Assembly (NCBI RefSeq): GCF_014764505.1
Contig: NZ_JACXWX010000008.1
Location: 62,001-126,000, forward strand
From: Phormidium tenue FACHB-886
GTDB taxonomy: Bacteria; Cyanobacteriota; Cyanobacteriia; Elainellales; Elainellaceae
Direction of reading: 5' to 3'
Length of the DNA stretch: 64,000 nt
Shown here: piece by piece, positions 1 through 64,000 of the stretch
Position numbering within the stretch: the stretch's first letter is position 1
Layout of the letters: the number at the start of each line of letters is the position of its first letter
Program-made: the position numbers and the translations under genes
The notes under the pieces: model-generated
The model's database searches: none
The model's input: the letters and a program-made list of their open reading frames with translations, nothing else
Told to the model about the DNA's origin: nothing

Positions 1-1746
1 GCGATCTATTGCCGCAAGCAGGGCAGCCTGGATGCACCAGAAGAAGTGCTGCTTGACCAAAATGATTTGGCTGAAGGACAAGAGTATTTTGCGCTAGGTG
101 TTCTGCAAATCAGCCCCAATCAACAGTTGCTTGCCTACTCGATCGACACCACGGGCGCAGAGCTGTTTACGCTGCATTTTCTAGATCTAAAAACGCGCCA
201 GCTTTATCCAGAAACAATTCCTGGTACAGACTATTCTTTTGCCTGGGGCAATGATAGTCAAACGGTCTTTTATACTCAGGCAGACGAAGCGCATCGTCCG
301 CATCAGCTCTTGCGTCACCGCTTGGGCAGTGCGATCGTTGAAGATGTGCTAATTCACTACGAGCCAGACGAGTCGTTCTACCTAAGCATCGGCAAGACCC
401 GCAGCGAAGCGTTTCTGCTCATGAGCTTGGGCAGCAAGATTACAACAGAAATTCACTACCTCGATGCGAATAATCCAACGGGCAAGTTCCAGGTGATTCG
501 TCCGCGCACAGTTGGCGTGGAGTACGACATAGACCACCATACGGACACTTTCTACATTGCCACCAACGAAAACGCGATCAATTTTAAGCTGATGCAATCT
601 CCGATCACTGCCCCTGCAGACTGGCAGGAAGTGATTCCGCACCGAGAAGATGTGCTGCTGGAAGGCGTAAGCGCCTTTGCTAACTATCTGGTCGTCTATG
701 AGCGACAAAGCGGCTTGTCGCAGATTCGCATTCGTCATTTAGCGACGGGCGAAGAACACTACATGGCATTCGCAGAGCCAACGTACGAAGTGTACGAGTC
801 GATCAATCCAGAGTTCAACACTACAACGCTGCGTTACAGCTACACCTCTCTGACCACGCCTCATTCGGTGTTTGATTACGATTTAGTGAGCCGCTCGCAA
901 ACGCTGAAAAAAGAAACGCCCGTGTTGGGCGGCTACGACCGGACTCAATATGTCAGCGAGCGTCTGCAGGCGATTGCCCCCGATGGCACTGCAGTGCCTT
1001 TGTCGCTGGTCTACAAAAAAGGAACGACCCGTAACGGTGCAAACCCGGTGTATATGACGGGCTATGGGGCTTATGGCTTCAGCTATCCTGACTCTTTCTC
1101 TTCCACGAGGCTAACGCTGCTCGATCGCGGGGTGGTGGTGGCGATCGCTCATATACGCGGCGGTTCTGAAATGGGGCGTAAGTGGTACGAAGACGGCAAG
1201 TTTCTCTGCAAGAAGAATACTTTTACTGATTTTATCGCCTGCGGTGAGCATCTGATTCAGCAAGGCTGGACTTCCCCACAGCATTTGGCCATTTCGGGCG
1301 GCAGCGCAGGCGGTTTGCTGATGGGCGCTGTCCTCAACCTGCGCCCAGAGCTGTTCAAAGCGGCGATTGCCCATGTGCCGTTTGTCGATGTTGTCACGAC
1401 GATTCTGGACACATCCCTGCCGCTCTCGGCAATGGAATGGGAAGAGTGGGGTAACCCGAACGATCAGGCGTTTTATGACTATATGAAGTCTTACTCGCCC
1501 TATGACAACGTGGAAGCTAAAGCTTATCCAGCACTGTTGATTACCGCTGGTTTAAACGATCCGCGTGTTTCCTATTGGGAGCCCGCCAAATGGACGGCAA
1601 GGTTGCGCGATTTGAAGACAGACGATTGCATCCTGTTGCTAAAAACCCACATGGGCGCGGGGCATGGCGGTGCATCAGGGCGCTATGAGCAGCTCAAGGA
1701 AACTGCATTTGAGTTTGCGTTTTTGTTAGATCAATGGAAGCTTTAA
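1..1746 (+). CDS. ptrB: Oligopeptidase B / prolyl oligopeptidase family serine peptidase (5' partial)
   Basis: The gene is already open at base 1, in the frame reading AIYCRKQGS, so the N-terminus lies outside the window. About 581 residues are visible. The first part is the beta-propeller-like region of S9A peptidases and the last 230 residues form the alpha/beta hydrolase domain. The catalytic triad is visible: Ser in GGSAGG (codon 1303-1305), Asp in GLNDPR (1558-1560) and His in GAGHGG (1663-1665). The family cleaves oligopeptides after basic residues (oligopeptidase B) or proline; the early YCRKQGS stretch and the overall pattern favour oligopeptidase B. It is cytoplasmic and probably acts in peptide turnover. 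It ends convergent with psaK, with a shared hairpin between them. Confidence 0.93.
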   Translation, partial: AIYCRKQGSLDAPEEVLLDQNDLAEGQEYFALGVLQISPNQQLLAYSIDTTGAELFTLHFLDLKTRQLYPETIPGTDYSFAWGNDSQTVFYTQADEAHRPHQLLRHRLGSAIVEDVLIHYEPDESFYLSIGKTRSEAFLLMSLGSKITTEIHYLDANNPTGKFQVIRPRTVGVEYDIDHHTDTFYIATNENAINFKLMQSPITAPADWQEVIPHREDVLLEGVSAFANYLVVYERQSGLSQIRIRHLATGEEHYMAFAEPTYEVYESINPEFNTTTLRYSYTSLTTPHSVFDYDLVSRSQTLKKETPVLGGYDRTQYVSERLQAIAPDGTAVPLSLVYKKGTTRNGANPVYMTGYGAYGFSYPDSFSSTRLTLLDRGVVVAIAHIRGGSEMGRKWYEDGKFLCKKNTFTDFIACGEHLIQQGWTSPQHLAISGGSAGGLLMGAVLNLRPELFKAAIAHVPFVDVVTTILDTSLPLSAMEWEEWGNPNDQAFYDYMKSYSPYDNVEAKAYPALLITAGLNDPRVSYWEPAKWTARLRDLKTDDCILLLKTHMGAGHGGASGRYEQLKETAFEFAFLLDQWKL

Positions 1747-1783
1747 ACCTAAAGCTTTAGAGCTACGTATTTGTGGGCGTAGC

Positions 1784-1806
1784 TGTGGGCGGCAATGCCG
1801 CCCACA
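1784..1806. terminator. Hairpin between convergent ptrB and psaK
   Basis: A 10-bp perfect stem (1784-1793 with 1797-1806) encloses the 3-base loop AAT. It sits between two convergent genes and can act on both strands. It lacks a strong T-run on either side, so termination is inferred from position and stem strength. Confidence 0.55.
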
Positions 1807-1813
1807 CCAGAAA

Positions 1814-2065
1814 CTATAGGACACCGATATTGGAAAGTCCTAGAATTGCACCTGTGCCAAGCAGATGACCAAAAGCAGTCGTGGCGATCAGTGCAGGTAA
1901 GCCAAGCCCAAGAAAAGCACCAGGAGCAGGTCCAGCATCTTTAATCTTGATGGTTGCTCTGCCCAAGGCGAATGCCAAAACGTTGGCAAGAATCATGACT
2001 AGCGCAACTGTAGGAGTCCATGCCAGCGTTCTAGGAACAACCGCAAGTAAATCTAGGGTATACAC
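1814..2065 (-). CDS. psaK: Photosystem I reaction center subunit PsaK
   Basis: This 83-residue protein has two membrane segments (about 17-38 and 55-75), the usual PsaK topology. The conserved stretch LPALIATTAFGHLLGTG lies near the C-terminus, and TLAWTPTVALVM precedes the first helix. PsaK is a peripheral thylakoid subunit of photosystem I that binds antenna chlorophyll. The start is GTG at 2065, chosen because AAGGAG lies seven bases upstream on the minus strand; the N-terminus MYTLDLLAVVP is normal for the family. It is monocistronic, with about 365 bases of untranslated DNA upstream. Identity is secure; which PsaK paralogue it is cannot be told. Confidence 0.95.
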   Translation of the reverse strand: MYTLDLLAVVPRTLAWTPTVALVMILANVLAFALGRATIKIKDAGPAPGAFLGLGLPALIATTAFGHLLGTGAILGLSNIGVL

Positions 2066-2430
2066 CGTAATTTCTCCTTAAAACGTGTTAACAGATGAAA
2101 ATCTTTAGGTGAAGTTTTACCAAAAAATGGACACCCACAGACGATTACCGCATCAATAGTTAACATTTTGGCAAGAGAATGAGCCGCGTCTTGAAGATAT
2201 TTTTTAGGGTTACGCTGGAGAATACGGCGTTATCCGTCCGAATTTCAACTCTTCTTGCAAGTGCTCCTCTAACGGGAGATTCTTTTAACAGGTTTGTTCT
2301 GGTGTATGCGTACAGCGCTGCATGAGTTATTCACGGGTTAATCCCGTTGTTCTCATTTCAAAAACGACTAGGGTCTGCTCCATCACAAAGCGCTGTAAGA
2401 TAGCTGTGATGCCATCGACAACCAGAGGCG
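2066..2430. other. Divergent intergenic region psaK / 98-aa protein
   Basis: This 365-base stretch must contain the psaK promoter on the minus strand and the promoter of the 98-residue protein on the plus strand. GTTAAC occurs twice (near 2087 and 2159). No convincing small RNA, open frame or sigma-70 -10/-35 pair stands out by eye. Confidence 0.4.
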
Positions 2431-2727
2431 ATGCTGATGTTTAACACTACCGAAACACCTGCCCAGCTAACGTTTTACTACCTCAACGGTCAAAGTGAGT
2501 CTTTCAATATCTACGGGCTTTCTGAAGACGAAACGCAACAGGACTTTCGTCTAGAAGTCAAGCATTTGCTGCAAAAGGAGTGGTGGATCTTAAATCTGCC
2601 CGAACAAACCGTAATGATTAACGTGGCAAACGTGACCAAGGTGGAAGTTAAACCTGTAATGCAACAGCTTAAAGGAGAAGGGGTGTTTCCGGTGGCAGAA
2701 CGAATCACTGCTTTGAATCGACATTAA
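2431..2727 (+). CDS. Conserved hypothetical protein, 98 aa
   Basis: A soluble acidic 98-residue protein with no signal peptide or membrane segment. It begins with a beta-strand-rich half (AQLTFYYLNGQSESFNIYG) followed by a charged helix and a run of valines, suggesting a small alpha/beta fold. ATG at 2431 follows AGAGG and is used as start; an in-frame ATG two codons later is an alternative. It lies 112 bases before the DUF362 gene on the same strand and may be co-transcribed. I do not recognise a function. Composition and codon use match neighbouring genes, which supports a real gene. Confidence 0.7.
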   Translation: MLMFNTTETPAQLTFYYLNGQSESFNIYGLSEDETQQDFRLEVKHLLQKEWWILNLPEQTVMINVANVTKVEVKPVMQQLKGEGVFPVAERITALNRH

Positions 2728-2839
2728 GTACCGACATTAAGTGAGGTAGGAGGCAGCAGGTACAATTTGCACCCTCTAGATTTGAATTTATAGACTTTGA
2801 ATTCTCCCTTGTTGTTGAGGAACCTACAGCGAGAAACCT

Positions 2840-3802
2840 ATGCACTCCACTGTTAGTCTGATTCAAGCTCAATCCTACGATCGCCCTGCTCTGCGTGCTT
2901 CGCTTGAACAACTGCTGGAGCCTTTAGGGGGAATGGCGGCGTTTGTGAAGGCGGGCGATCGCGTTTTGTTGAAGCCCAATTTGCTGACAGGTGCGCGCCC
3001 TACTAAGGAATGTACGACGAATTCAGCTCTGGTCTATTGTGTGGCGCAGATGGTGCAAGAGGCAGGTGGTAAGCCATTCTTGGGCGATAGTCCAGCGTTT
3101 GGTAGCGCTAGGGGTGTTGCTCTAGCAAATGGCTATCAGCCGATTCTGGATGAGCTAGCTGTCCCGGTTGTAGAGATGAAAGGGCAGCGCTATCAGGTGA
3201 TTAGCGACGAGTTTGACCATCTGCTGCTCTCGAAAGAAGCGATGGAAGCTGATGTCGTGATTAACCTGCCCAAAGTCAAGTCTCATGTACAGCTGACGCT
3301 GACGCTGGGTGTTAAGAATCTGTTTGGCTGTGTGCCGGGCAAAATGAAAGCTTGGTGGCATCTAGAAGCAGGAAAAGATCGCGATCGCTTTGGCAATATG
3401 CTAGTCGAGACAGCGCGGGCGATCGCCCCCGATCTAACCATCCTGGATGGCATCGTGGGGCATGAAGGGAATGGACCTAGCAAAGGAGAGCCGCGCTTTT
3501 TGGGCATTCTAGGCGCTTCCGCTGATGTATTCGCGCTCGATTATGCCATCGTAGACCTCCTCAACGCTGCCCCCTCTGCAATTCCAACCGTTGCTGCCTC
3601 CCAACGGCTTGGACTTTGCCCTGCTCCCAGTGATTTGCACTTCCCGTTGTTGACTCCCGCTGATCTGAAAGTGCTGGACTGGAAGCTGCCAGCGCAAATG
3701 ATGCCGATCGACTTTGGCATGCCTCGCGTGGTTAAATCCACTTTCAAGCATTTCTACATCCGTTTCATCAAAGAGCCATTGAGTGCGTATACCGGGCAGT
3801 AG
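2840..3802 (+). CDS. DUF362 domain-containing protein
   Basis: The 320-residue protein matches the DUF362 family: an N-terminal VLLKPNLL motif, an aspartate-containing LGDSPAFGS segment, INLPKVKSHVQ and GVKNLFGCVPGKMK. Some family members are fused to ferredoxin-like domains with 4Fe-4S clusters; this one has no cysteine cluster and is the short single-domain form. The biochemical role of the cyanobacterial version is not established. The ATG at 2840 is favoured because MHSTVSLIQAQSY leads directly into the conserved fold. A strong hairpin follows the stop codon. Confidence 0.85.
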   Translation: MHSTVSLIQAQSYDRPALRASLEQLLEPLGGMAAFVKAGDRVLLKPNLLTGARPTKECTTNSALVYCVAQMVQEAGGKPFLGDSPAFGSARGVALANGYQPILDELAVPVVEMKGQRYQVISDEFDHLLLSKEAMEADVVINLPKVKSHVQLTLTLGVKNLFGCVPGKMKAWWHLEAGKDRDRFGNMLVETARAIAPDLTILDGIVGHEGNGPSKGEPRFLGILGASADVFALDYAIVDLLNAAPSAIPTVAASQRLGLCPAPSDLHFPLLTPADLKVLDWKLPAQMMPIDFGMPRVVKSTFKHFYIRFIKEPLSAYTGQ

Positions 3803-3807
3803 CAAAA

Positions 3808-3830
3808 CAGGGGCAGCAATGCTGCCCCTG
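3808..3830 (+). terminator. Terminator-like hairpin after the DUF362 gene
   Basis: A GC-rich 10-bp perfect stem (3808-3817 with 3821-3830) with a 3-base AAT loop lies six bases after the stop codon. A T-rich stretch follows at 3838-3844. The position and stem strength fit a rho-independent terminator. Confidence 0.65.
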
Positions 3831-3841
3831 CTCTCATCCTT

Positions 3842-3880
3842 TTTGTGTAAAAGCCTCGCTATGCAAGGCTTTTACACAAA
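3842..3880. terminator. 15-bp hairpin, relative of the intergenic repeat family
   Basis: A perfect 15-bp stem (3842-3856 with 3866-3880) has a 9-base loop. Its arm ends TGTAAAAGCC, like the hairpins at 31608 and 47658. It is followed by ATTTGTCCTAA and by TAGCGCTATG at about 3906-3915, which are the flanking motifs of the same repeat family. It lies between convergent genes and can serve both. Confidence 0.6.
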
Positions 3881-3918
3881 GTATTTGTCCTAACATCCGC
3901 ATGTAGCGCTATGCTGTG

Positions 3919-4635
3919 CTATTTCATCTCAGGTAAAGGCGTTTCTAGGATTGCTCCCAGCTTGCGTTCCTCAAACGAATTCACTGAAGATGCCACCTGC
4001 ACTGCGCCGGGACTAACAATCCCACCGGATACCACGATCTTGAATGCATCCTCGACCGACATAGACAGTGCGATCGTTTCGGCTTCGGGAACGATCGCAT
4101 ACCAGCCTGTCGTGGGATTGGGTGTGGTGGGGATAAAAACGCTCAGCATAGCTTCTTGGACATGCGGCTGAATCTGTGGGCTAAGGATACCCGTGACAAA
4201 AGCGATTGCCCAGACCCCCTGACGCGGATATTCCACCAACACCACCCGTCGGAACTTGCCGCCGGAATCTTTGAGCAAAGTTTCCAAAAGCTGCTTTAGG
4301 GTTTTGTAAACCGCACCCGCGAGCGGAATCGCCTGCAGCAGTCGCTCGCCCACGTCTAGCAGCCACCGTCCGGCAATATTGCGCGCCATCAAGCCAATCA
4401 GCAGAATTGACAGAAGCGGCACCGTTAAACCGATCGTCAGGTTCATCAGATCGCCCAACAGCGGCGGTAGATCGTTGAAAGGATTGAGCTGCTTGGGAAT
4501 GCGCGTTAGGAAATCAACGACCCAAACTGTAATCGTGGTAGTTAGCCAAATAGTCGTTGCCAAGGGGATCACGACCAGCAGCCCTGCAATCAGATCGTTT
4601 TTCAGATCTTGCTTTAAGCGTTCAAGTACCGTCAC
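3919..4635 (-). CDS. DUF502 domain-containing membrane protein
   Basis: A 238-residue inner-membrane protein. Two hydrophobic segments (about 13-40 and 68-90) precede the DUF502 region, marked by GKFRRVVLVEYPRQGVWAIAF and a following FIPTTPNPTTGW motif. The GGIVSPG stretch near the C-terminus is also typical. DUF502 proteins occur widely in cyanobacteria and plants; their role is not settled. The ATG at 4635 begins MTVLERLKQDLKND, an amphipathic lead-in usual for the family. It is transcribed toward the DUF362 gene, with two hairpins between them. Confidence 0.88.
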   Translation of the reverse strand: MTVLERLKQDLKNDLIAGLLVVIPLATTIWLTTTITVWVVDFLTRIPKQLNPFNDLPPLLGDLMNLTIGLTVPLLSILLIGLMARNIAGRWLLDVGERLLQAIPLAGAVYKTLKQLLETLLKDSGGKFRRVVLVEYPRQGVWAIAFVTGILSPQIQPHVQEAMLSVFIPTTPNPTTGWYAIVPEAETIALSMSVEDAFKIVVSGGIVSPGAVQVASSVNSFEERKLGAILETPLPEMK

Positions 4636-5010
4636 CCTTTTCTCCCGTTACCTTATTTCCCGGTCAGTTTCTGTCTAATTCCTCTATCGGCTGCTCTTTA
4701 GCTACCACTTCTGGCACGGCAGCCTCTCAAGTCAGGCTTAAACAGCACGAAGCCAACTTCACTCCTGCCAGTCTCTTAGATCCTAACCCCTAGCCCCCCT
4801 CTTGGACGCTCTTCCAAAATTTGCTACACAGCCCCCGTGCTAAAACGGCACTATTAATATTTGTAAAGGCTGTAAACAAATGTTGCAAGTTTTCCTTTGG
4901 CTATGAAAAAGAAGTGAACCCTCAAAATGCTGCAGTGGCATGAATGCAAGGTTGAATTCAGCCAAGACAAAACTTGACTATCAACTTTGTTTGAGCATAG
5001 ATTGCGGTGG
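4636..5010. other. Non-coding stretch between DUF502 gene and leuB
   Basis: These 375 bases hold the promoter region of the DUF502 gene and the 3' end of leuB, both on the minus strand. A CCTAACCCCTAGCCCCCCTC run lies near 4783-4802. I see no credible gene or strong hairpin. Confidence 0.4.
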
Positions 5011-6087
5011 CTATCCTAAAGCCTGAATCAGCGCTTCTCCCATCTCCCGACAGCCTACTGGCTTCATGCCCACCGACATAATATCGCCCGTCCGGTAGCC
5101 TGCATCCAAAACGCTCATCACTGCTTTTTCCAGGCGATCGCTTGCTTCTGGCTGATCCAGCCCGTAGCGCAGCATCATAGCAGCGCTAAGCACTTGGGCG
5201 ATTGGGTTTGCTTTGTCCTGTCCGGCAATATCTGGCGCAGAGCCATGAACGGGTTCAAACACACCCGGACCCGTCGCGCCGAGGCTAGCCGAGGGCAACA
5301 TTCCAATGCTGCCCGTTAGCATGGCAGCTGCATCCGAGAGAATATCACCAAATAAATTACCGGTGACAATTGTGTCAAATTGCTTAGGCGCCCGGATCAG
5401 CTGCATGGCAGCATTATCAACATAGAGATGCGATAGCTCCACGCTGGGATAGCTGGACGAAAGCTGCGTGATCCGATCGCGCCAGAGCTGCGAGACATCC
5501 AGCACGTTCGCCTTATCTACCGAACACAGTTTACCGCCTCGCTTCTGGGCAGTTTCAAAGGCAACTTTGCCGATGCGATCGATCTCGCTCTCGGAGTATG
5601 CCATTGTGTTCACGCCCCGCTTCTCGCCCGTTTCAGTCTCAAAAATGCCTTTGGGCTGCCCAAAATAAATGCCGCCCGTCAACTCCCGCACCACCATGAT
5701 ATCGACCCCTTCAACGACTTCCCGCTTTAGGGTAGAAGCATCGATCAGCTGAGGCAAGATTTTAGCGGGACGCAGGTTGGCAAATAGCCCTAGTCCGGCG
5801 CGCAGCCCTAGCAGCCCGGTTTCCGGTCGCTGGTGGCGGGGCAGGTTATCCCATTTGTAGCCGCCGATCGCCGCTAGCAGCACGGCATCGCTGGCTTTGC
5901 AGGTACTTAGGGTTTCGTCAGGGAGGGGGTTGCCGGTCGCATCGATCGCCGCGCCCCCCATTAGGGCTTCTGTAAACTCAAACTGAAGATTGAGCTGCTC
6001 TCCAACTCGTTTTAGCACGGCAACCGCCACGTCCATAATTTCGGGACCGATGCCATCTCCGGGCAGGAGGGTGATGCGATATGCCAT
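5011..6087 (-). CDS. leuB: 3-isopropylmalate dehydrogenase
   Basis: The 358-residue product is full length for LeuB. It opens with [16 protein letters not shown]. It contains the substrate-binding [17 protein letters not shown] segment, the catalytic [11 protein letters not shown] tyrosine region, [13 protein letters not shown] with the catalytic lysine, and the NAD-binding [14 protein letters not shown] motif. It oxidises and decarboxylates 3-isopropylmalate to 2-oxoisocaproate in leucine biosynthesis, as a cytoplasmic Mg-dependent dimer. No other leu genes are nearby, the usual scattered arrangement in cyanobacteria. It stands 80 bases downstream of the 101-residue gene on the same strand. 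Confidence 0.96.
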
Positions 6088-6167
6088 AAGTTGTTGCGGA
6101 ATGAGTCAGCGATTCAGTATCTTATCTCAAATCCTCCCACGACAGTGATGAACGAGACAAACAACTT

Positions 6168-6473
6168 TCATCGATCGTGCGTCAGAAACTCCACGCGTGG
6201 TACGAGCGGATCTTGCACCAGCCCAATGCCCTCAAAGCCCCACCGCTTCAGCAGATTGCCCAGCTGGGTTCCAGGAATTGACTCCACCGCGAAGCGATCG
6301 GCAACCCCAGCCGCATGCTTGTTTAAATAGCTGAGCGCATCTGCATGTTCTTTAAACATGAGCAGAAAGCCCGGCTCCGGCGGGGCATCGGGGGATGAAT
6401 TTCCTCTGGGACGCGCTACCAAATATTGCCCATCTGTTCTCGAGCGCACTAAATAGAAAATTTCTGAAAGCAT
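6168..6473 (-). CDS. Conserved hypothetical protein, 101 aa
   Basis: A 101-residue soluble protein opening MLSEIFYLVRSRTDGQYLVARP, which reads as two beta strands, followed by an alanine-rich helix (HADALSYLNKHAAGVADRFAVES). It has no cysteines, signal or membrane segment. I recognise it only as a cyanobacterial-type hypothetical protein. It is upstream of leuB in the same direction and may share a transcript. ATG at 6473 has no clear ribosome site, so the exact start is less certain than the frame. Confidence 0.7.
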   Translation of the reverse strand: MLSEIFYLVRSRTDGQYLVARPRGNSSPDAPPEPGFLLMFKEHADALSYLNKHAAGVADRFAVESIPGTQLGNLLKRWGFEGIGLVQDPLVPRVEFLTHDR

Positions 6474-6570
6474 TGTTAAGTTAAGTTCTAAATATTCAGC
6501 AAGGGAAGGTATTCTACCTCAGTAAACAGAGCATCATAGAGATAGAGAGGATTACACGAGAGATCGATTC

Positions 6571-7482
6571 ATGACTCTAAAGTACGCTTATTTCCCTGGC
6601 TGTGTAGCGCAGGGAGCCTGTCGGGAACTGTACCAGTCTACCCAAGCTCTGACGCAGGCGCTGGGCATTGAGCTAATTGAACTGAAAAAAGCATCCTGCT
6701 GCGGTTCGGGCACATTCAAAGAAGATTCGCAGCTTCTAGAAGATACCGTCAACGCTCGCAACATTGCGCTGGCAGAATCGCTAAATCTACCGCTGCTAAC
6801 GCATTGCAGCACATGTCAAGGCGTGATTGGGCACGTAGACGAGCGCCTTAAATCAGCTAAAGCAGACGATCCGGCTTACCTAGAGCAGGTAAACGGTTTT
6901 TTGAAGAAAGAGGGCTGCTCTCCCTACCAAGGCAGCACCGAAGTCAGGCATTTGCTTTGGGCGATCGTTGGGGACTTCGGCATCGAAAATCTACATCAGC
7001 GCGTGACTCGCAAGCTGCAAGGCTTGAAGTGTGCCGCCTTCTACGGCTGCTATTTGCTGCGGGCGCAAGAGCATTTGCCCTACGACGACCCCTACAACCC
7101 CCAGTCTATGGAGCGGGTGTTTGAAGCGATCGGCGCTACGCCGGTCTACTACCGGGGTAGAACGCAGTGCTGCGGCTGGCCCCTTTCCAGCTATGCCACC
7201 AACCAGTCCTTCAAGATGGCAGGAATGCATATTCAAGATGCGATTGCCAGCGGTGCCGACTGCATCGTTACGCCCTGCCCTCTGTGCCACCTTAACCTTG
7301 ACTCGCGCCAGCCCGAAGTAGAGCGGGTGATCGGCAAAGAGCTAGGCTTGCCGGTTCTGCATTTTTCGCAGCTCGTGGCACTGGCTCTGGGAGTTTCACC
7401 CAAAGAACTGGGACTCGATCGGCATATTGTTTCAACTCGTCCGGTGTTAGAAAAATTGGAGCTTTACAGCGCTTCGCGCTGA
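6571..7482 (+). CDS. HdrB-like protein with two CCG (cysteine-rich) domains
   Basis: The 303-residue protein has two copies of the CCG domain of heterodisulfide reductase subunit B and the SdhE-type subunit of some succinate dehydrogenases. Copy one has Cys11, Cys43-Cys44-Gly and a CSTC pair near 78. Copy two has AFYGCYLL, TQCCGWP and TPCPLCH. These domains bind an unusual non-cubane 4Fe-4S cluster in relatives and take part in thiol/disulfide or quinone electron transfer. In cyanobacteria the protein is often called a CoB-CoM heterodisulfide reductase subunit B homologue, but methanogen chemistry is absent, so a succinate/quinone redox role is only inferred. It has its own strong terminator. 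Confidence 0.85.
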   Translation: MTLKYAYFPGCVAQGACRELYQSTQALTQALGIELIELKKASCCGSGTFKEDSQLLEDTVNARNIALAESLNLPLLTHCSTCQGVIGHVDERLKSAKADDPAYLEQVNGFLKKEGCSPYQGSTEVRHLLWAIVGDFGIENLHQRVTRKLQGLKCAAFYGCYLLRAQEHLPYDDPYNPQSMERVFEAIGATPVYYRGRTQCCGWPLSSYATNQSFKMAGMHIQDAIASGADCIVTPCPLCHLNLDSRQPEVERVIGKELGLPVLHFSQLVALALGVSPKELGLDRHIVSTRPVLEKLELYSASR

Positions 7483-7491
7483 AACAGAGCT

Positions 7492-7528
7492 TTTAATGAA
7501 AGCGGCACTCCGTGCCGCTTTCATTAAA
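7492..7528 (+). terminator. Rho-independent terminator after the HdrB-like gene
   Basis: A perfect 17-bp stem (7492-7508 with 7512-7528) has a 3-base TCC loop. The 5' arm starts with a T/A-rich run and a T-containing tail follows. It lies ten bases after the stop codon. Confidence 0.8.
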
Positions 7529-7830
7529 TTTAGAGTCTTAAGAGCCTATCTGTATAAGAACTGCTGTAAGCACGTGGGAACGCGGGTAAGAATTTTGCTT
7601 ATCCTAAGGATCGCACGGTGAATATCTAACCTGTTGCACAAGAGACGATCGTGCTGCAGGATGTCGATCGCTTAATTGTTTCTGAACTGCTGCCCGAATG
7701 GGAAGTGGCAATGTCTGAGCTGTAAACACCGGAGTTGGATTGATCACCAGCCAAATAGCTGCCGCTCAGTCGCAAAATTGTAAAACAATTCTATGATTGA
7801 ATAATTTACTTCGGTCAAGGCAATCTAGCG
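7529..7830. other. Intergenic region with a short open remnant
   Basis: After the terminator there is about 300 bases without a full gene. From about 7634 to 7725 one plus-strand frame stays open and reads coding-like sequence ending LLPEWEVAMSEL before a TAA. It has an in-frame TAA just upstream and no start with a ribosome site. It may be the decayed tail of a former gene. The remainder should hold the promoter for the CapA-family gene. Confidence 0.35.
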
Positions 7831-9423
7831 ATGAGTCAGCAGGATGTGTTGCGGTTGGCACGCCAAGGGGATGCAGAGGCGATCGCACAAATTCTCAAGC
7901 GGGCACTGCTGACGCAGGAAGTTCAGGTGAGGGTGAAGCAACAGGCAGGCTGTTTGCAGGTGTTTTTGCAAGCAACCCCTGCACCCGATCGCCGAGTCTA
8001 TGCCAGAGCAGTCTATGCTGCGTTATCTTGCCTAGGAGCTTCCTCAGTGCAATCCATCCGGGTGTATGGCTGTCGGATGGGCAAGGCACAGCCGGAATGG
8101 GTGCAGGGCTTTGTGTTAGGTGAGGGACGATCGGCAGTAGGTCAGCAATCGCAGCCCGTGATGAAGCGATTTAGCAAACGAGCAGGCGTCCCCCACGCAG
8201 CTCAGCTTCCTCTACCCATTAACCTCCACCCCACAATTTTGCCGCTCTTGTTGCCTGTGGTGCTGGTCAGCTTTGTCATAGGCGCAGGGCTAGCCTACTT
8301 GAAGCCACAGCCCTCTGGCTTTCAAACAGCAGCTCAGTTTGCCTTGATGCCAAATGCTCCGTCCCCAACTCCGCAAAAAGTTTCACCGGGTCTGGGGTTT
8401 TCGCTGCCGCCTTCACCGACGCTGGTAGCGCAGCAAGAGGAGCCGCTGATTACCATCAAAGCCGTAGGCGATATGATTCTGGGCACAAATTTCCCTAGCG
8501 ATCGCCTGCCGCCTGATAACGGACAGTTTCTCTTCAGCAATGTCAAGCCCTTTCTGGGCGGTGCAGATCTGCTATTTGGCAACTTTGAAAGCACCATGAC
8601 AGATTACCCCTATGCAGCAAAGGATGTCAGCCAAGGCATGACATTTGCCTTCCGCACGCCCCCTGCGTATGCTGCGTTGCTCAAAGAAGCTGGCTTTCAA
8701 GTGCTGAGCGTTGCCAACAATCATTCGTTCGATTTTGGCGATCAGGGGTTTATTGATACGATCGCCAATCTTCAACAAGCAGGAATGCAAACGGTTGGGC
8801 AGAAGGGGCAAATTACTTATACCGAAGTTAAAGGAATTAAAATCGCCTTTATTGGCTTCAGTTACCTGCCCGATCACAACTCGATGCACGATCTAGATAC
8901 AGCCGCGCAGATTGTCGCAGAAGCGAATCAGCAGGCGCAGATTGTTGTTATTTCGGTGCATGCAGGCGCAGAAGGAACCGATGAGATCCATACCCGCGAT
9001 CGAAATGAAACTTTCTTTGGCGAAGATCGGGGAAATATGGTGCAGTTTGCCCACACCATGGTTGATCAAGGTGCAGACCTGATTTTGGGACATGGGCCGC
9101 ATGTGGCGCGATCGCTGGAACTCTACCAAGGAAAACTCATTGCGTACTCGCTGGGAAACTTCATGGGATACCGCACGCTATCCACTGAAGGACTGCTAGG
9201 AACCTCACTGATTCTGCAGGTACAGCTAGATACGGCAGGCAAATTTGTCTCTGGTCGGATTATTCCTGTGGCGCTGGATGCAAATGGTGTGCCCCACTTA
9301 GACGACTACTTTCAGAGCGTCGTGCTGATTCGCAATTTGATTGAAAGCGACTTTCCTGTAACGCCGATTTTGATCGACGACATGGGATATATTTTGAAAA
9401 ATGAAGCACAGCCCTCTAGCTAA
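7831..9423 (+). CDS. CapA family protein (poly-gamma-glutamate synthesis-type metallophosphatase fold)
   Basis: The 530-residue protein has three parts. Residues 1-100 form a soluble N-terminal domain (SQQDVLRLARQGDAEAIAQIL). A membrane segment lies near 130-152 (LLLPVVLVSFVIGAGLAYL). A CapA/PGA_cap domain runs from about 207 to 500. Metal-binding motifs include AVGDMILG, LFGNFEST, ANNHSFDFGDQG, ISVHAG and LGHGPHVARSLE. Family members resemble calcineurin-type phosphoesterases and are linked to poly-gamma-glutamate or capsule export. No capB/capC genes are nearby, so a cell-envelope role is likely but the substrate is unknown. The N-terminal domain fused to CapA seems a cyanobacterial variant. 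Confidence 0.85.
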   Translation: MSQQDVLRLARQGDAEAIAQILKRALLTQEVQVRVKQQAGCLQVFLQATPAPDRRVYARAVYAALSCLGASSVQSIRVYGCRMGKAQPEWVQGFVLGEGRSAVGQQSQPVMKRFSKRAGVPHAAQLPLPINLHPTILPLLLPVVLVSFVIGAGLAYLKPQPSGFQTAAQFALMPNAPSPTPQKVSPGLGFSLPPSPTLVAQQEEPLITIKAVGDMILGTNFPSDRLPPDNGQFLFSNVKPFLGGADLLFGNFESTMTDYPYAAKDVSQGMTFAFRTPPAYAALLKEAGFQVLSVANNHSFDFGDQGFIDTIANLQQAGMQTVGQKGQITYTEVKGIKIAFIGFSYLPDHNSMHDLDTAAQIVAEANQQAQIVVISVHAGAEGTDEIHTRDRNETFFGEDRGNMVQFAHTMVDQGADLILGHGPHVARSLELYQGKLIAYSLGNFMGYRTLSTEGLLGTSLILQVQLDTAGKFVSGRIIPVALDANGVPHLDDYFQSVVLIRNLIESDFPVTPILIDDMGYILKNEAQPSS

Positions 9424-9433
9424 TTCTGCAATC

Positions 9434-9784
9434 ATGCCGCTCATCAAAGTTCAGACCTCGATCGCTGCGCCCAACGCATCAGATGTTACTGCGCTGCTGA
9501 CTACGCTTTCGGGCAGCCTTGCCAAGCACACAGGCAAACCAGAAGCCTATGTCATGACTGCCTTTGAGCCAAACGTGGCGATGACTTTCGGCGGCACGAC
9601 AGAGCCCACCTGCTACATCGAAATTAAAAGCGTTGGCACGATGAATCCCGCGCAGACGCAGGCAATGAGCCAAGACTTTTGCCAGAAGATTGAGCAGGCG
9701 ATCGGCGTTCCCAAGAACCGCACCTATATCGAGTTTGCCGATGCAAAAGGCTCGATGTGGGGCTGGAATGGTTCAACTTTCTAA
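9434..9784 (+). CDS. MIF-like tautomerase
   Basis: Starting at ATG 9434 gives a 116-residue protein, the normal size for the macrophage migration inhibitory factor family. After Met removal the catalytic proline is N-terminal (MPLIKVQTS), which decides the start over longer readings. The NRTYIEFADAKGSMWGWNGSTF tail is characteristic and holds the active-site-proximal residues; the central AMTFGGTTEP segment also fits. Known relatives tautomerise phenylpyruvate or dopachrome in vitro; the physiological role in cyanobacteria is unclear. It begins ten bases after the CapA stop codon and overlaps nothing, so it is probably in an operon with capA-like and the kinase gene. Confidence 0.88.
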   Translation: MPLIKVQTSIAAPNASDVTALLTTLSGSLAKHTGKPEAYVMTAFEPNVAMTFGGTTEPTCYIEIKSVGTMNPAQTQAMSQDFCQKIEQAIGVPKNRTYIEFADAKGSMWGWNGSTF

Positions 9785-9864
9785 CAATTCACCCATCAAT
9801 TAGATCCTGTTTCCCTGCCTGTGAGCTAGCTTGGAGCAAGCCATCGATTTGCTTGTCTGTTCTC

Positions 9865-11265
9865 ATGAGCCAAGCCAGCTTCTCTGCCGGAAATATTCTT
9901 GCCGATCGCTACCAAATCCAACGGCTGTTGGGCAAAAAAGCTGGACGGCAAACGCTGCTAGCAAGAGATTTAACCGCGCAAACTCAGGTTGTTTTGAAGC
10001 TGCTAATTTTCAGCCCTGAGTTTGAGTGGGATGATCTGAAGCTGTTTGAGCGAGAAGCCGAGACGCTGCGATCGCTAGATCATCCAGCAATTCCCCGCTA
10101 TCTCGATTTCTTTGAGCTAGAGCTGCCCCATGGCAAAGGCTTTGTGCTGGTGCAAAGCTATATCGAGGCGCGATCGCTGGAAGACCAGATGCAGCAAGGT
10201 CGAACATTTAGCCTGGCTGAAATTCAGCAGTTGGCAGAGGCGCTGCTGCGAATTTTGATTTATCTGCACGGGCAGCATCCACCTGTGATCCATCGCGACA
10301 TTAAGCCGAGCAATATCTTACTGGAAGATCGATCGGGTCATAGCATTGGGCGAGTCTATCTTGTAGATTTCGGGTCGGTGCAGACTTTGGCTGCCAAAGA
10401 AGGCGGCACAATTACAGTTGTAGGAACCTATGGCTACATGCCGCCAGAACAGTTTGGCGGACGCGCTGTACCTGCCTCCGATCTCTACAGTCTGGGCGCA
10501 ACGCTGATCTACCTAATCACCGGGCAGCACCCCGCCGACTTGCCGCAGCGCGATCTCCGCATTGAGTTTGAGCCGATTGCCCGCCTAGATGCGGAATTTA
10601 CTCGCTGGTTGAGGCAAATGACAGCTCCAAGCCTGTCCCAGCGATTTGCATTAGCTGAGGCAGCACTAGCAAACTTGCATCAGCAGGACAAGGCGATCAT
10701 CACGGCTAAATCCCCGCTAGCGGGCAGCCGGGTGCAGGTGAGCAAGAGCGATCGGCGGTTAGAAATCCTCGTACCGCCGTCCCGAAAAATGTTTAAAACA
10801 GTACAAGCCGCGATCGCAGTTGCTTTCTGGCTGGTAACGGCTGCCTTCGTCACTTGTTTTTGGGCAGTAGCAGTTGTGATTAACCTGCAGTTTGCTTTAC
10901 TCACCGTGCCATTTATCTTTCTGGTTTGGGCACCGTTCTTCATCACGGGAAAACCCATTTTGCACCAGCTCTTGCTCCATTCCCGGCTGCTGCTCGATCG
11001 CAAGAGAATCGTTTTCTCTTCTGAGTTACTCGGTCAGCCCTTTTTGATTCACCAAGCCCAGACCGCTGCTGTTCACAAGCTTGTGCGATCGCCCCGCTTT
11101 CTCAAGCTTAGCTACAGTCAGGCTTATCAGGAAGTGCAGGCTAAGATTATCCTCTGGGCGGGAACGCAAAAATTTGAGTTTGGCGAATTTTTGTCCGACC
11201 CAGAGCTAGACTGGCTGGCACAGGAGCTTAGCGACTGGTTGGGGTTGCCGATCGACCGGGAATAG
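9865..11265 (+). CDS. Serine/threonine protein kinase with C-terminal membrane segments
   Basis: The open frame reaches back to 9757, but ATG 9865 (MSQASFSAGNILADRYQIQRLL) gives the normal kinase N-terminus and a 466-residue protein. Lys45 is the ATP-binding lysine in QVVLKLL, His143-Arg-Asp145 starts the catalytic loop HRDIKPSN, and DFG begins at 168. YMPPEQF is the APE region. The glycine-rich loop reads LLGKKAGRQT and is atypical. After the kinase domain (about 15-290), two hydrophobic stretches span 310-365 and a cytosolic tail follows. It probably phosphorylates cytoplasmic proteins from the membrane; targets are unknown. It sits closely downstream of the tautomerase gene and convergent with hemH. 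Confidence 0.9.
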   Translation: MSQASFSAGNILADRYQIQRLLGKKAGRQTLLARDLTAQTQVVLKLLIFSPEFEWDDLKLFEREAETLRSLDHPAIPRYLDFFELELPHGKGFVLVQSYIEARSLEDQMQQGRTFSLAEIQQLAEALLRILIYLHGQHPPVIHRDIKPSNILLEDRSGHSIGRVYLVDFGSVQTLAAKEGGTITVVGTYGYMPPEQFGGRAVPASDLYSLGATLIYLITGQHPADLPQRDLRIEFEPIARLDAEFTRWLRQMTAPSLSQRFALAEAALANLHQQDKAIITAKSPLAGSRVQVSKSDRRLEILVPPSRKMFKTVQAAIAVAFWLVTAAFVTCFWAVAVVINLQFALLTVPFIFLVWAPFFITGKPILHQLLLHSRLLLDRKRIVFSSELLGQPFLIHQAQTAAVHKLVRSPRFLKLSYSQAYQEVQAKIILWAGTQKFEFGEFLSDPELDWLAQELSDWLGLPIDRE

Positions 11266-11268
11266 AAA

Positions 11269-12432
11269 CTACAGCAGACCCACAAAATGCAGCGGACCCT
11301 GCCCGCTGATCAGCTCAATCAGCAGGGCAATAAAGCCGATCATGGCGATCCGTCCGTTCCAAACTTCCGCGGAAGTCGTCAACCCCCACTCCCAGTTCTC
11401 CTGCGGATACATCTTCACCTGCTTCTCCATCTGCGGCACTTCTGCCAGCTTCAAGCTGGGTGAATTGACTGCTTTGAGCACCAGCTCTGCTAGATCGTTA
11501 ATAAACGTGGGATGCGTGTTGAGGGCAGGCACCCGTTGAAAATTGTGGATACCGGCTTCTTCGGCAACCTCTCGATATTCAATATCGATCTCCTGAAGCG
11601 TTTCGATATGCTCTGAGACAAAGCTAATCGGCACCACCAGCAGATTGTCTACGCCTTCAGACGCCAGCTGTTCGATCGCCTCTTCTGTGTAAGGCTTCAG
11701 CCACTCCACCGGACCCACCCGGCTCTGATATGCCAGCGTATGGGCATTGGGACGATTCAGCGTTTTCATGATCAGCGCTGTACATTCTTCGATCTCCTGC
11801 TGATAGGGATCGCCCGCTTCCTCGACATAGCTAACCGGAACGCCATGCGCACTAAAGAAGATATGAACGCTGTCTGGGTTCTCAAACTGATCCAGCTGTT
11901 GCGCAATTAGATCTGCCATGGCTGCCAAATAGCCCGATCGCTGATACCACGAAGAAATCACCGTATAATCAATTCCATCGAGCGCTGGATCTTCCTGCCA
12001 CAGGCGCTCCAGTAGCCGAAAGCTAGAGCCGCTGGTGCTGATCGAGAACTGCGGGTACAGCGGCAAAATCACCAGTCGATCAATACCATCGCGTTTGATG
12101 CGAGCGATGGCTTCCTCGGTAAACGGATGCCAGTAGCGCATCCCGATGTAAACTTGAGCGTCCTGACCTTTCTGCTTCAAAGACTCTTGCAGCGCTTGGG
12201 CTTGTTCTTCGGTAATGCGGCGCAGCGGAGAACCCCCGCCAATTAGCTTATAATTCTCCTGGGATTTGCGGGAGCGGCTGGTGGAAATTATCCAGGCAAG
12301 CGGCTTTTGCAGCCAAGAGAAGGGCAAACGGATAATTTCTGGATCGGAAAATAGATTAAATAGAAAGGGGCGAACGTCTTCTAATTGGTCTGGTCCACCT
12401 AAATTCAGTAGCAAGACTCCAACACGACCCAT
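11269..12432 (-). CDS. hemH: Ferrochelatase with C-terminal chlorophyll-binding (CAB/HLIP-like) tail
   Basis: ATG 12432 ([16 protein letters not shown]) gives 387 residues, the usual cyanobacterial length; a longer in-frame start at 12474 would add 14 unlikely residues. The chelatase domain has [18 protein letters not shown] with the catalytic histidine and [19 protein letters not shown]. The enzyme inserts Fe2+ into protoporphyrin IX to make protoheme. The last 35 residues are a single membrane helix with the motif [16 protein letters not shown], the light-harvesting-like motif found in cyanobacterial and plastid enzymes and thought to bind chlorophyll and anchor the protein to thylakoids. 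AAGGAAAGGGA precedes the start. Confidence 0.96.
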
Positions 12433-12701
12433 GATTGTTTCCCTTTCCTTAATCTTTGTTACTGATTTTAACAATAAAAGTTTTTGATTTAGCCCGTTAT
12501 AAGGCTGGTTTACTAGAAATTATTTGCAAGAGCGCTGGTGACAATTACCTACTCGGCATCTAAGCTGAGTATCTGTAAAATGGTGTGAAATAAATATCGT
12601 GAGATTGACCCGCCTTTAATCTAGATTAAAGAATGACTCGACCCTTGTCTGCAAGGGATCTGACAATTTGCCTGCTCGATCATCCTCTGTTTTTTAGTTT
12701 T

Positions 12702-13889
12702 ATGTCTAATCTTTCTTCCCAAGATCTAGCTAAAGACAGAGCTGAAATTGACGATCGCCTTGCTCAGACCAACCACCGCCTCAAGGTTGCGCGGCTAGGA
12801 ATCCAGATCGAGCGACGCGGACAGAAGCTGGCGCTACGGGGCACCCTGCCGCCTCGCCCCGGTAGCCCTCGTCTACGCCCACATCAGCAGCGTATCCCGC
12901 TTGATTTGCCTGCCACCGCTACCGGACTGAAGCAAGCCGAAGCGCAAGCTAAAGTAATTGCCGGACAGCTCATCCAAAACACATTCGACTGGCGGCAATA
13001 TCTTCCGGTTGCGGGCGGCGGTCGCCTATCGGAGATGGATCTGTCTCAAAAGCTGCAGGCCTTTGAAATCCACCTGCTGACGCGCCTTACCCAAACGAGT
13101 CAGCCTGCTTCTGTAAAAACGACTTGGGAAACTGCCTACGCCCCCTACCTGCGCAAGCTAGTGGCGATCGCCCAGTCTTCCCCTAGCCTCAGCCTACCCG
13201 AGCTGATCTATGCCACGGTGTACGCTACGCCTGCAAACTCCCGTAGCCGCCAAATCTGCTGCACAGCGCTCCAAGCGCTAGCAGTGTTCCTGCAGATCGA
13301 GCTGCCGATTTCTCTTAAAACCCTCTGGGGAACCTATAGCCCCAGCCAAACTCAAGCCCGTGATTTGCCGACCGATGCAGACATTGTTGCCGCTTATGAT
13401 CTAATCCCAAACTCTACTTGGCGCTTTGTCTATGGCATCATGGCGACGTATGGGCTACGAAATCACGAAGTCTTTTTTTGTGACTACACAGGGCTGGCGA
13501 ACGGCGATTCCGAAGGAATGATCGAAGTTCTTAATACAACCAAAACCGGCAGTCATGAAGTATGGCCCTTCCTGCCAGAGTGGATCGAAACCTTCAATCT
13601 GAGAACCGTTTGCCTGCCTCGCCTCACCACCGACCTTACCCACACGACCCTCCAGCGTATCGGTCAACAGGTGACCTGCCAGTTTCGCCGCTACAAAATT
13701 CCTTTCTCCCCTTACGATCTCCGTCACGCTTGGGCAGTCCGTACTATCCACATCGGCTTGCCTGACACAGTTGCCGCCCGTATGATGGGGCACTCTGTCG
13801 CGGTTCACACCCGCACCTACCACCGTTGGCTAACCAGACGAGATCAGCAGGCAGCCGTGAGGGCAGCGGTGGAACGGATGAAAGGATGA
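12702..13889 (+). CDS. Tyrosine recombinase / site-specific integrase
   Basis: ATG 12702 (MSNLSSQDLAKDR) gives 395 residues; an upstream in-frame ATG at 12633 is possible. The C-terminal catalytic domain shows Arg253 in YGLRNHE, Arg341 in SPYDLRHAWAVR, His in RMMGHS and the nucleophile Tyr373 in RTYHRW. The first His of the usual HxxR box is replaced by Tyr (YDLR). The N-terminal half carries a DNA-binding core-like helical region. Such enzymes cut and rejoin DNA through a 3'-phosphotyrosine intermediate. No tRNA, direct repeats or phage genes flank it, so whether it is mobile or a resident protein is open. Confidence 0.85.
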   Translation: MSNLSSQDLAKDRAEIDDRLAQTNHRLKVARLGIQIERRGQKLALRGTLPPRPGSPRLRPHQQRIPLDLPATATGLKQAEAQAKVIAGQLIQNTFDWRQYLPVAGGGRLSEMDLSQKLQAFEIHLLTRLTQTSQPASVKTTWETAYAPYLRKLVAIAQSSPSLSLPELIYATVYATPANSRSRQICCTALQALAVFLQIELPISLKTLWGTYSPSQTQARDLPTDADIVAAYDLIPNSTWRFVYGIMATYGLRNHEVFFCDYTGLANGDSEGMIEVLNTTKTGSHEVWPFLPEWIETFNLRTVCLPRLTTDLTHTTLQRIGQQVTCQFRRYKIPFSPYDLRHAWAVRTIHIGLPDTVAARMMGHSVAVHTRTYHRWLTRRDQQAAVRAAVERMKG

Positions 13890-14002
13890 GCCTGCTGTGG
13901 AGTAGGGGATGTCGCAGGTTGGCTGTCAATCACTGCCAATCCTGGAATATAGGATATAATTAAAAATGCTGTTCAAATCACTAGGGAAGCGACCACTTTC
14001 AC

Positions 14003-14305
14003 ATGGCAAAAAAGAGCATGGTTGAGCGGGAGAAAAAGCGCCAGAAGCTAGTGGCGAAATACGCTCAAAAACGGGAAGATCTCCTCGAACAATTTTCTAA
14101 GGCAGACTCTCAGCAAGAGAAGCTAGATCTGCATCGGCAGATCCAACAGCTACCGCGCAATAGCGCTCCTACCCGCGTCCGCAATCGTTGCTGGCTCACG
14201 GGTCGTCCCAGAGGCTACTACAGAGACTTCGGGCTGTCTCGCCATGTGCTGCGGGAAATGGCGCACCAGGGGCTTCTTCCTGGTGTGGTCAAGTCTAGCT
14301 GGTAG
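14003..14305 (+). CDS. rpsN: 30S ribosomal protein S14
   Basis: A 100-residue basic protein, full length for the long zinc-free S14 type. It begins [17 protein letters not shown] and ends LPGVVKSSW, with [27 protein letters not shown] in the rRNA-binding C-terminal half. The CxxC zinc pairs of the short type are absent. It binds the 3' domain of 16S rRNA in the small subunit head. As in other cyanobacteria it stands alone outside the main ribosomal protein cluster. Confidence 0.97.
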
Positions 14306-15190
14306 GCTAGGGCTGGGTCCGACGGTTGTGTTTCAGGATGAGTTGGGCAGTCTATTTCGATACGTAGGGCTGTCCAATCTCGCATAGAGATATTACACAG
14401 ACTAGAAATATTACACAGATATTGCTAAGCCTATACAAGTTGGTATCAGGGGGCGGTCGAACTCTAACGTAGACGATCGCCTTTTTTCATGCCTGCTCTT
14501 TTCATGCCTGCTCGATTGCTTCGGTGCTATCCTGTTGGGCAATTGCGGTGCCGCTAGGAGGGCAAAGTCCGGTTGCAGTCCATTCAGCATTCTTCTACTC
14601 AGTCTGTCTTGCTCCAGCACCCCCTCAAGCACGGGCAGATTTTTTACAGCTTTGGCGGACATTTCACCTATCGGGTGATTGGTCCTTGCTGTCGGCTGTT
14701 CGATCGTGAGGAGCTGCCCTACCCCTGTTGCCGCATTGCATGGCGCGGTAAGGAACCCAGCTGGCGGCGGGTAGGAAAGCGATTTGTGCCAGATTTGGCA
14801 ACCCAAAACAGTCCTTCCTATTGCGTTGAGGTATTAGGGCAGGAATGTTCTGGACGCTTACTGATTGTGACCCTCTATGCCGTAAAGCTGCCTGCACCCG
14901 TGCGGAGCTGGTGGCACTCCAAGCGTTTGTCTGCCAAAGCTGATCTTCTCCCAGACCAGTTCCCAAACCAATCAGACATCAGCCTAAACTGAGCGAAACT
15001 GTGAGCGGAACTTTTCAGGCATTTGGGTCGTCTGTCTGGGACAGTGAGAGGGGCGAATCGTGGCAGCGCTGAGTTGACAGCTCGCTGGCATTTAGAGTTG
15101 CCGACCCATCTTTGCTAAAACTCGATATCTTTATCAGACAACATCAGACAACTTAAACGCAATACAGGCAAGTCAAACGTGGAGTCCAAA
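14306..15190. other. Poorly explained 885-base stretch after rpsN
   Basis: The stretch lacks a convincing conserved gene. It holds a direct repeat of TTTTCATGCCTGCTC at 14486-14516, one weak open frame (14573-14992, listed separately) and competing open frames on the other strand that look like shadows. ATATTACACAGA-like repeats lie near 14389-14420. The final 180 bases must include the promoter of the COP23 gene. Confidence 0.4.
14573..14992 (+). CDS. Possible hypothetical protein, 139 aa (uncertain)
   Basis: An open frame from a TTG codon, with AGGAGG about eleven bases upstream, encodes 139 residues rich in Cys, Trp and Arg (FGGHFTYRVIGPCCRLF, CCRIAWRGKEPSWRRVGK). It has no signal peptide or obvious domain. 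The region is otherwise empty and the frame could be a real lineage-specific gene, a decayed gene or chance. I do not recognise it. Confidence 0.3.
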   Translation: MQSIQHSSTQSVLLQHPLKHGQIFYSFGGHFTYRVIGPCCRLFDREELPYPCCRIAWRGKEPSWRRVGKRFVPDLATQNSPSYCVEVLGQECSGRLLIVTLYAVKLPAPVRSWWHSKRLSAKADLLPDQFPNQSDISLN

Positions 15191-15898
15191 ATGGTTAGAC
15201 AGTCCGGGCTTAAAAAATTAGGGCTTAAAGTACCGCAGCAGCGTTGGCAAAGCCTCTCTTTGAGAGAATCGGGGCTAGGCATCGCTGGGCTACTAGGAAT
15301 CCTCACTGCCGTATCGCTGCCTATGGCAGGGCTAGCACAAACTGAATCTGCTCCAGCGTCCTCTTTATCAAACGTTCGTTTCTCCTGCGAGAATGTTAAC
15401 GGCGACTACACAGTGATGTACAGCCCGCAAAGCCAGCCGGGTCGGCGCTACGCTTGGGCAAATCCGGGGCAGATGGGTGGCGGCTGGACGCCCGAACGCC
15501 GCTGTGCTGAAATTAGCCGTCGTCTAGAGTTTTACCGTCCAGATGGTTTAGTGGAGCTGCGAACTGCGATTGAAAATGGCTACGACACAGTTTGCGTCAC
15601 TACCGATGCCGTACCCTCCTGCCGGATTGTGCTGACCGTTCCTGAAGGACAAGACCCCCTTGCTACCCGCGATCGCGTTTTCTCTAATCTGACGGTTGCC
15701 GACAGCGGACAGCAAACTACCGCCGTTAACACCTACCGGGGCAACGGGGATCGCGGCATCATCAACCAGATTGGTGAGGCAATTGGCGTTGATTTGTCTG
15801 GGATAACGGGTCGTCGCCAGCGCTCTGCTGGCGCAGAGGGCATCAATCTCCGTCCATTCCTCGATCCGGCGGATGGAGGTACAGGGGAGCAATTGTAG
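15191..15898 (+). CDS. COP23 domain-containing secreted protein
   Basis: ATG 15191 is chosen because GGAG lies seven bases upstream; a GTG at 15179 is also in frame. The 235-residue product has a long N-region and a hydrophobic signal segment (GIAGLLGILTAVSLPMAGLAQ) ending near residue 50, pointing to export. The mature part matches the COP23 family: FSCENVNGDYTVMYSP, YAWANPGQMGGGWTPERRC and DTVCVTTDAVPSCRIVLTVP, with paired cysteines probably forming disulfides. COP23 was described as a circadian oscillating membrane-associated protein in cyanobacteria; its function is unknown. Related paralogues are common in these genomes. Confidence 0.85.
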   Translation: MVRQSGLKKLGLKVPQQRWQSLSLRESGLGIAGLLGILTAVSLPMAGLAQTESAPASSLSNVRFSCENVNGDYTVMYSPQSQPGRRYAWANPGQMGGGWTPERRCAEISRRLEFYRPDGLVELRTAIENGYDTVCVTTDAVPSCRIVLTVPEGQDPLATRDRVFSNLTVADSGQQTTAVNTYRGNGDRGIINQIGEAIGVDLSGITGRRQRSAGAEGINLRPFLDPADGGTGEQL

Positions 15899-15929
15899 TT
15901 TGCGTTCTGCTTGAGTTTGCGTTCTGCTT
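15898..15929 (+). repeat. Tandem duplication of a 17-base unit
   Basis: The unit GAGTTTGCGTTCTGCTT, or a near copy, occurs twice in direct succession just after the COP23 stop codon, ahead of a hairpin. It looks like a local slippage product. Confidence 0.6.
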
Positions 15930-15960
15930 ATGAAAAGCTGGTTCCATCAGCTTTTCATAA
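15928..15960 (+). terminator. Hairpin after the COP23 gene
   Basis: A perfect 13-bp stem (15928-15940 with 15948-15960) encloses a 7-base loop. There is no T-run after it, so termination strength is uncertain, but the position 30 bases after the stop codon fits. Confidence 0.55.
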
Positions 15961-16120
15961 GGAATGGGTGGATCACTGAAAGTTGGCTGAGCCGTGCTCT
16001 TAAGAGCCCTTTTCTTGAGATTCTTTTCTTGAGATTCCCTGAGAAAACGATCGCCCCTTTCAAAAACAGGCGGCTAAACGTGATAGTATCCCTCTTGCTT
16101 CTTCAGTAATTCAGACCTTC

Positions 16121-17902
16121 ATGCAGCCACAGTACGTCCTCCGCCGCACAAAAATTGTTGCCACCATCGGACCTGCTACTAGCAGCCCAGAGGTTTTGCG
16201 GGAGCTAATTGAAGCGGGAGCCACCACGCTGCGGCTAAATTTCTCGCACGGAACGCACGACGACCACCAGCGCAACATTCGGCTGATCCGTCAGGTGTCG
16301 TTTGAGCTAAATCAGCCCGTAGGTATTTTGCAGGATTTGCAAGGTCCTAAAATTCGATTGGGGCGATTTGAGAATGGCTCTATCACTTTGAAGAAGGGCG
16401 ATCCTTTTGTGCTGACGAGCCGATTGCTGGCGGGAGTGCAGGACATCAGCTCTGTTACCTATGAACCATTAGCGGATGAAGTTCCGGCAGGCTCGATGAT
16501 TCTGCTGGATGACGGACGCGTAGAGATGGTGGTTGAGCGGGTAGACAAAGCCGCAAAGGAGCTGCATTGCCGAGTTACGGTGGGCGGCGTTCTGTCGAAC
16601 AATAAGGGGGTCAACTTTCCAGGTGTTTACCTCTCGATCCGGGCAATGACCGATAAAGACCGAGAAGATTTGATGTTTGGCTTGGATCAAGGGGTAGATT
16701 GGGTCGCGCTTAGCTTTGTCCGAAACCCCCAGGATGTTCTGGAAATTAAAGAGTTAATTGCCAGCGCCGGCAAGAATGTGCCGGTGATCGCCAAAATTGA
16801 GAAGCATGAGGCGATCGAGCAGATGGAGGCAGTACTCTCCCTGTGCGATGGAGTGATGGTAGCGCGGGGCGATTTAGGCGTGGAATTGCCTGCAGAAGAT
16901 GTGCCGGTGCTGCAAAAGCGGCTAATTGCTACGGCAAACCGCTTAGGCATCCCGGTGATTACTGCCACACAGATGCTTGACAGCATGGTTAACAACCCCC
17001 GCCCAACCAGAGCTGAAATCTCAGATGTAGCAAATGCCATTCTCGACGGCACCGATGCCGTGATGCTATCCAATGAGACAGCCGTTGGTAACTATCCGGT
17101 GCAGGCGGTTGAAACCATGGCGCGGATCGCCAACCGGATCGAACAAGAGCCAAAGCAGCATCCGTTTGATGAGATGTCAGGGCGATCGATCCCCAATGCG
17201 ATCAGCCAAGCTGTAGGACGCATTGCCGAACAGTTAGATGCTGCTGCTATTATGACCCTGACTAAAACAGGCGCAACGGCACGGAATGTCTCGAAGTTCC
17301 GTCCCAGTAAACCAATTTTGGCAATTACACCACATGTGGATGTAGCTCGTCAGCTTCAGCTCGTTTGGGGAGTACGTCCGCTGCTGGTTCTCAACCTGCC
17401 ATCTACAGGGCAAACCTTCCAAGCCGCGATGAATGTGGCCCAGGAAAAAGAGCTACTGTACCAGGGTGATCTGGTGGTGATGACGGCAGGAACGCTGCAG
17501 GGCGTGGCAGGCTCCACAGATTTGATTAAAGTGGATATGGTGACGGCAGTACTGGGCAAAGGCACGGGCATCGGGCAAGGCTCGGTTAGCGGTCGTGCCA
17601 GAGTGACGCACAGCAGCCGTGAGCTGGGCAACTTCAATCCTGGAGAGATCTTGGTGGTGTCTAAGACAAGTGCCGACTATGTGGAAGTGATTAAAAAAGC
17701 GGCAGGCGTCATTACAGAAGAAGAAAGCTTGACTAGCCACGCGGCAGTAATTGGGCTACGTCTAGGCGTTCCGGTGATCGTAGGCGTCAATAATGCGACT
17801 GAGCTGATCCGGGATGGGGTAATTTTGACAATCGACGTGCAGCGTGGCTTGGTTTATTCAGGCACAACGAATTCTGCCCAGTCAGACACTGTGCTGGTTT
17901 AA
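16121..17902 (+). CDS. pyk: Pyruvate kinase
   Basis: The 593-residue enzyme opens RRTKIVATIGPATSSPEVL and contains the active-site signature VIAKIEKHEAIEQM and the MVARGDLGVELP metal/phosphate site. ATQMLDSM and PTRAEISDVANAILDGTDAVMLSNETA follow. Beyond the standard 470-residue catalytic and allosteric domains, about 110 extra residues form the phosphohistidine (PEP-utilising-type) C-terminal domain, including SLTSHAAVIGLRLGVPVIVG. It makes ATP and pyruvate from phosphoenolpyruvate and ADP. This long form is typical of cyanobacteria and some Gram-positive bacteria. It lies alone, convergent with the pseudouridine synthase gene. Confidence 0.97.
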   Translation: MQPQYVLRRTKIVATIGPATSSPEVLRELIEAGATTLRLNFSHGTHDDHQRNIRLIRQVSFELNQPVGILQDLQGPKIRLGRFENGSITLKKGDPFVLTSRLLAGVQDISSVTYEPLADEVPAGSMILLDDGRVEMVVERVDKAAKELHCRVTVGGVLSNNKGVNFPGVYLSIRAMTDKDREDLMFGLDQGVDWVALSFVRNPQDVLEIKELIASAGKNVPVIAKIEKHEAIEQMEAVLSLCDGVMVARGDLGVELPAEDVPVLQKRLIATANRLGIPVITATQMLDSMVNNPRPTRAEISDVANAILDGTDAVMLSNETAVGNYPVQAVETMARIANRIEQEPKQHPFDEMSGRSIPNAISQAVGRIAEQLDAAAIMTLTKTGATARNVSKFRPSKPILAITPHVDVARQLQLVWGVRPLLVLNLPSTGQTFQAAMNVAQEKELLYQGDLVVMTAGTLQGVAGSTDLIKVDMVTAVLGKGTGIGQGSVSGRARVTHSSRELGNFNPGEILVVSKTSADYVEVIKKAAGVITEEESLTSHAAVIGLRLGVPVIVGVNNATELIRDGVILTIDVQRGLVYSGTTNSAQSDTVLV

Positions 17903-17934
17903 TTGTTGAACTCTTTTAGGCGGTTTGGTGCTCA

Positions 17935-18516
17935 TCACAACCTTAGCAAACCCTGCTGCTCTGCCGCGCTGAGCTCCCGCCACTCTCCGGGCTGCAATCC
18001 TTCTAGACGCAGATGGGCGATCGCCACCCGCACTAGCCGCAGGGTCGGAAAGCCTATTGCTGCTGTCATTCGCCGAACTTGCCGATTGCGTCCTTCGGTG
18101 AGGATCAGCTCTAGCCAGGCTGTTGGCACGGATTTGCGAAAGCGAACCGGCGGATGACGAGGTGGCAAATCGGGTTCTGCATCTAGTAGCCGCACAGTTG
18201 CCGGACGAGTTCGGTAGTTCTGAATCGCCACGCCTTGCCGGAGCTGTTGCAATGCTGTTGGGTCAGGAATGCGTTCTACCTGCACCCAGTAGGTACGGGG
18301 GTGCTGAAATTTGGGATCAGTTAGGCGATGCTGCACCCGTCCATTGTTAGTCAGCAGCAATAGCCCTTCGCTGTCGCGATCGAGCCGCCCCACGGGATAC
18401 ACGTCTGACACCGAGATATATGCCTTCAGCGTTTGATGTGGAGTTAGTGATTTCTCATCGGTAAATTGCGACAGTACATCATAAGGTTTGTAAAACAGAA
18501 GGAAGCGGTCGGACAT
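17935..18516 (-). CDS. rluE: rRNA pseudouridine synthase, RsuA/RluE type
   Basis: The 193-residue protein is the short RluE-like form without an S4 domain. The catalytic aspartate is Asp46 in [16 protein letters not shown]. Other family motifs are [12 protein letters not shown] at the start, KTYWVQVE-like [10 protein letters not shown], and [25 protein letters not shown]. It converts a specific uridine in rRNA to pseudouridine; E. coli RluE modifies U2457 of 23S rRNA, and the symbol is offered on that resemblance. The gene ends 32 bases from the pyk stop codon in convergent orientation. Confidence 0.9.
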
Positions 18517-18702
18517 AAAAATAGAGAATGGACATCAACTGTATCGGCAGAGAATTCTGGTGCAAATGATGCTTAAATTAACTGTTTATGTAACGTTCCA
18601 TTACAACTCTTTAGAAAGGTTTAGATAACTCCCTTTATTTTCATCTATGGCTTACTGTAAAACACTAATTAGGCATGTAATCGCTCCGCTGGGGAAACTT
18701 TT

Positions 18703-19008
18703 ATGGACATGAAAAAGTATCGGGTTGTCTGCACACTGACCTTTGGCGATATCTACGGTCAGATTATTGTGTGGCTGGTGGTTCTATTCATCAGCTTGGC
18801 GGCAGCACTGGCGCTAATGGGGGCTAGCCGTCCAATCTATGCGCTGGCAACCGTGGGGCTGATCCTAGTGCTGTCTTTGCCGTTCCTGCTGTTTGCATTT
18901 GTGACCACGCTCCTAAATCATATTGAGCTTTCTACAGTTGATCCGGCAACTGAGACCAGACCCAAGTCAAACCCCGTTGCGACTCAAAAGCCCGCGGCAG
19001 CAGCCTAA
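18703..19008 (+). CDS. Hypothetical small membrane protein, 101 aa
   Basis: The protein has a short cytosolic start (MDMKKYRVVCTLTFGDIYGQ), two hydrophobic helices at about 21-40 and 47-70 and a proline- and lysine-rich tail. A strong terminator follows 20 bases after the stop codon, supporting a real transcription unit. I do not recognise a family. It has an isolated position between divergent or same-strand genes, with its own 185-base upstream region. Confidence 0.65.
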   Translation: MDMKKYRVVCTLTFGDIYGQIIVWLVVLFISLAAALALMGASRPIYALATVGLILVLSLPFLLFAFVTTLLNHIELSTVDPATETRPKSNPVATQKPAAAA

Positions 19009-19027
19009 AAATCCAGGTTTGAGCAGA

Positions 19028-19055
19028 TGGGAGGATAGATAAAACTATCCTCCCA
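19028..19055 (+). terminator. Rho-independent terminator
   Basis: An 11-bp stem (19028-19038 with 19045-19055) has an ATAAAA loop and is followed by ATTTTTG. It ends the transcript of the 101-residue membrane protein. Confidence 0.85.
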
Positions 19056-19182
19056 ATTTTTGTATTCGGATTAAGAGCTGTAACAATTTGCCTCCGCTTT
19101 ACTTCTATTGCATTTGCCCACTCGCGCCTCTGTCTGAGCTTGAGCTATTGTGGAGCAACACGTTTGCATTGGGCGATCGCGT

Positions 19183-20961
19183 ATGAAACGGTTTCTCTGG
19201 TTGGGTTTGTTCTTAGTTGGGCTGGTCTGGGCAGTGCTGAGCTTTCCTGGTCTGGCAGCTCAAGGTGAATATCGGTCGATTGTGCTGGATTTTCGGGAAG
19301 AAGCAGGAGAAACACAAATTTCTCAAGCGTTGAAGGCGATTGAGCAACAGTTTGGTGTCGTACCGCGTCTCAATAGTGAATTCTCTAAGACCGATCATCT
19401 ATTTGTGGTAGAGGGCGATGCCGATCTGCTGAAGCGACTGCGTCAGTCTCAGGTGAAGCAATACACTGAGTCGATCGACGCGAATTACATTTATCAAGCG
19501 CTGGAGATCCCAAACGACCCAGACTACGGAAAGCAGTGGAACCTCCGCAGTATTAATCTAGAAGCTGCCTGGAACGAAACTAGAGGAAAAGGCGTAACCG
19601 TAGCGGTGATTGACACAGGCGTGAGCGTGGTGCCGGACTTGAAACAAACCAAGTTTGTGGCAGGGTATAACTTTGTGGACGACGAAACAGATGCCAGCGA
19701 TGACAACGGGCACGGAACTCACGTTGCTGGAACGATCGCCCAATCCACCAATAACAACTTTGGCGTGGCAGGCATTGCCTATGAAGCCCAAATCATGCCG
19801 CTTAAAGTGCTGAGTGGCTTCGGTGGCGGCACAGTTTCAGATATTGCCGAGGCGATCCGGTTTGCGGCCGACCACCAAGCAGACGTAATTAACCTGAGTT
19901 TAGGCGGTGGTGGTGATGCAGCAGTGTTGCGTGAAGCGATCGACTATGCCTATCACAAAGGGGTAGCGATCGTGGCCGCAGCAGGTAACGCCAACGCCAA
20001 TTCTGCTAGCTATCCCGCTCGGTATCCCAACGTCATTGGTGTGGCAGCGATCGACTCAACCGGACAGAAAGCCCCCTATTCCAACTTTGGAGCAGGCGTT
20101 GACATTTCAGCTCCGGGCGGCTCGATGGCAAATGGCGAAGCTGGCGGCATTTTGCAAAACACGATCAACCCTGAAACGGGCGAAGCACTGTTTACTTCTC
20201 TGCAGGGAACGAGTATGGCGGCTCCCCATGTGGCAGGGGTAGCAGCGCTGATTAAGTCTGTTGGCGTTCAGGAGCCAGAAAAAGTGGCGGTAGTTCTGGC
20301 GCGATCGGCACGGGCAGCCAAAGACGATGAGCTGAATCACTTTGGAGCCGGACAGCTAGATGCCAGTGCTGCCGTTCGCATGGCACAGCGCGAGAATTTG
20401 GATGTTCGCGACTTCTTCCGCTGGCTAAAAGACAATGGCTATCTCAATCTTAAGTTCTGGTTTGACGGCGGTGCAGTAGCACTGCTACCCAAGATTGGAA
20501 TGGTGGTTGGCTCTTATCTCCTGGCTTGGCTGCTGCGAGCCTATCTACCGATGACGAGCGGCTTCCTGAGCGGCGGCTTGATTACAGGCAGTACGGGGCT
20601 GTTCTTTCTGCGTGGCTTGTATGTGTTTGATCTGCCGCAGTTCCCCTTTCGCGTTCTAGGCAGCTCTATCCCCGAGCTGGGCGGTGCAGTTCAGGGCAGC
20701 GCTGTGCTAAATCCAATTTTTGCTAGCATCTTGATTCCGTTTGTGCTGGTGGCGCTGCTGCTGGGACATCCGCAGTGGAAGTGGTTTACCGTCGGAACGA
20801 GCTTGGGTGTGGCGGTTTGTTTGGGGGTGAGCGCGATCGCCTCTCCAACAGTTCTCTGGTTGGGCACAGGCATACTAGCGCAGATGTTTCTTGCTCTCAA
20901 TGCGCTGCTGTGTCTCACTTTGGGATATTTGTCTGCAAAAGCTGCACAAGGAAATGGCTAG
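19183..20961 (+). CDS. Subtilisin-like (S8) serine protease with C-terminal membrane domain
   Basis: ATG 19183 begins a hydrophobic signal or anchor (FLWLGLFLVGLVWAVLSF), which decides the start over the longer frame from 19150. The 592-residue product has a prodomain to about 125. The S8 catalytic domain has Asp144 in AVIDTG, His177 in HGTHVAG and Ser344 in GTSMAAPHVAG. After residue 420 come several membrane segments (near 430-455, 465-485, 520-540 and 545-590). The protease probably faces the periplasm or thylakoid lumen. Most bacterial subtilases are secreted and soluble, so the membrane tail is unusual. A ribosome site before 19183 is not obvious. Confidence 0.87.
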   Translation: MKRFLWLGLFLVGLVWAVLSFPGLAAQGEYRSIVLDFREEAGETQISQALKAIEQQFGVVPRLNSEFSKTDHLFVVEGDADLLKRLRQSQVKQYTESIDANYIYQALEIPNDPDYGKQWNLRSINLEAAWNETRGKGVTVAVIDTGVSVVPDLKQTKFVAGYNFVDDETDASDDNGHGTHVAGTIAQSTNNNFGVAGIAYEAQIMPLKVLSGFGGGTVSDIAEAIRFAADHQADVINLSLGGGGDAAVLREAIDYAYHKGVAIVAAAGNANANSASYPARYPNVIGVAAIDSTGQKAPYSNFGAGVDISAPGGSMANGEAGGILQNTINPETGEALFTSLQGTSMAAPHVAGVAALIKSVGVQEPEKVAVVLARSARAAKDDELNHFGAGQLDASAAVRMAQRENLDVRDFFRWLKDNGYLNLKFWFDGGAVALLPKIGMVVGSYLLAWLLRAYLPMTSGFLSGGLITGSTGLFFLRGLYVFDLPQFPFRVLGSSIPELGGAVQGSAVLNPIFASILIPFVLVALLLGHPQWKWFTVGTSLGVAVCLGVSAIASPTVLWLGTGILAQMFLALNALLCLTLGYLSAKAAQGNG

Positions 20962-21043
20962 TGGTGATGGGCTGTCAGTATTTTGATTTTTGATAGCCCC
21001 ATATATTGCTTACTCACTATTTTCCATTCACCTGAATATCACT

Positions 21044-21497
21044 ATGGCTGCCATCAACCTACCCAGTCTCAAATCTGCAAACCTTTCCAAATTGCTATCA
21101 AGCTGCTTTGGATTTTGCTAATTTTAGGCGGTGTTTCTATTGTCTTTGCGCTGATTGGGCTGGTCTTGCCTTATAACTCTAGCTCTTTATTGGTTGGTGC
21201 AATTGCTTCCCTAGATGCACTTCAAGCCCTGTCTGGCGTCATCCTGAATCTGGTTGTGATCATCATGGCGCTAGTCTGGCTTCACAAAATCCACCAAGAT
21301 CTGCAATCTCTCTATGGCACTTGCCCAATTACGCCAGGAGGGGCTGTAGCCCGGTTTATGATTCCCCTATACAACCTCTGAGGCATTGGCAATACGCTGG
21401 GCACAAGACATCCCATTTCAAAGCTGAGCCACTCCCTCAAACGGCTGGTGAAGTTCGCAGTAAAGCGCTTACTACTCCCGCTGTTAATGGATTCTAA
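21044..21497 (+). pseudogene. Decayed DUF4328-like membrane protein gene (three lesions)
   Basis: The reading is recognisably coding but needs three repairs. From ATG 21044 the frame MAAINLPSLKSAN must shift by one base near 21086 to continue PFQIAIKLLWILLILGG and the hydrophobic middle. At 21379-21381 a TGA interrupts IPLYNL just where family members carry Trp (IPFYNLW). After GIGNTLG another one-base shift near 21403 restores HFKAEPLPQTAGEVRSKAL up to TAA at 21495-21497. The ITPGGAVARFMIPLYNL segment resembles DUF4328-type membrane proteins. Sequencing error could explain one lesion but not easily three. Confidence 0.65.
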
Positions 21498-21527
21498 ATT
21501 GCACATTGTTAAACAATGGAGGAAGGT

Positions 21528-21749
21528 ATGGTCACCGTAGAAGGAACTGTCCAACGATCGCCAATGGGAACAGGCACTTGGGCGCTGGTAACGCGCGAAG
21601 GGGTGACCTACGAAATCATGAAGGGCGCACCCAAAGAACTGCTTCAGGCTGGAGTAGAGGCAAAAGTGACTGGACAGGTGCGCGAGGATGTGATGTCGAT
21701 CGCCATGATTGGCTCTGTTCTAGAAGTGAAGAGCTTTGAGCTGCTCTAG
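21528..21749 (+). CDS. Conserved hypothetical protein, 73 aa
   Basis: ATG 21528 is preceded by GGAGG at correct spacing, which sets the start over an in-frame ATG at 21516. The 73-residue protein (MVTVEGTVQRSPMGTGTWALVTREGVTYEI) reads as a small beta-barrel, OB-like fold, with alternating hydrophobic residues and VKVTGQVREDVMSIAMIG-like strands. No signal or cysteines are present. Function is unknown. A terminator follows. Confidence 0.75.
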   Translation: MVTVEGTVQRSPMGTGTWALVTREGVTYEIMKGAPKELLQAGVEAKVTGQVREDVMSIAMIGSVLEVKSFELL

Positions 21750-21815
21750 CCTAAACTGTTCTACAGGACTTGCGCTGAATAGCAGCGTTATGCACATATT
21801 TTCAACCACATTGTT

Positions 21816-21850
21816 GAGTAAGAAGTCCCGCTATGTGGGACTTTTTACTC
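21816..21850 (+). terminator. Terminator after the 73-aa gene
   Basis: A 14-bp stem with one G-T pair (21816-21829 with 21837-21850) is rich in AAGTCCC/GGGACTT and followed by CTTTTCAC. The arm resembles the hairpin core of the intergenic repeat family at 47671-47690. Confidence 0.65.
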
Positions 21851-21961
21851 TTTTCACTAAAGCCTAATAGCCTTTCAAGTACAAGCAGTTATCACCTTAG
21901 TACAAATTGTGCAAAAAAGGCGGGCATTGCCCACCCTGCAAAATAGCTATTGAAGCGGCAC

Positions 21962-22276
21962 TTAATTCAACTGCGCCACCACTTCCTGTAGCTTCGTCCG
22001 GAACTCGCCTTTGGGATGTGCACCTTTGACCTCACCGACAATCTTAAACTCAGCTTCTGGCGAGTCACAGATGATGTAGGTAGGCCAACCCATTTCAGCT
22101 TTGTCGGGATATTGGGTCAGCAGAATTTTGCGGTATTTGCGATAGGTAGCAGTGTCCTGCATCTTTACGTCTACGAATTGCAGTCCCAGCTCTTCTGTCA
22201 CTTTTTGGTCGTAGAAGGACATCTTATGACACAGTCCGCAGTCTTCTGAAGAAAATTTAATCACCGATAGGCTCAT
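21962..22276 (-). CDS. Thioredoxin-like family protein
   Basis: ATG 22276 (MSLSVIKFSSEDCGLCHKMS) gives 104 residues; the longer frame to 22291 adds five. The redox motif is Cys13-Gly-Leu-Cys16, in the position of the thioredoxin CGPC. The fold continues with VDVKMQD, an MGWPTYIICD cis-proline loop and a C-terminal helix. It probably reduces or oxidises protein disulfides in the cytosol, or may have a specialised partner; the CGLC motif suggests a redox potential unlike that of standard thioredoxin. It is a single gene with no evident operon partner. Confidence 0.85.
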   Translation of the reverse strand: MSLSVIKFSSEDCGLCHKMSFYDQKVTEELGLQFVDVKMQDTATYRKYRKILLTQYPDKAEMGWPTYIICDSPEAEFKIVGEVKGAHPKGEFRTKLQEVVAQLN

Positions 22277-22987
22277 AGTCTGATTCTGCATTAGGGATTG
22301 ACATTCTTTGAGGGTGGCAAGAATTAGGACAGATCGACAAGCGTCTTAGTAAATCGCTACAAAGGCAGAATACGTGCCAAACAGGGCAGGTGCTGCAAAA
22401 TGCGTGAATGGCAGGTTGAGCAAGCAGAAGCGCTCGTTCACTCTCCTTTCTACCTGCTACTTTTACCTCTTCAGCTGTCCAGATCCAAAATTGTCCTACT
22501 GGTCGAGGCAGCTAGTCTACCAAAAGTGCCATATTTCAGTCAGGGTGTCCGGCAAAGAGTTCGGGCTAGCGAGGTTAGCTGCTCTCAGGTTTTTGGGCAG
22601 TTCCTCATTCGCCAAACTGCTGCAAGGTCAGACTACTGTACCTTAGACAATTCCATCTCAGTTTCAAGGTTGGCTAGTTCTCTCTAAAGCACTCCATTAA
22701 GCTTTAAGGACGGTTAGCAAGCCGCACCGCTGGGCATATTTCAAATTGGCAGCAGAAGTTGGCAATAATTTTTTGAAAACTATCCGGATTCTTCCCGATG
22801 GGGCTGTAGAAGGTTTAAATAGAGGGGTTCAAAACATTTTGAACTTTTTTTATTCCTTGAAAGTTCAGTAATAATTGAACGAATTGAAGTTTCAAATACT
22901 TGATTTTGTTCAAAACTTCCTCTGCACACTGTCACAGCACGACCGCTCTCCTGCAAACCTGTAGCAAGTAAGGGAACATCTCACACA
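22277..22987. other. Long intergenic region upstream of the ECF sigma gene
   Basis: About 700 bases lie between divergent genes. Two overlapping plus-strand open frames at 22374-22687 lack ribosome sites and protein-like composition, so I do not call them. The last 230 bases are A/T-rich and contain an 8-bp hairpin GTTCAAAA/TTTTGAAC (22827-22844) followed by a T-run, a possible attenuator or terminator 143 bases before the sigma gene. GTTCAA-like words recur at 22864-22915. Confidence 0.45.
22827..22851 (+). terminator. Possible terminator or attenuator upstream of the sigma factor
   Basis: An A/T-rich hairpin (22827-22834 with 22837-22844) is followed immediately by seven T residues. Its short loop and low GC content make it weak. 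It would end any transcript coming from the 5' side before the sigma factor gene. Confidence 0.4.
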
Positions 22988-23692
22988 ATGTCAGCGTCAT
23001 TCAAAAATGGAATCCCTCAAAGTCAAGTTCTGTCCATGAGCCACGAAACGCCCGTATCCTGGTCAGCGGTAGAAGCAATTGCATCCCATGCAGCCCTACC
23101 TGCAGACAAACTCTCCAACTTTGACCTGATTCTTCAGTGCCAGTCGGGGTTGCGTCCGGGCAAAAACGTGTTTGCAGAACTGATTCGCCGCTACCACCCC
23201 CATGTGGAGAAGGTGCTTTATCACTTAGCTCCCGATTGGACAGACCGCGCCGATCTTGCCCAAGAAGTGTGGATTCGCGTCTACCGCAATATCAAGCGGC
23301 TCCAGGAACCTGAAAAGTTCCGGGGATGGCTCAGCCGCATTGCCACGAACTTGTTCTATGACGAGCTTCGTAAACGCAAGCGGGTGAGTACTCCACTGTC
23401 CCTAGACGCCCCCCTGAACGTGGGAGACGGCGAAATGGATTGGGAAATTGCCTCCGATGATCCCAGCCCCGATGACCAGCTTGCTACGCAAGAGTTCTAT
23501 GACCAGCTGCATGAGGCAATCGCCGACCTGCCAGAAGCGTTCCGCACTACGATTGTGCTGCGGGAGATCGAGGGCATGTCCTATGAAGAGATTGCCGAAC
23601 TAACAGGAGTGTCTCTAGGAACCGTAAAATCTCGGATTGCTAGAGCACGCCAGCGGCTACAGTCACAGCTACAGCCCTATCTTGAGGTATAA
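22988..23692 (+). CDS. sigG: ECF-type RNA polymerase sigma factor (group 3/4, SigG-like)
   Basis: The 234-residue protein has sigma-70 region 2 (about 45-120: FAELIRRYHPHVEKVLY, DLAQEVWIRVYRNI, KFRGWLSRIATNLFYDELRKRKR) and region 4 (about 175-230: LPEAFRTTIVLREIEGMSYEEIAELTGVSLGTVKSRIARARQRL). Region 3 is absent, as in ECF factors. An unusually long N-terminal extension of about 40 residues precedes region 2; a later ATG in frame (MSHETP) would shorten it. It directs RNA polymerase to a stress regulon. The gene for a predicted anti-sigma factor follows 260 bases downstream. The symbol reflects the cyanobacterial SigG resemblance and is tentative. Confidence 0.9.
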   Translation: MSASFKNGIPQSQVLSMSHETPVSWSAVEAIASHAALPADKLSNFDLILQCQSGLRPGKNVFAELIRRYHPHVEKVLYHLAPDWTDRADLAQEVWIRVYRNIKRLQEPEKFRGWLSRIATNLFYDELRKRKRVSTPLSLDAPLNVGDGEMDWEIASDDPSPDDQLATQEFYDQLHEAIADLPEAFRTTIVLREIEGMSYEEIAELTGVSLGTVKSRIARARQRLQSQLQPYLEV

Positions 23693-23952
23693 TCCTCGAA
23701 CCAGATAGACTAATCAAGCTGCTTAAGTTATTAATGGAGTGTAATAATTTCGGCGGTCCAGTCGTGCCTTACGATACAGTGTTTTCTGATATTTAGGTGC
23801 GATCGTGATAAATTGACTAGTCTCTGATTGCTATTTAGTTGGGTGCTATCGCTAACTTGCTAACGCGCTGGGCACGACTGGGTTAATTGCCCATTGCCAA
23901 AGCTAACTTGCTACTAAATAGCTGAACATCTATTTTCTGCTGAGACCTTGAA
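23693..23952 (+). other. Structured spacer between sigma and anti-sigma genes
   Basis: Two inverted repeats interlock here. An 11-bp pair joins 23758-23768 with 23871-23881 (CCAGTCGTGCC type), and a 10-bp pair joins 23830-23839 with 23913-23922 (GCTATTTAGT type). Because one arm of the second lies inside the first loop and the other outside, the topology is pseudoknot-like. GCTAACTTGCT occurs twice (23851-23861, 23902-23912). It could be an RNA structure controlling the anti-sigma gene or old repeats. Confidence 0.4.
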
Positions 23953-24516
23953 ATGACTTCTAATCATAACGAGTACAACCGCTCCGATTCTTCCCTCACG
24001 CATGGTCAAGGAGAAGAAAGTACTCATGCCATGCAGATGGCGCTAGACGTAGAAAAGCGCGATCGCTTTGAGCGGCTGAGTGCCTATCTTGACGGGGAAG
24101 TAACTGCAGACGAAAAGCGAGAAATCGAGGCAATGCTGGCAACTGATCCTGCCATGCAGCGCCTCCATGCTCGTCTTCTGAAGCTGCGAACGAGCTTCCG
24201 TAGTTTGCCAGTACCGCCGCCAGAGCAGCCTGTGGAGCAAACAGTTCAGCAAGTCTTTGCCCGAATTGAGCGTCGTCCTCGGCGGATGCTAGCATTGGGC
24301 GGGATGGCAATCGCTGCCCTGTTTGTGGGTGCATTAGTCAGTATTATGCCGCGCAGCGAGTTTGTGCCCTCGATTGCTCAATCGCCCGAAGACCAGAGAA
24401 CCGTTCCCGCTCAAGGGCTAATGGTAGCACTCGATCGCCCAGTGATCGAAATTCCTAAAGCTACGGTTGCTAGCCCCAATCAAGTGCCCGTTGCCCCTGA
24501 AAGCAGCATTCAGTAG
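23953..24516 (+). CDS. Membrane-anchored anti-sigma factor
   Basis: This 187-residue protein follows the ECF sigma gene. Residues 35-85 (FERLSAYLDGEVTADEKREIEAMLATDP) resemble the N-terminal anti-sigma domain of ZAS-type factors, but the HxxxCxxC zinc motif is missing. A single membrane helix lies near 114-132 (MLALGGMAIAALFVGALVSIM), leaving a C-terminal periplasmic tail. Such proteins hold the sigma factor at the membrane until a signal triggers release or proteolysis. Gene order and domain structure support this; interaction with the adjacent sigma factor is inferred. Confidence 0.82.
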   Translation: MTSNHNEYNRSDSSLTHGQGEESTHAMQMALDVEKRDRFERLSAYLDGEVTADEKREIEAMLATDPAMQRLHARLLKLRTSFRSLPVPPPEQPVEQTVQQVFARIERRPRRMLALGGMAIAALFVGALVSIMPRSEFVPSIAQSPEDQRTVPAQGLMVALDRPVIEIPKATVASPNQVPVAPESSIQ

Positions 24517-24558
24517 CACTCGATCAGCACTTGGCAGCGCTTCAGCATTATCGCAAAT

Positions 24559-24600
24559 TGCAGAAGGCAGGTTAGGAGTGGTCCTAACCTGCCTTCTGCA
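24559..24600 (+). terminator. Very strong hairpin after the anti-sigma gene
   Basis: A perfect 19-bp stem (24559-24577 with 24582-24600) has a 4-base GTGG loop. A short T-containing tail follows. It begins 42 bases after the stop codon. Confidence 0.8.
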
Positions 24601-24610
24601 GTTCGAATTT

Positions 24611-24716
24611 GCCAAGGCTTTTACACAAGAAAGACTTTAATCTAAGCGCGAAGCGCCATAAAGCCACGCACAAGCGTTAGGGCAAATCTGCTAGATGCGC
24701 AGCGCTACATAGCGGT
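24611..24716. repeat. Half copy of the palindromic intergenic repeat
   Basis: AAGGCTTTTACACAAGAAAG at 24614-24633 followed by TAAGCGCGAAGCGCCATA (24643-24660) matches the right half of the elements at 31634-31690 and 47683-47733. A further inverted AGCGCTAC lies at 24701-24708. The left half is missing or diverged. Confidence 0.6.
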
Positions 24717-24736
24717 ACTACAAAACTCTGTCCTTC

Positions 24737-25534
24737 TCAAAAATCATAGGGATTTGCAGGCTCCGGAATTTCTGTCAAACGGCTTGCCTGAATCACTAGC
24801 TGACGCTTGCCGTTCAGCGTTTCGGTAATCATCTTTCCTTCCACTTGAAACCATTGATCCACTGGATACTGAGTGCGATTGCCGCTAGCCAGCTTCACGG
24901 GCAACCCAATTGGGTAAGCATCTGCAGCACAACAGGTGATCACAAATCGAGCAATAGCCAGATAGTCTTGCGGCATCTCTGGCGGATGAATTATAAAGCC
25001 ATTAAGATTTACCGGCTGCCCCGTGTAGGCATCAGGTTCGGGGTAAACATTCAGCAGCCGAATCCATTCCACAAGCGATCGTTTTGCTGGTTCGCCAGAC
25101 CCCCTAAAAGCTTGCGGCTGCGAGCGAGTCATTGTTAACGTGTCTGTGACGCCGCGCTCGATCGCCGTTTGGCTTGCAAAAGGCTGTGGGGTGAACTGCA
25201 ACCCAAACAAGGCAACTAGCAGCAGCAGTGCACTTCCCCATCCGGGTGGAAACAGCGAGAAGTGCTGTGGCATAACCGCAGGTTTGCGCGGTTTTTGCCT
25301 TGCTAAACCAAGAGCAAACTGACTGCCTTTAACCAACACCAAGCCGATTAAAAAAAACCCTGCCGAGTAAGCTAACCAAACATAATCTGGATGCAGCAAA
25401 ATATTAATCTTGCCGGTTAGCCAAAACTTCAGCAGCAAAATTCCCCACAATAAGAGAGCCACCAGATCTAGCAAAGGCTGCAGCTGAGCAATCCCCTTAA
25501 AGCGATGAGGATTAGGTTTAGCAGAGATAGACAT
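24737..25534 (-). CDS. TIGR03943 family putative permease subunit (DUF1980-like)
   Basis: The 265-residue membrane protein has helices near 20-38, 48-70 and 98-115, then a soluble C-terminal domain. The FVITCCAADAYPIGLPV motif with a Cys-Cys pair and the DQWFQVEGKM segment are signatures of the TIGR03943 family. These proteins are nearly always encoded with a UPF0718 permease, as here, where the partner lies 97 bases upstream on the same strand. The pair is thought to form a transporter, possibly for a metal or metalloid; the substrate is not established. Confidence 0.85.
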   Translation of the reverse strand: MSISAKPNPHRFKGIAQLQPLLDLVALLLWGILLLKFWLTGKINILLHPDYVWLAYSAGFFLIGLVLVKGSQFALGLARQKPRKPAVMPQHFSLFPPGWGSALLLLVALFGLQFTPQPFASQTAIERGVTDTLTMTRSQPQAFRGSGEPAKRSLVEWIRLLNVYPEPDAYTGQPVNLNGFIIHPPEMPQDYLAIARFVITCCAADAYPIGLPVKLASGNRTQYPVDQWFQVEGKMITETLNGKRQLVIQASRLTEIPEPANPYDF

Positions 25535-25631
25535 AGCAATGAGGAATAAAGGACTGCAGGAACGAGAAGTTCCTCACCCGGAATTCGGCACAAAGTTTAC
25601 CGTGAAAATAGCCTGCTCTGATCGCGCTTAT

Positions 25632-26675
25632 CTAGCTGAAGTACAAATTCACCAGCAGTGTCAGCAGAAATGTTAGCTGTCCTGCCAGCGCAAACAGGTA
25701 GAAAATTGCCCTCGGACGAAACACCGATGACAGCAAGGCAATATTCTTTAGATCCACCATAGGACCAAATACTAGAAATGAAAGCAAAGCACCACTGGTG
25801 AATGCTGACGCAAACGAGAGTGCAAAGAAGGAATCAACGGTAGAGCAAATCGAGACAACGCAGGCAAGAACCATCATCGCCACAACGGAAGTCACAGGAC
25901 TCTGTCCCAAGCTGAGAATGACCTCCCGAGGCACCGCAGTCTGCACTACAGCTGCGATCGCGCTGCCGATTACCAACACACCGCCCAGTTCTCGGAGTTC
26001 CTGAACCACGTTATCCAACGCTAAGCGCAGCCGTTCTGGCAGCGGGCGGGACAGGGTAGGGGCGACCAAGGCTGCAGCTTGAGCTGGGCTATCCAGCCGG
26101 AGCGGCTGGCTCGATTGACCTAGGATAAAAGTACCCGACTGCAGCAGCACAGAATCACCTGCAGGGGGGAGATCGCCCCGCTTGGGCTTCTCCATCCAGC
26201 TTTTAATGGTGTCGATCGGCATGGCACGTGCCACGGCAGGCTGAAGCAGGGGACGGAGATCCTTTTGAGCACTAAAGATACAGCCAATAATCGTGGCAAT
26301 AAACAGCGTCAAGCCAGCCCGCAAAAATACCAGCTCTGGCTGATCCCGAAACGCCGTCCAAGTTGCCCAAAATACGATCGGGTTGATGGTAGGCGCTGCC
26401 AGCAAGAAACCGATCGCCATTGCTGCTGGAGCGCCTTGCACGATTAGCCGCCGCGCCACAGGCACGTTGCCACACTCGCAAACAGGAAAAACACAGCCAA
26501 TTAAGCTGCCAATCAGCGCTGCTAAGAGCGGGTTACGGGGAGTGATTGCAATTAGTCTGCGTTCATCTACAAATAAAAGCAGCGCACTAGAAAACAAAAC
26601 CCCCAGAATTAAAAAGGGCATTGCTTCTACAAGCAGGCTAAAGAATAGAGTCAGAGCGTTGTTGAGCGAATTCAC
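25632..26675 (-). CDS. Permease, UPF0718/DUF318 family
   Basis: A 347-residue protein with about eight membrane helices. The signature is FPVCECGNVPVARRL near residues 64-78 with a Cys-x-Cys pair in a membrane segment, followed by GFLLAAPTINPIVFWATW. A second similar membrane half contains CVVSICSTVDSFFALSFAS and FGPMVDLKN. A loop of about 75 residues (near 145-220) joins them. It is transcribed first, followed by the TIGR03943 gene, so the two probably form one complex in the inner membrane. Related permeases have been linked to metal or arsenic handling; no substrate can be read from the sequence. Confidence 0.88.
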   Translation of the reverse strand: MNSLNNALTLFFSLLVEAMPFLILGVLFSSALLLFVDERRLIAITPRNPLLAALIGSLIGCVFPVCECGNVPVARRLIVQGAPAAMAIGFLLAAPTINPIVFWATWTAFRDQPELVFLRAGLTLFIATIIGCIFSAQKDLRPLLQPAVARAMPIDTIKSWMEKPKRGDLPPAGDSVLLQSGTFILGQSSQPLRLDSPAQAAALVAPTLSRPLPERLRLALDNVVQELRELGGVLVIGSAIAAVVQTAVPREVILSLGQSPVTSVVAMMVLACVVSICSTVDSFFALSFASAFTSGALLSFLVFGPMVDLKNIALLSSVFRPRAIFYLFALAGQLTFLLTLLVNLYFS

Positions 26676-26910
26676 AAAAACAGGGGGATGGAGGAGTGAT
26701 CTGGAGAGTTATTTTAGCGGATGCTCAGCCCATTCTGGTAAATATGTAGTTTTCAAGAAGTAGAACAGTTCAATTAAGCGCAGGTTCCCAGCCTTAGAGA
26801 GGCAGCGGGCAAAAGCTAGAAAGGTTGTCTTTATCTTCGTCCTTTCTTCTATCCTTAGCCCTTCTGCCTCCCTCAATTAGGAGCAGATTGCTAATCACAG
26901 CTGTAGCCAA

Positions 26911-28374
26911 TTAGTTAGCATACTGCTGCACCGCCTCCACCAGATTTTCTGTCCAATGCTGAGTCAGCTCGGCGCTAGCTGCCTCTACCATGACCCGAAT
27001 CAGCGGCTCCGTTCCCGAAGCTCGCACTAGGATTCTTCCCTGATCGCCCATTGCAGCCTCTGCTTGAGCAATTGCCCCTTGCAGCAGCTCGCTCTCCTGC
27101 CAACGCAGACGGCGATCGCGGTCTTCCACCCGTACATTCCGCAATATTTGCGGATAAGTCTGGAAGCTTTGGCTGACTAGATCTGCCAAAGAACTCCCTG
27201 CCTGGGAAACTAAGGCAGCAAGATGCAGCGCCGTCAGCAGGCCATCGCCAGACACCCCATAGTGTGGGCAAAGAATGTGTCCTGACTGCTCACCGCCCAG
27301 CTTTGCACCCCGACGCACCATTTCTGCATGGACATACTGATCGCCAACTGCTGTCCGAACAAGCTGCCCGCCCTGGTGCTGCCAGGCTCGCTCAAAGCCC
27401 AAATTTGCCATTACTGTAGAAATAATCAGGCTGTTGGGCAGCTGATTTGTTTGACGGAGCGCCTGCCCCCACAGATAAAGAATATAGTCGCCATCCACTA
27501 CACGCCCTTGACCATCCACCGCCATGACCCGATCGGCATCTCCATCAAAAGCAAAGCCCATATCGGCTCGGTGATTGGCAACGGCAGCTTTCAGGGGCTC
27601 CAGATGAGTTGAGCCACAGTTGACATTGATGCGATCGCCATCTGCCCGGTTGTGTAGACAGATTACTTCGGCTCCCAATTGGCTAAAGACGATCGGCGCT
27701 ACCTGAACAGCAGCTCCCCAAGCTAGATCCAGGACAATCTTCATGCCGCTCAAATCCAGGGTCGGCAAAGGACGATGAAGAGAGTCTAAATAATTACTGA
27801 TGAGCTGCGGACGATGATAATGCTGTCCCCAACGTCTGCCTAGACCGGTGAGGCAGAAATCGGCTTCGCCTTGGAGCGCTAGCTCAATCTGGGCTTGTAG
27901 ATCGGTGGGGAGCTTAGCGCCGCTTGCACCGAAGAACTTAATACCGTTGTCTTCGGGCGGGTTGTGGCTAGCCGAAATCATGACGCCGCCGATCGCCTCG
28001 GTGCTGTGTGCCAAGTAGGCAACTGTGGGGGTAGGGCATAGCCCCAAATTCCAGACTTCTAGCCCTGCTGCCGTCAGCCCAGCCGACAGCGCCATTGCTA
28101 ACATGTCGCTGGAGTTGCGCGAGTCTTGTCCAATCACGATCGCCCCTGCGCCAGACTGTGCCTGTAGCACCTGTCCAGCCCAGTAGCCCACCTGCAAAGC
28201 CAGCGGAGCGCTCAACAGCTCACCCACCCGACCCCGAATTCCATCCGTTCCAAAAAGACGAGCATTTGGGAGGTTCAGCGTTCCCCAACTGTTGGGTTCC
28301 AACAGCGATGGATTGGAAACTGCTCCAGATAATGCCCCAGATCCTGCGCCAGACGATGCTGAAGATAACACCAT
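26911..28374 (-). CDS. glmM: Phosphoglucosamine mutase
   Basis: The 487-residue enzyme contains all four phosphohexomutase domains. The active serine lies in [18 protein letters not shown], the metal loop is [14 protein letters not shown], the sugar-binding loop is GGEQSGHIL and the phosphate-binding loop [15 protein letters not shown]. It converts glucosamine-6-phosphate to glucosamine-1-phosphate for UDP-N-acetylglucosamine and peptidoglycan synthesis. It has an extra Ser/Gly-rich N-terminus of about 38 residues ([17 protein letters not shown]) before the usual [14 protein letters not shown] start. A GTG or ATG closer to that motif is not seen, so the extension is probably translated. Confidence 0.95.
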
Positions 28375-28594
28375 ACTGTCCTAACACTCCATCACATCAC
28401 ACACGCATCGGAGCATAGCACAGCCTGTAAAGAAAGGATGAAACCCTTGTTGCAGATTGATGAAGTGCACCGATAGAGACTTGGTCAACTTAGATTTACT
28501 CGTGAATTTACGGATATCTAAGGCTCTCACCTTACTTAAAATGCGCAGAGCAGTGTCTCTACCCTATGAGAGATCTTTACAAAATCTTTAGGTT

Positions 28595-28837
28595 TTAGTC
28601 TACCCGGTTGGGATTCATCCGCCATAGTCTCTCAAGCGCCTGAATCTGCCGTGTGCGAGCTTTCGATCGCGCCGCTTGATAAAAAACTGTCATCACAGTC
28701 AGCAGCAACGAAAGAACTGCTAACGCTGCTAAGCTGCCAATAAAGAGCTGATCAGGGCGCAAGGGAGAGACTTGGGCAATAAAGAATGATTCGGTCGTTG
28801 AAGTGGAGAGCGCCTCGGAAGCAGGTTCACGGTGCAT
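28595..28837 (-). CDS. Hypothetical single-span membrane protein, 80 aa
   Basis: The product has a polar 28-residue N-terminus, one hydrophobic helix (about 32-53, FIGSLAALAVLSLLLTVMTVFYQ) and a basic helical tail (ARSKARTRQIQALERLWRMN). The positive C-terminal side suggests it is cytosolic. No ribosome site is obvious. I do not recognise a family, but the clean membrane segment and basic tail argue for a real gene. Confidence 0.55.
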   Translation of the reverse strand: MHREPASEALSTSTTESFFIAQVSPLRPDQLFIGSLAALAVLSLLLTVMTVFYQAARSKARTRQIQALERLWRMNPNRVD

Positions 28838-29215
28838 AGTAGGAATGGGGCAACACAGATATTAATGCTAAGAACTAGGAATGCCAGCAGTGTATTAAGT
28901 TCGTGGGGAAGCTTGAACTCCCTTAGGCTAAATACGTAAATTAGGACATAGAGGTTTCTAAGATGCTAATTACACCTTACCTCTATCATTGTTTTGACAT
29001 AGGCACTGTTGAAATTACTTCACCTACACCCTTCTTCGTCTCACGGTGTCTCGCGCTAATGACATTCTTAACATAGGGCTGCACAAAATTTGGAAGGTGC
29101 ATCTCTTCAAGGTGTATCCTCTGATCTTGTGCAGCTATAGACTGAAATGTGCCGTAATGTGCTGCGATGTGCCGCCTTAATTTAGGAATGAGATTTTGAT
29201 TGAACGTTATGAGCT
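28838..29215. other. Divergent intergenic region upstream of a sensor kinase
   Basis: The 378 bases carry three near-copies of a decamer (ATGTGCCGTA, ATGTGCTGCG, ATGTGCCGCC) at about 29147-29176, just 40 bases before the kinase start. GCTGCACAA at 29078-29086 pairs with TTGTGCAGC at 29127-29135. These may be regulatory. No gene is evident. Confidence 0.45.
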
Positions 29216-31408
29216 ATGCCTCCATCTAGGCTCCGCTTTTCTGCTAAGTTACCCACGCTATTTAGGCTGGCTCAGCGGCTTAAGAGAATGCCGTTGCGAG
29301 CAGTTCTAATCATTCCGTTTGTGCTGCAAATCATTCTGGTTGTAGGGCTGACGGGCTATTTGTCGTATTTGAATGGGCAAGAGGCAGTGCGCGATCTCGT
29401 CGGGCAGCTAGAGCAGCAGGTCGGCGATCGGGTTTCACAAAAGCTAGAAACCTACCTAAAAACACCGCAGCTCGTTAATCAGATTAATGCCGATGCCGTG
29501 CGGCTAGGGCTGTTAAATCTAGAAGATATGAACCTACTAGAACGGCATATCCAAAGCCAGTTCTGGCAGTTCAACCCACGATTGATGGGAGTTCCGCCCG
29601 CCACGCCTGCAGCATGCAGCCGCTCCCAGCTCAACAATGCACCACAGGAACCTTCTCCTAACCTCACCTATATTGCGATCGGCACCGAAACAGGTAACTA
29701 CATCGATCTGGGCTACAACCCAAAAGGCGTATTAGAGAGCGCCATTCGTGATGTTAGTCGAGACAGCAAGATGAACATCTGGCAGGTCAACGACTGGGGC
29801 AGCCGTACGAAGCTAACAAAAACACTGCCCAACTACGACCCCCGCAACCGCCCCTGGTATCGCAAACCGGTGCAGGCAGGCATTTCGGTTTGGGTAGAAC
29901 CTTATCTCACTCAGCCCTACAATGATCTGTCAATTTCAGTCGATCGCCCCCTCTACAACCAGCAGGGAACGCTGATGGGCGTTACTGACGCAACCCTGAG
30001 CCTATCAGAAGTAAGCCGCTTTTTGTGTGGCTTAGATGTGGGGCAAACAGGACAAGTCTTTATTTTTCAGCCAACAGGCAAAGAAACAGATGGTTCAATT
30101 TTTAATGGCCGTTTGATTGGCACTTCAACCGGCGAGCAGCTTTACCGGGGCGAGGGCGAAAACAAGCGCGGTATTAGTGTCTTAGACAGCCGCAATACAA
30201 TCACCCGCGCCACAGCAAACTACCTGCTGCAAATTTCTCCCACCCGCAGTTTGGATAGCATTACTCAGGCGATCCAGAAGCCTTTCTTTATCAACCATCA
30301 GCAGTTTTTTGTGCGAGCATTTCCGTTCCCCTCGGCTGCCAATCGTCCGGAGTTTCGCGGCTTAAATTGGATGGTGGCAGTCGTAGTTTCTCAAGATGAC
30401 TTCATGGAGCAGATCAATGCTAATACCCGCAACACAGTCTTTCTCTGTATGCTGGCACTGGGCATTGCGATCGCGCTAGGCACTACAATTAACCGCTGGA
30501 TCACCAACTCAATTCGCCAGCTCAGTTATGCCGCCGAAGCATTGGCAGAGGGGGATTGGGATCGCCAGATTACCGTTCACACTCCCGCTGAATTGGGAAC
30601 TCTCAGCAAAGCATTTAACCACATGCGGCAGGAGCTGAAGCAATCGCACCAGCAGCTCGAAGAATATTCCCGCAGCCTAGAGCAGAAAAACCAAACGCTA
30701 GAAACGCTAGAAGCAGAACTGCGGCGACAGCTCAACCTATTTCTCCATGCAGTTTCTCACGATCTCCGTAATCCGGTGATTGGCACTGCCATGGTGCTCA
30801 ACAACCTGAAAGCCCAGCCCGGGGATGACTTGAAACTGCCGCGCAGAATCCTGGAGCGCATGAGCGAGAGCAACCAGCGCCAGCTTGATTTGATCAATTC
30901 ATTGATTGATGCCCATGCCACTGAGATGTGGGGAATTGCACTCCAATCCCAGCCGACTGTCCTTAGTCAGTTAGTTGCAGCGGCGATTGCTGATCTACAG
31001 CCTATTCTCGACAAAGAAGGTACTCAGCTCGAGAACCGCGTTTCGCCTGAGCTGCCGCTAGTCAAAGTTGACCCACTCCAGCTAACGCGCGTCTACCAAA
31101 ATCTAATTGCCAATGCCCTCAAGCACAATCCACCCGGACTCACCCTGATTCTGGATGCCCAGCAGGAGGGCGATCACCTCCGCTGCAGCGTTACAGATAA
31201 CGGTGTGGGCATTCCACCCCAACAGCGCAAAAAGTTGTTCGATCCTTATTTTCGCGGAGAGCAGAAGCCGCGATCTGTGGGATTGGGATTGGGACTATAC
31301 CTTTGCCGTCAAATTATTCAAGCACATGGTGGGTCGATCGGTGTCCAAAGCGAGATCGACAAAGGAACAACGTTTTGGTTTACGTTGCCTTATGCAGATA
31401 CTGAATGA
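29216..31408 (+). CDS. Membrane sensor histidine kinase (Cache-like sensor, HAMP, HisKA, HATPase)
   Basis: This 730-residue kinase has a membrane helix near 31-50, a large extracytoplasmic region (about 50-400) with WVEPYLTQPYNDLSISVDRPLY, a motif of dCache/PDC sensors, and a second helix near 410-428. A HAMP domain, a coiled coil (about 470-505), HisKA with AVSHDLRNPVIG near 515 and an ATPase domain follow (NLIANALKHNP, DNGVGIP, GLGLGLYLCRQI). It probably senses a small periplasmic ligand and phosphorylates an unlinked response regulator, since none is adjacent. A decamer repeat lies just upstream of the gene. Confidence 0.9.
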   Translation: MPPSRLRFSAKLPTLFRLAQRLKRMPLRAVLIIPFVLQIILVVGLTGYLSYLNGQEAVRDLVGQLEQQVGDRVSQKLETYLKTPQLVNQINADAVRLGLLNLEDMNLLERHIQSQFWQFNPRLMGVPPATPAACSRSQLNNAPQEPSPNLTYIAIGTETGNYIDLGYNPKGVLESAIRDVSRDSKMNIWQVNDWGSRTKLTKTLPNYDPRNRPWYRKPVQAGISVWVEPYLTQPYNDLSISVDRPLYNQQGTLMGVTDATLSLSEVSRFLCGLDVGQTGQVFIFQPTGKETDGSIFNGRLIGTSTGEQLYRGEGENKRGISVLDSRNTITRATANYLLQISPTRSLDSITQAIQKPFFINHQQFFVRAFPFPSAANRPEFRGLNWMVAVVVSQDDFMEQINANTRNTVFLCMLALGIAIALGTTINRWITNSIRQLSYAAEALAEGDWDRQITVHTPAELGTLSKAFNHMRQELKQSHQQLEEYSRSLEQKNQTLETLEAELRRQLNLFLHAVSHDLRNPVIGTAMVLNNLKAQPGDDLKLPRRILERMSESNQRQLDLINSLIDAHATEMWGIALQSQPTVLSQLVAAAIADLQPILDKEGTQLENRVSPELPLVKVDPLQLTRVYQNLIANALKHNPPGLTLILDAQQEGDHLRCSVTDNGVGIPPQQRKKLFDPYFRGEQKPRSVGLGLGLYLCRQIIQAHGGSIGVQSEIDKGTTFWFTLPYADTE

Positions 31409-31508
31409 GTCTCTCATTTACGATGACGTAACAACAATGTATGGCGACCCGTAGAGATTGACATCTCCATAGAAATCTCTTTTGTGAAAGAACCGCTATG
31501 TGGAGGTT

Positions 31509-31582
31509 TATAGCGCTACGCACATACACTAGGACAATTCTTTGAAAAGAAGAACCTCGATTTAGGCACGTAGCGTCATATA
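31509..31582. repeat. Intergenic repeat, shorter variant with inverted ends
   Basis: The element begins TATAGCGCTACG (31509-31520), continues with TAGGACAAT and ends with GGCACGTAGCGTCATATA (31565-31582). Its ends are inverted copies of each other. It abuts the larger element at 31581, sharing the ATATA junction. Confidence 0.65.
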
Positions 31583-31693
31583 TGGCACTACGTGCCTAAA
31601 TCAAAATTGTTTTTAATGTAAAAGCCCCGCTTTGCGGGGCTTTTACATTAAAAACAGTGTCTTAGCGTAAGCGCGTAGCGCTATAAAAAGAGA
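31581..31693. repeat. Intergenic repeat, full element with central 23-bp hairpin
   Basis: Ends are TATGGCACTACGTGCC on the left and GCGCGTAGCGCTATA on the right, imperfect inverted repeats. The centre is a perfect 23-bp stem (31608-31630 with 31634-31656) around a 3-base TTT loop. The hairpin arm is TGTAAAAGCCCCGC. It matches the element at 47631-47733 nearly end to end, with compensating differences in the two arms. The shape resembles a MITE or a mobile terminator. Confidence 0.75.
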
Positions 31694-31736
31694 TTTGTCC
31701 TACATGTGGACGCATAGTGCTACTAAGTGCAGAACA
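31690..31736. repeat. Intergenic repeat fragment with ATTTGTCCTAC motif
   Basis: GCTATAAAAAGAGATTTGTCCTAC and a following CGCATAGTGCTACTA form an inverted partner of the adjacent end. The ATTTGTCCTA word recurs near 3884 and 44774 beside the same family of ends. Confidence 0.5.
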
Positions 31737-31792
31737 CTGCAAAACTATTGCGGCGGAATAACGAATCGCTCCGCCGCAATGTGTCTTGATTC

Positions 31793-32527
31793 TCACACCT
31801 TACTCAAATAGCTTTCTAATGCCTCAGAGCCGCCGATATGTCTTCCATCAATAAAGACCTGAGGCACAGTTATAGCGCCAGCTACTGCCCTCAGCGATCG
31901 CGTCGTCACGCCCTGACCCAGCACAATTTCTTCGTAGTCCATGCTGTGTTCCTTCAACATCTCCTTAGCGCGAGCGCAGAAAGGGCAACCAATTTTGGTG
32001 AACAGTGACACCATGGGTGGCTTCAATGCTGCAGCATTGATGTATCTCAGCATTGTCTCGGCATCAGAAACTTTAAATGGGTCACCGGGTTCATTCGGTT
32101 CAACGAACATTTTCTCAACCACGCCGTCTTTGACCAGCATGGAATAACGCCACGATCGCTTGCCAAACCCCAAGTCTGATTTGTCTACCAACATTCCCAT
32201 GCCATCAGTAAACTCACCGTTGCCATCGGGAATCAGCCGCACAAATTCTGAGTTCTGCTCTTTTGCCCACTCGTTCATTACGAATGCATCGTTCACCGCG
32301 ATACAAACAATATCATCCACACCGTTCGCTTGAAACACTCTAGCTAGCTCGTTGTAGCCCGGTAGATGAGTGGAGGAGCAGGTGGGCGTAAACGCGCCGG
32401 GTAGGGAGAAAACGATTACCGTTTTTCCATTGAATAACTCGTCAGTCGTGATATTGACCCACTGATTATTCTGACGAGTTCTAAACGTCACAGTAGGGAC
32501 GCGCTCTCCTTCGCGGGTAGGCAACAT
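31793..32527 (-). CDS. Peroxiredoxin-glutaredoxin fusion (glutathione-dependent hybrid peroxidase)
   Basis: ATG 32527 ([15 protein letters not shown]) gives 244 residues. The Prx5-type domain covers about 1-160, with the peroxidatic cysteine Cys50 in [16 protein letters not shown]. The glutaredoxin domain fills the rest, with the redox pair in [15 protein letters not shown] and the cis-proline loop TVPQVFIDG and GGSEALE. Such fusions reduce hydroperoxides with glutathione in one polypeptide, as shown for Haemophilus and some cyanobacteria. It is cytosolic. An in-frame start at 32554 would add nine unneeded residues. Confidence 0.93.
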
Positions 32528-32662
32528 TAATTTGGCTCCTAAAAAGCACTGCATTTTATCAATCAGAATCCGCTATAGATTAGCGTCAGTTCGACAAAAG
32601 TGCAAAATTGCGTTGCGCCTGGCCAATTTTCTGCCAGTTCGATCGTGCAAGCAACCGCTAAA

Positions 32663-33481
32663 CTAAGCCATCGCTGAGGACAAGTGCAACCGATGTTGAT
32701 CCAGGTAATTCTCAATCTGCCGGAGTGAACTATGCATCTGGACACACTGAACTTCCAGATGCTGAAGCTGTCGAAGTTGCGCCTGCATTTCTAGGCGATC
32801 GGCAGCCGCTTGCATTGCTTTGGCTCCCACATTGGCGCTTGCCCCCTTCAGGTAGTGGGCAACTTGCTCTATCTGGCGCAGGTCTTGAGCAATGATTGCC
32901 TGCTGCAGCAGCGCTAAATTTGCCCAACTATCTTTGGTGAAAAGCTGCAACAGCTCCAGTTCAAATCCAAAATTATGGTCTGATAGCAGGTGGAGGTGAT
33001 TTAGGTCTAAATGCTTTTGAAAGAAATCTGTGCTAGTTGACAGCACTTCATCCGGTCCTGCAGTGGATTTGCTAGGAGCTTGGCAACAAGTGATATGTTG
33101 ATGCCAGTGTGCTAGCAGCGTTGCCAATGCCTCGCGCCGAACCGGTTTGCTGATGAAATCATCCATCCCGGCTGCGATCGCCCGCTGTCGATCAACCTCT
33201 AGATCGTTGGCGGTCATCGCTACAATCACCACTGGCTGATGTTGAGCTTGAGTCTCCCAGATACGGATTGCTTGCGTTGCCTCATAGCCATCCAACTTTG
33301 GCATTTGGCAATCCATCAAAATCAGATTATAAGCAGTTTTACTGGCGCTGCTAACGATCGCTTCAACGGCTTGCTGTCCATCCATGACCGGCTCTGCCAT
33401 ATAGCCCAAACTTTGCAGCTGCTTCAGCGCCACTTTCTGATTAGTTAAATTGTCTTCCGCCAGCAGAATTTTGAGAGGCAT
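32663..33481 (-). CDS. Response regulator with receiver and HPt domains
   Basis: ATG 33481 (MPLKILLAEDNLTNQKVAL) gives 272 residues; an upstream ATG at 33532 would add a non-conserved leader. The receiver domain (about 3-130) keeps the acidic pair AEDN, phosphoacceptor Asp in LILMDCQMP and SKPV lysine. The HPt domain (about 160-260) has its phosphorylatable His in VAHYLKGASANVG. There is no DNA-binding or enzymatic output domain, so it acts as a phosphorelay intermediate. Its sequence closely resembles the C-terminal REC-HPt part of the hybrid kinase at 40.7-44.7 kb. Confidence 0.9.
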   Translation of the reverse strand: MPLKILLAEDNLTNQKVALKQLQSLGYMAEPVMDGQQAVEAIVSSASKTAYNLILMDCQMPKLDGYEATQAIRIWETQAQHQPVVIVAMTANDLEVDRQRAIAAGMDDFISKPVRREALATLLAHWHQHITCCQAPSKSTAGPDEVLSTSTDFFQKHLDLNHLHLLSDHNFGFELELLQLFTKDSWANLALLQQAIIAQDLRQIEQVAHYLKGASANVGAKAMQAAADRLEMQAQLRQLQHLEVQCVQMHSSLRQIENYLDQHRLHLSSAMA

Positions 33482-33801
33482 GGGGCAGGCAGGCTGAAGC
33501 AGTGAGGTGGATGTTGCCGAAGGGATGAGCATAGCCGTAGGATTAGGCAGGTGTGAGTGCAGGCTTGGTAATTAAACGTGCTGCAATTCTGGGCGCTTTT
33601 AAAGTATTTTTAGGAAAATTTAAGCAATTACTTAGAAGCGCAGAGTGTTGAGGTAGAGGCGGCTGAATCGACTGGAGGCGCAGGTTAATTGATGTTTTAA
33701 GCGCCGGCTGAATTCTGAATCGTTTGGGACGGTTTGAATAGCTCTATTCTCTCTTTAAGCGAAACAGTTGCACAAGGGTGACAACACTTAACACAGCAGG
33801 T

Positions 33802-33960
33802 CTAATCGCCAATTAGCCAAGCCAAAAGCAGCACCAGCCCCCCAACGCTGAACCAAAAGGGTAAATGCAGCGAGCGCAATAGATACTCAGGAATGAACAC
33901 GATACCGTTGGTGAACAGCAGTGTTGTCGTCAGCAGAATTATAAACAGTAAAATTGGCAT
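33802..33960 (-). CDS. Small membrane protein, 52 aa
   Basis: ATG 33960 is preceded by AAAGGAGG at ideal spacing on the minus strand. The 52 residues form two hydrophobic helices (PILLFIILLTTTLLF and WFSVGGLVLLLAWLIG) joined by a short polar loop. It starts 11 bases after the CPXCG gene ends, and 62 bases separate that gene from cobW, so the three probably share one transcript. The strong ribosome site and operon position support it despite the size. Function is unknown; a role in metal handling is inferred only from its neighbours. Confidence 0.7.
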   Translation of the reverse strand: MPILLFIILLTTTLLFTNGIVFIPEYLLRSLHLPFWFSVGGLVLLLAWLIGD

Positions 33961-33971
33961 TGCAGCCTCCT

Positions 33972-34160
33972 TTAACCTTCATATTCACTGGTAATGTCAA
34001 TCTGTAAAGTTTCTTCATCTAGGTAGATATACAGCACATTAGGGCGGCAGCAAACCTGGCAATCTTCTACATAAGATTGCTGGTTACCCGCGCTGATATC
34101 GACAAACGTTAGGTTAGGTTCGCCGCAGTAGGCACAGAAGTATTCAGCGGTGTTCTGCAT
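33972..34160 (-). CDS. CPXCG motif cysteine-rich protein
   Basis: ATG 34160 (MQNTAEYFCAYCGEPN) gives a 62-residue protein, the typical size for the CPXCG family. Four cysteines in two pairs (CAYCG near 9-12 and CQVCCRPN near 37) form a zinc-ribbon-like site; here the first pair reads CAYCG in place of CPxCG. An upstream frame extends to 34274 but overlaps cobW and adds unlikely sequence. The product is small and probably binds zinc. Its function is unknown. It lies between cobW and a 52-residue membrane protein gene. Confidence 0.83.
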   Translation of the reverse strand: MQNTAEYFCAYCGEPNLTFVDISAGNQQSYVEDCQVCCRPNVLYIYLDEETLQIDITSEYEG

Positions 34161-34221
34161 TTTAACAATTGATTGAAGTCTATAGAATAGCTTCTTAACC
34201 CAGCAATGAACCTGTGAAATT

Positions 34222-35271
34222 TTAGCCCTGTAGTAGCCCAGCCGTAATCTTTGCTTGATCGAGTCCCTGTCCAATCAGCACTAGTTTAGTTTGGCGGGGT
34301 TCTGCGGGCTGCCAGGGGCGATCGTAGAAGTAGTCAAATCGATCGCCTACGCCCTGCACCACTAACCGCATTGGCTTGTTGGGAACGGCAACAAAACCTT
34401 TGACTCGATAGATGTCCTGTTGCTGCACCAGCGTTTGCAGACGGCTGACCAGGGTTTTTGGCTCAAAGGCGGTTTCGGTCAGGACTTGGACTGAGTTGAT
34501 GTTGTCATCATGCTCGTGGTCTTCTTCAGTGTCGTGATGGCTTGGACGATCGCCTAAGTGATCTTCTACTGCCGCATTAAAGCCCAACAGTAGATTAGGA
34601 TTAATCTGTCCTTGATGGCATGGGATGATCTTGATGCCGGGTCGTAATTCTTGCTGAAGCCAGGCTTGAACCTTGGCTTGCTCGGCTGCCTCAACGCGAT
34701 CGAGCTTGGTCAGCAGCACCAAATCGGCACAGGCAAGCTGGTCTTCAAACAGCTCTTCGATCGGTGTTTCATGCTCCAGGCTGGCATCGGCTTGTCGTTG
34801 AGCCTGCAGTGCCTCCAGATCACCCACCATCCGCCCCTGTGCTAAGGCTTCGCCATCGACCACTGTGATCACCCCGTCTACCGTGGCGGCTGTGCGTAGC
34901 TCATGCCAGCGAAATGCCTGTACCAGCGGCTTTGGCAGCGCTAAGCCAGAAGTTTCGATCACCATGCAGTCAATCTCATCGCGCCGCTTCAGCAATTCCT
35001 GCATCGTTGGCAGAAACTCTTCTTGTACAGTGCAGCAGAGGCAGCCGTTGGTTAGCTCCACGATTTGAGTTTGGGGGAGTGCGCCGTCTGACTGGTCTTC
35101 ATCACAGACCTGACAGGAACGCAACAGTTCGCCATCGATACCGACTTCGCCAAACTCATTGACCAGAACAGCAATACGGTATCCCTGGTTGTTTTGTAGC
35201 AGATGCCGCAGCAGGGTAGTTTTTCCGGCTCCCAAAAAGCCGGTGATTACGGTGACTGGAATTTTGTGCAT
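34222..35271 (-). CDS. cobW: CobW family GTP-dependent metallochaperone (COG0523)
   Basis: The 349-residue protein has a G3E GTPase domain: Walker A GFLGAGKTTLLRHLL at 9-23, VIETSGLALPKPL and LLTKLDRVEAAEQA. The metal-binding motif NGCLCC is near 75-80, and a second cysteine pair, SCQVCDED, is typical of cyanobacterial CobW. A short histidine/acid stretch (HHDTEEDHEHDD) precedes the CobW C-terminal domain with YRVKGFVAVP. Family members deliver zinc, cobalt or other metals to client enzymes, powered by GTP. Assignment to the cobalamin branch is by resemblance; no cob genes are nearby. Confidence 0.9.
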   Translation of the reverse strand: MHKIPVTVITGFLGAGKTTLLRHLLQNNQGYRIAVLVNEFGEVGIDGELLRSCQVCDEDQSDGALPQTQIVELTNGCLCCTVQEEFLPTMQELLKRRDEIDCMVIETSGLALPKPLVQAFRWHELRTAATVDGVITVVDGEALAQGRMVGDLEALQAQRQADASLEHETPIEELFEDQLACADLVLLTKLDRVEAAEQAKVQAWLQQELRPGIKIIPCHQGQINPNLLLGFNAAVEDHLGDRPSHHDTEEDHEHDDNINSVQVLTETAFEPKTLVSRLQTLVQQQDIYRVKGFVAVPNKPMRLVVQGVGDRFDYFYDRPWQPAEPRQTKLVLIGQGLDQAKITAGLLQG

Positions 35272-35402
35272 AGTAGCCTCACCGTATCATAGACATAGCG
35301 CTTTACGAGTTTCTAGCAATCTTTTGCAGCGATTCGCCCCCCCAGCCTGTAGCTTTTAGCTCTAACCCTGGCTCCTGATCTTAGCTTTCGCCACTGACCC
35401 TT

Positions 35403-36548
35403 CTATTTCTCTTTAACTTCTGAGCCAACTGCTTCCCGGTTGATAGCGCTGCGTCGGGGGGCGATCGGCAAAGAAAAGCGAAACGTGCTGCCCTCTCCTA
35501 GCTTGCTCTCAACCTGAATCGTGCCTCCTTGGAGTTCGACTAGACGACGGCAAATTGCCAGCCCAATGCCTGTACCGCCAGAGCTGCGATCGCGCGATCG
35601 ATCGGCTCTCCAAAAGCGCTCAAACACATGCGACAGATCGTTAGCAGCAATGCCTTTACCTGTGTCAATCACCGAGATCCAGAGCTTGTGGTGATCGGGT
35701 TCAATACGGATAGTGATGGAGCCAGTCGGCGTATAGCGCAGGGCATTTCCAATTAAATTGACTAAAATTTGCTCGACTCGTTCTGGATCAGCCAGAACAG
35801 GTGGCAATCCGGACGGGCAAATGAGCTGCAGTTGAGGGCTGGTTTCGCTTAGCTGGTCGGCAAAACGATGGATGGTCGATGAAAGCAAAGGATGTAGATC
35901 GATTGGACGGGCTTTGATCGGCAAATAACCCGCTTCCATTTTGGATAGCTCTTGGACATCGTTGACTAAGCGCTGCATCCGAGCAGTTTCTTTAGAAAGG
36001 CGTTGATAGACCTCAGGAGATGGCTCAATCGTGCCATCTGCCAATCCTTCCAAATAGCCTTTAAGAACGGTTAGGGGAGTTCGCAGTTCATGGGTCAAGT
36101 CGGTAACGAGTTCACGACGACGCTGCTCAACGCCTTCTAGAGTGGCAGCCATCCGGTTGAAGCTAGCGGCAAGCTGATCGACTTCTGGAATTTCATTGGT
36201 CGGCACCCGTTCTTCCAAATGTCCTGCCGCAAATTTCTGAGTAATCTCTTCCATCTGGATCAGGGGCTGCACGATTCGTTTAGTCAGCAAATAGCTTAAA
36301 ACCCCCGCAGTAGAAGCGCCTACGGCAATAGACCAAAACGAACCTTGATTCCAGGCATCTTCAAAGTTGCGGACGAGGCGAGTTTTGACCTGACTTACTG
36401 TCCAATCGCCGACCTCAAACTGTTGGAGATAGAGTGCAAAAAAGCGGGGCGAAGAGAACCTACCGATCGCAAATAGTGTTAACAGTCCCACCACCATAAC
36501 GATCATGTGGGACAAGAACAGGCGCGATCGCAGCCCCATTTTTGACAT
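35403..36548 (-). CDS. Membrane sensor histidine kinase (HAMP, HisKA, HATPase)
   Basis: ATG 36548 (MSKMGLRSRLFLSHMIVM) gives 381 residues and is preferred to the 36584 start. Membrane helices lie near 12-32 and 80-98, enclosing a short 45-residue sensor. A HAMP domain follows, then HisKA with DLTHELRTPLTVLKGYLEGL near 165 and an ATPase domain (NLIGNALRYTP, DTGKGIA, GGTGIGLAICRRLVE). This BaeS-like architecture works with an OmpR-type regulator, but none is adjacent. The short sensor suggests that membrane stress or a small periplasmic ligand is perceived. Confidence 0.9.
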   Translation of the reverse strand: MSKMGLRSRLFLSHMIVMVVGLLTLFAIGRFSSPRFFALYLQQFEVGDWTVSQVKTRLVRNFEDAWNQGSFWSIAVGASTAGVLSYLLTKRIVQPLIQMEEITQKFAAGHLEERVPTNEIPEVDQLAASFNRMAATLEGVEQRRRELVTDLTHELRTPLTVLKGYLEGLADGTIEPSPEVYQRLSKETARMQRLVNDVQELSKMEAGYLPIKARPIDLHPLLSSTIHRFADQLSETSPQLQLICPSGLPPVLADPERVEQILVNLIGNALRYTPTGSITIRIEPDHHKLWISVIDTGKGIAANDLSHVFERFWRADRSRDRSSGGTGIGLAICRRLVELQGGTIQVESKLGEGSTFRFSLPIAPRRSAINREAVGSEVKEK

Positions 36549-36701
36549 TGCTTCTACTCGTCTATCTTCAGACCACCTGCCCATATTGTAGTTAACCCGT
36601 TCCAGTTGCTTACTACTTCACCTAGCGCTGAGTATCACTGCCGCTCATCCTTTAGCCAACAGAGCTTTCACCTCTGCTAAAGTCTTGATTAAAATAAACA
36701 G

Positions 36702-37304
36702 CTACTTGCGCTTGTATTGTCCAGTTAGCTCTGCTCCCGCTACAATGTGCCCCTTCATCGCCTCCATAACTTCAGATTTGGTGGTTCCGGGAGGCAGATC
36801 CAGCAGTGTATCTAACGCAAATAGCCTAAACACATATCGGTGTGTTCCGCTCGGTGGACAAGCTCCACCGTAGCCATATTGTCCAAAATCGTTTTTGCCC
36901 TGAATCCCACCAATTGCCAAAAACGGCTGCGATGGCAGTTTTTCGGGAAGTTGGCGCACGGTCGGCGGTAGATCGTATAACACCCAATGCACAAAGGTTT
37001 TGCTAGGCGCATCTATATCATTGACCAAAAGAGCGAGGCTGCGAGTTGCAGCAGGAGGGGCATCCCAACTGAGGGCAGGAGAAATGTTTTCGCCATCGCA
37101 GGTGTGTTTTGCTGGCAACATTCCATCCAGACGAAAGGCAGGGCTGCTCAGCGTCATAGTTCTGGGAACTTGTAGACCCTCTGCTGCGTCCGTTGGACTA
37201 GGAGCAATAGCCTGGTTGCCCGTTTCGCAACCTGCCAATATCAGCCCAACCAACGCGCTGCCAATTAGCTTGGTGATTAATCTATTTAGCCAACGCCCGC
37301 TCAT
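36702..37304 (-). CDS. YbhB/YbcL family (PEBP-like) lipoprotein
   Basis: The 200-residue precursor has an N-terminal lipobox, LILAGCETGN, with the lipidated Cys near residue 25. The mature part matches the phosphatidylethanolamine-binding protein fold as found in bacterial YbhB: CDGENISPALSWDAPP, FVHWVLYDLPP and YGGACPPSGTHRYVFRLFALD. In bacteria the ligand and role remain unclear. The lipobox predicts attachment to the outer face of the inner or outer membrane, less common than cytosolic or periplasmic forms. It is transcribed on its own. Confidence 0.88.
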   Translation of the reverse strand: MSGRWLNRLITKLIGSALVGLILAGCETGNQAIAPSPTDAAEGLQVPRTMTLSSPAFRLDGMLPAKHTCDGENISPALSWDAPPAATRSLALLVNDIDAPSKTFVHWVLYDLPPTVRQLPEKLPSQPFLAIGGIQGKNDFGQYGYGGACPPSGTHRYVFRLFALDTLLDLPPGTTKSEVMEAMKGHIVAGAELTGQYKRK

Positions 37305-37866
37305 TCGATCGCCTCATCCAGCCTGTTCGCCTCATTCTCCCTAAAAATTCTAGTTTTTGACAAATACTATACTCGGTTCAATCCTGACTGAATCAGATGA
37401 CATCCACATGTCAAAACAGTGACAGCTTTATTTTAAAGCTGCATTCTTTTAATTTTAAAAGCTGCATTCTATGGGGCTTCCCACTCAAATGTCTTTAATG
37501 TGTAACGAGCGACACACAGCAAAAAATCTTATCTCAGGCAATTTGTCAGGATTTAGGCTGACGTATGCCCGTACCTATAAAGATGCCTTTATCGTAATGG
37601 GAACCGTGATGTAATGGCATAAGCTGTTGGGCTGCAGGAGGAATTTCTCCTCTTAGGACCCTTTTCGCCCTAGTCTCTGCCTTACGCTATATATAGGGAA
37701 AAGTAATACAAAAGAACCTACTCAAATCCCATATCTAGTGTCAATATAGTAGCGTCATGCCCGACAGACCGCACCCATAGAGTTGAGATCTTGATCCGCT
37801 CTGTGGGTGCATCTCTCTCCCATGACACCCCTACCCTGCATAGCATGAACGCCCGGTGAGAGATAT
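37305..37866. other. Intergenic region with a hairpin before the nuclease gene
   Basis: A direct repeat of AAAGCTGCATTCT lies at about 37435-37472. A 12-bp hairpin with one G-T pair (37771-37782 with 37799-37810) lies 56 bases before the nuclease start. An AGGAGGAATTTCTCCT hairpin is at 37640-37655. These may be leader elements or a small RNA. No coding frame is convincing. Confidence 0.45.
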
Positions 37867-38661
37867 ATGCCCTATTCGCTATCTGCCGCCAAGCTACAGA
37901 CCTATAAGCGCTGTCCCCGTGCTTACTACTTCCGCTATGAGCGCAAGATTGAAGGGGCAGCTTTCTTTGGTTCAGCCGTTTTGGGTACCTCGCTGCATCA
38001 AGCCTTGGCGCAAGTATATCAAGACTGGCATTATCAGGACCCAATTCCCCGGATGGATTGGATCGAACACTGCTGGAGCCAACAGATTCGCGATCTAACG
38101 CCAAACCAAATTAGTGAAGGGCGGGCGATTTTGCGTCGCTACTATTACTCTTTTATTGCTAACCAATCTGCAATGCAGCGTCCAGTTGCCGTAGAGGGCA
38201 AAATTCAAGGAACGCTTCAGGCAGAAAACCTAGAGTTTGTGCTGTCAGGACGGTACGATCGCCTCGATTACCTCGACGATGGGCTAGAGCTGATTGACTA
38301 TAAGTCTGCTAAGGAAGTAGAGCAGGTCGATCCTGACGAAGTTGATTTGCAGATTGGGCTATATTATTTCGCTTTAGAGCAACACTATCGACGCAATTTG
38401 AAGCGAATGAGCCTGCTGTATTTGCGGACGGGTGAAAAGATTAGCTTCGCCGCAACACCCGCCCATCGACAGCGTGTGAAAGAGGTAATTTCCAATCTAG
38501 CGGTAGAGCTACGTCAGGATCAGCGCTGGCTACCTTTGATCAATCAGCAGTGCGATCGCTGTGCTTATGCTCGCTACTGTCCGGCAATGCGCGTTGATCC
38601 AGATCCTTTGCCGGAAGATGCCAAACCAGAGGCAGGGCTGCAGTTAGTTCTCAGCATCTAA
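37867..38661 (+). CDS. RecB-like PD-(D/E)XK nuclease family protein
   Basis: The 264-residue protein fits the PDDEXK_1 family. The N-terminal AKLQTYKRCPRAYYFRYERKI carries one cysteine, and the C-terminal CDRCAYARYCPAM carries three more, giving the four Cys that hold an Fe-S cluster in RecB/AddB-type nucleases. The metal-binding core includes GRYDRLDYL and LELIDYKSAKE with the catalytic Asp and Lys. It probably cuts single-stranded or branched DNA in repair. It stands alone, without AddA or Cas genes. GTGAGAG precedes the ATG at 37867. Confidence 0.88.
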   Translation: MPYSLSAAKLQTYKRCPRAYYFRYERKIEGAAFFGSAVLGTSLHQALAQVYQDWHYQDPIPRMDWIEHCWSQQIRDLTPNQISEGRAILRRYYYSFIANQSAMQRPVAVEGKIQGTLQAENLEFVLSGRYDRLDYLDDGLELIDYKSAKEVEQVDPDEVDLQIGLYYFALEQHYRRNLKRMSLLYLRTGEKISFAATPAHRQRVKEVISNLAVELRQDQRWLPLINQQCDRCAYARYCPAMRVDPDPLPEDAKPEAGLQLVLSI

Positions 38662-38709
38662 CACTTCACGTATCTGAGGAATGCTGGAGAAGGCTACCAA
38701 CTTCTGTAG

Positions 38710-39246
38710 CTAAGAACGTCCTAACTGATTGCCACAGGTCGCACAAAACCGATCGCCAGCCTGCACCGAAGCCCCACACTGAGTGCAAAAGCGAGGAGCT
38801 GCTTTGGCAGGCGATCCCATCCGCATCTCCAGATTGCCCATCCGCATTTCCATTGGATTTAGACTCATCTGCATATCCCCCATTTTGAGGGGCTGCATCG
38901 GTTGCATCGGTTCTATGGGCCGCATGGGCTGCATCGGCTGTGCGCTAGGAGTTTGCTGAAGTGGAATGGGTTGAGCTTGGCTCAGGTCGGGAAGGGCATT
39001 TAGCGTCCCAATACTGCCGCCTTGCACTCGTAGCCAACGATCGCCCTCAGCAGTTTGTATCTTTATGGCAAGGCTGCTGCCTATCTGAAAAACCTCTGGA
39101 ATAGCCGTCCAGCTGCCAGTTTTCAGGTTTTGGCTTGCCTGTTGCTGTTGTCCAGCGCTGCTGCTCGCTAGCGCTACAGCTGTTTGATCACCTGAGCAGT
39201 CAAGGTAGAGTGATTGTCCATTACCAAGTTCACAGCCGTATGCCAT
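38710..39246 (-). CDS. Zinc-ribbon protein with Met/Pro-rich linker
   Basis: The 178-residue protein has three parts. Residues 1-90 form an unknown beta-rich domain (ELGNGQSLYLDCSGDQTAVA). The linker (about 95-148) is rich in Met, Pro and Gln with short repeats (QPMQPM, EMRMG). The C-terminal zinc ribbon is FCTQCGASVQAGDRFCATCGNQL. The zinc ribbon suggests binding to nucleic acid or protein. I do not know the function. It is divergent from the next upstream gene and soluble. Confidence 0.75.
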   Translation of the reverse strand: MAYGCELGNGQSLYLDCSGDQTAVALASSSAGQQQQASQNLKTGSWTAIPEVFQIGSSLAIKIQTAEGDRWLRVQGGSIGTLNALPDLSQAQPIPLQQTPSAQPMQPMRPIEPMQPMQPLKMGDMQMSLNPMEMRMGNLEMRMGSPAKAAPRFCTQCGASVQAGDRFCATCGNQLGRS

Positions 39247-39310
39247 TGATTAACTCCCGATCAGTCTTCGATCGATTGCACCTATTCTTATTGTGAACCT
39301 GTTCTCTGCC

Positions 39311-39793
39311 TCAGGGCTCTAAAAAATCATACAGAATTTCATCAGGCTCATTTTCGATGTCTTCATAAGTAAGCGACTGATGAGACGACAAGGAAGGAGC
39401 AATTGCTTGCTGCACCCGCTCCTGAAAATCTGCTGATTCTAAGAAGCTGATCATGATTTCGTCTGGCTCATCTTCAATTTCGTCGTCTGGAGCTTCGTCT
39501 TCTGGAGTGCTGATTGGCGATCCCACTCGGGCTGTGTCAGCTTGCACCCCAACTGATCGTTCAAGCATTGCCACTCTGGTTGTCAACGTTAATAGCTGCA
39601 GCTTCACTTCGTCTAAGGACTGCAGGGCATCTAAAGCAGCAGGTTCAACCCTGTTGCCCTCCGCTTGCCCTAAAAATTGCCCGATCGCTTGGTAAATTAA
39701 TTGCTCTACGCTCTGTCCGCTGCGTTGGGCGATCGCCTCAAGCTGTAGCTGCCAAGCCAACGGGATGCGGCATCGCATCGGTTGTTCACTCAT
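39311..39793 (-). CDS. Hypothetical protein with duplicated EPDEI motif
   Basis: ATG 39793 (MSEQPMRCRIPLAWQLQLEAIAQ) gives 160 residues. The N-terminal 45 residues (SGQSVEQLIYQAIGQFLG) resemble a ribbon-helix-helix-like DNA-binding domain. A short coiled coil follows (LQSLDEVKLQLLTLTTRVAMLERS). The acidic C-terminus holds two copies of a 15-residue motif at 105-119 and 145-159, identical at ten positions (IE.EPDEI...FLE), exactly 40 residues apart. Function is unknown; the duplicated motif could be a protein-docking site. It is 64 bases upstream of the zinc-ribbon gene on the same strand. Confidence 0.75.
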   Translation of the reverse strand: MSEQPMRCRIPLAWQLQLEAIAQRSGQSVEQLIYQAIGQFLGQAEGNRVEPAALDALQSLDEVKLQLLTLTTRVAMLERSVGVQADTARVGSPISTPEDEAPDDEIEDEPDEIMISFLESADFQERVQQAIAPSLSSHQSLTYEDIENEPDEILYDFLEP

Positions 39794-39990
39794 AGTCCTC
39801 CCTTCCACGGAATTCTCCGGCAGCGTCTTTAAGCGATCGACCTGTCGTTGACTTAAATGCTGACTTAATACAGCCATCGGGCCGTATAGCCATCAGGTCA
39901 GAACATCAATACTCTACCGCTTTTCCTGCCTCCAGTTCTGGTACTGTAGAGGCACGAGTTCTTTGAGATACATTCGGACAAAGGAGAGCC

Positions 39991-40401
39991 GTGTCACAGT
40001 ACGAGCGCCTGATTTTAATGGCAGAAGATGAGCTAACACAGTACAGCACTGATGCTCGCAAAATAGAAAAGCTGCGGCGTAAGATTGGCTTGTCAGTATC
40101 GGCTGCCGAACAGAAGCAAATTAAAGAAACTCTGCAGGCAGAGCTGCCTACTGATCAAATTAGCAAACTCGTGGAAACACAACGACAGACCGTTGCTTTG
40201 CCATTCTGGGGTATTGCTGGATTGGGGCTATTACTGGGTATCTCGTTTCTGCAACCACTGGATCTAATTGCGACCGTTTTGGGTGCAGCAGCGGCAATTG
40301 CTCTACAGAAATGGGGCTGGAAACTGCAAGCCAAGCGGCTGGTGCTGCAAACGCTAGAAGATATTGAAGAACGCACCCGTAAACCAGCGGAAGAACAATA
40401 G
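39991..40401 (+). CDS. Hypothetical membrane protein, 136 aa
   Basis: The start is GTG at 39991, with AAAGGAGAG at good spacing. A long charged N-terminal helix (ERLILMAEDELTQYSTDARKIEKLRRKIG) precedes a hydrophobic pair near 70-105 (FWGIAGLGLLLGISFLQPLDLIATVLGAAAAIAL) and a basic tail (KLQAKRLVLQTLEDIEERTRK). It is probably a small inner-membrane protein with both ends in the cytosol. I do not recognise the family. Confidence 0.72.
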   Translation: MSQYERLILMAEDELTQYSTDARKIEKLRRKIGLSVSAAEQKQIKETLQAELPTDQISKLVETQRQTVALPFWGIAGLGLLLGISFLQPLDLIATVLGAAAAIALQKWGWKLQAKRLVLQTLEDIEERTRKPAEEQ

Positions 40402-40665
40402 GCTTGAACTGCAAAGATTTTCATAGTGTTTTGCTGTGAACTTCTGTACTTTCACCGAGGACTTTCCTTTAGGGAATGCCGATTGCCCAAAAGCCTGCGA
40501 GTTATCTACGAGCAAAGCAGACCGCTGCTAGTGCTACGTTCTTCGTGAAGCGTAGATGCACTTTGCCTGCTTTATTGGTATGAGGAGCCAGATTTCGTCA
40601 AGCTTCTGCAAGTTTTGACTTTTAGCAGCAGAGTGGCGTTCTCTATCCAATTCGGCACCTCCACT

Positions 40666-43600
40666 ATGCAGATCGCCCCCTTTCCGTCCAACGAAATACA
40701 GCGGCTAGCCGCACTTCAGCAGTGCAAAGTGCTAGATACGTCACCAGAACCGGCGTTTGATGACATCACGCAGATCGCTTCTCAGGTTTGCCAAACGCCG
40801 ATCGCCCTTGTCAGTTTGATTGATCGCGAGCGCCAATGGTTCAAGTCACGCGTAGGGCTTGCTGCACCCCAAACCCACCGCGACTTAGCATTTTGTGCCC
40901 ACGCCATTCTGCAGCAAGGCATCCTGCTCGTACCTGATGCATTGGCAGATGAACGGTTTGCTAGCAACGCGCTGGTAACGGGAGAACCATACGTCCGCTT
41001 CTATGCTGGAGTGCCGCTAGTGACCGCCGAGGGATATGCACTGGGGACGCTTTGTGTGCTCGATCAGGTTCCCCGACAGCTTACTCCAGAACAAATTCAA
41101 ACTCTCAAGGCGTTAGCACGACAGGTCATTGTCCAGCTAGATTTGCGGCGTAATTTGGCAGATGTTCAGCGATCGAGCATTGCCACAATACCATCTGATC
41201 CACCACGGCGTTTTATTAAAGGGGTTGCTCTCTGGTTTGGGGTAGTTTCAACGGTACTGCTAACTGTAACAGGGCTGTCACACTACTATCTTTCAAATTT
41301 GGCAAAATCTTCTGATGCTGCAGTTGAAGGACAAGCATCTCTGGAAAAGTTAACAGCTATACTTCTACAGTTAAAAGAAGCAGAAATTACACAGCAGCAT
41401 TACCTAATCACGGGGAACAGGACCGATCTCGCACAATACCATCAGGCTGTGGAAAAACTGCAGCAAAATCTGCAGGCACTACAGCCAATTGATAACGGCA
41501 GCCTCAGCCCACCGCAGCTAGTTGCACTGCAGCGTTTGGTTGCCCAAGAGCTAGAAGCACTACAAACGTCGATCGTCCTGCGGCAAACGGCAGGACGCGA
41601 CGCTGCACTTCAGCAGAACAATCCCACGCAGACAGCATCCAGACAAATTCAGCAAACAATTGAGCAGGTCAACCATCGGCAAGCATACAGCTTGGCAAAC
41701 TGGGCTGGGTCGATGGAAGAACACACTCAACAAATTATCAATGCTTCTTTTATTGGTATTGCCCTAGAGATTTTTCTGCTGGCGTTTGTGCTCTATTTGA
41801 TCTACCGCGAAATGCACCAGCGTCAGCTCGCTGAGAAAGTCTTAGAGCAGGAACGCGATTTTACAAGTGCCACATTAAATACAACAGACGCGCTAGTGAT
41901 TGTTTTGGATCCAGAAGGAAGAATTATTCGTTTTAATCAACGCTGTGAAACCCTTACAGGATACACTTTTGCGGAAGTCAGACAGAAACCTTTTTGGAAT
42001 ATATTGCTGGATGCTAAAGATATAGATCCAGTTAAAGAGAAGTTTGCTCAACTCAGAGAGGGAAGTTTTCCAAATGTCTATGAGAATTACTGGATAACTC
42101 GAACAGGCGCACGCCACATGATCGCCTGGTCGAATACTGCTCTGTTTGATGACAAGAGAAACATTATATATATTATTGGCACAGGCATTGATATCACTAA
42201 ACGAAGACAATTTGAGGAAGAACTTAGAAAAGCTGAAGAAAACTATCGCAGTATCTTTGAAAACGCAATTGAGGGTATCTTTCAAACCACACCAGAAGGA
42301 CGGTTTCTTAACGCAAACTCAGCCTTAGCAAAGCTGTGTGGCTACAATTCTCCCCAAGAGTTAATCGAGGAGCTGACAGATATTTCCCGCCAGGTTTATA
42401 TTGATCCAGATCGACGGGACGATCTGCTCCACCTTATCGAAACCCAGACGCGAGTCTCAGACCTTGAACTTCAGATCTATCGCAAAGATGGCAGCATCAT
42501 CTGGATTTCAGTAAGCGTTCGGGCAGTGCATGATGATGACGGAAATATACGCTACTACGAGGGAACAGCGATCGATATCAATGATCGCAAGCACATCCAG
42601 GCGCAAGAAATTCAGCAGCGGGAGCAGCTTGCTCAACAAAACCAAGCGCTCGATCAAGCACGCAAACAGGCAGAACAGGCAACTCAACTCAAAAGTGCTT
42701 TCCTCGCTACTATGAGCCACGAGATTCGAACTCCCATGAACGCTGTTTTGGGCATGACTGGGCTGCTGCTAGATACCGACCTTGATCCGCGTCAGCGTGA
42801 CTTTGCTGAAACCATCCGCATCAGTGGCGACAATCTCCTCACGTTGATCAACGAAGTCCTCGACTTCTCCAAGCTAGAAGCAGGCGAGATGGAGTTAGAA
42901 ATTCTTGATTTCAACCTGATGCTTTGTGCCGAAGAAATCACCGAACTGATGGCGGTATCTGCTCAGACCAAAGGCTTAGAGCTGGTAATGCTGATCGATC
43001 CTGCAGTGCCGGTTCACTTTCGGGGAGACTTCAGTCGGCTGCGGCAAGTTTTGACAAATTTGATCAATAATGCGATTAAATTTACTGAAACAGGCGATGT
43101 TGTGCTGCGGATTTCGCTGCAGGCGGAAACAGACTCAATTGCAACAATCCAGTTTTCAGTAGAAGACACAGGCGTTGGCATTGCTCCAGAAGCACAGCAG
43201 AAGCTGTTTCAGCCATTCTCGCAAGTAGACGCCTCTACAACTCGTCGTTTCGGTGGCACGGGGTTGGGGTTGGCTATCTGCAAAGAAATTGTTGAGCTAA
43301 TGGGCAGCACGATCGCTCTGGAAAGCATTGAAGGGAAAGGATCAAGGTTTTACTTTTCGCTAACTTTGGAGAAGCAGCCGCCTGAAAATCGCTTGCTCAA
43401 TAGAGGGACTGGCAGTACAGCAATTGCCAACTTAACGCCAGCATCTCTGGCGGGGTTGCGTCTGCTGGTTGTAGATGCTAATGCCAATAATCGTCAGATG
43501 ATCTGCGGTCAGGCGCTTGCCTGGGGAATGCAAGTTGATGAGGCGACAGACGGGCAAGCGGCACTAGCAAGGTTACGAGAATCAGCCTATAACGCTGTTC

Positions 43601-44721
43601 CGTATGATATTGCGATTCTAGACAAGCAACTGCAAGATATGAAAGGTGAACAGCTAGTGCAGGCGATTAAAGCTGATCAAGCCCTGAGCCAGACGCACTT
43701 AGTGATGCTTACTGCTTTAAGCCAATACTCTCCAAAGCAAGTCCAATATCCTGGTTGTTCTGCCCACTTGCTCAAACCCGTCAGGCAATTTCGACTATTG
43801 GATTGTTTGATGAGCGTGATGAATCCAGACTTGCTTGCCCTGCCGGAGGTAGAAGTTCCATCCTGTCGTAATTTAGCTCGCGCTTCCAAAACGGTAGCAG
43901 GTAGTTCGGCACACACACTAAAGATTTTGTTGGTAGAAGATAGTGTAATTAATCAGAAGGTTGCGATCAATCAGCTCAAATCGCTTGGCTACACTGCTGA
44001 CGTTGTGGCCAACGGTCAGGAAGTGCTGGATCTGTTGACAAGAATTAACTACGACCTAATTTTGATGGATTGCCAAATGCCTATCATGGATGGTTATACA
44101 GCCACACAAATGATTCGCCGTTTGCAGAAAGAAGATGAGCAACCCGTGATTATTGCAATGACCGCTAATGTTATGAAGGAAGACCAGGAGCGGTGCATGC
44201 AAGTTGGCATGGATGATTATTTGAGTAAGCCTGTTCAAAAAAGTGCATTAGCCGAAAAGCTCCTCCATTGGAGCCCAATCATTGCAGCCCGTTCGGTGCA
44301 GTTCCATTTACCCGTTGCAGAAGAAAAGGAATCGCATTCTACAGCGATCAACTCACCAATGATTGATACTTCGGCTGCAGAAAATCTGTTGGACTGGGGC
44401 TATTTGCGCCAAGTTTCTGGAGGCAACTTAGAATTTGTGACTGAGCTGTTGCAAACGCTGATCGACTCTTTACCAGAACACCTAACTAATGTGGGATTAA
44501 AGATCTTACAAGAAGATTATCTAGCAGTAGAACAAGAAGCTCATTACATCAAAGGCTCCTCTGCTAGCTTGGGTGCGGTCAGACTTTCAGGGCTAGCTGC
44601 CGAGTTAGAGCGGCAGGCTTCCCAAAGAAATCTAACAACGGCTGAATCACTCCTAGCTGCATTAAAAACAAATTTTGCAGATCTGCGATCGCTGCTTCAA
44701 ACCCAACTGAAGCAGGCATAG
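40666..44721 (+). CDS. Hybrid sensor histidine kinase (GAF, TM, PAS-PAS, HisKA, HATPase, REC-REC, HPt)
   Basis: ATG 40666 (MQIAPFPSNEIQRLAALQQC) gives 1351 residues. Domains in order: GAF (about 25-165); membrane helix near 185-207; periplasmic helical sensor of CHASE3 type; second helix near 360-383; PAS about 400-520 and 525-650; HisKA with TMSHEIRTPMNAVLG near 680; HATPase (NLINNAIKFTE, GTGLGLAICKEI). A partly degenerate receiver follows (VVDANANN, ILDKQLQD). The second receiver has VEDS, LILMDCQMP and SKPV. The HPt domain has EAHYIKGSSASLG. The chain forms a complete internal phosphorelay; the final partner is unknown. The N-terminal GAF before a membrane pair is an unusual order. Confidence 0.93.
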   Translation: MQIAPFPSNEIQRLAALQQCKVLDTSPEPAFDDITQIASQVCQTPIALVSLIDRERQWFKSRVGLAAPQTHRDLAFCAHAILQQGILLVPDALADERFASNALVTGEPYVRFYAGVPLVTAEGYALGTLCVLDQVPRQLTPEQIQTLKALARQVIVQLDLRRNLADVQRSSIATIPSDPPRRFIKGVALWFGVVSTVLLTVTGLSHYYLSNLAKSSDAAVEGQASLEKLTAILLQLKEAEITQQHYLITGNRTDLAQYHQAVEKLQQNLQALQPIDNGSLSPPQLVALQRLVAQELEALQTSIVLRQTAGRDAALQQNNPTQTASRQIQQTIEQVNHRQAYSLANWAGSMEEHTQQIINASFIGIALEIFLLAFVLYLIYREMHQRQLAEKVLEQERDFTSATLNTTDALVIVLDPEGRIIRFNQRCETLTGYTFAEVRQKPFWNILLDAKDIDPVKEKFAQLREGSFPNVYENYWITRTGARHMIAWSNTALFDDKRNIIYIIGTGIDITKRRQFEEELRKAEENYRSIFENAIEGIFQTTPEGRFLNANSALAKLCGYNSPQELIEELTDISRQVYIDPDRRDDLLHLIETQTRVSDLELQIYRKDGSIIWISVSVRAVHDDDGNIRYYEGTAIDINDRKHIQAQEIQQREQLAQQNQALDQARKQAEQATQLKSAFLATMSHEIRTPMNAVLGMTGLLLDTDLDPRQRDFAETIRISGDNLLTLINEVLDFSKLEAGEMELEILDFNLMLCAEEITELMAVSAQTKGLELVMLIDPAVPVHFRGDFSRLRQVLTNLINNAIKFTETGDVVLRISLQAETDSIATIQFSVEDTGVGIAPEAQQKLFQPFSQVDASTTRRFGGTGLGLAICKEIVELMGSTIALESIEGKGSRFYFSLTLEKQPPENRLLNRGTGSTAIANLTPASLAGLRLLVVDANANNRQMICGQALAWGMQVDEATDGQAALARLRESAYNAVPYDIAILDKQLQDMKGEQLVQAIKADQALSQTHLVMLTALSQYSPKQVQYPGCSAHLLKPVRQFRLLDCLMSVMNPDLLALPEVEVPSCRNLARASKTVAGSSAHTLKILLVEDSVINQKVAINQLKSLGYTADVVANGQEVLDLLTRINYDLILMDCQMPIMDGYTATQMIRRLQKEDEQPVIIAMTANVMKEDQERCMQVGMDDYLSKPVQKSALAEKLLHWSPIIAARSVQFHLPVAEEKESHSTAINSPMIDTSAAENLLDWGYLRQVSGGNLEFVTELLQTLIDSLPEHLTNVGLKILQEDYLAVEQEAHYIKGSSASLGAVRLSGLAAELERQASQRNLTTAESLLAALKTNFADLRSLLQTQLKQA

Positions 44722-45274
44722 TCGAATCTGCCGAAAAACCAACCGAAGTTCTGTTTCAACGCGAAGCGCCATGGATTGTCCTACTTTAAGCTGATTACAA
44801 AGTTTGTAATCAAGCAAGTTTCTATTTATAGCGCTACTCAATAATATTTAAGCGATTGAGCACTATATGTAGGGGATACTAATATCCTTTACATAATAAT
44901 ATTAGCCATTCCTAGCCACTTCAAATCAGCGAACATCCTGATATATATAGGTTTCAAGCGATCGGCCCTTCTCTAGACCCTCCACCCCTAGCGGGTAGAG
45001 CTTGCATCGAAACTATCGGGCTGCGTAGCTCCCTAGTCGACACTGGTATGACAACTGGTATGACGACGATTGTATTTAAGTCGACCTTTGAACTTAACAG
45101 TGAATTGAACTTCCAATAGAGATAGTGATGATTAAACCCTTCCACTAGCCAGAAGCGAAAAACGAATCATGCTCTTAGGATGAAACAGTGTTCTATGAAA
45201 ATGGAAACATAAATCATAGAGTTCAACTGCATCAGAATCAACTAGGGGATGCAGCAGTGTATTGAGGTAGGATT
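44722..45274. other. Intergenic region downstream of the hybrid kinase
   Basis: The first 130 bases contain a member of the repeat family (listed separately). ACTGGTATGAC occurs twice at 45042-45052 and 45054-45064. No gene is evident. The last 100 bases should include the promoter of the 173-residue protein. Confidence 0.45.
44758..44848. repeat. Intergenic repeat relative with 9-bp hairpin
   Basis: AACGCGAAGCGCCATGGATTGTCCTAC (near 44758-44784) and TATAGCGCTACT (44837-44848) are inverted relatives of the family ends. GATTACAAA/TTTGTAATC pairs at 44793-44811. The full central hairpin of the best copies is missing. Confidence 0.5.
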
Positions 45275-45796
45275 ATGAATTATCTTGTTGCCGTTTTGCC
45301 CGATAGAATCCAAGCAGAAGCCGCTTACTCAGCCTTAGAAAAAGAAGGTTTACCAAACGAACAAATTGCCATTCTAGGCAGAGGATATAAAAGTGCAGAT
45401 GAGTACGGTCTGATCGATCCAAATCAGCAGGCTCGCGCCGGCAGAAATCGTTTTTCTTGGCTCATTCCGTTTGGGTTTATTGCGGGGTACGCCTTCAATG
45501 CTTTAACGGGAATCGAAATTTTACCAACGATTGGCAGTTTTGGTAATCACATTTTAGGTGGGCTATTCGGGCTGGCTGCTGGTGCGATGGGAGCTTACTT
45601 CGTTGGCGGGGGTATTGGTTTGGCAGTAGGAAGCGGTGATGCGTTACCGTATCGCAATCGCCTTGATGCTGGCAAGTATTTGATTGTGGTAAAAGGTGCA
45701 GAAAATCTGACAGATCAAGCTACCCGTGTGCTGCGCCAGTTTGAGCCTGAGAACATTCAGGGCTATGCAGAACCGATTGAAACAAAAGCGGTTTGA
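45275..45796 (+). CDS. Conserved membrane-associated protein, general-stress-protein-like
   Basis: The 173-residue protein starts at ATG 45275 after GAGGTAGG. The N-terminal 45 residues (YLVAVLPDRIQAEAAYSALEKEGLPNEQIAILG) and the C-terminal 40 residues (KYLIVVKGAENLTDQATRVLRQF) form halves of a ferredoxin-like fold, as in general stress protein 17M-type domains. Two glycine-rich hydrophobic segments lie between them (about 62-82 and 88-118). Family members are often stress-induced, but function is unknown. It precedes the peptidoglycan-binding protein gene in the same direction. Confidence 0.72.
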   Translation: MNYLVAVLPDRIQAEAAYSALEKEGLPNEQIAILGRGYKSADEYGLIDPNQQARAGRNRFSWLIPFGFIAGYAFNALTGIEILPTIGSFGNHILGGLFGLAAGAMGAYFVGGGIGLAVGSGDALPYRNRLDAGKYLIVVKGAENLTDQATRVLRQFEPENIQGYAEPIETKAV

Positions 45797-46020
45797 ACTA
45801 AGTTTATCTGAGCAAAAGAGGTTGATTCAGAATAGGTGATGAGTTCAACATTGTACACTTTACCCTTGGTAATGAGATGGCTCAGTGCTGAGCGGCTTAA
45901 GGGTTTAATATGAGCGCGACATGCTAAAGAGTACCCTTCAGGGTACCTTAGATTGTCCGAAACACTTCGCTTTTGCCGTGTTGTTCTTGGTAGTTCAATC
46001 ACTTCTCAAGGACATCTATC

Positions 46021-46494
46021 ATGCCCGTCGTTAATCGTATTGATAACCCCGTTCTACAGTTAGGTGCTAGCGGTTCCCTTGTTCGAGAACTTCAGCAACT
46101 GCTTAATTTGTTTGAGGCAAAGCTCAGTGTAGATGGCAACTTTGGCACTGCTACGAGACAAGCGGTGATCGCTTTCCAGTCTGGCTTTGGTGTCCGTGCA
46201 GGCTTACCTGTCACCGGAGTAGTTGAGACTCGTACTTGGAGCTTACTGTATGCACGGGTGTTTGATGCTGCGCCTAATGCAATGCCTATGCTGCAACGTG
46301 GTAGTAAAGGTCATGCCGTTCAGACGCTGCAATTGCAGCTACGCTCCTCTCACTTAATTGAGATAGACGGTGATTTTGGTGGTGCTACAGAAGCGATCGT
46401 TCGAGATGTGCAAAAGAAGGCGAACTTACTGGTTGATGGAGTCGTAGGTTCTAAAACTTGGCGTGCAATTCATCAGAGGAGCCGTGCCGTCTAG
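46021..46494 (+). CDS. Protein with two peptidoglycan-binding repeats
   Basis: The 157-residue protein contains two PG_binding_1 repeats. The first (about 10-75) reads LQLGASGSLVRELQQLLN and VDGNFGTATRQAVIAFQ, and the second (about 88-155) reads LQRGSKGHAVQTLQLQLR and IDGDFGGATEAIVRDVQ. Each repeat is the three-helix wall-binding module. No signal peptide and no catalytic domain are present, so it is either released otherwise or acts inside. AAGGA precedes ATG 46021. A terminator follows. Confidence 0.85.
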   Translation: MPVVNRIDNPVLQLGASGSLVRELQQLLNLFEAKLSVDGNFGTATRQAVIAFQSGFGVRAGLPVTGVVETRTWSLLYARVFDAAPNAMPMLQRGSKGHAVQTLQLQLRSSHLIEIDGDFGGATEAIVRDVQKKANLLVDGVVGSKTWRAIHQRSRAV

Positions 46495-46510
46495 TAATCA
46501 ACTACCTCCA

Positions 46511-46602
46511 TATAGCGCTCCCTAACTGTTTTTGTTGAGTGTCGAGCCAAGCTCAACACTCAACAAAAAAGGTACCTCTTCACTTGATTTCGAAGCGTTA
46601 TA
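46511..46602. repeat. Intergenic repeat relative around a terminator
   Basis: TATAGCGCT begins at 46511 and the inverted AAGCGTTATA ends at 46602, enclosing the terminator. The layout of inverted ends around a terminator-like hairpin is the same as at 31581-31693. Confidence 0.45.
46529..46569 (+). terminator. Terminator hairpin after the peptidoglycan-binding gene
   Basis: A 14-bp stem (46529-46542 with 46556-46569) with an inner GAG/CTC pair is flanked by T-rich and A-rich runs, so it can act on both strands. It lies inside inverted TATAGCGCT/AGCGTTATA ends at 46511-46602, making it another relative of the intergenic repeat family. Confidence 0.72.
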
Positions 46603-46663
46603 AAGCGATTACACTTTTCGCCCTTGGACAAGATATCCAAGAGCAAATTTATTGTTTTTATAG

Positions 46664-46861
46664 CTAATTGCGACCTAAAGCCTGTCGGATTTCGCTGATT
46701 TGAGCATCTACATCTCCACCTTGCGCTAACGCCTTCCAAGCAACAGCAATTAGGTTGTTCAGAGATTGCATCTTATCAGGCGATAAGTAGTCAAAGTCGC
46801 CAGCATCAAAAGATTGAGCAATCGATGCAAGAAATTCTTCCTGTTGTGCTCGACTAGTCAT
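46664..46861 (-). CDS. Hypothetical small protein, 65 aa
   Basis: A 65-residue acidic helical protein (MTSRAQQEEFLASIAQSFDAGDFDYLSPDKMQ...). It has no cysteines or membrane segment. GAGGG lies upstream of ATG 46861. It lies between a terminator and the response regulator gene, downstream of the latter on the same strand, and may share its transcript. Family unknown. Confidence 0.55.
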   Translation of the reverse strand: MTSRAQQEEFLASIAQSFDAGDFDYLSPDKMQSLNNLIAVAWKALAQGGDVDAQISEIRQALGRN

Positions 46862-46951
46862 ACTAAGCCCTCACCAAAACACCAAGCCAACTGTATCATC
46901 ACTTGTACGAAGCAAACGATTTAACTCACCTTCTCCCACCGTGGAAGGAGA

Positions 46952-47302
46952 CTAACGATTAAGGATCTGTTGCACGGTATGAATCAGCTTCTCTTGGTCG
47001 ACTGGTTTAGCAATATAGGCGGCTGCGCCCTGCTCGTCACCCTGCAGTTCGACTCCTTTGCTAATGCAAAAGATGATTGGGATACTGCCAGTGTTTGGAT
47101 CGGCTTTCAGGTCTCTGCCTAGCTCAGCGCCATCGCCTCTAGATACTTCAGGATCTAGAACAATACAATCCGGTTTTTGGCTGACGATCTTGGCTCTTGC
47201 TTCATCGACGCCCTGAGCATGAACCACGTTGAACTTTGCTTGCTCAAGCGCGATCGTGTTAGGAGCGCGACCGATATCATCGATCACTAGAACGGTATGC
47301 AT
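46952..47302 (-). CDS. Single-domain response regulator
   Basis: The 116-residue protein is a stand-alone receiver (CheY-like). It has the acidic pair in LVIDDIG, the phosphoacceptor Asp in CIVLDPEVSRGDG, a Ser in FCISKG and the Lys in YIAKPVD. No output domain is present. It probably relays phosphate or modulates a partner kinase by interaction. No cognate kinase gene is adjacent. Confidence 0.87.
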   Translation of the reverse strand: MHTVLVIDDIGRAPNTIALEQAKFNVVHAQGVDEARAKIVSQKPDCIVLDPEVSRGDGAELGRDLKADPNTGSIPIIFCISKGVELQGDEQGAAAYIAKPVDQEKLIHTVQQILNR

Positions 47303-47630
47303 AGGAGTTGTGGGAAAGACAATAGGTCTATAATGTCGTCTTGACTACCAGTTTGAGATGCACCCTAAGAGGTTTCTATGTAGCAGCAGAGTTCCCCTAT
47401 GGAGAGATGATCGAGGGTTGTCAAGTTGTTGAAAAAGGTTGCGCTGCGGCTAATCAACTTAGATCACTGTAAAGTTTACGGAGCTTCAACCCACTCCACT
47501 GGTTTTTCGAACCTTTATTCCTCTTATGACGCTTTGCGCTCATATGAAAGGCTGTGTTTTATTGGGTGCTATGTGGAGAGCGCGGCACGTACCTAAAAAC
47601 CGATACCTTAAGTGTTTGGAGATTGCAATA

Positions 47631-47733
47631 TATGGCACTACGTGCCTAAATCAAAATTGTTTTTATGTAAAAGTCCCGCAAAGCGGGACTTTTACATAAA
47701 AACAGTGTCTTAACATAAGCGCGTAGCGCTATA
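47631..47733. repeat. Intergenic repeat, full element with central 22-bp hairpin
   Basis: Inverted ends are TATGGCACTACGTGCC and TAAGCGCGTAGCGCTATA. The perfect 22-bp stem spans 47658-47679 and 47683-47704 with an AAA loop. Compared with the copy at 31581, the arm GCCCCGC becomes GTCCCGC and its partner GCGGGGC becomes GCGGGAC. A one-base length difference is also matched on both arms. Such pairing-preserving changes point to selection on the structure or to copy correction. Confidence 0.75.
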
Positions 47734-47759
47734 TCAACCTTCATAGAGTAAATTACTGG

Positions 47760-47860
47760 TATGGCGCCGCGTGCATAGGTCAAGACAAGTTTTTGCGTAA
47801 AAGCCTTGAATAGCACGACTTCTACAAAAAAAGATTTCAATCTAAGCGCGTAGCGCCGTA
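47760..47860. repeat. Intergenic repeat, degenerate tandem copy
   Basis: TATGGCGCCGCGTGCATAGGTC (47760-47781) and TAAGCGCGTAGCGCCGTA (47843-47860) bound a hairpin core that has lost pairing (GCGTAAAAGCCTTG... ...GACTTCTAC). It follows the intact copy by 27 bases in the same orientation. Confidence 0.6.
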
Positions 47861-47921
47861 CTACTGAAAAAGCCTTGACAGAAACCGTCAAAGCCCTTGC
47901 TGGAACTATGCTTTATGACAA

Positions 47922-47992
47922 GCCCGTGATGAGGATTGAACTCATGACCTCACCCTTACCAAGGGTGTGCTCTACCACTGAGCTACACGGGC
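47922..47992 (-). tRNA. trnT: tRNA-Thr (GGT)
   Basis: Read on the minus strand the 71 bases fold as a cloverleaf. The acceptor stem GCCCGTG pairs with CACGGGC, the anticodon stem CACCC/GGGTG encloses TTGGTAA with anticodon GGT, and the T arm contains GAGTTCAATCCTC. It reads ACC and ACU threonine codons. No CCA is encoded. It follows tRNA-Tyr on the same strand, an arrangement common in cyanobacteria. Confidence 0.93.
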
Positions 47993-48088
47993 GAAGTTAG
48001 GGTTGAGCCGCAAGCGCTGAACTACTGAAGTTATTTGAGATTTAACCTCAGTGCTCAGCACTCGCTGATCAACCTTTTTGTGTGGAAT

Positions 48089-48169
48089 GGGCCGGGCTGG
48101 ATTTGAACCAGCGTAGGCGTAGCCAGCGGATTTACAGTCCGCCCCCATTAACCACTCGGGCACCGACCC
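48089..48169 (-). tRNA. trnY: tRNA-Tyr (GTA)
   Basis: The minus strand holds a class II tRNA of 81 bases with a long variable arm (TGGCTACGCCTACG type). The acceptor stem GGGTCGG pairs with CCGGCCC with one G-T, and the anticodon loop ACTGTAAAT gives GTA. The T arm has GGTTCAAATCC. It is the upstream tRNA of the Tyr-Thr pair, 96 bases from tRNA-Thr. Confidence 0.93.
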
Positions 48170-48237
48170 ACCTGTTCCACGACTATTGATAGTAGCACAC
48201 TGTAGAAGCAATCTGAAAAAAATTTGAGAATTTTTCC

Positions 48238-49841
<1,604 letters not shown>

Positions 49842-50729
49842 CTAGCGCAGCAACAGCCAAACGCCAGTTAGCGCCACGAAAACCCCTAGAACTGCGCGGA
49901 GGCTTATTTTTTCTCTCAACAGGGCAGCGATCGGTAGCACAAACAAGGGGCTGGTAGAGGTGAGCGCTTGAGCGATACCCGTTGCTGTGTACTTAAGTGC
50001 AATTTGCTGCAGCCAGATCGCCAGGTACGTCCCAAAGAACGAGGTTGCTACCAGCACTGTTAAAAACCGGGGCGAACGAATTGGCTGAAATCTCGCCCAA
50101 TCCTGGCGCTGCGGCAAAATCAGCAGGAACAGCACCAGCACCCCTGCCACCAAGCGAATCAACGTACTCCACAGCGGACTGACAGCCGTATCGGCTAGAG
50201 CAGCTCTCGATAACACCGCACCTCCCGCCTGTCCTAATGCCGCCAGCGCCCCAAACCCAATGCCACGCAGTGGGCGAAACTCTCCTGGTACAGCATCGGG
50301 AGTTCGCTCTGCCACCACCCACGCCACACCGCTCACCGTCAAACCAATTCCCAGCCACACCTGCACAGTCAGCTGTTCTTCCAGAAAAACAGCCGCTAGC
50401 AACGCAGCGAGCGGTGGAGCTAACGATTCCATCAGCAGCGATCGCCGTGCCCCTAAGCAGTTAAGCGAGGCAAAATACGCTGTATCGCCAAAGCCAATGC
50501 CGATCGCTCCGCTTAGCAGCAGCCAGCCCAGGTTTGCCAAACTCATCTGTGGCTGCAGATCGCCTTGCACTGCTAGCGTCAATAGAATCAGCCCGATCGC
50601 CACGCTGCTTTTTGTAAAATTCAGCACGAGGGGCGGCATCTGCTTGCCTAAGCTCACATAAATAAAAGAGGCGAGCGCCCAAATGAGGGCAGCTCCCAAA
50701 CCAGCCAGTTCACCTTGGTAAGCCATCAT
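49842..50729 (-). CDS. EamA/DMT superfamily transporter
   Basis: The 295-residue protein has ten hydrophobic segments in two five-helix EamA repeats. The first repeat carries ALIWALASFIYVSLGKQMPP and LESLAPPLAALLAAVFLEEQLT. The second carries GFGALAALGQAGGAVLSR and ALTSTSPLFVLPIAALLREKISLRAVLGVFVALTGVW. Members export or import small metabolites, and the substrate here is unknown. The gene lies 74 bases downstream of the CrtISO-like gene on the same strand, so the two may share a transcript. Confidence 0.9.
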   Translation of the reverse strand: MMAYQGELAGLGAALIWALASFIYVSLGKQMPPLVLNFTKSSVAIGLILLTLAVQGDLQPQMSLANLGWLLLSGAIGIGFGDTAYFASLNCLGARRSLLMESLAPPLAALLAAVFLEEQLTVQVWLGIGLTVSGVAWVVAERTPDAVPGEFRPLRGIGFGALAALGQAGGAVLSRAALADTAVSPLWSTLIRLVAGVLVLFLLILPQRQDWARFQPIRSPRFLTVLVATSFFGTYLAIWLQQIALKYTATGIAQALTSTSPLFVLPIAALLREKISLRAVLGVFVALTGVWLLLR

Positions 50730-50803
50730 AATCTATTGAGACGAGCGCCTCCTCGCCTATTGCTATTGCACTATAAAACCCTAATCCAAGAACTCCAATC
50801 AAA

Positions 50804-52315
50804 CTAGCCGATCGCCTGCAGCACCTGCGCCACTTTGGCCGGACTAACCAACGTGTTTGCACAAAGGATGCCAGAAGCCGCAGCAGCCGGAACGCCAATC
50901 CCCGGCAGGGTGCTGTCGCCCACCCGATATAGTCCTGGGATGGGCGTGTGGCAGCTCGGAAACATGCCCTGTCCGGCTGCAATGGCTGCACCATAGGTTC
51001 CCTGATAGCGGCGCAGGTAGTGAGCATGGGTCAGGGGTGTTCCAATTAGCTCCAAGACAATCCGCTGGCGCAAGTCAGGAATGATTCGCTCTAGGGCACG
51101 ATAGAGCGGCTGGGCGCGATCGCGCTTACGAGTCTCGTAGCACTCATCCCGCCGCCAATCCACATAGGGCTCTAGCGTGTAGGCATGAACTACATGATGA
51201 GCAGCCGGCGCAAGAGTTTTATCCCAGACAGACGGAATGGAGATCATGCAGGTGTTGCCTGGCACAGTCAGGTCGCAGTTGGCATCGTGAACCACCACAT
51301 GATGCCCTGTCAAGCCTTCTAGTCCCGCTGCCCGAATGCCCAGATGCAGATGCATAAAGCTGTCAACTGCGGGCGTTTGCAGTGCCGTTTGGCGATCGGC
51401 GGGCGGCAGATCTTCCGGTTTGAGCAATTGCCCGTAGGTGTCCCAGGTTGAAGCATTGGAAAGAACGATGGGCGCTTTCAGCACTTCGCCTTGCTGTAGT
51501 CGGACACCGATCGCCCTGCCGTTCTCCAGCAAAATCTGCTCAACGTGAGCATTTAGCCGCAGCCTGCCGCCCCACTTTTCTAAGCCACGCACGAGAGCCT
51601 GAACGATCGCCCCGCCGCCGCCCATAGGGTAATCAATTACCGAATGGGTGCGCTCGCCCAGCATAAAGGCAATTTCTGGGGCAACTGTGCCCTGCGCCGT
51701 CAGTCCGGATAGCAAAAAGCACTCCAAATCAATCAGCCGCCGCACCCAAGGATCGCGCACCCAGCGATCCATCACGGCTCCGACTGAGCCTTGAATCGTG
51801 CCAAGCTGGGGCAGCAGCTTCAGCAGGGCGATCGGGTAGCGCGTCAGCAGGATGGGAATCAAATTGAGATCTGACCGCAGCACCAACGTGGGGATCTGCC
51901 GCAAGCCCTCGTAGAGCTGTAATAGCTGCCGCTCAAACTGAGCCAGCTCTTTTGCTCCTTGTGGCGTGATTTGGGCGACAGCTTGGCGGTAGCGATCCAG
52001 ATTGCCATAGACCGGGAAGGTGCCCTCTGGAAAATGGTAGTGCCCAAACGGGTCGTAGGCGATCGCCTCGACAGATTCGCCCAAAGCATCTAAGACCTGC
52101 CGGAGTGGGTTTTGCGATCGAGGGTCGCTCAAGCCACAAAAAAACGATGCGCCCGAATCAAAATGAAACCCTTGCCGCACAAAGCTGTGGACTGCCCCAC
52201 CCGGAATGCCATGGCTCTCGCAGACCAGCACTTTTTTGCCGTAGCGCGCCAGCAGCCCTGCTGCCACCAACCCACCAATCCCGCTACCAATGACAATTAC
52301 CTCTGCCTCTTGCAT
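50804..52315 (-). CDS. FAD-dependent oxidoreductase, CrtISO/phytoene-desaturase-like
   Basis: ATG 52315 (MQEAEVIVIGSGIGGLVAAGLLARYG) gives 503 residues; the longer frame to 52426 adds 37 non-conserved residues. It has the dinucleotide-binding GSGIGGLVAAGLLARYG, the GASFFCGL and YPMGGGGAIVQALVRGLEK segments of the carotene isomerase/desaturase superfamily and the C-terminal FAD motif GLYRVGDSTLPGIGVPAAAASGILCA. Possible roles are carotenoid cis-trans isomerisation or a related polyene or retinol-saturase-type reaction. True CrtH cannot be confirmed by eye. It is divergent from cpcT, with 137 bases between them. Confidence 0.85.
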   Translation of the reverse strand: MQEAEVIVIGSGIGGLVAAGLLARYGKKVLVCESHGIPGGAVHSFVRQGFHFDSGASFFCGLSDPRSQNPLRQVLDALGESVEAIAYDPFGHYHFPEGTFPVYGNLDRYRQAVAQITPQGAKELAQFERQLLQLYEGLRQIPTLVLRSDLNLIPILLTRYPIALLKLLPQLGTIQGSVGAVMDRWVRDPWVRRLIDLECFLLSGLTAQGTVAPEIAFMLGERTHSVIDYPMGGGGAIVQALVRGLEKWGGRLRLNAHVEQILLENGRAIGVRLQQGEVLKAPIVLSNASTWDTYGQLLKPEDLPPADRQTALQTPAVDSFMHLHLGIRAAGLEGLTGHHVVVHDANCDLTVPGNTCMISIPSVWDKTLAPAAHHVVHAYTLEPYVDWRRDECYETRKRDRAQPLYRALERIIPDLRQRIVLELIGTPLTHAHYLRRYQGTYGAAIAAGQGMFPSCHTPIPGLYRVGDSTLPGIGVPAAAASGILCANTLVSPAKVAQVLQAIG

Positions 52316-52452
52316 GGCGACCGCACTTTGGACAACCGCTTTATTGTGACAGATGCGGGATAAGAAGAGAGGAAGGGTAGGAGTGATAGAGAATAGAAGA
52401 TGGGCGAGCAAGACGCTTGTACCCACAGGTAGCCCTGATTTCTTATCGCTCT

Positions 52453-53031
52453 ATGTCTCTCCCGTCTCTAGCAAATTGGCTTGCAGGTGAATTTGATAAC
52501 CAACCCCAAGCGATCGCTGATCCGCTGTGGTTTGTGCATCTGCGGCTGTGGCATCGTCCGGTGAAGCTGCAGCTGGAGGGACATTTGGCGCTGTTTGCCG
52601 AGCAGGCAAATGCCTTGCAGCTCGATCGCCCCTATCGTCAGCGGATTGCAGTGCTTCAGCCCACTGCAGATCCTCAGATTCAGCGGGTGCAGTATTGGGG
52701 GTTTAAGCAACCTGATCTCTTTCGCGGGGCAGGAGCCAATCCACAGCAATTAGAACGGCTGAGTCTGGAAGATTTGGAGCTGCTGCCTGGGTGTGTGCTG
52801 ACGGTGACGCAGCAGGGCGATCGCTTTAAGGCAGAGCCGCCCAGTGGGGCGAAGTGCTGCTTCCAGTATGAAGCGCAAACGCGGCAGGTGGTGTTGGGCT
52901 TTGAGGTAAGTGAGACGCAGTTTTGGAGCTTCGATCGCGGGGTTGATCCCAACACCGGAGCTGCGTTGTGGGGCGCAGTGATGGGGGCGTATACGTATAA
53001 TAAGCGGCAATCATTTAGCTGGAAGGACTAG
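52453..53031 (+). CDS. cpcT: CpcT/CpeT family chromophore lyase
   Basis: ATG 52453 (MSLPSLANWLAGEFDNQ) gives 192 residues, the normal family size. Typical motifs are ADPLWFVHLRLWHRPV, PYRQRIAVLQ, DLELLPGCVLTV and the tail DRGVDPNTGAALWGAVMGAYTYNKR. CpcT attaches phycocyanobilin to Cys153 of phycocyanin beta, and CpeT does the same for phycoerythrin; which substrate this one uses cannot be decided. It is divergent from the CrtISO-like gene. An earlier in-frame ATG at 52417 is less likely. Confidence 0.92.
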   Translation: MSLPSLANWLAGEFDNQPQAIADPLWFVHLRLWHRPVKLQLEGHLALFAEQANALQLDRPYRQRIAVLQPTADPQIQRVQYWGFKQPDLFRGAGANPQQLERLSLEDLELLPGCVLTVTQQGDRFKAEPPSGAKCCFQYEAQTRQVVLGFEVSETQFWSFDRGVDPNTGAALWGAVMGAYTYNKRQSFSWKD

Positions 53032-53126
53032 TACGCTGGGGAACACGCCCATAAAAATGTCCCTTCGTAACTACCATAGCGGTTGCTATAAATTAGTACG
53101 TAGATCTCTACCACCAGAGGAAGTCT

Positions 53127-55217
53127 ATGTCATCAAACCTGGCAGAGCGTTTGAATGTAGAGCGCCGTCGTCAGTTTGTCGGACGTACCGCCGAACTGAA
53201 TCTGTTCCGGTCAACGCTTATGGACACAGAGAGGCGGTTTTGTTTGCTCCACATCTTTGGATCTGGTGGAATTGGTAAAACAACGCTGTTAAGAGAGCTG
53301 ATTTATCTGTGTGAACAGCTGCAGATTACCGCAACCTATCTCGATGCTCGCAGCATTGAACCCACGCCAGAATCATTCCTGGCTGCATTTACCCATGCCT
53401 TAGGCTCAGAAAGCGGAAATCCTATCCAAATTTTGGAGTCTCAGTTAGATCGTCAGGTTGTTTTGATTGACACCTACGAAACATTAGCACCGTTAGACCC
53501 GTGGCTCCACGAAACCTTTCTGCCACAGCTTTCAGCGAATACGCTGATTGTTCTGGCAAGCCGTCAGCCTCCGGCTTCTAGCTGGCGTGCTGACCCAGGT
53601 TGGCAAGCCCTGATTCACCCGCTGCCGCTTCGCAATCTAAATTTAGAAGAAGGTCGAGCCTACCTGAGCAAGCGAGATATTCCCGCAGCGCAGCATCAGG
53701 CTGTTTTAGATTTTACCTACGGGCACCCGCTGGCATTGTCTCTGGTAGCAGATGTTTTTGCCCAAAAACAAAACTTTTACTTTCAGCCGGATGCGGCGCC
53801 AGATATCGTTAAAACCCTACTCGAAAAGTTTGTTCAGGAATTACCCAGTCCTGCCCATCGGATGGCTCTAGAAGCCTCAGCGTTAGTACGCCTTACCACC
53901 GAAGCGTTGCTTGCCAAAATGCTGGAGATGGATGATGTTTATCCTTTATTTGAGTGGTTGCGCAGTTTATCCTTCATTGAATCAGGGATATTGGGAATTT
54001 TTCCGCACGATCTGATTCGCGAAGTCTTAATTGCTGATATCCGCTGGCGGAATCCTGACAGGTATATCGAATTACACTCTCGCGCTCGCAGCTACTACAC
54101 AACTCGGCTGGGACAAACTCAAGGGCAGGAACAGCATCGTATTTTGTTTGATTACATCTTCTTGCACCGGGATAATGCGGCCGTGCGACCGCGATTTACC
54201 TGGCAAGAAACGAGCAGCCTAAAGACAGACAGTTTGCGAGAAGCCGATCGCCCCTTTCTAATCAGCATGGTGAGGAAGCATGAGGGAGCCGCGTCAGCGC
54301 AGCTGGCAGAATATTGGCTAGCCCGACAGCCTCAAGGCGTGCTGGTTTTCCGAGAGGCGGTGCAGCCGGTCGGCTTTGTTTTGATGGTAACCCTCCATCA
54401 AGCTAGCCCCGAAGAGTTGCAAGTCGATCCAGGTGCAGCGGCAGCTTGGGCTTATTTAAGCAATCATGCGCCTTTACGGGCTGGGGAAGGGGCAACGTTC
54501 TTTCGCTTTTGGATGGCAGATGACACATATCAGGCAGTTTCGCCAATTCAGAGCCGAATTTTTATTGCTTTTGTGCAGCATCACCGCAACACACCAGGGT
54601 TGGCGTATACCTTCTTTGCTTGTGCAGAACCAGAGAGCTGGGCGGCCATGTTTGCCTACGCAGATTTAGCCCGAATTGCCGAGGCTGACTTTGCGGTGGG
54701 CGATCGTCTCTATGGGGTTTATGGGCACGATTGGCGAGTTACGCCGCCCGAAGTCTGGCAAGAGCTACTGGCTCAGCGAGAGATTGCTGCCTCAGCGCAG
54801 GCAGCTTTGCCACCGCAATCCCCTGAACCACTGGTGGTTCTCAGTTATTCTGACTTTGTGAGCGCTGTGCGGGAGGCATTGGGGCAGCTTGCCCAACCCG
54901 ATCGCCTTAAACAAAGTCCGCTGTTGCGATCGCGGCTGGTGGTCGATCGGGTTTCAGCCAAAGCAGACAAAACTGAGCGTGTTGCTGCACTACAGGTACT
55001 TCTGCAGGCAGTGATTGAGTCTTTACAATCTTCTCCACGAGATGCCAAATGCTATCGAGCGCTTTATCACAGCTATCTCCAGCCTGCACTCACTCAAGAG
55101 AAGGCATCGGAGCTATTGGATGTGCCTTTAAGCACTTTTCGCCGTCATCTCAAGACAGGCGTTAGCCGAGTCATAGATATTTTATGGCATCAAGAAATCG
55201 GTCGATCGGAAAAGTGA
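53127..55217 (+). CDS. P-loop STAND-like ATPase with C-terminal HTH, regulator candidate
   Basis: The 696-residue protein starts at ATG 53127 after AGAGGAAG. Residues 15-320 form a STAND/NB-ARC-like NTPase: Walker A FGSGGIGKTTLL with Lys51, Walker B VVLIDTYET with Asp115, VLASRQPP sensor and a GHPLAL motif near 200. A middle region of about 250 residues (340-590) could be a GNAT-like fold but is not secure. The last 60 residues (TQEKASELLDVPLSTFRRHLKTGVSR) resemble a helix-turn-helix of sigma region 4 type. Such a layout suggests a signal-responsive transcription regulator. Two ferritin-like genes follow on the same strand. Confidence 0.72.
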   Translation: MSSNLAERLNVERRRQFVGRTAELNLFRSTLMDTERRFCLLHIFGSGGIGKTTLLRELIYLCEQLQITATYLDARSIEPTPESFLAAFTHALGSESGNPIQILESQLDRQVVLIDTYETLAPLDPWLHETFLPQLSANTLIVLASRQPPASSWRADPGWQALIHPLPLRNLNLEEGRAYLSKRDIPAAQHQAVLDFTYGHPLALSLVADVFAQKQNFYFQPDAAPDIVKTLLEKFVQELPSPAHRMALEASALVRLTTEALLAKMLEMDDVYPLFEWLRSLSFIESGILGIFPHDLIREVLIADIRWRNPDRYIELHSRARSYYTTRLGQTQGQEQHRILFDYIFLHRDNAAVRPRFTWQETSSLKTDSLREADRPFLISMVRKHEGAASAQLAEYWLARQPQGVLVFREAVQPVGFVLMVTLHQASPEELQVDPGAAAAWAYLSNHAPLRAGEGATFFRFWMADDTYQAVSPIQSRIFIAFVQHHRNTPGLAYTFFACAEPESWAAMFAYADLARIAEADFAVGDRLYGVYGHDWRVTPPEVWQELLAQREIAASAQAALPPQSPEPLVVLSYSDFVSAVREALGQLAQPDRLKQSPLLRSRLVVDRVSAKADKTERVAALQVLLQAVIESLQSSPRDAKCYRALYHSYLQPALTQEKASELLDVPLSTFRRHLKTGVSRVIDILWHQEIGRSEK

Positions 55218-55601
55218 GCGTAAAATGAGCGCTTTTTGAGCTTGAAAATACCTAAGAAGTGAAACATCCTTTAGAAGAGTTTTTGAGGCTTTTCGTCCTT
55301 AAAAACGCACGACTAGCTTAGGTAGAGATACGCTATTTCACTCTTCTAGGAATTCAGGCTAGATCAGGAATTTCTAAAGGACGAATCTTACGAGGTTGCG
55401 TTTCGCAATTTCTTCAAAACATTTCCCTGCATTCTTCTGGATTCGTCCGTTCATCCAGTTAAACGCTGGAAGTTCAATCGCTAGAGTTCAAAACCCAAGC
55501 AGCCTGGCTAGGAATTGCTTCTATCTGGGGCATTTGCCGTCGCTTTGCTATGGGTTGATGTTCATGTCGCGAACTTGATACCTCTATTCAGGAACAGCTT
55601 T
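55218..55601. other. Intergenic region upstream of ferritin-like genes
   Basis: The 384-base stretch carries an inverted repeat GGACGAATC (55379-55387) and GATTCGTCC (55440-55448). It could be an operator or mRNA structure. No terminator follows the ATPase gene clearly. No gene is seen. Confidence 0.45.
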
Positions 55602-56342
55602 ATGACTTTGCAAAATGAGCCGTCCAGACAAGTCACCTCCAGACGCAAACTTCTGAAATGGGGTTTGTGCGGCTTGGGTGCGGTTGCTTTAACGACGGTC
55701 CCACAATCGCTGCTTGCCCAAAGCACCGGCAATGGACGCACTCCCACCTTGACGTTTAATGCAGACGACGTTGGAATCCTCAACTTTGCGCTGCTGCTAG
55801 AAGAGCTGGAATCAGCTTTCTATAAGGCAGCAGCTGATTCTGGTAAAGTGACCGATCGAGCTGAGCGCGAATATTTGAGGGTTTTGGGCACCCATGAAGC
55901 AACCCACGTCACCTTTCTTCGGGAAGTACTGGGAGACAATGCCACCTTCCAAACTTCAGATATTCGATTTAACCGGGCTGGACTGGCTGCCCTATTGACA
56001 GACCGCACGACAATTTTGAGAGCTGCAGTCGCGCTAGAGGACACGGGCGTTCATGCATACAACGGTGCGGGTCCTAGCCTGACTAATCCCACCTTTATCC
56101 TGGCGGCAGGTTCGATCGTTTCGGTAGAAGCTCGTCACGCTGCCGGGGTGCGTTCCTTGTTGAGACAATCGGTGACTGAGCCTGATCGAGGACGCGCCGT
56201 TCCCAATACTCGCTTAAACACTGGGCTCAACCCCTTTAAAGGACGAGCTTACGATGAGCTATATACGCCCAAACAGATTGTCCAGATCGTCAATTCACTC
56301 AAAATCATCAATAACCGCATTACGGGTGCGCTTGTTGCCTGA
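55602..56342 (+). CDS. Ferritin-like domain protein with Tat-type signal
   Basis: ATG 55602 gives 246 residues. The N-terminus has a twin-arginine signal, SRRKLLKWGLCGLGAVAL, followed by a cleavage-like SLLAQS. The ferritin-like domain (about 50-200) has acidic and His residues typical of the Ferritin_2 family: LEELESAFYKAA, LGTHEATHVTFLREVLG, ALEDTGVHAYNGA and VSVEARHAAGVRSLL. The four-helix bundle could bind a di-iron or other metal centre. Tat export means it may fold and load its cofactor before leaving the cytoplasm. Plant desiccation protein pcC13-62 belongs to the same family; the bacterial role is unknown. It is followed after 15 bases by a paralogue. Confidence 0.83.
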   Translation: MTLQNEPSRQVTSRRKLLKWGLCGLGAVALTTVPQSLLAQSTGNGRTPTLTFNADDVGILNFALLLEELESAFYKAAADSGKVTDRAEREYLRVLGTHEATHVTFLREVLGDNATFQTSDIRFNRAGLAALLTDRTTILRAAVALEDTGVHAYNGAGPSLTNPTFILAAGSIVSVEARHAAGVRSLLRQSVTEPDRGRAVPNTRLNTGLNPFKGRAYDELYTPKQIVQIVNSLKIINNRITGALVA

Positions 56343-56357
56343 GCTAAGGAGAGCCAC

Positions 56358-57332
56358 ATGACCATTTTTGCAAATCTTATCGTTAACCAGGCAACCCACC
56401 CTATGCAACTTCACTCAAAATGCTTCAGCACGCTGACTAGCAGCCTAAACCGAATAGCGCTCCAAACCCGATCGCTGCTCAGCAGTGCAGTAGTTCTGCT
56501 GCTCTTTCTGGGTCTATCTTTATCCTGTTTGTTCATCATCCCGGCTGCGCCTGCTCAGGCTCAAAGCGCTACCCTGACACCTCAGCAGGTGGTTGAATAT
56601 GCGCTGACTCTAGAGAAGCTAGAAGATGACTTTTATCGTCGGGCAGCCCAGGCAACCCAAAGCGGCGGCTTGAAAAACGCACCACAGCCTGCAAAGGATG
56701 CGATCGCCGCCTACGGCAGAGATGAAGCGCAGCATGTCGTCGATCTCTCAGCAGTTCTTAGATCGATCGGGGGCAACCCAGACGCAATTACCATTCCTGC
56801 TAACCCTAATTACTCTGCCATCCTGGGTCGTAATCCTTTTGCCAATATCAGAGACTTTCTCCTGGCGCTGCAATATGTTGAAGATCTGGGCGTTGCAGCC
56901 TACAAGGGGCAAGTGCAAAATCTGCTAGCAGCAGGAGCCGATACGATCCTAGCAGGAGCATTGGAAATTCACTCGATCGAAGCTCGTCATGCCGCAGGCG
57001 TCCGCTATTTGAGACAGGTATTGCTAAATGCCGATATTCGACCCTGGATTCGTCGGGGCAACGAAGTGATCTATGCAGAAAATCGGACAGGGACACCGAT
57101 TGAGTTTAGCAATCAAGCCTTTGACGGCTTTGCCACCCGTGATGAAGTGCTAGCGCTCGTTGGACCGGTGCTTAATCTATCTACAACGGGTACAACACGA
57201 TCGGGTACAGGTGGTACAGGCTCTAGCAGTGCGCCGTCTCCCTCTGCCCTGGAAGGCAGCATCACTCAAGACGATTGCCCGGCTGGAACAACCCTGGAAC
57301 TGCTGTCGGGAGGCTATATCTGCCGACCCTAG
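56358..57332 (+). CDS. Ferritin-like domain protein with Sec-type signal
   Basis: ATG 56358 follows AAGGAG at good spacing, 15 bases after the preceding gene. The 324-residue product has a long N-region and a hydrophobic signal (SSAVVLLLFLGLSLSCLFIIPAA) ending near PAQAQS at about residue 70, Sec-like and without twin arginines. The Ferritin_2 domain has LEKLEDDFYRRAA, GRDEAQHVVDLSAVL, LQYVEDLGVAAYKG and HSIEARHAAGVRYLR. A Ser/Gly/Thr-rich linker leads to a C-terminal CPAGTTLELLSGGYIC segment with two cysteines, possibly a disulfide. Export by a route different from its sister suggests a distinct cofactor or partner. Confidence 0.83.
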   Translation: MTIFANLIVNQATHPMQLHSKCFSTLTSSLNRIALQTRSLLSSAVVLLLFLGLSLSCLFIIPAAPAQAQSATLTPQQVVEYALTLEKLEDDFYRRAAQATQSGGLKNAPQPAKDAIAAYGRDEAQHVVDLSAVLRSIGGNPDAITIPANPNYSAILGRNPFANIRDFLLALQYVEDLGVAAYKGQVQNLLAAGADTILAGALEIHSIEARHAAGVRYLRQVLLNADIRPWIRRGNEVIYAENRTGTPIEFSNQAFDGFATRDEVLALVGPVLNLSTTGTTRSGTGGTGSSSAPSPSALEGSITQDDCPAGTTLELLSGGYICRP

Positions 57333-57358
57333 TTTGAACCCGTGCTTTAGCGATCTGA

Positions 57359-57397
57359 ATAGCTGAATGAGATCGCGCTGCGATCTCATTCAGCTAT
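57359..57397 (+). terminator. Strong terminator after ferritin-like genes
   Basis: A perfect 18-bp stem (57359-57376 with 57380-57397) has a 3-base GCT loop. It starts 27 bases after the stop codon. Confidence 0.8.
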
Positions 57398-57439
57398 CCA
57401 CTGGCATCCAAAATTGTGATCCTTTTACTGAAGTGACTT

Positions 57440-59116
57440 ATGCAGACTCATCCGGTTCTATCTGCCTGGCAGCAGCTTAAGCAGCAGAAAGTTAGCTGCG
57501 AACAAGCCTTGCAGCTTCTAGTGAATGAGCAAGGTGAGGTGTACCTTGACCTACTTGATCGCGAGGTAGACAATCGGTTTTGGCGAAAATTCAGCGATCG
57601 CGACTTGCTGCCCCCGCTGCTGCCGCTGCTGCTTTGGCGCAATTGCTATTACCTGGGCAGCCCCATTGCGCTGACACCACAGCTCATCAACCAGCTCAGC
57701 GAGCGGCTCAATAGCACGATTAAAATTGTGCCAATTGCCGAAAAAAGCTACCGCCACTGGTATCGTCTCCAGACGCTCAATCCCAATCGGCTGAATGCGA
57801 TCGCTGCAGTCGATCCCCTGACGGGAAAACAGGAACATGAAAATATTACAGAAATTGCAGAACTCCACCTCTCGCAAGTCAGCAACCAGATTGAGCGCAT
57901 CAAAGCGTTAATCTCAAGCGCTTTGCGAAACCGGGCCAGCGATATTCATCTGGCACCTGCCACTGAGGGCTTGCAGGTTCGCTTTCGGATTGATGGCATC
58001 CTGCGACACGTCACCACCTTACCGCCTGAGCTGAGCCGCAAAGTGATTGTGGCACTGAAGGTGATGTGCGACATGGACATTGCCGAAAGCCGTCGTCCGC
58101 AAGACGGCAGAATCGGCGAACGCTATATGCAAGACCAGCAGGAACAGGGCTTAGATCTACGCGTTAGCACCCTGCCCTGCATTAGCAGCCGCAAAGGCGA
58201 ACCTGGCGAAAAAGCCGTCTTGCGCTTGCTGCGGCAGCAAAACTCGTTTGGCACGATTCAGGATTTGGGCTTCTCGCCGCACACCCAGGCGATCTACGAA
58301 GGCTGGCTCCAAGAACCTCAGGGGCTAATCATCTTTACAGGCCCTACGGGTTCGGGCAAGACCAGCACCCTCTATACCAGCTTGCAAACGATCGCCACTG
58401 AGTCGGTAAACATTGTCACCGTAGAAGATCCAGTGGAATATGTGCTGCCAGGCATTACCCAAACGCAGGTGCACGAACTGGCAGGCATGACGTTTGCCGC
58501 AGGGCTGCGGGCGATCCTCCGTCAGGATCCAGATATCATTATGGTGGGCGAAATCCGCGACAGCGAAACGGCAGAAACGGCAGTTCGGGCAGCGCTGACC
58601 GGGCATTTGGTGTTAACTACGCTGCATACGAACGATGCGATCGGCGTCATTCCCCGGCTTAAAGACATTGGTCCGGATCCAGGTTTAATCAGCGATGCTT
58701 TGCTGGGTATTGTCGCCCAGCGGCTAGTTCGCAAAATCTGCCCACACTGCGCCGAACCGGCCCTGCCCTCCGCCGCTGACCTGAAGCTGCTGGGCTTAAA
58801 GCTAGAAGAAGCCAACCCCCAAGCATGGCGCAAAGGACGCGGCTGTTCTCACTGTTTTAATTCTGGTTACCAGGGACGGGAAGCCGTGATTGAGCTGCTG
58901 AACGTGGATGATGTCGTGCGACAGACGATCTACGAAGGCACAGTGACTCAACTGCGCCGCTATTTGCAAGACATCCAGTTCGACTCTTTCTACAGAGCGG
59001 CGATTGACAAAGTGACTAGCGGCATGACCACTGCCGATGAAGTCCGGCGGGTTCTGCCGCATAGCGCCTTCCACCACAAACCTGCCGATCCCAAAGTATT
59101 CAATCTAGTAGGGTAG
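57440..59116 (+). CDS. GspE/PilB-like secretion or pilus assembly ATPase
   Basis: The 558-residue protein is a type II/IV secretion ATPase. Walker A is GPTGSGKTSTLYT with Lys307, the Asp box is near VEDPVEYVLPGITQTQV, Walker B DPDIIMVGEIRDSET and the His box TGHLVLTTLHTNDA. A zinc site, CPHC and CSHC, sits in the C-terminal half. The N-terminal domain of about 150 residues is short and diverged from the usual PilB N1/N2 domains. It powers pilin extrusion or secretion from the inner membrane. Cyanobacteria have two PilB-like genes and this resembles the second type. No other pil genes lie nearby. Confidence 0.87.
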   Translation: MQTHPVLSAWQQLKQQKVSCEQALQLLVNEQGEVYLDLLDREVDNRFWRKFSDRDLLPPLLPLLLWRNCYYLGSPIALTPQLINQLSERLNSTIKIVPIAEKSYRHWYRLQTLNPNRLNAIAAVDPLTGKQEHENITEIAELHLSQVSNQIERIKALISSALRNRASDIHLAPATEGLQVRFRIDGILRHVTTLPPELSRKVIVALKVMCDMDIAESRRPQDGRIGERYMQDQQEQGLDLRVSTLPCISSRKGEPGEKAVLRLLRQQNSFGTIQDLGFSPHTQAIYEGWLQEPQGLIIFTGPTGSGKTSTLYTSLQTIATESVNIVTVEDPVEYVLPGITQTQVHELAGMTFAAGLRAILRQDPDIIMVGEIRDSETAETAVRAALTGHLVLTTLHTNDAIGVIPRLKDIGPDPGLISDALLGIVAQRLVRKICPHCAEPALPSAADLKLLGLKLEEANPQAWRKGRGCSHCFNSGYQGREAVIELLNVDDVVRQTIYEGTVTQLRRYLQDIQFDSFYRAAIDKVTSGMTTADEVRRVLPHSAFHHKPADPKVFNLVG

Positions 59117-59200
59117 TAGGGCACTACACATTTAGATTGAGCTTCACTATTCACTCTATTGATCACGTTATTGAGTTTCACGTTGTGATCGCCAGTAGGC

Positions 59201-61423
59201 TTACAGCCTTGGCAAAATTTCTGGGAGAAGCTGCCCTGGAACCATCGACAGCGCTCGATTTTGCCCCGTTAGACCTAGCTGGCTATAGATAGCACGGAGG
59301 GTTTCGATCACGCGAGTCAGGGCAGTTTGGCGAAGTTCGGGCATGCCTGTCCAGGCTTGCAGCGCCAGCAGGTGGTGGTTGAGGGCTGCGCTCAGGTGCT
59401 GCGACTGTTGATCGGTAGTTAACTTGGCTTGCGTATCGGTTGCCACCTGGTAGTGAGCTAGTCCCAGGTTATTTTGCGTGGCAATGATGTCAAAGTTGAG
59501 CGGGGCAAGGGGCTGTGGCTGTTGCTTCAGGCGCTCGGCAGCCAGCAGCGTCGCTTCGTAAGCGGCGATCGCCTGTTTCAAGTAATCGACGCGCATGGCG
59601 GCATCTTCAGCATGATTTGCCATGTGCCAATATGCCGTGCCGATGTTGTTTTGGGTGGCGGCGTAGGCAGTCGGCGTGGTTTCTAGCGTCCGATACTTCA
59701 GCGCCATCCGGTAGGAAGCCAACGAAAGGGCAAGCCAATCACGGGGGCGATCGTATTGCGCCAAATTCCAGTAGGCAGTGCCCAGATTGTTTTGAATCAT
59801 GGCGTAGTTGAGCGGCTCTTGGGCCGGGTCATAGAAGCGTAGCGCCTCGGAATAGGCAGCGATCGCTTGCTTCAGGTTGACCTGCGGTTGTTGATGCTGG
59901 GCCAGATTCCAGTAGGTCGTGCCCAGGTTGTTCTGGGTCGAAGCATAGCGAATGGGGTCAGTTTGTGGGCTGCGGTGGCGCAGGGCCTGCAGGTATGCCT
60001 CCACCGACAGCCGCAGGCTCTCGGCTGGGTCTTGGTAGCGGGCCAGATCGGCATAGGCTGCCCCCAGGTTGTTTTGCACCATGGGGTAGGTGTGCGACTG
60101 GCTCTGGGGATTAATTTTGGTAAGGGCTAGCTGATAGGCTTGCAGACCGCGCTGGAGGTAGGGCAAAGCCTCCTCGGTTTTCGTCATGCTGCGCGACAGC
60201 ATCCAATACAGATTGCCTAGATCATTAAGGATATCGACCCAGAGCGGCTCGGTTTCGGGCAAATGGTGCAGCGCTTGCTCATAGGACTGAATAGCGATCA
60301 CCATCTGCTGCACTGAGCCGCTGCCCTGCTCTACTTGGTCACGGTACAGATTGCCCAAGTTGCAATATGCCGCAGCGATCGCAGTTGCTGGAGCCTGCTG
60401 CTGATGGAGCTGCTCAATCTGCTGCACCAAGGGCAGCTGCCGCAGTTCTTCCGACTGAAACTCAGCGGGCAGGGCTGTGGCAACCGCTGTCGCAATCGCA
60501 GGTTTCTCCAGAGTTGCTGCCTGGACAACGGCATCACGCGCCGGCTCAGCAGCGGCTGGCTCCTGAAAAACCGGCTCCTGAACAATAGTGTTCGGCAATC
60601 GGGAATTGCCTGCATCTGGGGCTGTTGTTTCTTCAGGCAGGAAATGAGTTGGACGAGCGGCAGGTTCGGCAGGTCGCTCGGCAGGTCGCTCCGATGCTGC
60701 AGCTTCCTGTTCTGATTCAAACAAATGGCTCAAGTCTAGATCTTGGGCCAGCAGTTCCCAGGGGTTGTAGGCGGTGATGGGAACGGTGATCGCAACAGGC
60801 GGTGGATCTTCGGTAGGCGAGGGCGCCTGCTGCGGCTGCGGTACCCCAATGCGCTCTGGCACAGTCACAACGATCGGCGTGGGGTCGCCAATAAACTCAA
60901 ATACTGCCGTCCGACAGCGCCAAAATTCTGGCGCCGAGTGGGGCAACGATCGAAACCAAGGCTGCGTCAGCCAAATTACCAGGCTTGATTCCAGCAGCGG
61001 CAGATTATACTCAATACTTTGGAGATGCGTAAAAAATGTCCGCTGTAAAGCCGCCGACTGTCGCGTTAACTTCTCAATGCCCAAGATCTGAAAGGCAGGC
61101 ATTGACTGCTGCCACATCGCTTGGGGAGATGGCTGTGAAGCAGCTAACCACTGCCCGATCTGCACGATCGGATTGGGATCTTCCAAACTCAATTGCAGGC
61201 TGACCAGCCGAGATTGCCCCACCTGCAACGCAGCTTGATCTCCTTCGGGTGCAGCCTTTGCCAACTCCGCCTGCAGCTGTGCTGCCAGTCGATCGCGCAT
61301 CGGCAAATCATCACAAACCGCAATAAAAACTTGTCGTCTCAAATTGAGGCTCAGACAGAGCTTGAGCCGCTGATAGGACTGCTGATTCAGCCCCAAAATT
61401 TTCCGAAAGGGAATTTCTGTCAC
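59201..61423 (-). CDS. TPR protein with degenerate NTPase-like N-terminal domain
   Basis: This 740-residue protein has an N-terminal region (about 1-190) that reads like a STAND/AAA-type fold without Walker A (RRQVFIAVCDDLPMRDRLAAQL, ILGIEKLTRQSAALQRTFF). An acidic, Pro-rich linker follows (about 190-330). Tetratricopeptide repeats of about 50 residues cover about 330-720, with TQNNLGTTYWNLAQ and IQNNLGTAYWNLAQ as the conserved helices. It is probably a protein-interaction scaffold. The reading is all minus strand, convergent with the PilB-like gene. Partners are unknown. Confidence 0.83.
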   Translation of the reverse strand: MTEIPFRKILGLNQQSYQRLKLCLSLNLRRQVFIAVCDDLPMRDRLAAQLQAELAKAAPEGDQAALQVGQSRLVSLQLSLEDPNPIVQIGQWLAASQPSPQAMWQQSMPAFQILGIEKLTRQSAALQRTFFTHLQSIEYNLPLLESSLVIWLTQPWFRSLPHSAPEFWRCRTAVFEFIGDPTPIVVTVPERIGVPQPQQAPSPTEDPPPVAITVPITAYNPWELLAQDLDLSHLFESEQEAAASERPAERPAEPAARPTHFLPEETTAPDAGNSRLPNTIVQEPVFQEPAAAEPARDAVVQAATLEKPAIATAVATALPAEFQSEELRQLPLVQQIEQLHQQQAPATAIAAAYCNLGNLYRDQVEQGSGSVQQMVIAIQSYEQALHHLPETEPLWVDILNDLGNLYWMLSRSMTKTEEALPYLQRGLQAYQLALTKINPQSQSHTYPMVQNNLGAAYADLARYQDPAESLRLSVEAYLQALRHRSPQTDPIRYASTQNNLGTTYWNLAQHQQPQVNLKQAIAAYSEALRFYDPAQEPLNYAMIQNNLGTAYWNLAQYDRPRDWLALSLASYRMALKYRTLETTPTAYAATQNNIGTAYWHMANHAEDAAMRVDYLKQAIAAYEATLLAAERLKQQPQPLAPLNFDIIATQNNLGLAHYQVATDTQAKLTTDQQSQHLSAALNHHLLALQAWTGMPELRQTALTRVIETLRAIYSQLGLTGQNRALSMVPGQLLPEILPRL

Positions 61424-61824
61424 GAGAAGAATGCCACTGATGAGGAAGATGACCCAAAGCTAGCCGTCGCTGGTGCTAGCAACGCAACACAATCGCCTAC
61501 GACCCTTGGCAATGTGTGAGACAGGAGGCTAAACCACCCTAAACAAATCGTCTTTAACTCAGTGTCTAAACTTAGCGACCTAAAGTTCCCGTCTCTAGCA
61601 CGGCTTAAAACCGTATTATCACTGCGTTGATACTTCCTCTTTCGAGCGATCGCCAGCAAAGTCAGGAATAATCTGCACGGCAAATTGAAACCTTCCTGCC
61701 GCCCCTGCCAAACTGTTCGATCGCCGACAGGATTTTGACATCTTTTCACCAGATAATGTGGACTTTGGCTTAAAAATCATCTAAAGGATGCAGCCTTTAC
61801 TTAGCCTTTACAAGGAGTGACGGA
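61424..61824. other. Intergenic region between TPR and ArgG genes
   Basis: The 401-base divergent spacer contains promoters for both genes. AAGGAG precedes the ArgG start at 61825. A hairpin-like CTAGCCGTCGCTGGTGCTAGC lies near 61460-61480. No riboswitch motif was recognised. Confidence 0.4.
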
Positions 61825-63063
61825 ATGAAAGCACAAGATCTAACAGGAAAGACGATCGCCTTCGCGGGTTCTGGCGGGCTAGATAGCTGCACCATCACCC
61901 GCTGGCTCGCCGATCAAGGCGTTCAGGTCGTTTGCTTCACCGCCGATCTGGGGCAGCCCGACGAAGACGACACAGAAGCAATTCGTCAGCGGATGATGGC
62001 GGCAGGCGCAGTTGATTTTGTGCTGCTGCCCTGCCGAGAAGCGATCGCCGAAATTGGGGTTAGCGTGATTCAGTCACAGGCGTGCTACGAAGGGCGCTAC
62101 TGGAATACCACCGGCATCGCTCGCTGTGTGTTGTCAAAAGCGATGATTGAAGAAATGCAGCAGCGGGGATTGACAGTTTTTAGCCACGGCGCAACCGGAC
62201 GCGGTAACGATCAAGTTCGCTTTCAGCTGATCACTAATATGCTGGCTCCAGAATTTGAAGTGTATGCGCCTTGGCGGGACGAAGCATTTTTGGCGCGGTT
62301 TCCTGGTCGCAGCGAAATGATCGACTTCTGCCAGGAAAAAGGCTTATCCATTACCGCCTCAAAAGACAAGCCTTACTCCACCGATGCCAACCTCCTGGGG
62401 CTGACGCACGAATCGGGCATGCTGGAGGCGCTTACCACGCCCGCCCACTTCGTCAAGCCGATCATGGGCTGCTACCCCAGCGACGCCCCCAACGAAGCCG
62501 AACAAATTAGCGTCACCTTTGAGAAGGGCTACCCGGTTGCCCTCAACGGGCAGCCTATTGAGTTGGTGGATGCTTTTGTGCAGGCAAATGCGATCGGCGG
62601 CAAGCATGGGATCGGCATTGGCACCCATCTGGTAGAAAATCGCTTTGTTGGGATCAAATCGCGCGGCGTTTATGAAAGTCCGGGCGTTGAGATTTTGGGC
62701 ACTTGCTACGCTTACCTATTGCAGCTAATTCTCGATCGCCGCGCTCGTGAATTCTTTGACCAGCTCTCGCTGCTGATCGCCAAGCAGATTTACCAGGGCT
62801 ACTGGTTTGACCTGGCAACCCAAATGGCGCTACAGGCAGTGCAGCGCACGGCAGATCTGGCATCTGGCACAATTACGGTTTCACTATACAAAGGCACGAT
62901 TTCGTTTGTGGCTGCCGATAACGCACCCCACTCGCTTTACTCAGAAGAAAATGCCTCGATGGAAGGCGTTGGCGACTACAACCACACTGATTCTGAGGGT
63001 TTACTGCGGGTCTTTGGGGTGAGTGCGCGGGTGCTGGCAACCAGCGGGCAGGTGAAGCTGTAG
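61825..63063 (+). CDS. argG: Argininosuccinate synthase family protein (E. coli-like subtype)
   Basis: The 412-residue protein has the pyrophosphatase P-loop GSGGLDSC, TADLGQPDEDDTEAI and KPYSTDANLLGLTHESGMLE, and ENRFVGIKSRGVYESPG near the substrate site. The pattern is closer to the E. coli-type ArgG than to the short cyanobacterial form beginning KKVVLAYSGGLDTS; the P-loop Thr is Ser here. ArgG joins citrulline and aspartate to argininosuccinate using ATP in arginine synthesis. A second, canonical argG may exist elsewhere, so the symbol and substrate are tentative. It is convergent with an ABC transporter gene cluster. AAGGAGTG precedes ATG 61825. Confidence 0.82.
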   Translation: MKAQDLTGKTIAFAGSGGLDSCTITRWLADQGVQVVCFTADLGQPDEDDTEAIRQRMMAAGAVDFVLLPCREAIAEIGVSVIQSQACYEGRYWNTTGIARCVLSKAMIEEMQQRGLTVFSHGATGRGNDQVRFQLITNMLAPEFEVYAPWRDEAFLARFPGRSEMIDFCQEKGLSITASKDKPYSTDANLLGLTHESGMLEALTTPAHFVKPIMGCYPSDAPNEAEQISVTFEKGYPVALNGQPIELVDAFVQANAIGGKHGIGIGTHLVENRFVGIKSRGVYESPGVEILGTCYAYLLQLILDRRAREFFDQLSLLIAKQIYQGYWFDLATQMALQAVQRTADLASGTITVSLYKGTISFVAADNAPHSLYSEENASMEGVGDYNHTDSEGLLRVFGVSARVLATSGQVKL

Positions 63064-63089
63064 GGCTGGGCGGTGAACGTTGAATTATT

Positions 63090-63126
63090 AAATTTGAAAG
63101 CCGCGCAATGCGCGGCTTTCAAATTT
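63090..63126. terminator. Bidirectional terminator between argG and ABC permease
   Basis: A perfect 17-bp stem (63090-63106 with 63110-63126) has a 3-base AAT loop. The arms end in an A-run and T-run, so it can stop transcription from both sides of the convergent pair. Confidence 0.85.
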
Positions 63127-63135
63127 CTTCGTAGT

Positions 63136-63900
63136 CTATTCTCTTGCCCAGTAAATCACCTTCTTTTCGATCAGCACAAAGAAGCCATACAGCACCACGC
63201 CCATCAGCGCCAGAACCAGCAGGGCTGCAAACGCCAGCGGCACGTTGAAATCTGCGGTGGCTTGCACGATCAAGTAGCCCAGTCCGGCATTCGAGGCAAC
63301 CGATTCTGAAATGACCGTGCCAATAAAGGCGAACGAAGCCGCGATCTTCAGGGAAGCAAAAATGTAGGGCAGCGTGTGCGGAAAGCCTACCTTCTCAAAG
63401 GTTTCAAGCTGAGATGCGCCTAGCGATCTCAGCACGTCTTTCATTTCGGGTTCCACCGTATCTAGCCCCAGTGCTACATTGACGGCGATCGGGAAGAATG
63501 CCAGCAGAAATGCTGTCAGCGTGGCGGGAATGGCATTTGCGCCAAACCAAATTGCCAGCAGCGGCACGATCGCCGCCTTGGGAATGGTATTGAACGCCAC
63601 TAGCAGCGGATACAGCATCAGATAGGCAATTCTGGAGTATCCGATCAAAAACCCTAAAACAATACCAACCACAACGGCGATCGCAAAGCCTAGCAGCGTT
63701 GTCCAGAGTGTTCGCAGTGCATTAACTGTAAGCTGTGGGGCGAATTCAATTGCTGAATTAAAAATATTAGTAGGAGAAGGTAAATTAAACGGTTCGATTT
63801 TAAAAATGATAACCGCCAGTTCCCAAATGATAAACAACAGCACTGTTGCCACAAAGGGCAGCACAAAACTAGCCGCTTTCGACTTCAAAAACTTATTCAT
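63136..63900 (-). CDS. ABC transporter permease, NitT/TauT (SsuC) type
   Basis: The 254-residue protein has six membrane helices and the EAA-type loop LGASQLETFEKVGFPHTLPYIFASLKIA for contact with the ATPase. WELAVIIFKIEPFNLPSPTNIF near the start is also typical of SsuC/TauC-like permeases. These import nitrate, sulfonates, taurine, pyrimidines or thiamine precursors. Substrate cannot be read. The ATPase gene ends 17 bases upstream. No further transporter genes lie downstream within the window. Confidence 0.9.
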   Translation of the reverse strand: MNKFLKSKAASFVLPFVATVLLFIIWELAVIIFKIEPFNLPSPTNIFNSAIEFAPQLTVNALRTLWTTLLGFAIAVVVGIVLGFLIGYSRIAYLMLYPLLVAFNTIPKAAIVPLLAIWFGANAIPATLTAFLLAFFPIAVNVALGLDTVEPEMKDVLRSLGASQLETFEKVGFPHTLPYIFASLKIAASFAFIGTVISESVASNAGLGYLIVQATADFNVPLAFAALLVLALMGVVLYGFFVLIEKKVIYWARE

Positions 63901-63917
63901 GGAATGTATTTCCTTAA

Positions 63918-64000
63918 CTAGTGCTGGATATGTCGACGGATGTTGGAGAAATAATGGTTGAACTCATCGCTCAGCTCCATCTCCAAAGTGCGCGGACGCG
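63918..64000 (-). CDS. ABC transporter ATP-binding protein, C-terminal end (partial)
   Basis: The minus strand at the window edge reads RPRTLEMELSDEFNHYFSNI and stops at 63918-63920. RPR followed by an amphipathic tail is the usual ending of NitT/TauT ATPases. The stop precedes the permease start by 17 bases, as in an operon. The body of the gene lies outside the window. Confidence 0.7.
   Translation of the reverse strand, partial: RPRTLEMELSDEFNHYFSNIRRHIQH

Follow-up and report, generated by a model that had tools for sequence, protein, structure and literature searches.

Related activators and the studied locus

MalT of E. coli has a C-terminal helix-turn-helix (HTH) domain, as does the regulator described here, and a TPR-like inducer domain. 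The activation of MalT is ATP-dependent, and SARP activators such as AfsR, a large SARP of Streptomyces, use direct repeats spaced by 11 bp near the -10 element (PMC10936776). The regulator studied here resembles MalT in its STAND core, and AfsR in being a predicted STAND-family activator with 11-bp direct repeats near -10. However, MalT has no GNAT domain, and AfsR combines an N-terminal winged-helix SARP domain with a C-terminal TPR, whereas here a C-terminal sigma region 4-like HTH is combined with a GNAT-fold middle domain. The fold of this middle domain is similar to that of the N-acyl amino acid synthase FeeM and of Naa50, from which it differs by the lack of the GNAT P-loop motif and by being a part of a regulator. 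ECF sigma factors with RskA- or ChrR-type anti-sigma factors adjoin this pair of ferritin genes or the DUF4331 cassette elsewhere, but their regulatory mechanism is different, and they can be compared with the present regulator in the region 4-like HTH only. The open-licence PMC literature on the architecture, on DUF4331 and on Ferritin_2 or ferritin-like proteins yielded no description of the regulator architecture.

The window, that is, the whole analyzed stretch of 64,000 nucleotides, is cyanobacterial. It contains a gene that encodes a STAND ATPase, single-copy in its genome, and two genes of ferritin-like proteins, fer1 and fer2 (Table 1). This ATPase is probably a MalT/AfsR-like activator that turns on fer1-fer2 via a triple-repeat site. 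This reading combines folds taken from structure models with computed features, namely the operator, its co-occurrence with the regulator, the promoter geometry, the diiron ligands and the Tat motif. The closest named relative of this region, Microcoleus sp. FACHB-1515, has an identical gene order, the identity being 75% for the regulator, 74% for fer1 and 75% for fer2.

Table 1. Features of the regulator-ferritin locus (positions in the window, unless given as residues)
Feature	Position	Strand	Details
STAND ATPase regulator, 696 aa	53127..55217	+	ORF list, Pfam, relatives' alignment, structure model
Nucleotide-binding/oligomerization region	residues ~9-340		Walker A K51, Walker B D115, GHPLAL 199-204, PHD 293-295
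GNAT-fold middle domain without P-loop motif; proposed sensor	54204..54746	+	residues 360-540, model
C-terminal HTH, sigma region 4-like	55044..55199	+	residues 640-691, domain model
Proposed operator, 34 bp	55211..55244	+	TGAGC at 55215, 55226, 55237
Candidate -10 hexamer CATCCT	55265..55270	+	20 bp past operator
9-bp inverted repeat, not conserved	55379..55448	+	arms 55379-55387 with 55440-55448
fer1, Tat-exported (predicted) Ferritin_2 protein, 246 aa	55602..56342	+	ATG start; alternative TTG start 55515
fer2, Ferritin_2 protein, 324 aa, Sec-like signal peptide (by eye)	56358..57332	+

Ferritin-like proteins

The sequence-only reading had described two adjacent Ferritin_2-type genes on the same strand, and both products indeed match PF13668 far above the cut-off (115.7 and 86.6 bits). 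The gap between the two genes is 15 bp, and the 384-base spacer reported between the regulator and fer1 is exact, provided that the ATG at 55602 is the start. Export, also suggested earlier, is predicted for both proteins, via the twin-arginine signal of fer1 (seen by pattern in 23 of 24 relatives) and the Sec-like signal of fer2.

Ligand residues E99xxH102, E146 and E176xxH179 of fer1 are present in all 25 aligned sequences, and E70 in 24 of them, while fer2 retains E86/E89, E123xxH126, E175 and E208xxH211 in 24 of 24. Judging by these complete predicted ligand sets, the diiron carboxylate site seems to be intact in both proteins. They are ordinary members of the Ferritin_2 family with the conserved E, ExxH, E, ExxH pattern, and no difference from it was found. 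A metal or redox role of the fer1-fer2 module is plausible.

Domain structure of the regulator

The Walker motifs noted in the sequence-only reading are conserved among 20 relatives, K51 being invariant and D115 retained in at least 90%. Pfam matches of the N-terminus to AAA_16 and NACHT score just below or under the curated cut-offs, and a sequence search found no full-length relative of the regulator among solved structures. Still, in the full-protein structure model (mean pLDDT 79.1) the N-terminal half has a STAND/NB-ARC-like core fold, matching NRC2 (Z 12.5), MalT (8bob, Z 12.3 over 325 residues) and Apaf-1 (Z 11.2), so that the earlier assignment to STAND-like proteins holds. The GHPLAL and PHD motifs, which correspond to the GxP and MHD-like motifs of STAND proteins, are conserved among relatives as well.

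Structure prediction, which had been proposed for residues 340-590, yields a degenerate GNAT fold: residues 360-540 of the model match FeeM (Z 13.3, rmsd 3.2 over 176 residues) and Naa50 (Z 11.7). This fold had been overlooked earlier. In GNAT enzymes the acyl-CoA P-loop, Q/RxxGxG/A, follows strand 4. Here it is missing between strand 4 and helix 3 in all 38 aligned relatives, the pattern occurring elsewhere in the sequence in 13 of the 38 rows. Since residues 326-565 are wholly missing from two relatives (G115 and G211), the GNAT part is a module; the box described below is still found near the GNAT-less form in G211, which is what DNA recognition by the HTH would predict. The best reading of the modeled P-loop-less domain is a new type of sensor for STAND activators.

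Modeling of the C-terminal domain alone (pLDDT 94.4) supports the helix-turn-helix, also noted earlier. Nearly all best structure matches of the isolated HTH are sigma region 4 domains, but with Z of at most 7.8, and the sigma region 4 matches by Pfam and hhalign are weak, hence the modeled resemblance of the C-terminus to sigma region 4 is suggestive rather than conclusive.

Candidate operator and promoter geometry

The ends of regulator genes were compared, and regulator-adjacent loci were scanned for TGAGC-N6-TGAGC. This pattern occurs on or just after the regulator stop codon, and upstream of DUF4331 in convergent loci. In the window it forms a 34-bp element of three TGAGC(A) repeats with exact 11-bp spacing, the first TGA being the regulator stop codon; this element is likely an operator, and the number of repeats hints at a regulator oligomer of at least three protomers.

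The sequence-only reading had instead pointed to an inverted repeat in the spacer. The repeat is present (12-nt arms at 92%), yet the ten spacers examined from other loci lack its half-site, TTCGTCC/GGACGAA, which rules it out as a conserved operator. The triple-repeat element had been overlooked.

A core of TGAGCA at positions 5-10 and 16-21 and TTGGTCTGG at 26-34 is shared by 46 distinct sites (49 sites, from which near-identical downstream sequences were dropped), followed by a weak fourth repeat TGAnCA at 39-44. A -10-like hexamer xAxxYT, whose offset was not used in building the model, starts at position 56 (56-61) in 20 of the 46 sites and one base earlier in 13, compared with a mean of about 1.7 of 46 at other offsets (a mean that counts offset 55 among the others). 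No ordinary sigma-70 promoter was found in the spacer. By sequence pattern, the predicted operator consists of direct repeats close to -10, as in MalT/AfsR-type activators. In Rhodococcus sp. WAY2 the element spans the regulator stop codon and has CATTCT at position 56, while a degenerate copy in R. opacus has CACCCT at the same position; both were recognized by eye, their matrix scores being low (7.1 bits and under 0, respectively). Downstream of the Kitasatospora and Streptomyces relatives, no comparable site is conspicuous.

Co-occurrence of the regulator and the element

The regulator-target link proposed earlier is supported by this conserved promoter element, which joins the regulator and its presumed target also in trans. 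In regulator-bearing genomes it precedes target genes with the regulator far off or on another contig: fer1 and DUF4331 of G046, DUF4331 of G013, G033, G047, G072 and G083, and, on another contig than the regulator, fer1 of G285, a draft genome.

For a 13-seed matrix, built before other loci were examined, scores in shuffled sequence (2.35 Mb) do not exceed 12.4 bits. With each fetched locus represented by its top-scoring site, whether or not this lies upstream of the target, and with seed genomes excluded, the matrix finds the element in 7 of 8 DUF4331 loci from regulator-bearing genomes vs. 0 of 27 from genomes without the regulator (p 1.2e-6); for fer1 loci the association is weak (2 of 4 vs. 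1 of 15, p 0.097), and no box was found in the fer1 loci of three regulator-bearing genomes (G040, G048, G115). The respective numbers for a 27-site matrix, which is partly circular, are 8/9 vs. 0/27 and 5/8 vs. 1/15.

A sequence-only model of the 27 sites was then applied to 291 cyanobacterial genomes at E<=1e-3. The element was found in 21 of 23 regulator-bearing genomes and in 2 of 268 others (Fisher 1.2e-27), while in the two regulator-bearing genomes that fall short the matches reach E 0.0027 (G115) and 0.002 (G171). In held-out genomes, that is, those giving no model site, with G072 also omitted as kin of a training genome, the element is present in 8 of 10 with the regulator and in 1 of 267 without it (5e-13). 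In Chloroflexota at the same threshold it was found in five of nine regulator-bearing genomes (only one of five held-out) and in none of the 31 controls, taken in handle order from the 234 genomes without a regulator match. The comparison makes the pairing of the regulator and the site well supported. In the own genome of the window there is one site only (E 6.4e-6, next match 0.3), and here the regulator is probably dedicated to the ferritin operon.

Co-occurrence as such fails to identify the protein that binds the element, and boxes are present in G279 (72% complete; it gave a model site) and G251, where no regulator is detected at E<=1e-5. The element could be recognized by another activator that travels along with the STAND gene, whose own product would control something else. 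This is unlikely, as neighbor clustering (duplicates L044, L045 and L050 omitted) found no other constant neighbor of the STAND gene, and the regulator HTH and the box are kept together from cyanobacteria to Rhodococcus while other neighbors change. The element overlaps a gene end and is transcribed upon read-through, as would suit an RNA signal, or else it could be a mobile repeat. Both are very improbable given its low copy number (one to seven per genome), the absence of an Rfam match and of a hairpin terminator, the fixed spacing to the -10-like hexamer, and its presence far from the STAND gene too.

Proposed mechanism

Activation by the STAND protein remains the preferred reading. In the mechanism that we infer, which comprises DNA binding, switching by ATP and a ligand, oligomerization, activation and a role in stress, the STAND core would be monomeric and inactive in the resting state. 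ATP and a small ligand bound to the GNAT-fold domain that lacks the P-loop would jointly make the regulator oligomerize, so that three (perhaps four) sigma-region-4-like HTH heads could bind the 11-bp-spaced TGAGC(A) repeats at approximately -63 to -34. This binding would stand in for the missing -35 element, and the fer1-fer2 operon would be switched on by way of the -10 hexamer that follows the repeats after 20-21 bp. The resulting pair of diiron ferritin-like proteins, one exported by Tat and one by Sec, would probably help the envelope to withstand metal or oxidative stress.

A broader generalization is speculative, and we put it forward tentatively. This may be a new regulator class, in which a dead GNAT/N-acyl-synthase-like domain senses acyl-CoA, acyl-ACP or an N-acyl signal and drives the STAND oligomer onto a triple-repeat promoter, supplanting ECF sigma/anti-sigma pairs at ferritin/DUF4331 stress modules in several lineages.

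Distribution and putative target genes

Regulator matches at E<=1e-10 are found in 33 of the 291 genomes of the class, 23 of them being orthologue-like (E<=1e-60); in another genome draw the latter threshold is passed in 9 of 386. In Chloroflexota, 17 of 251 genomes have a match at E<=1e-30, nine of these full length. Plasmid relatives are 54.5% identical in Nostoc, and 29-41% identical over nearly the whole length in Rhodococcus, Kitasatospora and Streptomyces. For uncharacterized "ATP-binding proteins" from cyanobacteria to Chloroflexota and Rhodococcus, the analysis supplies a function open to testing, together with a candidate DNA site and target genes.

In the window, as in L033, L046, L052 and L061, the regulator (broken in L061) is followed by the ferritin pair. 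The trio of neighbors reported earlier therefore recurs, in four other sample genomes, but it is only one of several arrangements. In L055 the regulator is followed by a Ferritin_2 gene that differs from this pair, and genes of the same cluster lie farther off in L058 and L047. The DUF4331-TPR-NicO cassette follows the regulator in L036, L041, L048 and L049, and is convergent to it in L034, L065, L118, L119 and L120. In Rhodococcus the gene next to the regulator encodes an FAD monooxygenase. In a tree of 40 relatives (eight distant or partial rows omitted) these neighbor labels are scattered.

Of 41 genomes with fer1 homologues, 36 have no STAND gene found beside fer1, which would agree with a mere chance juxtaposition of the regulator and ferritin genes. 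This is highly improbable, since ten genomes have both genes and in five (G000, G053, G127, G171, G263) they are adjacent, across three sample families, with a second adjacent copy in G127, and since the box precedes fer1 in trans as well (G046, and the separate contig of G285). STAND NTPases are common in defence, but a role of this one in anti-phage defence or a conflict system, with no relation to the ferritins, is very improbable in view of a weak best PADLOC match (E 0.0076), no match to phages, and stable orthologues with the promoter element.

Twenty fer1 loci and 20 DUF4331 loci were selected from 44 fer1 places and 69 DUF4331 genomes. In all 20 fetched fer1 loci, fer1 and fer2 are side by side. 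In genomes that lack an adjacent regulator, ECF sigma factors with RskA- or ChrR-cupin-type anti-sigma factors (families checked for three pairs) occur beside two of the 20 fer1 and four of the 20 DUF4331 loci, which suggests that such pairs may be an alternative control of the same ferritin/DUF4331 modules. Because the profile comparison of the regulator HTH with neighboring ECF sigmas is weak (probability 9.9), the idea of replacement draws on these shared targets only.

The same regulator-site pair recurs elsewhere with other target genes, the targets varying between genomes from the ferritin pair and the DUF4331 cassette to Dps and the FAD monooxygenase. For several sites in G020 and G047 no target is apparent. 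Genes downstream of other sites encode a Dps-type ferritin and a CHRD protein (G020), RTX and subtilase-RTX proteins (G088), an MFS transporter (G789) and an HlyD/C39-like exporter, named from sequence (G048, G211). Many of the genes downstream of the element encode exported or envelope proteins, and the element offers a handle on what the exported Ferritin_2 and DUF4331 proteins respond to.

Target modules and gene neighbourhoods

In L216, a locus from another genome, a Ferritin_2/DUF4439 gene lies immediately 5' of DUF4331 (see the table), a link between the ferritin-type and DUF4331 target modules. An exported protein family of ~240 aa provides the first gene ahead of ferritin pairs and DUF4331 cassettes alike (L046, L048, L049, L052), its L048 member having a weak PEP-CTERM match.

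ECF sigma genes adjoin DUF4331 cassettes and ferritin pairs in L202, L203, L216, L218, L184, L197 and L274, most of them accompanied by an anti-sigma gene (in the checked cases, of the RskA_C or ChrR-cupin type), which hints at an oxidative or singlet-oxygen regulon.

The predicted G020 regulon is larger than that of the window's genome: seven proposed operator copies (L260-L266) are found in this sample genome, one of them ahead of a Dps-type ferritin.

Regulator homologues lacking the GNAT module adjoin C39-peptidase/HlyD-like export clusters, perhaps bacteriocin-like, in L063 and L064.

In the window, the CpeT/CpcT-family gene (phycobiliprotein lyase family) ends ~100 bp before the regulator, on the same strand.

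Features of the window and of locus L216
Feature	Position	Strand	Family
Ferritin_2/DUF4439 gene	L216:5448-6197	-	
CpeT/CpcT-family gene	52429-53028	+	PF06206
tRNA gene pair, Thr(ggt) and Tyr(gta), side by side	47921-48170	-
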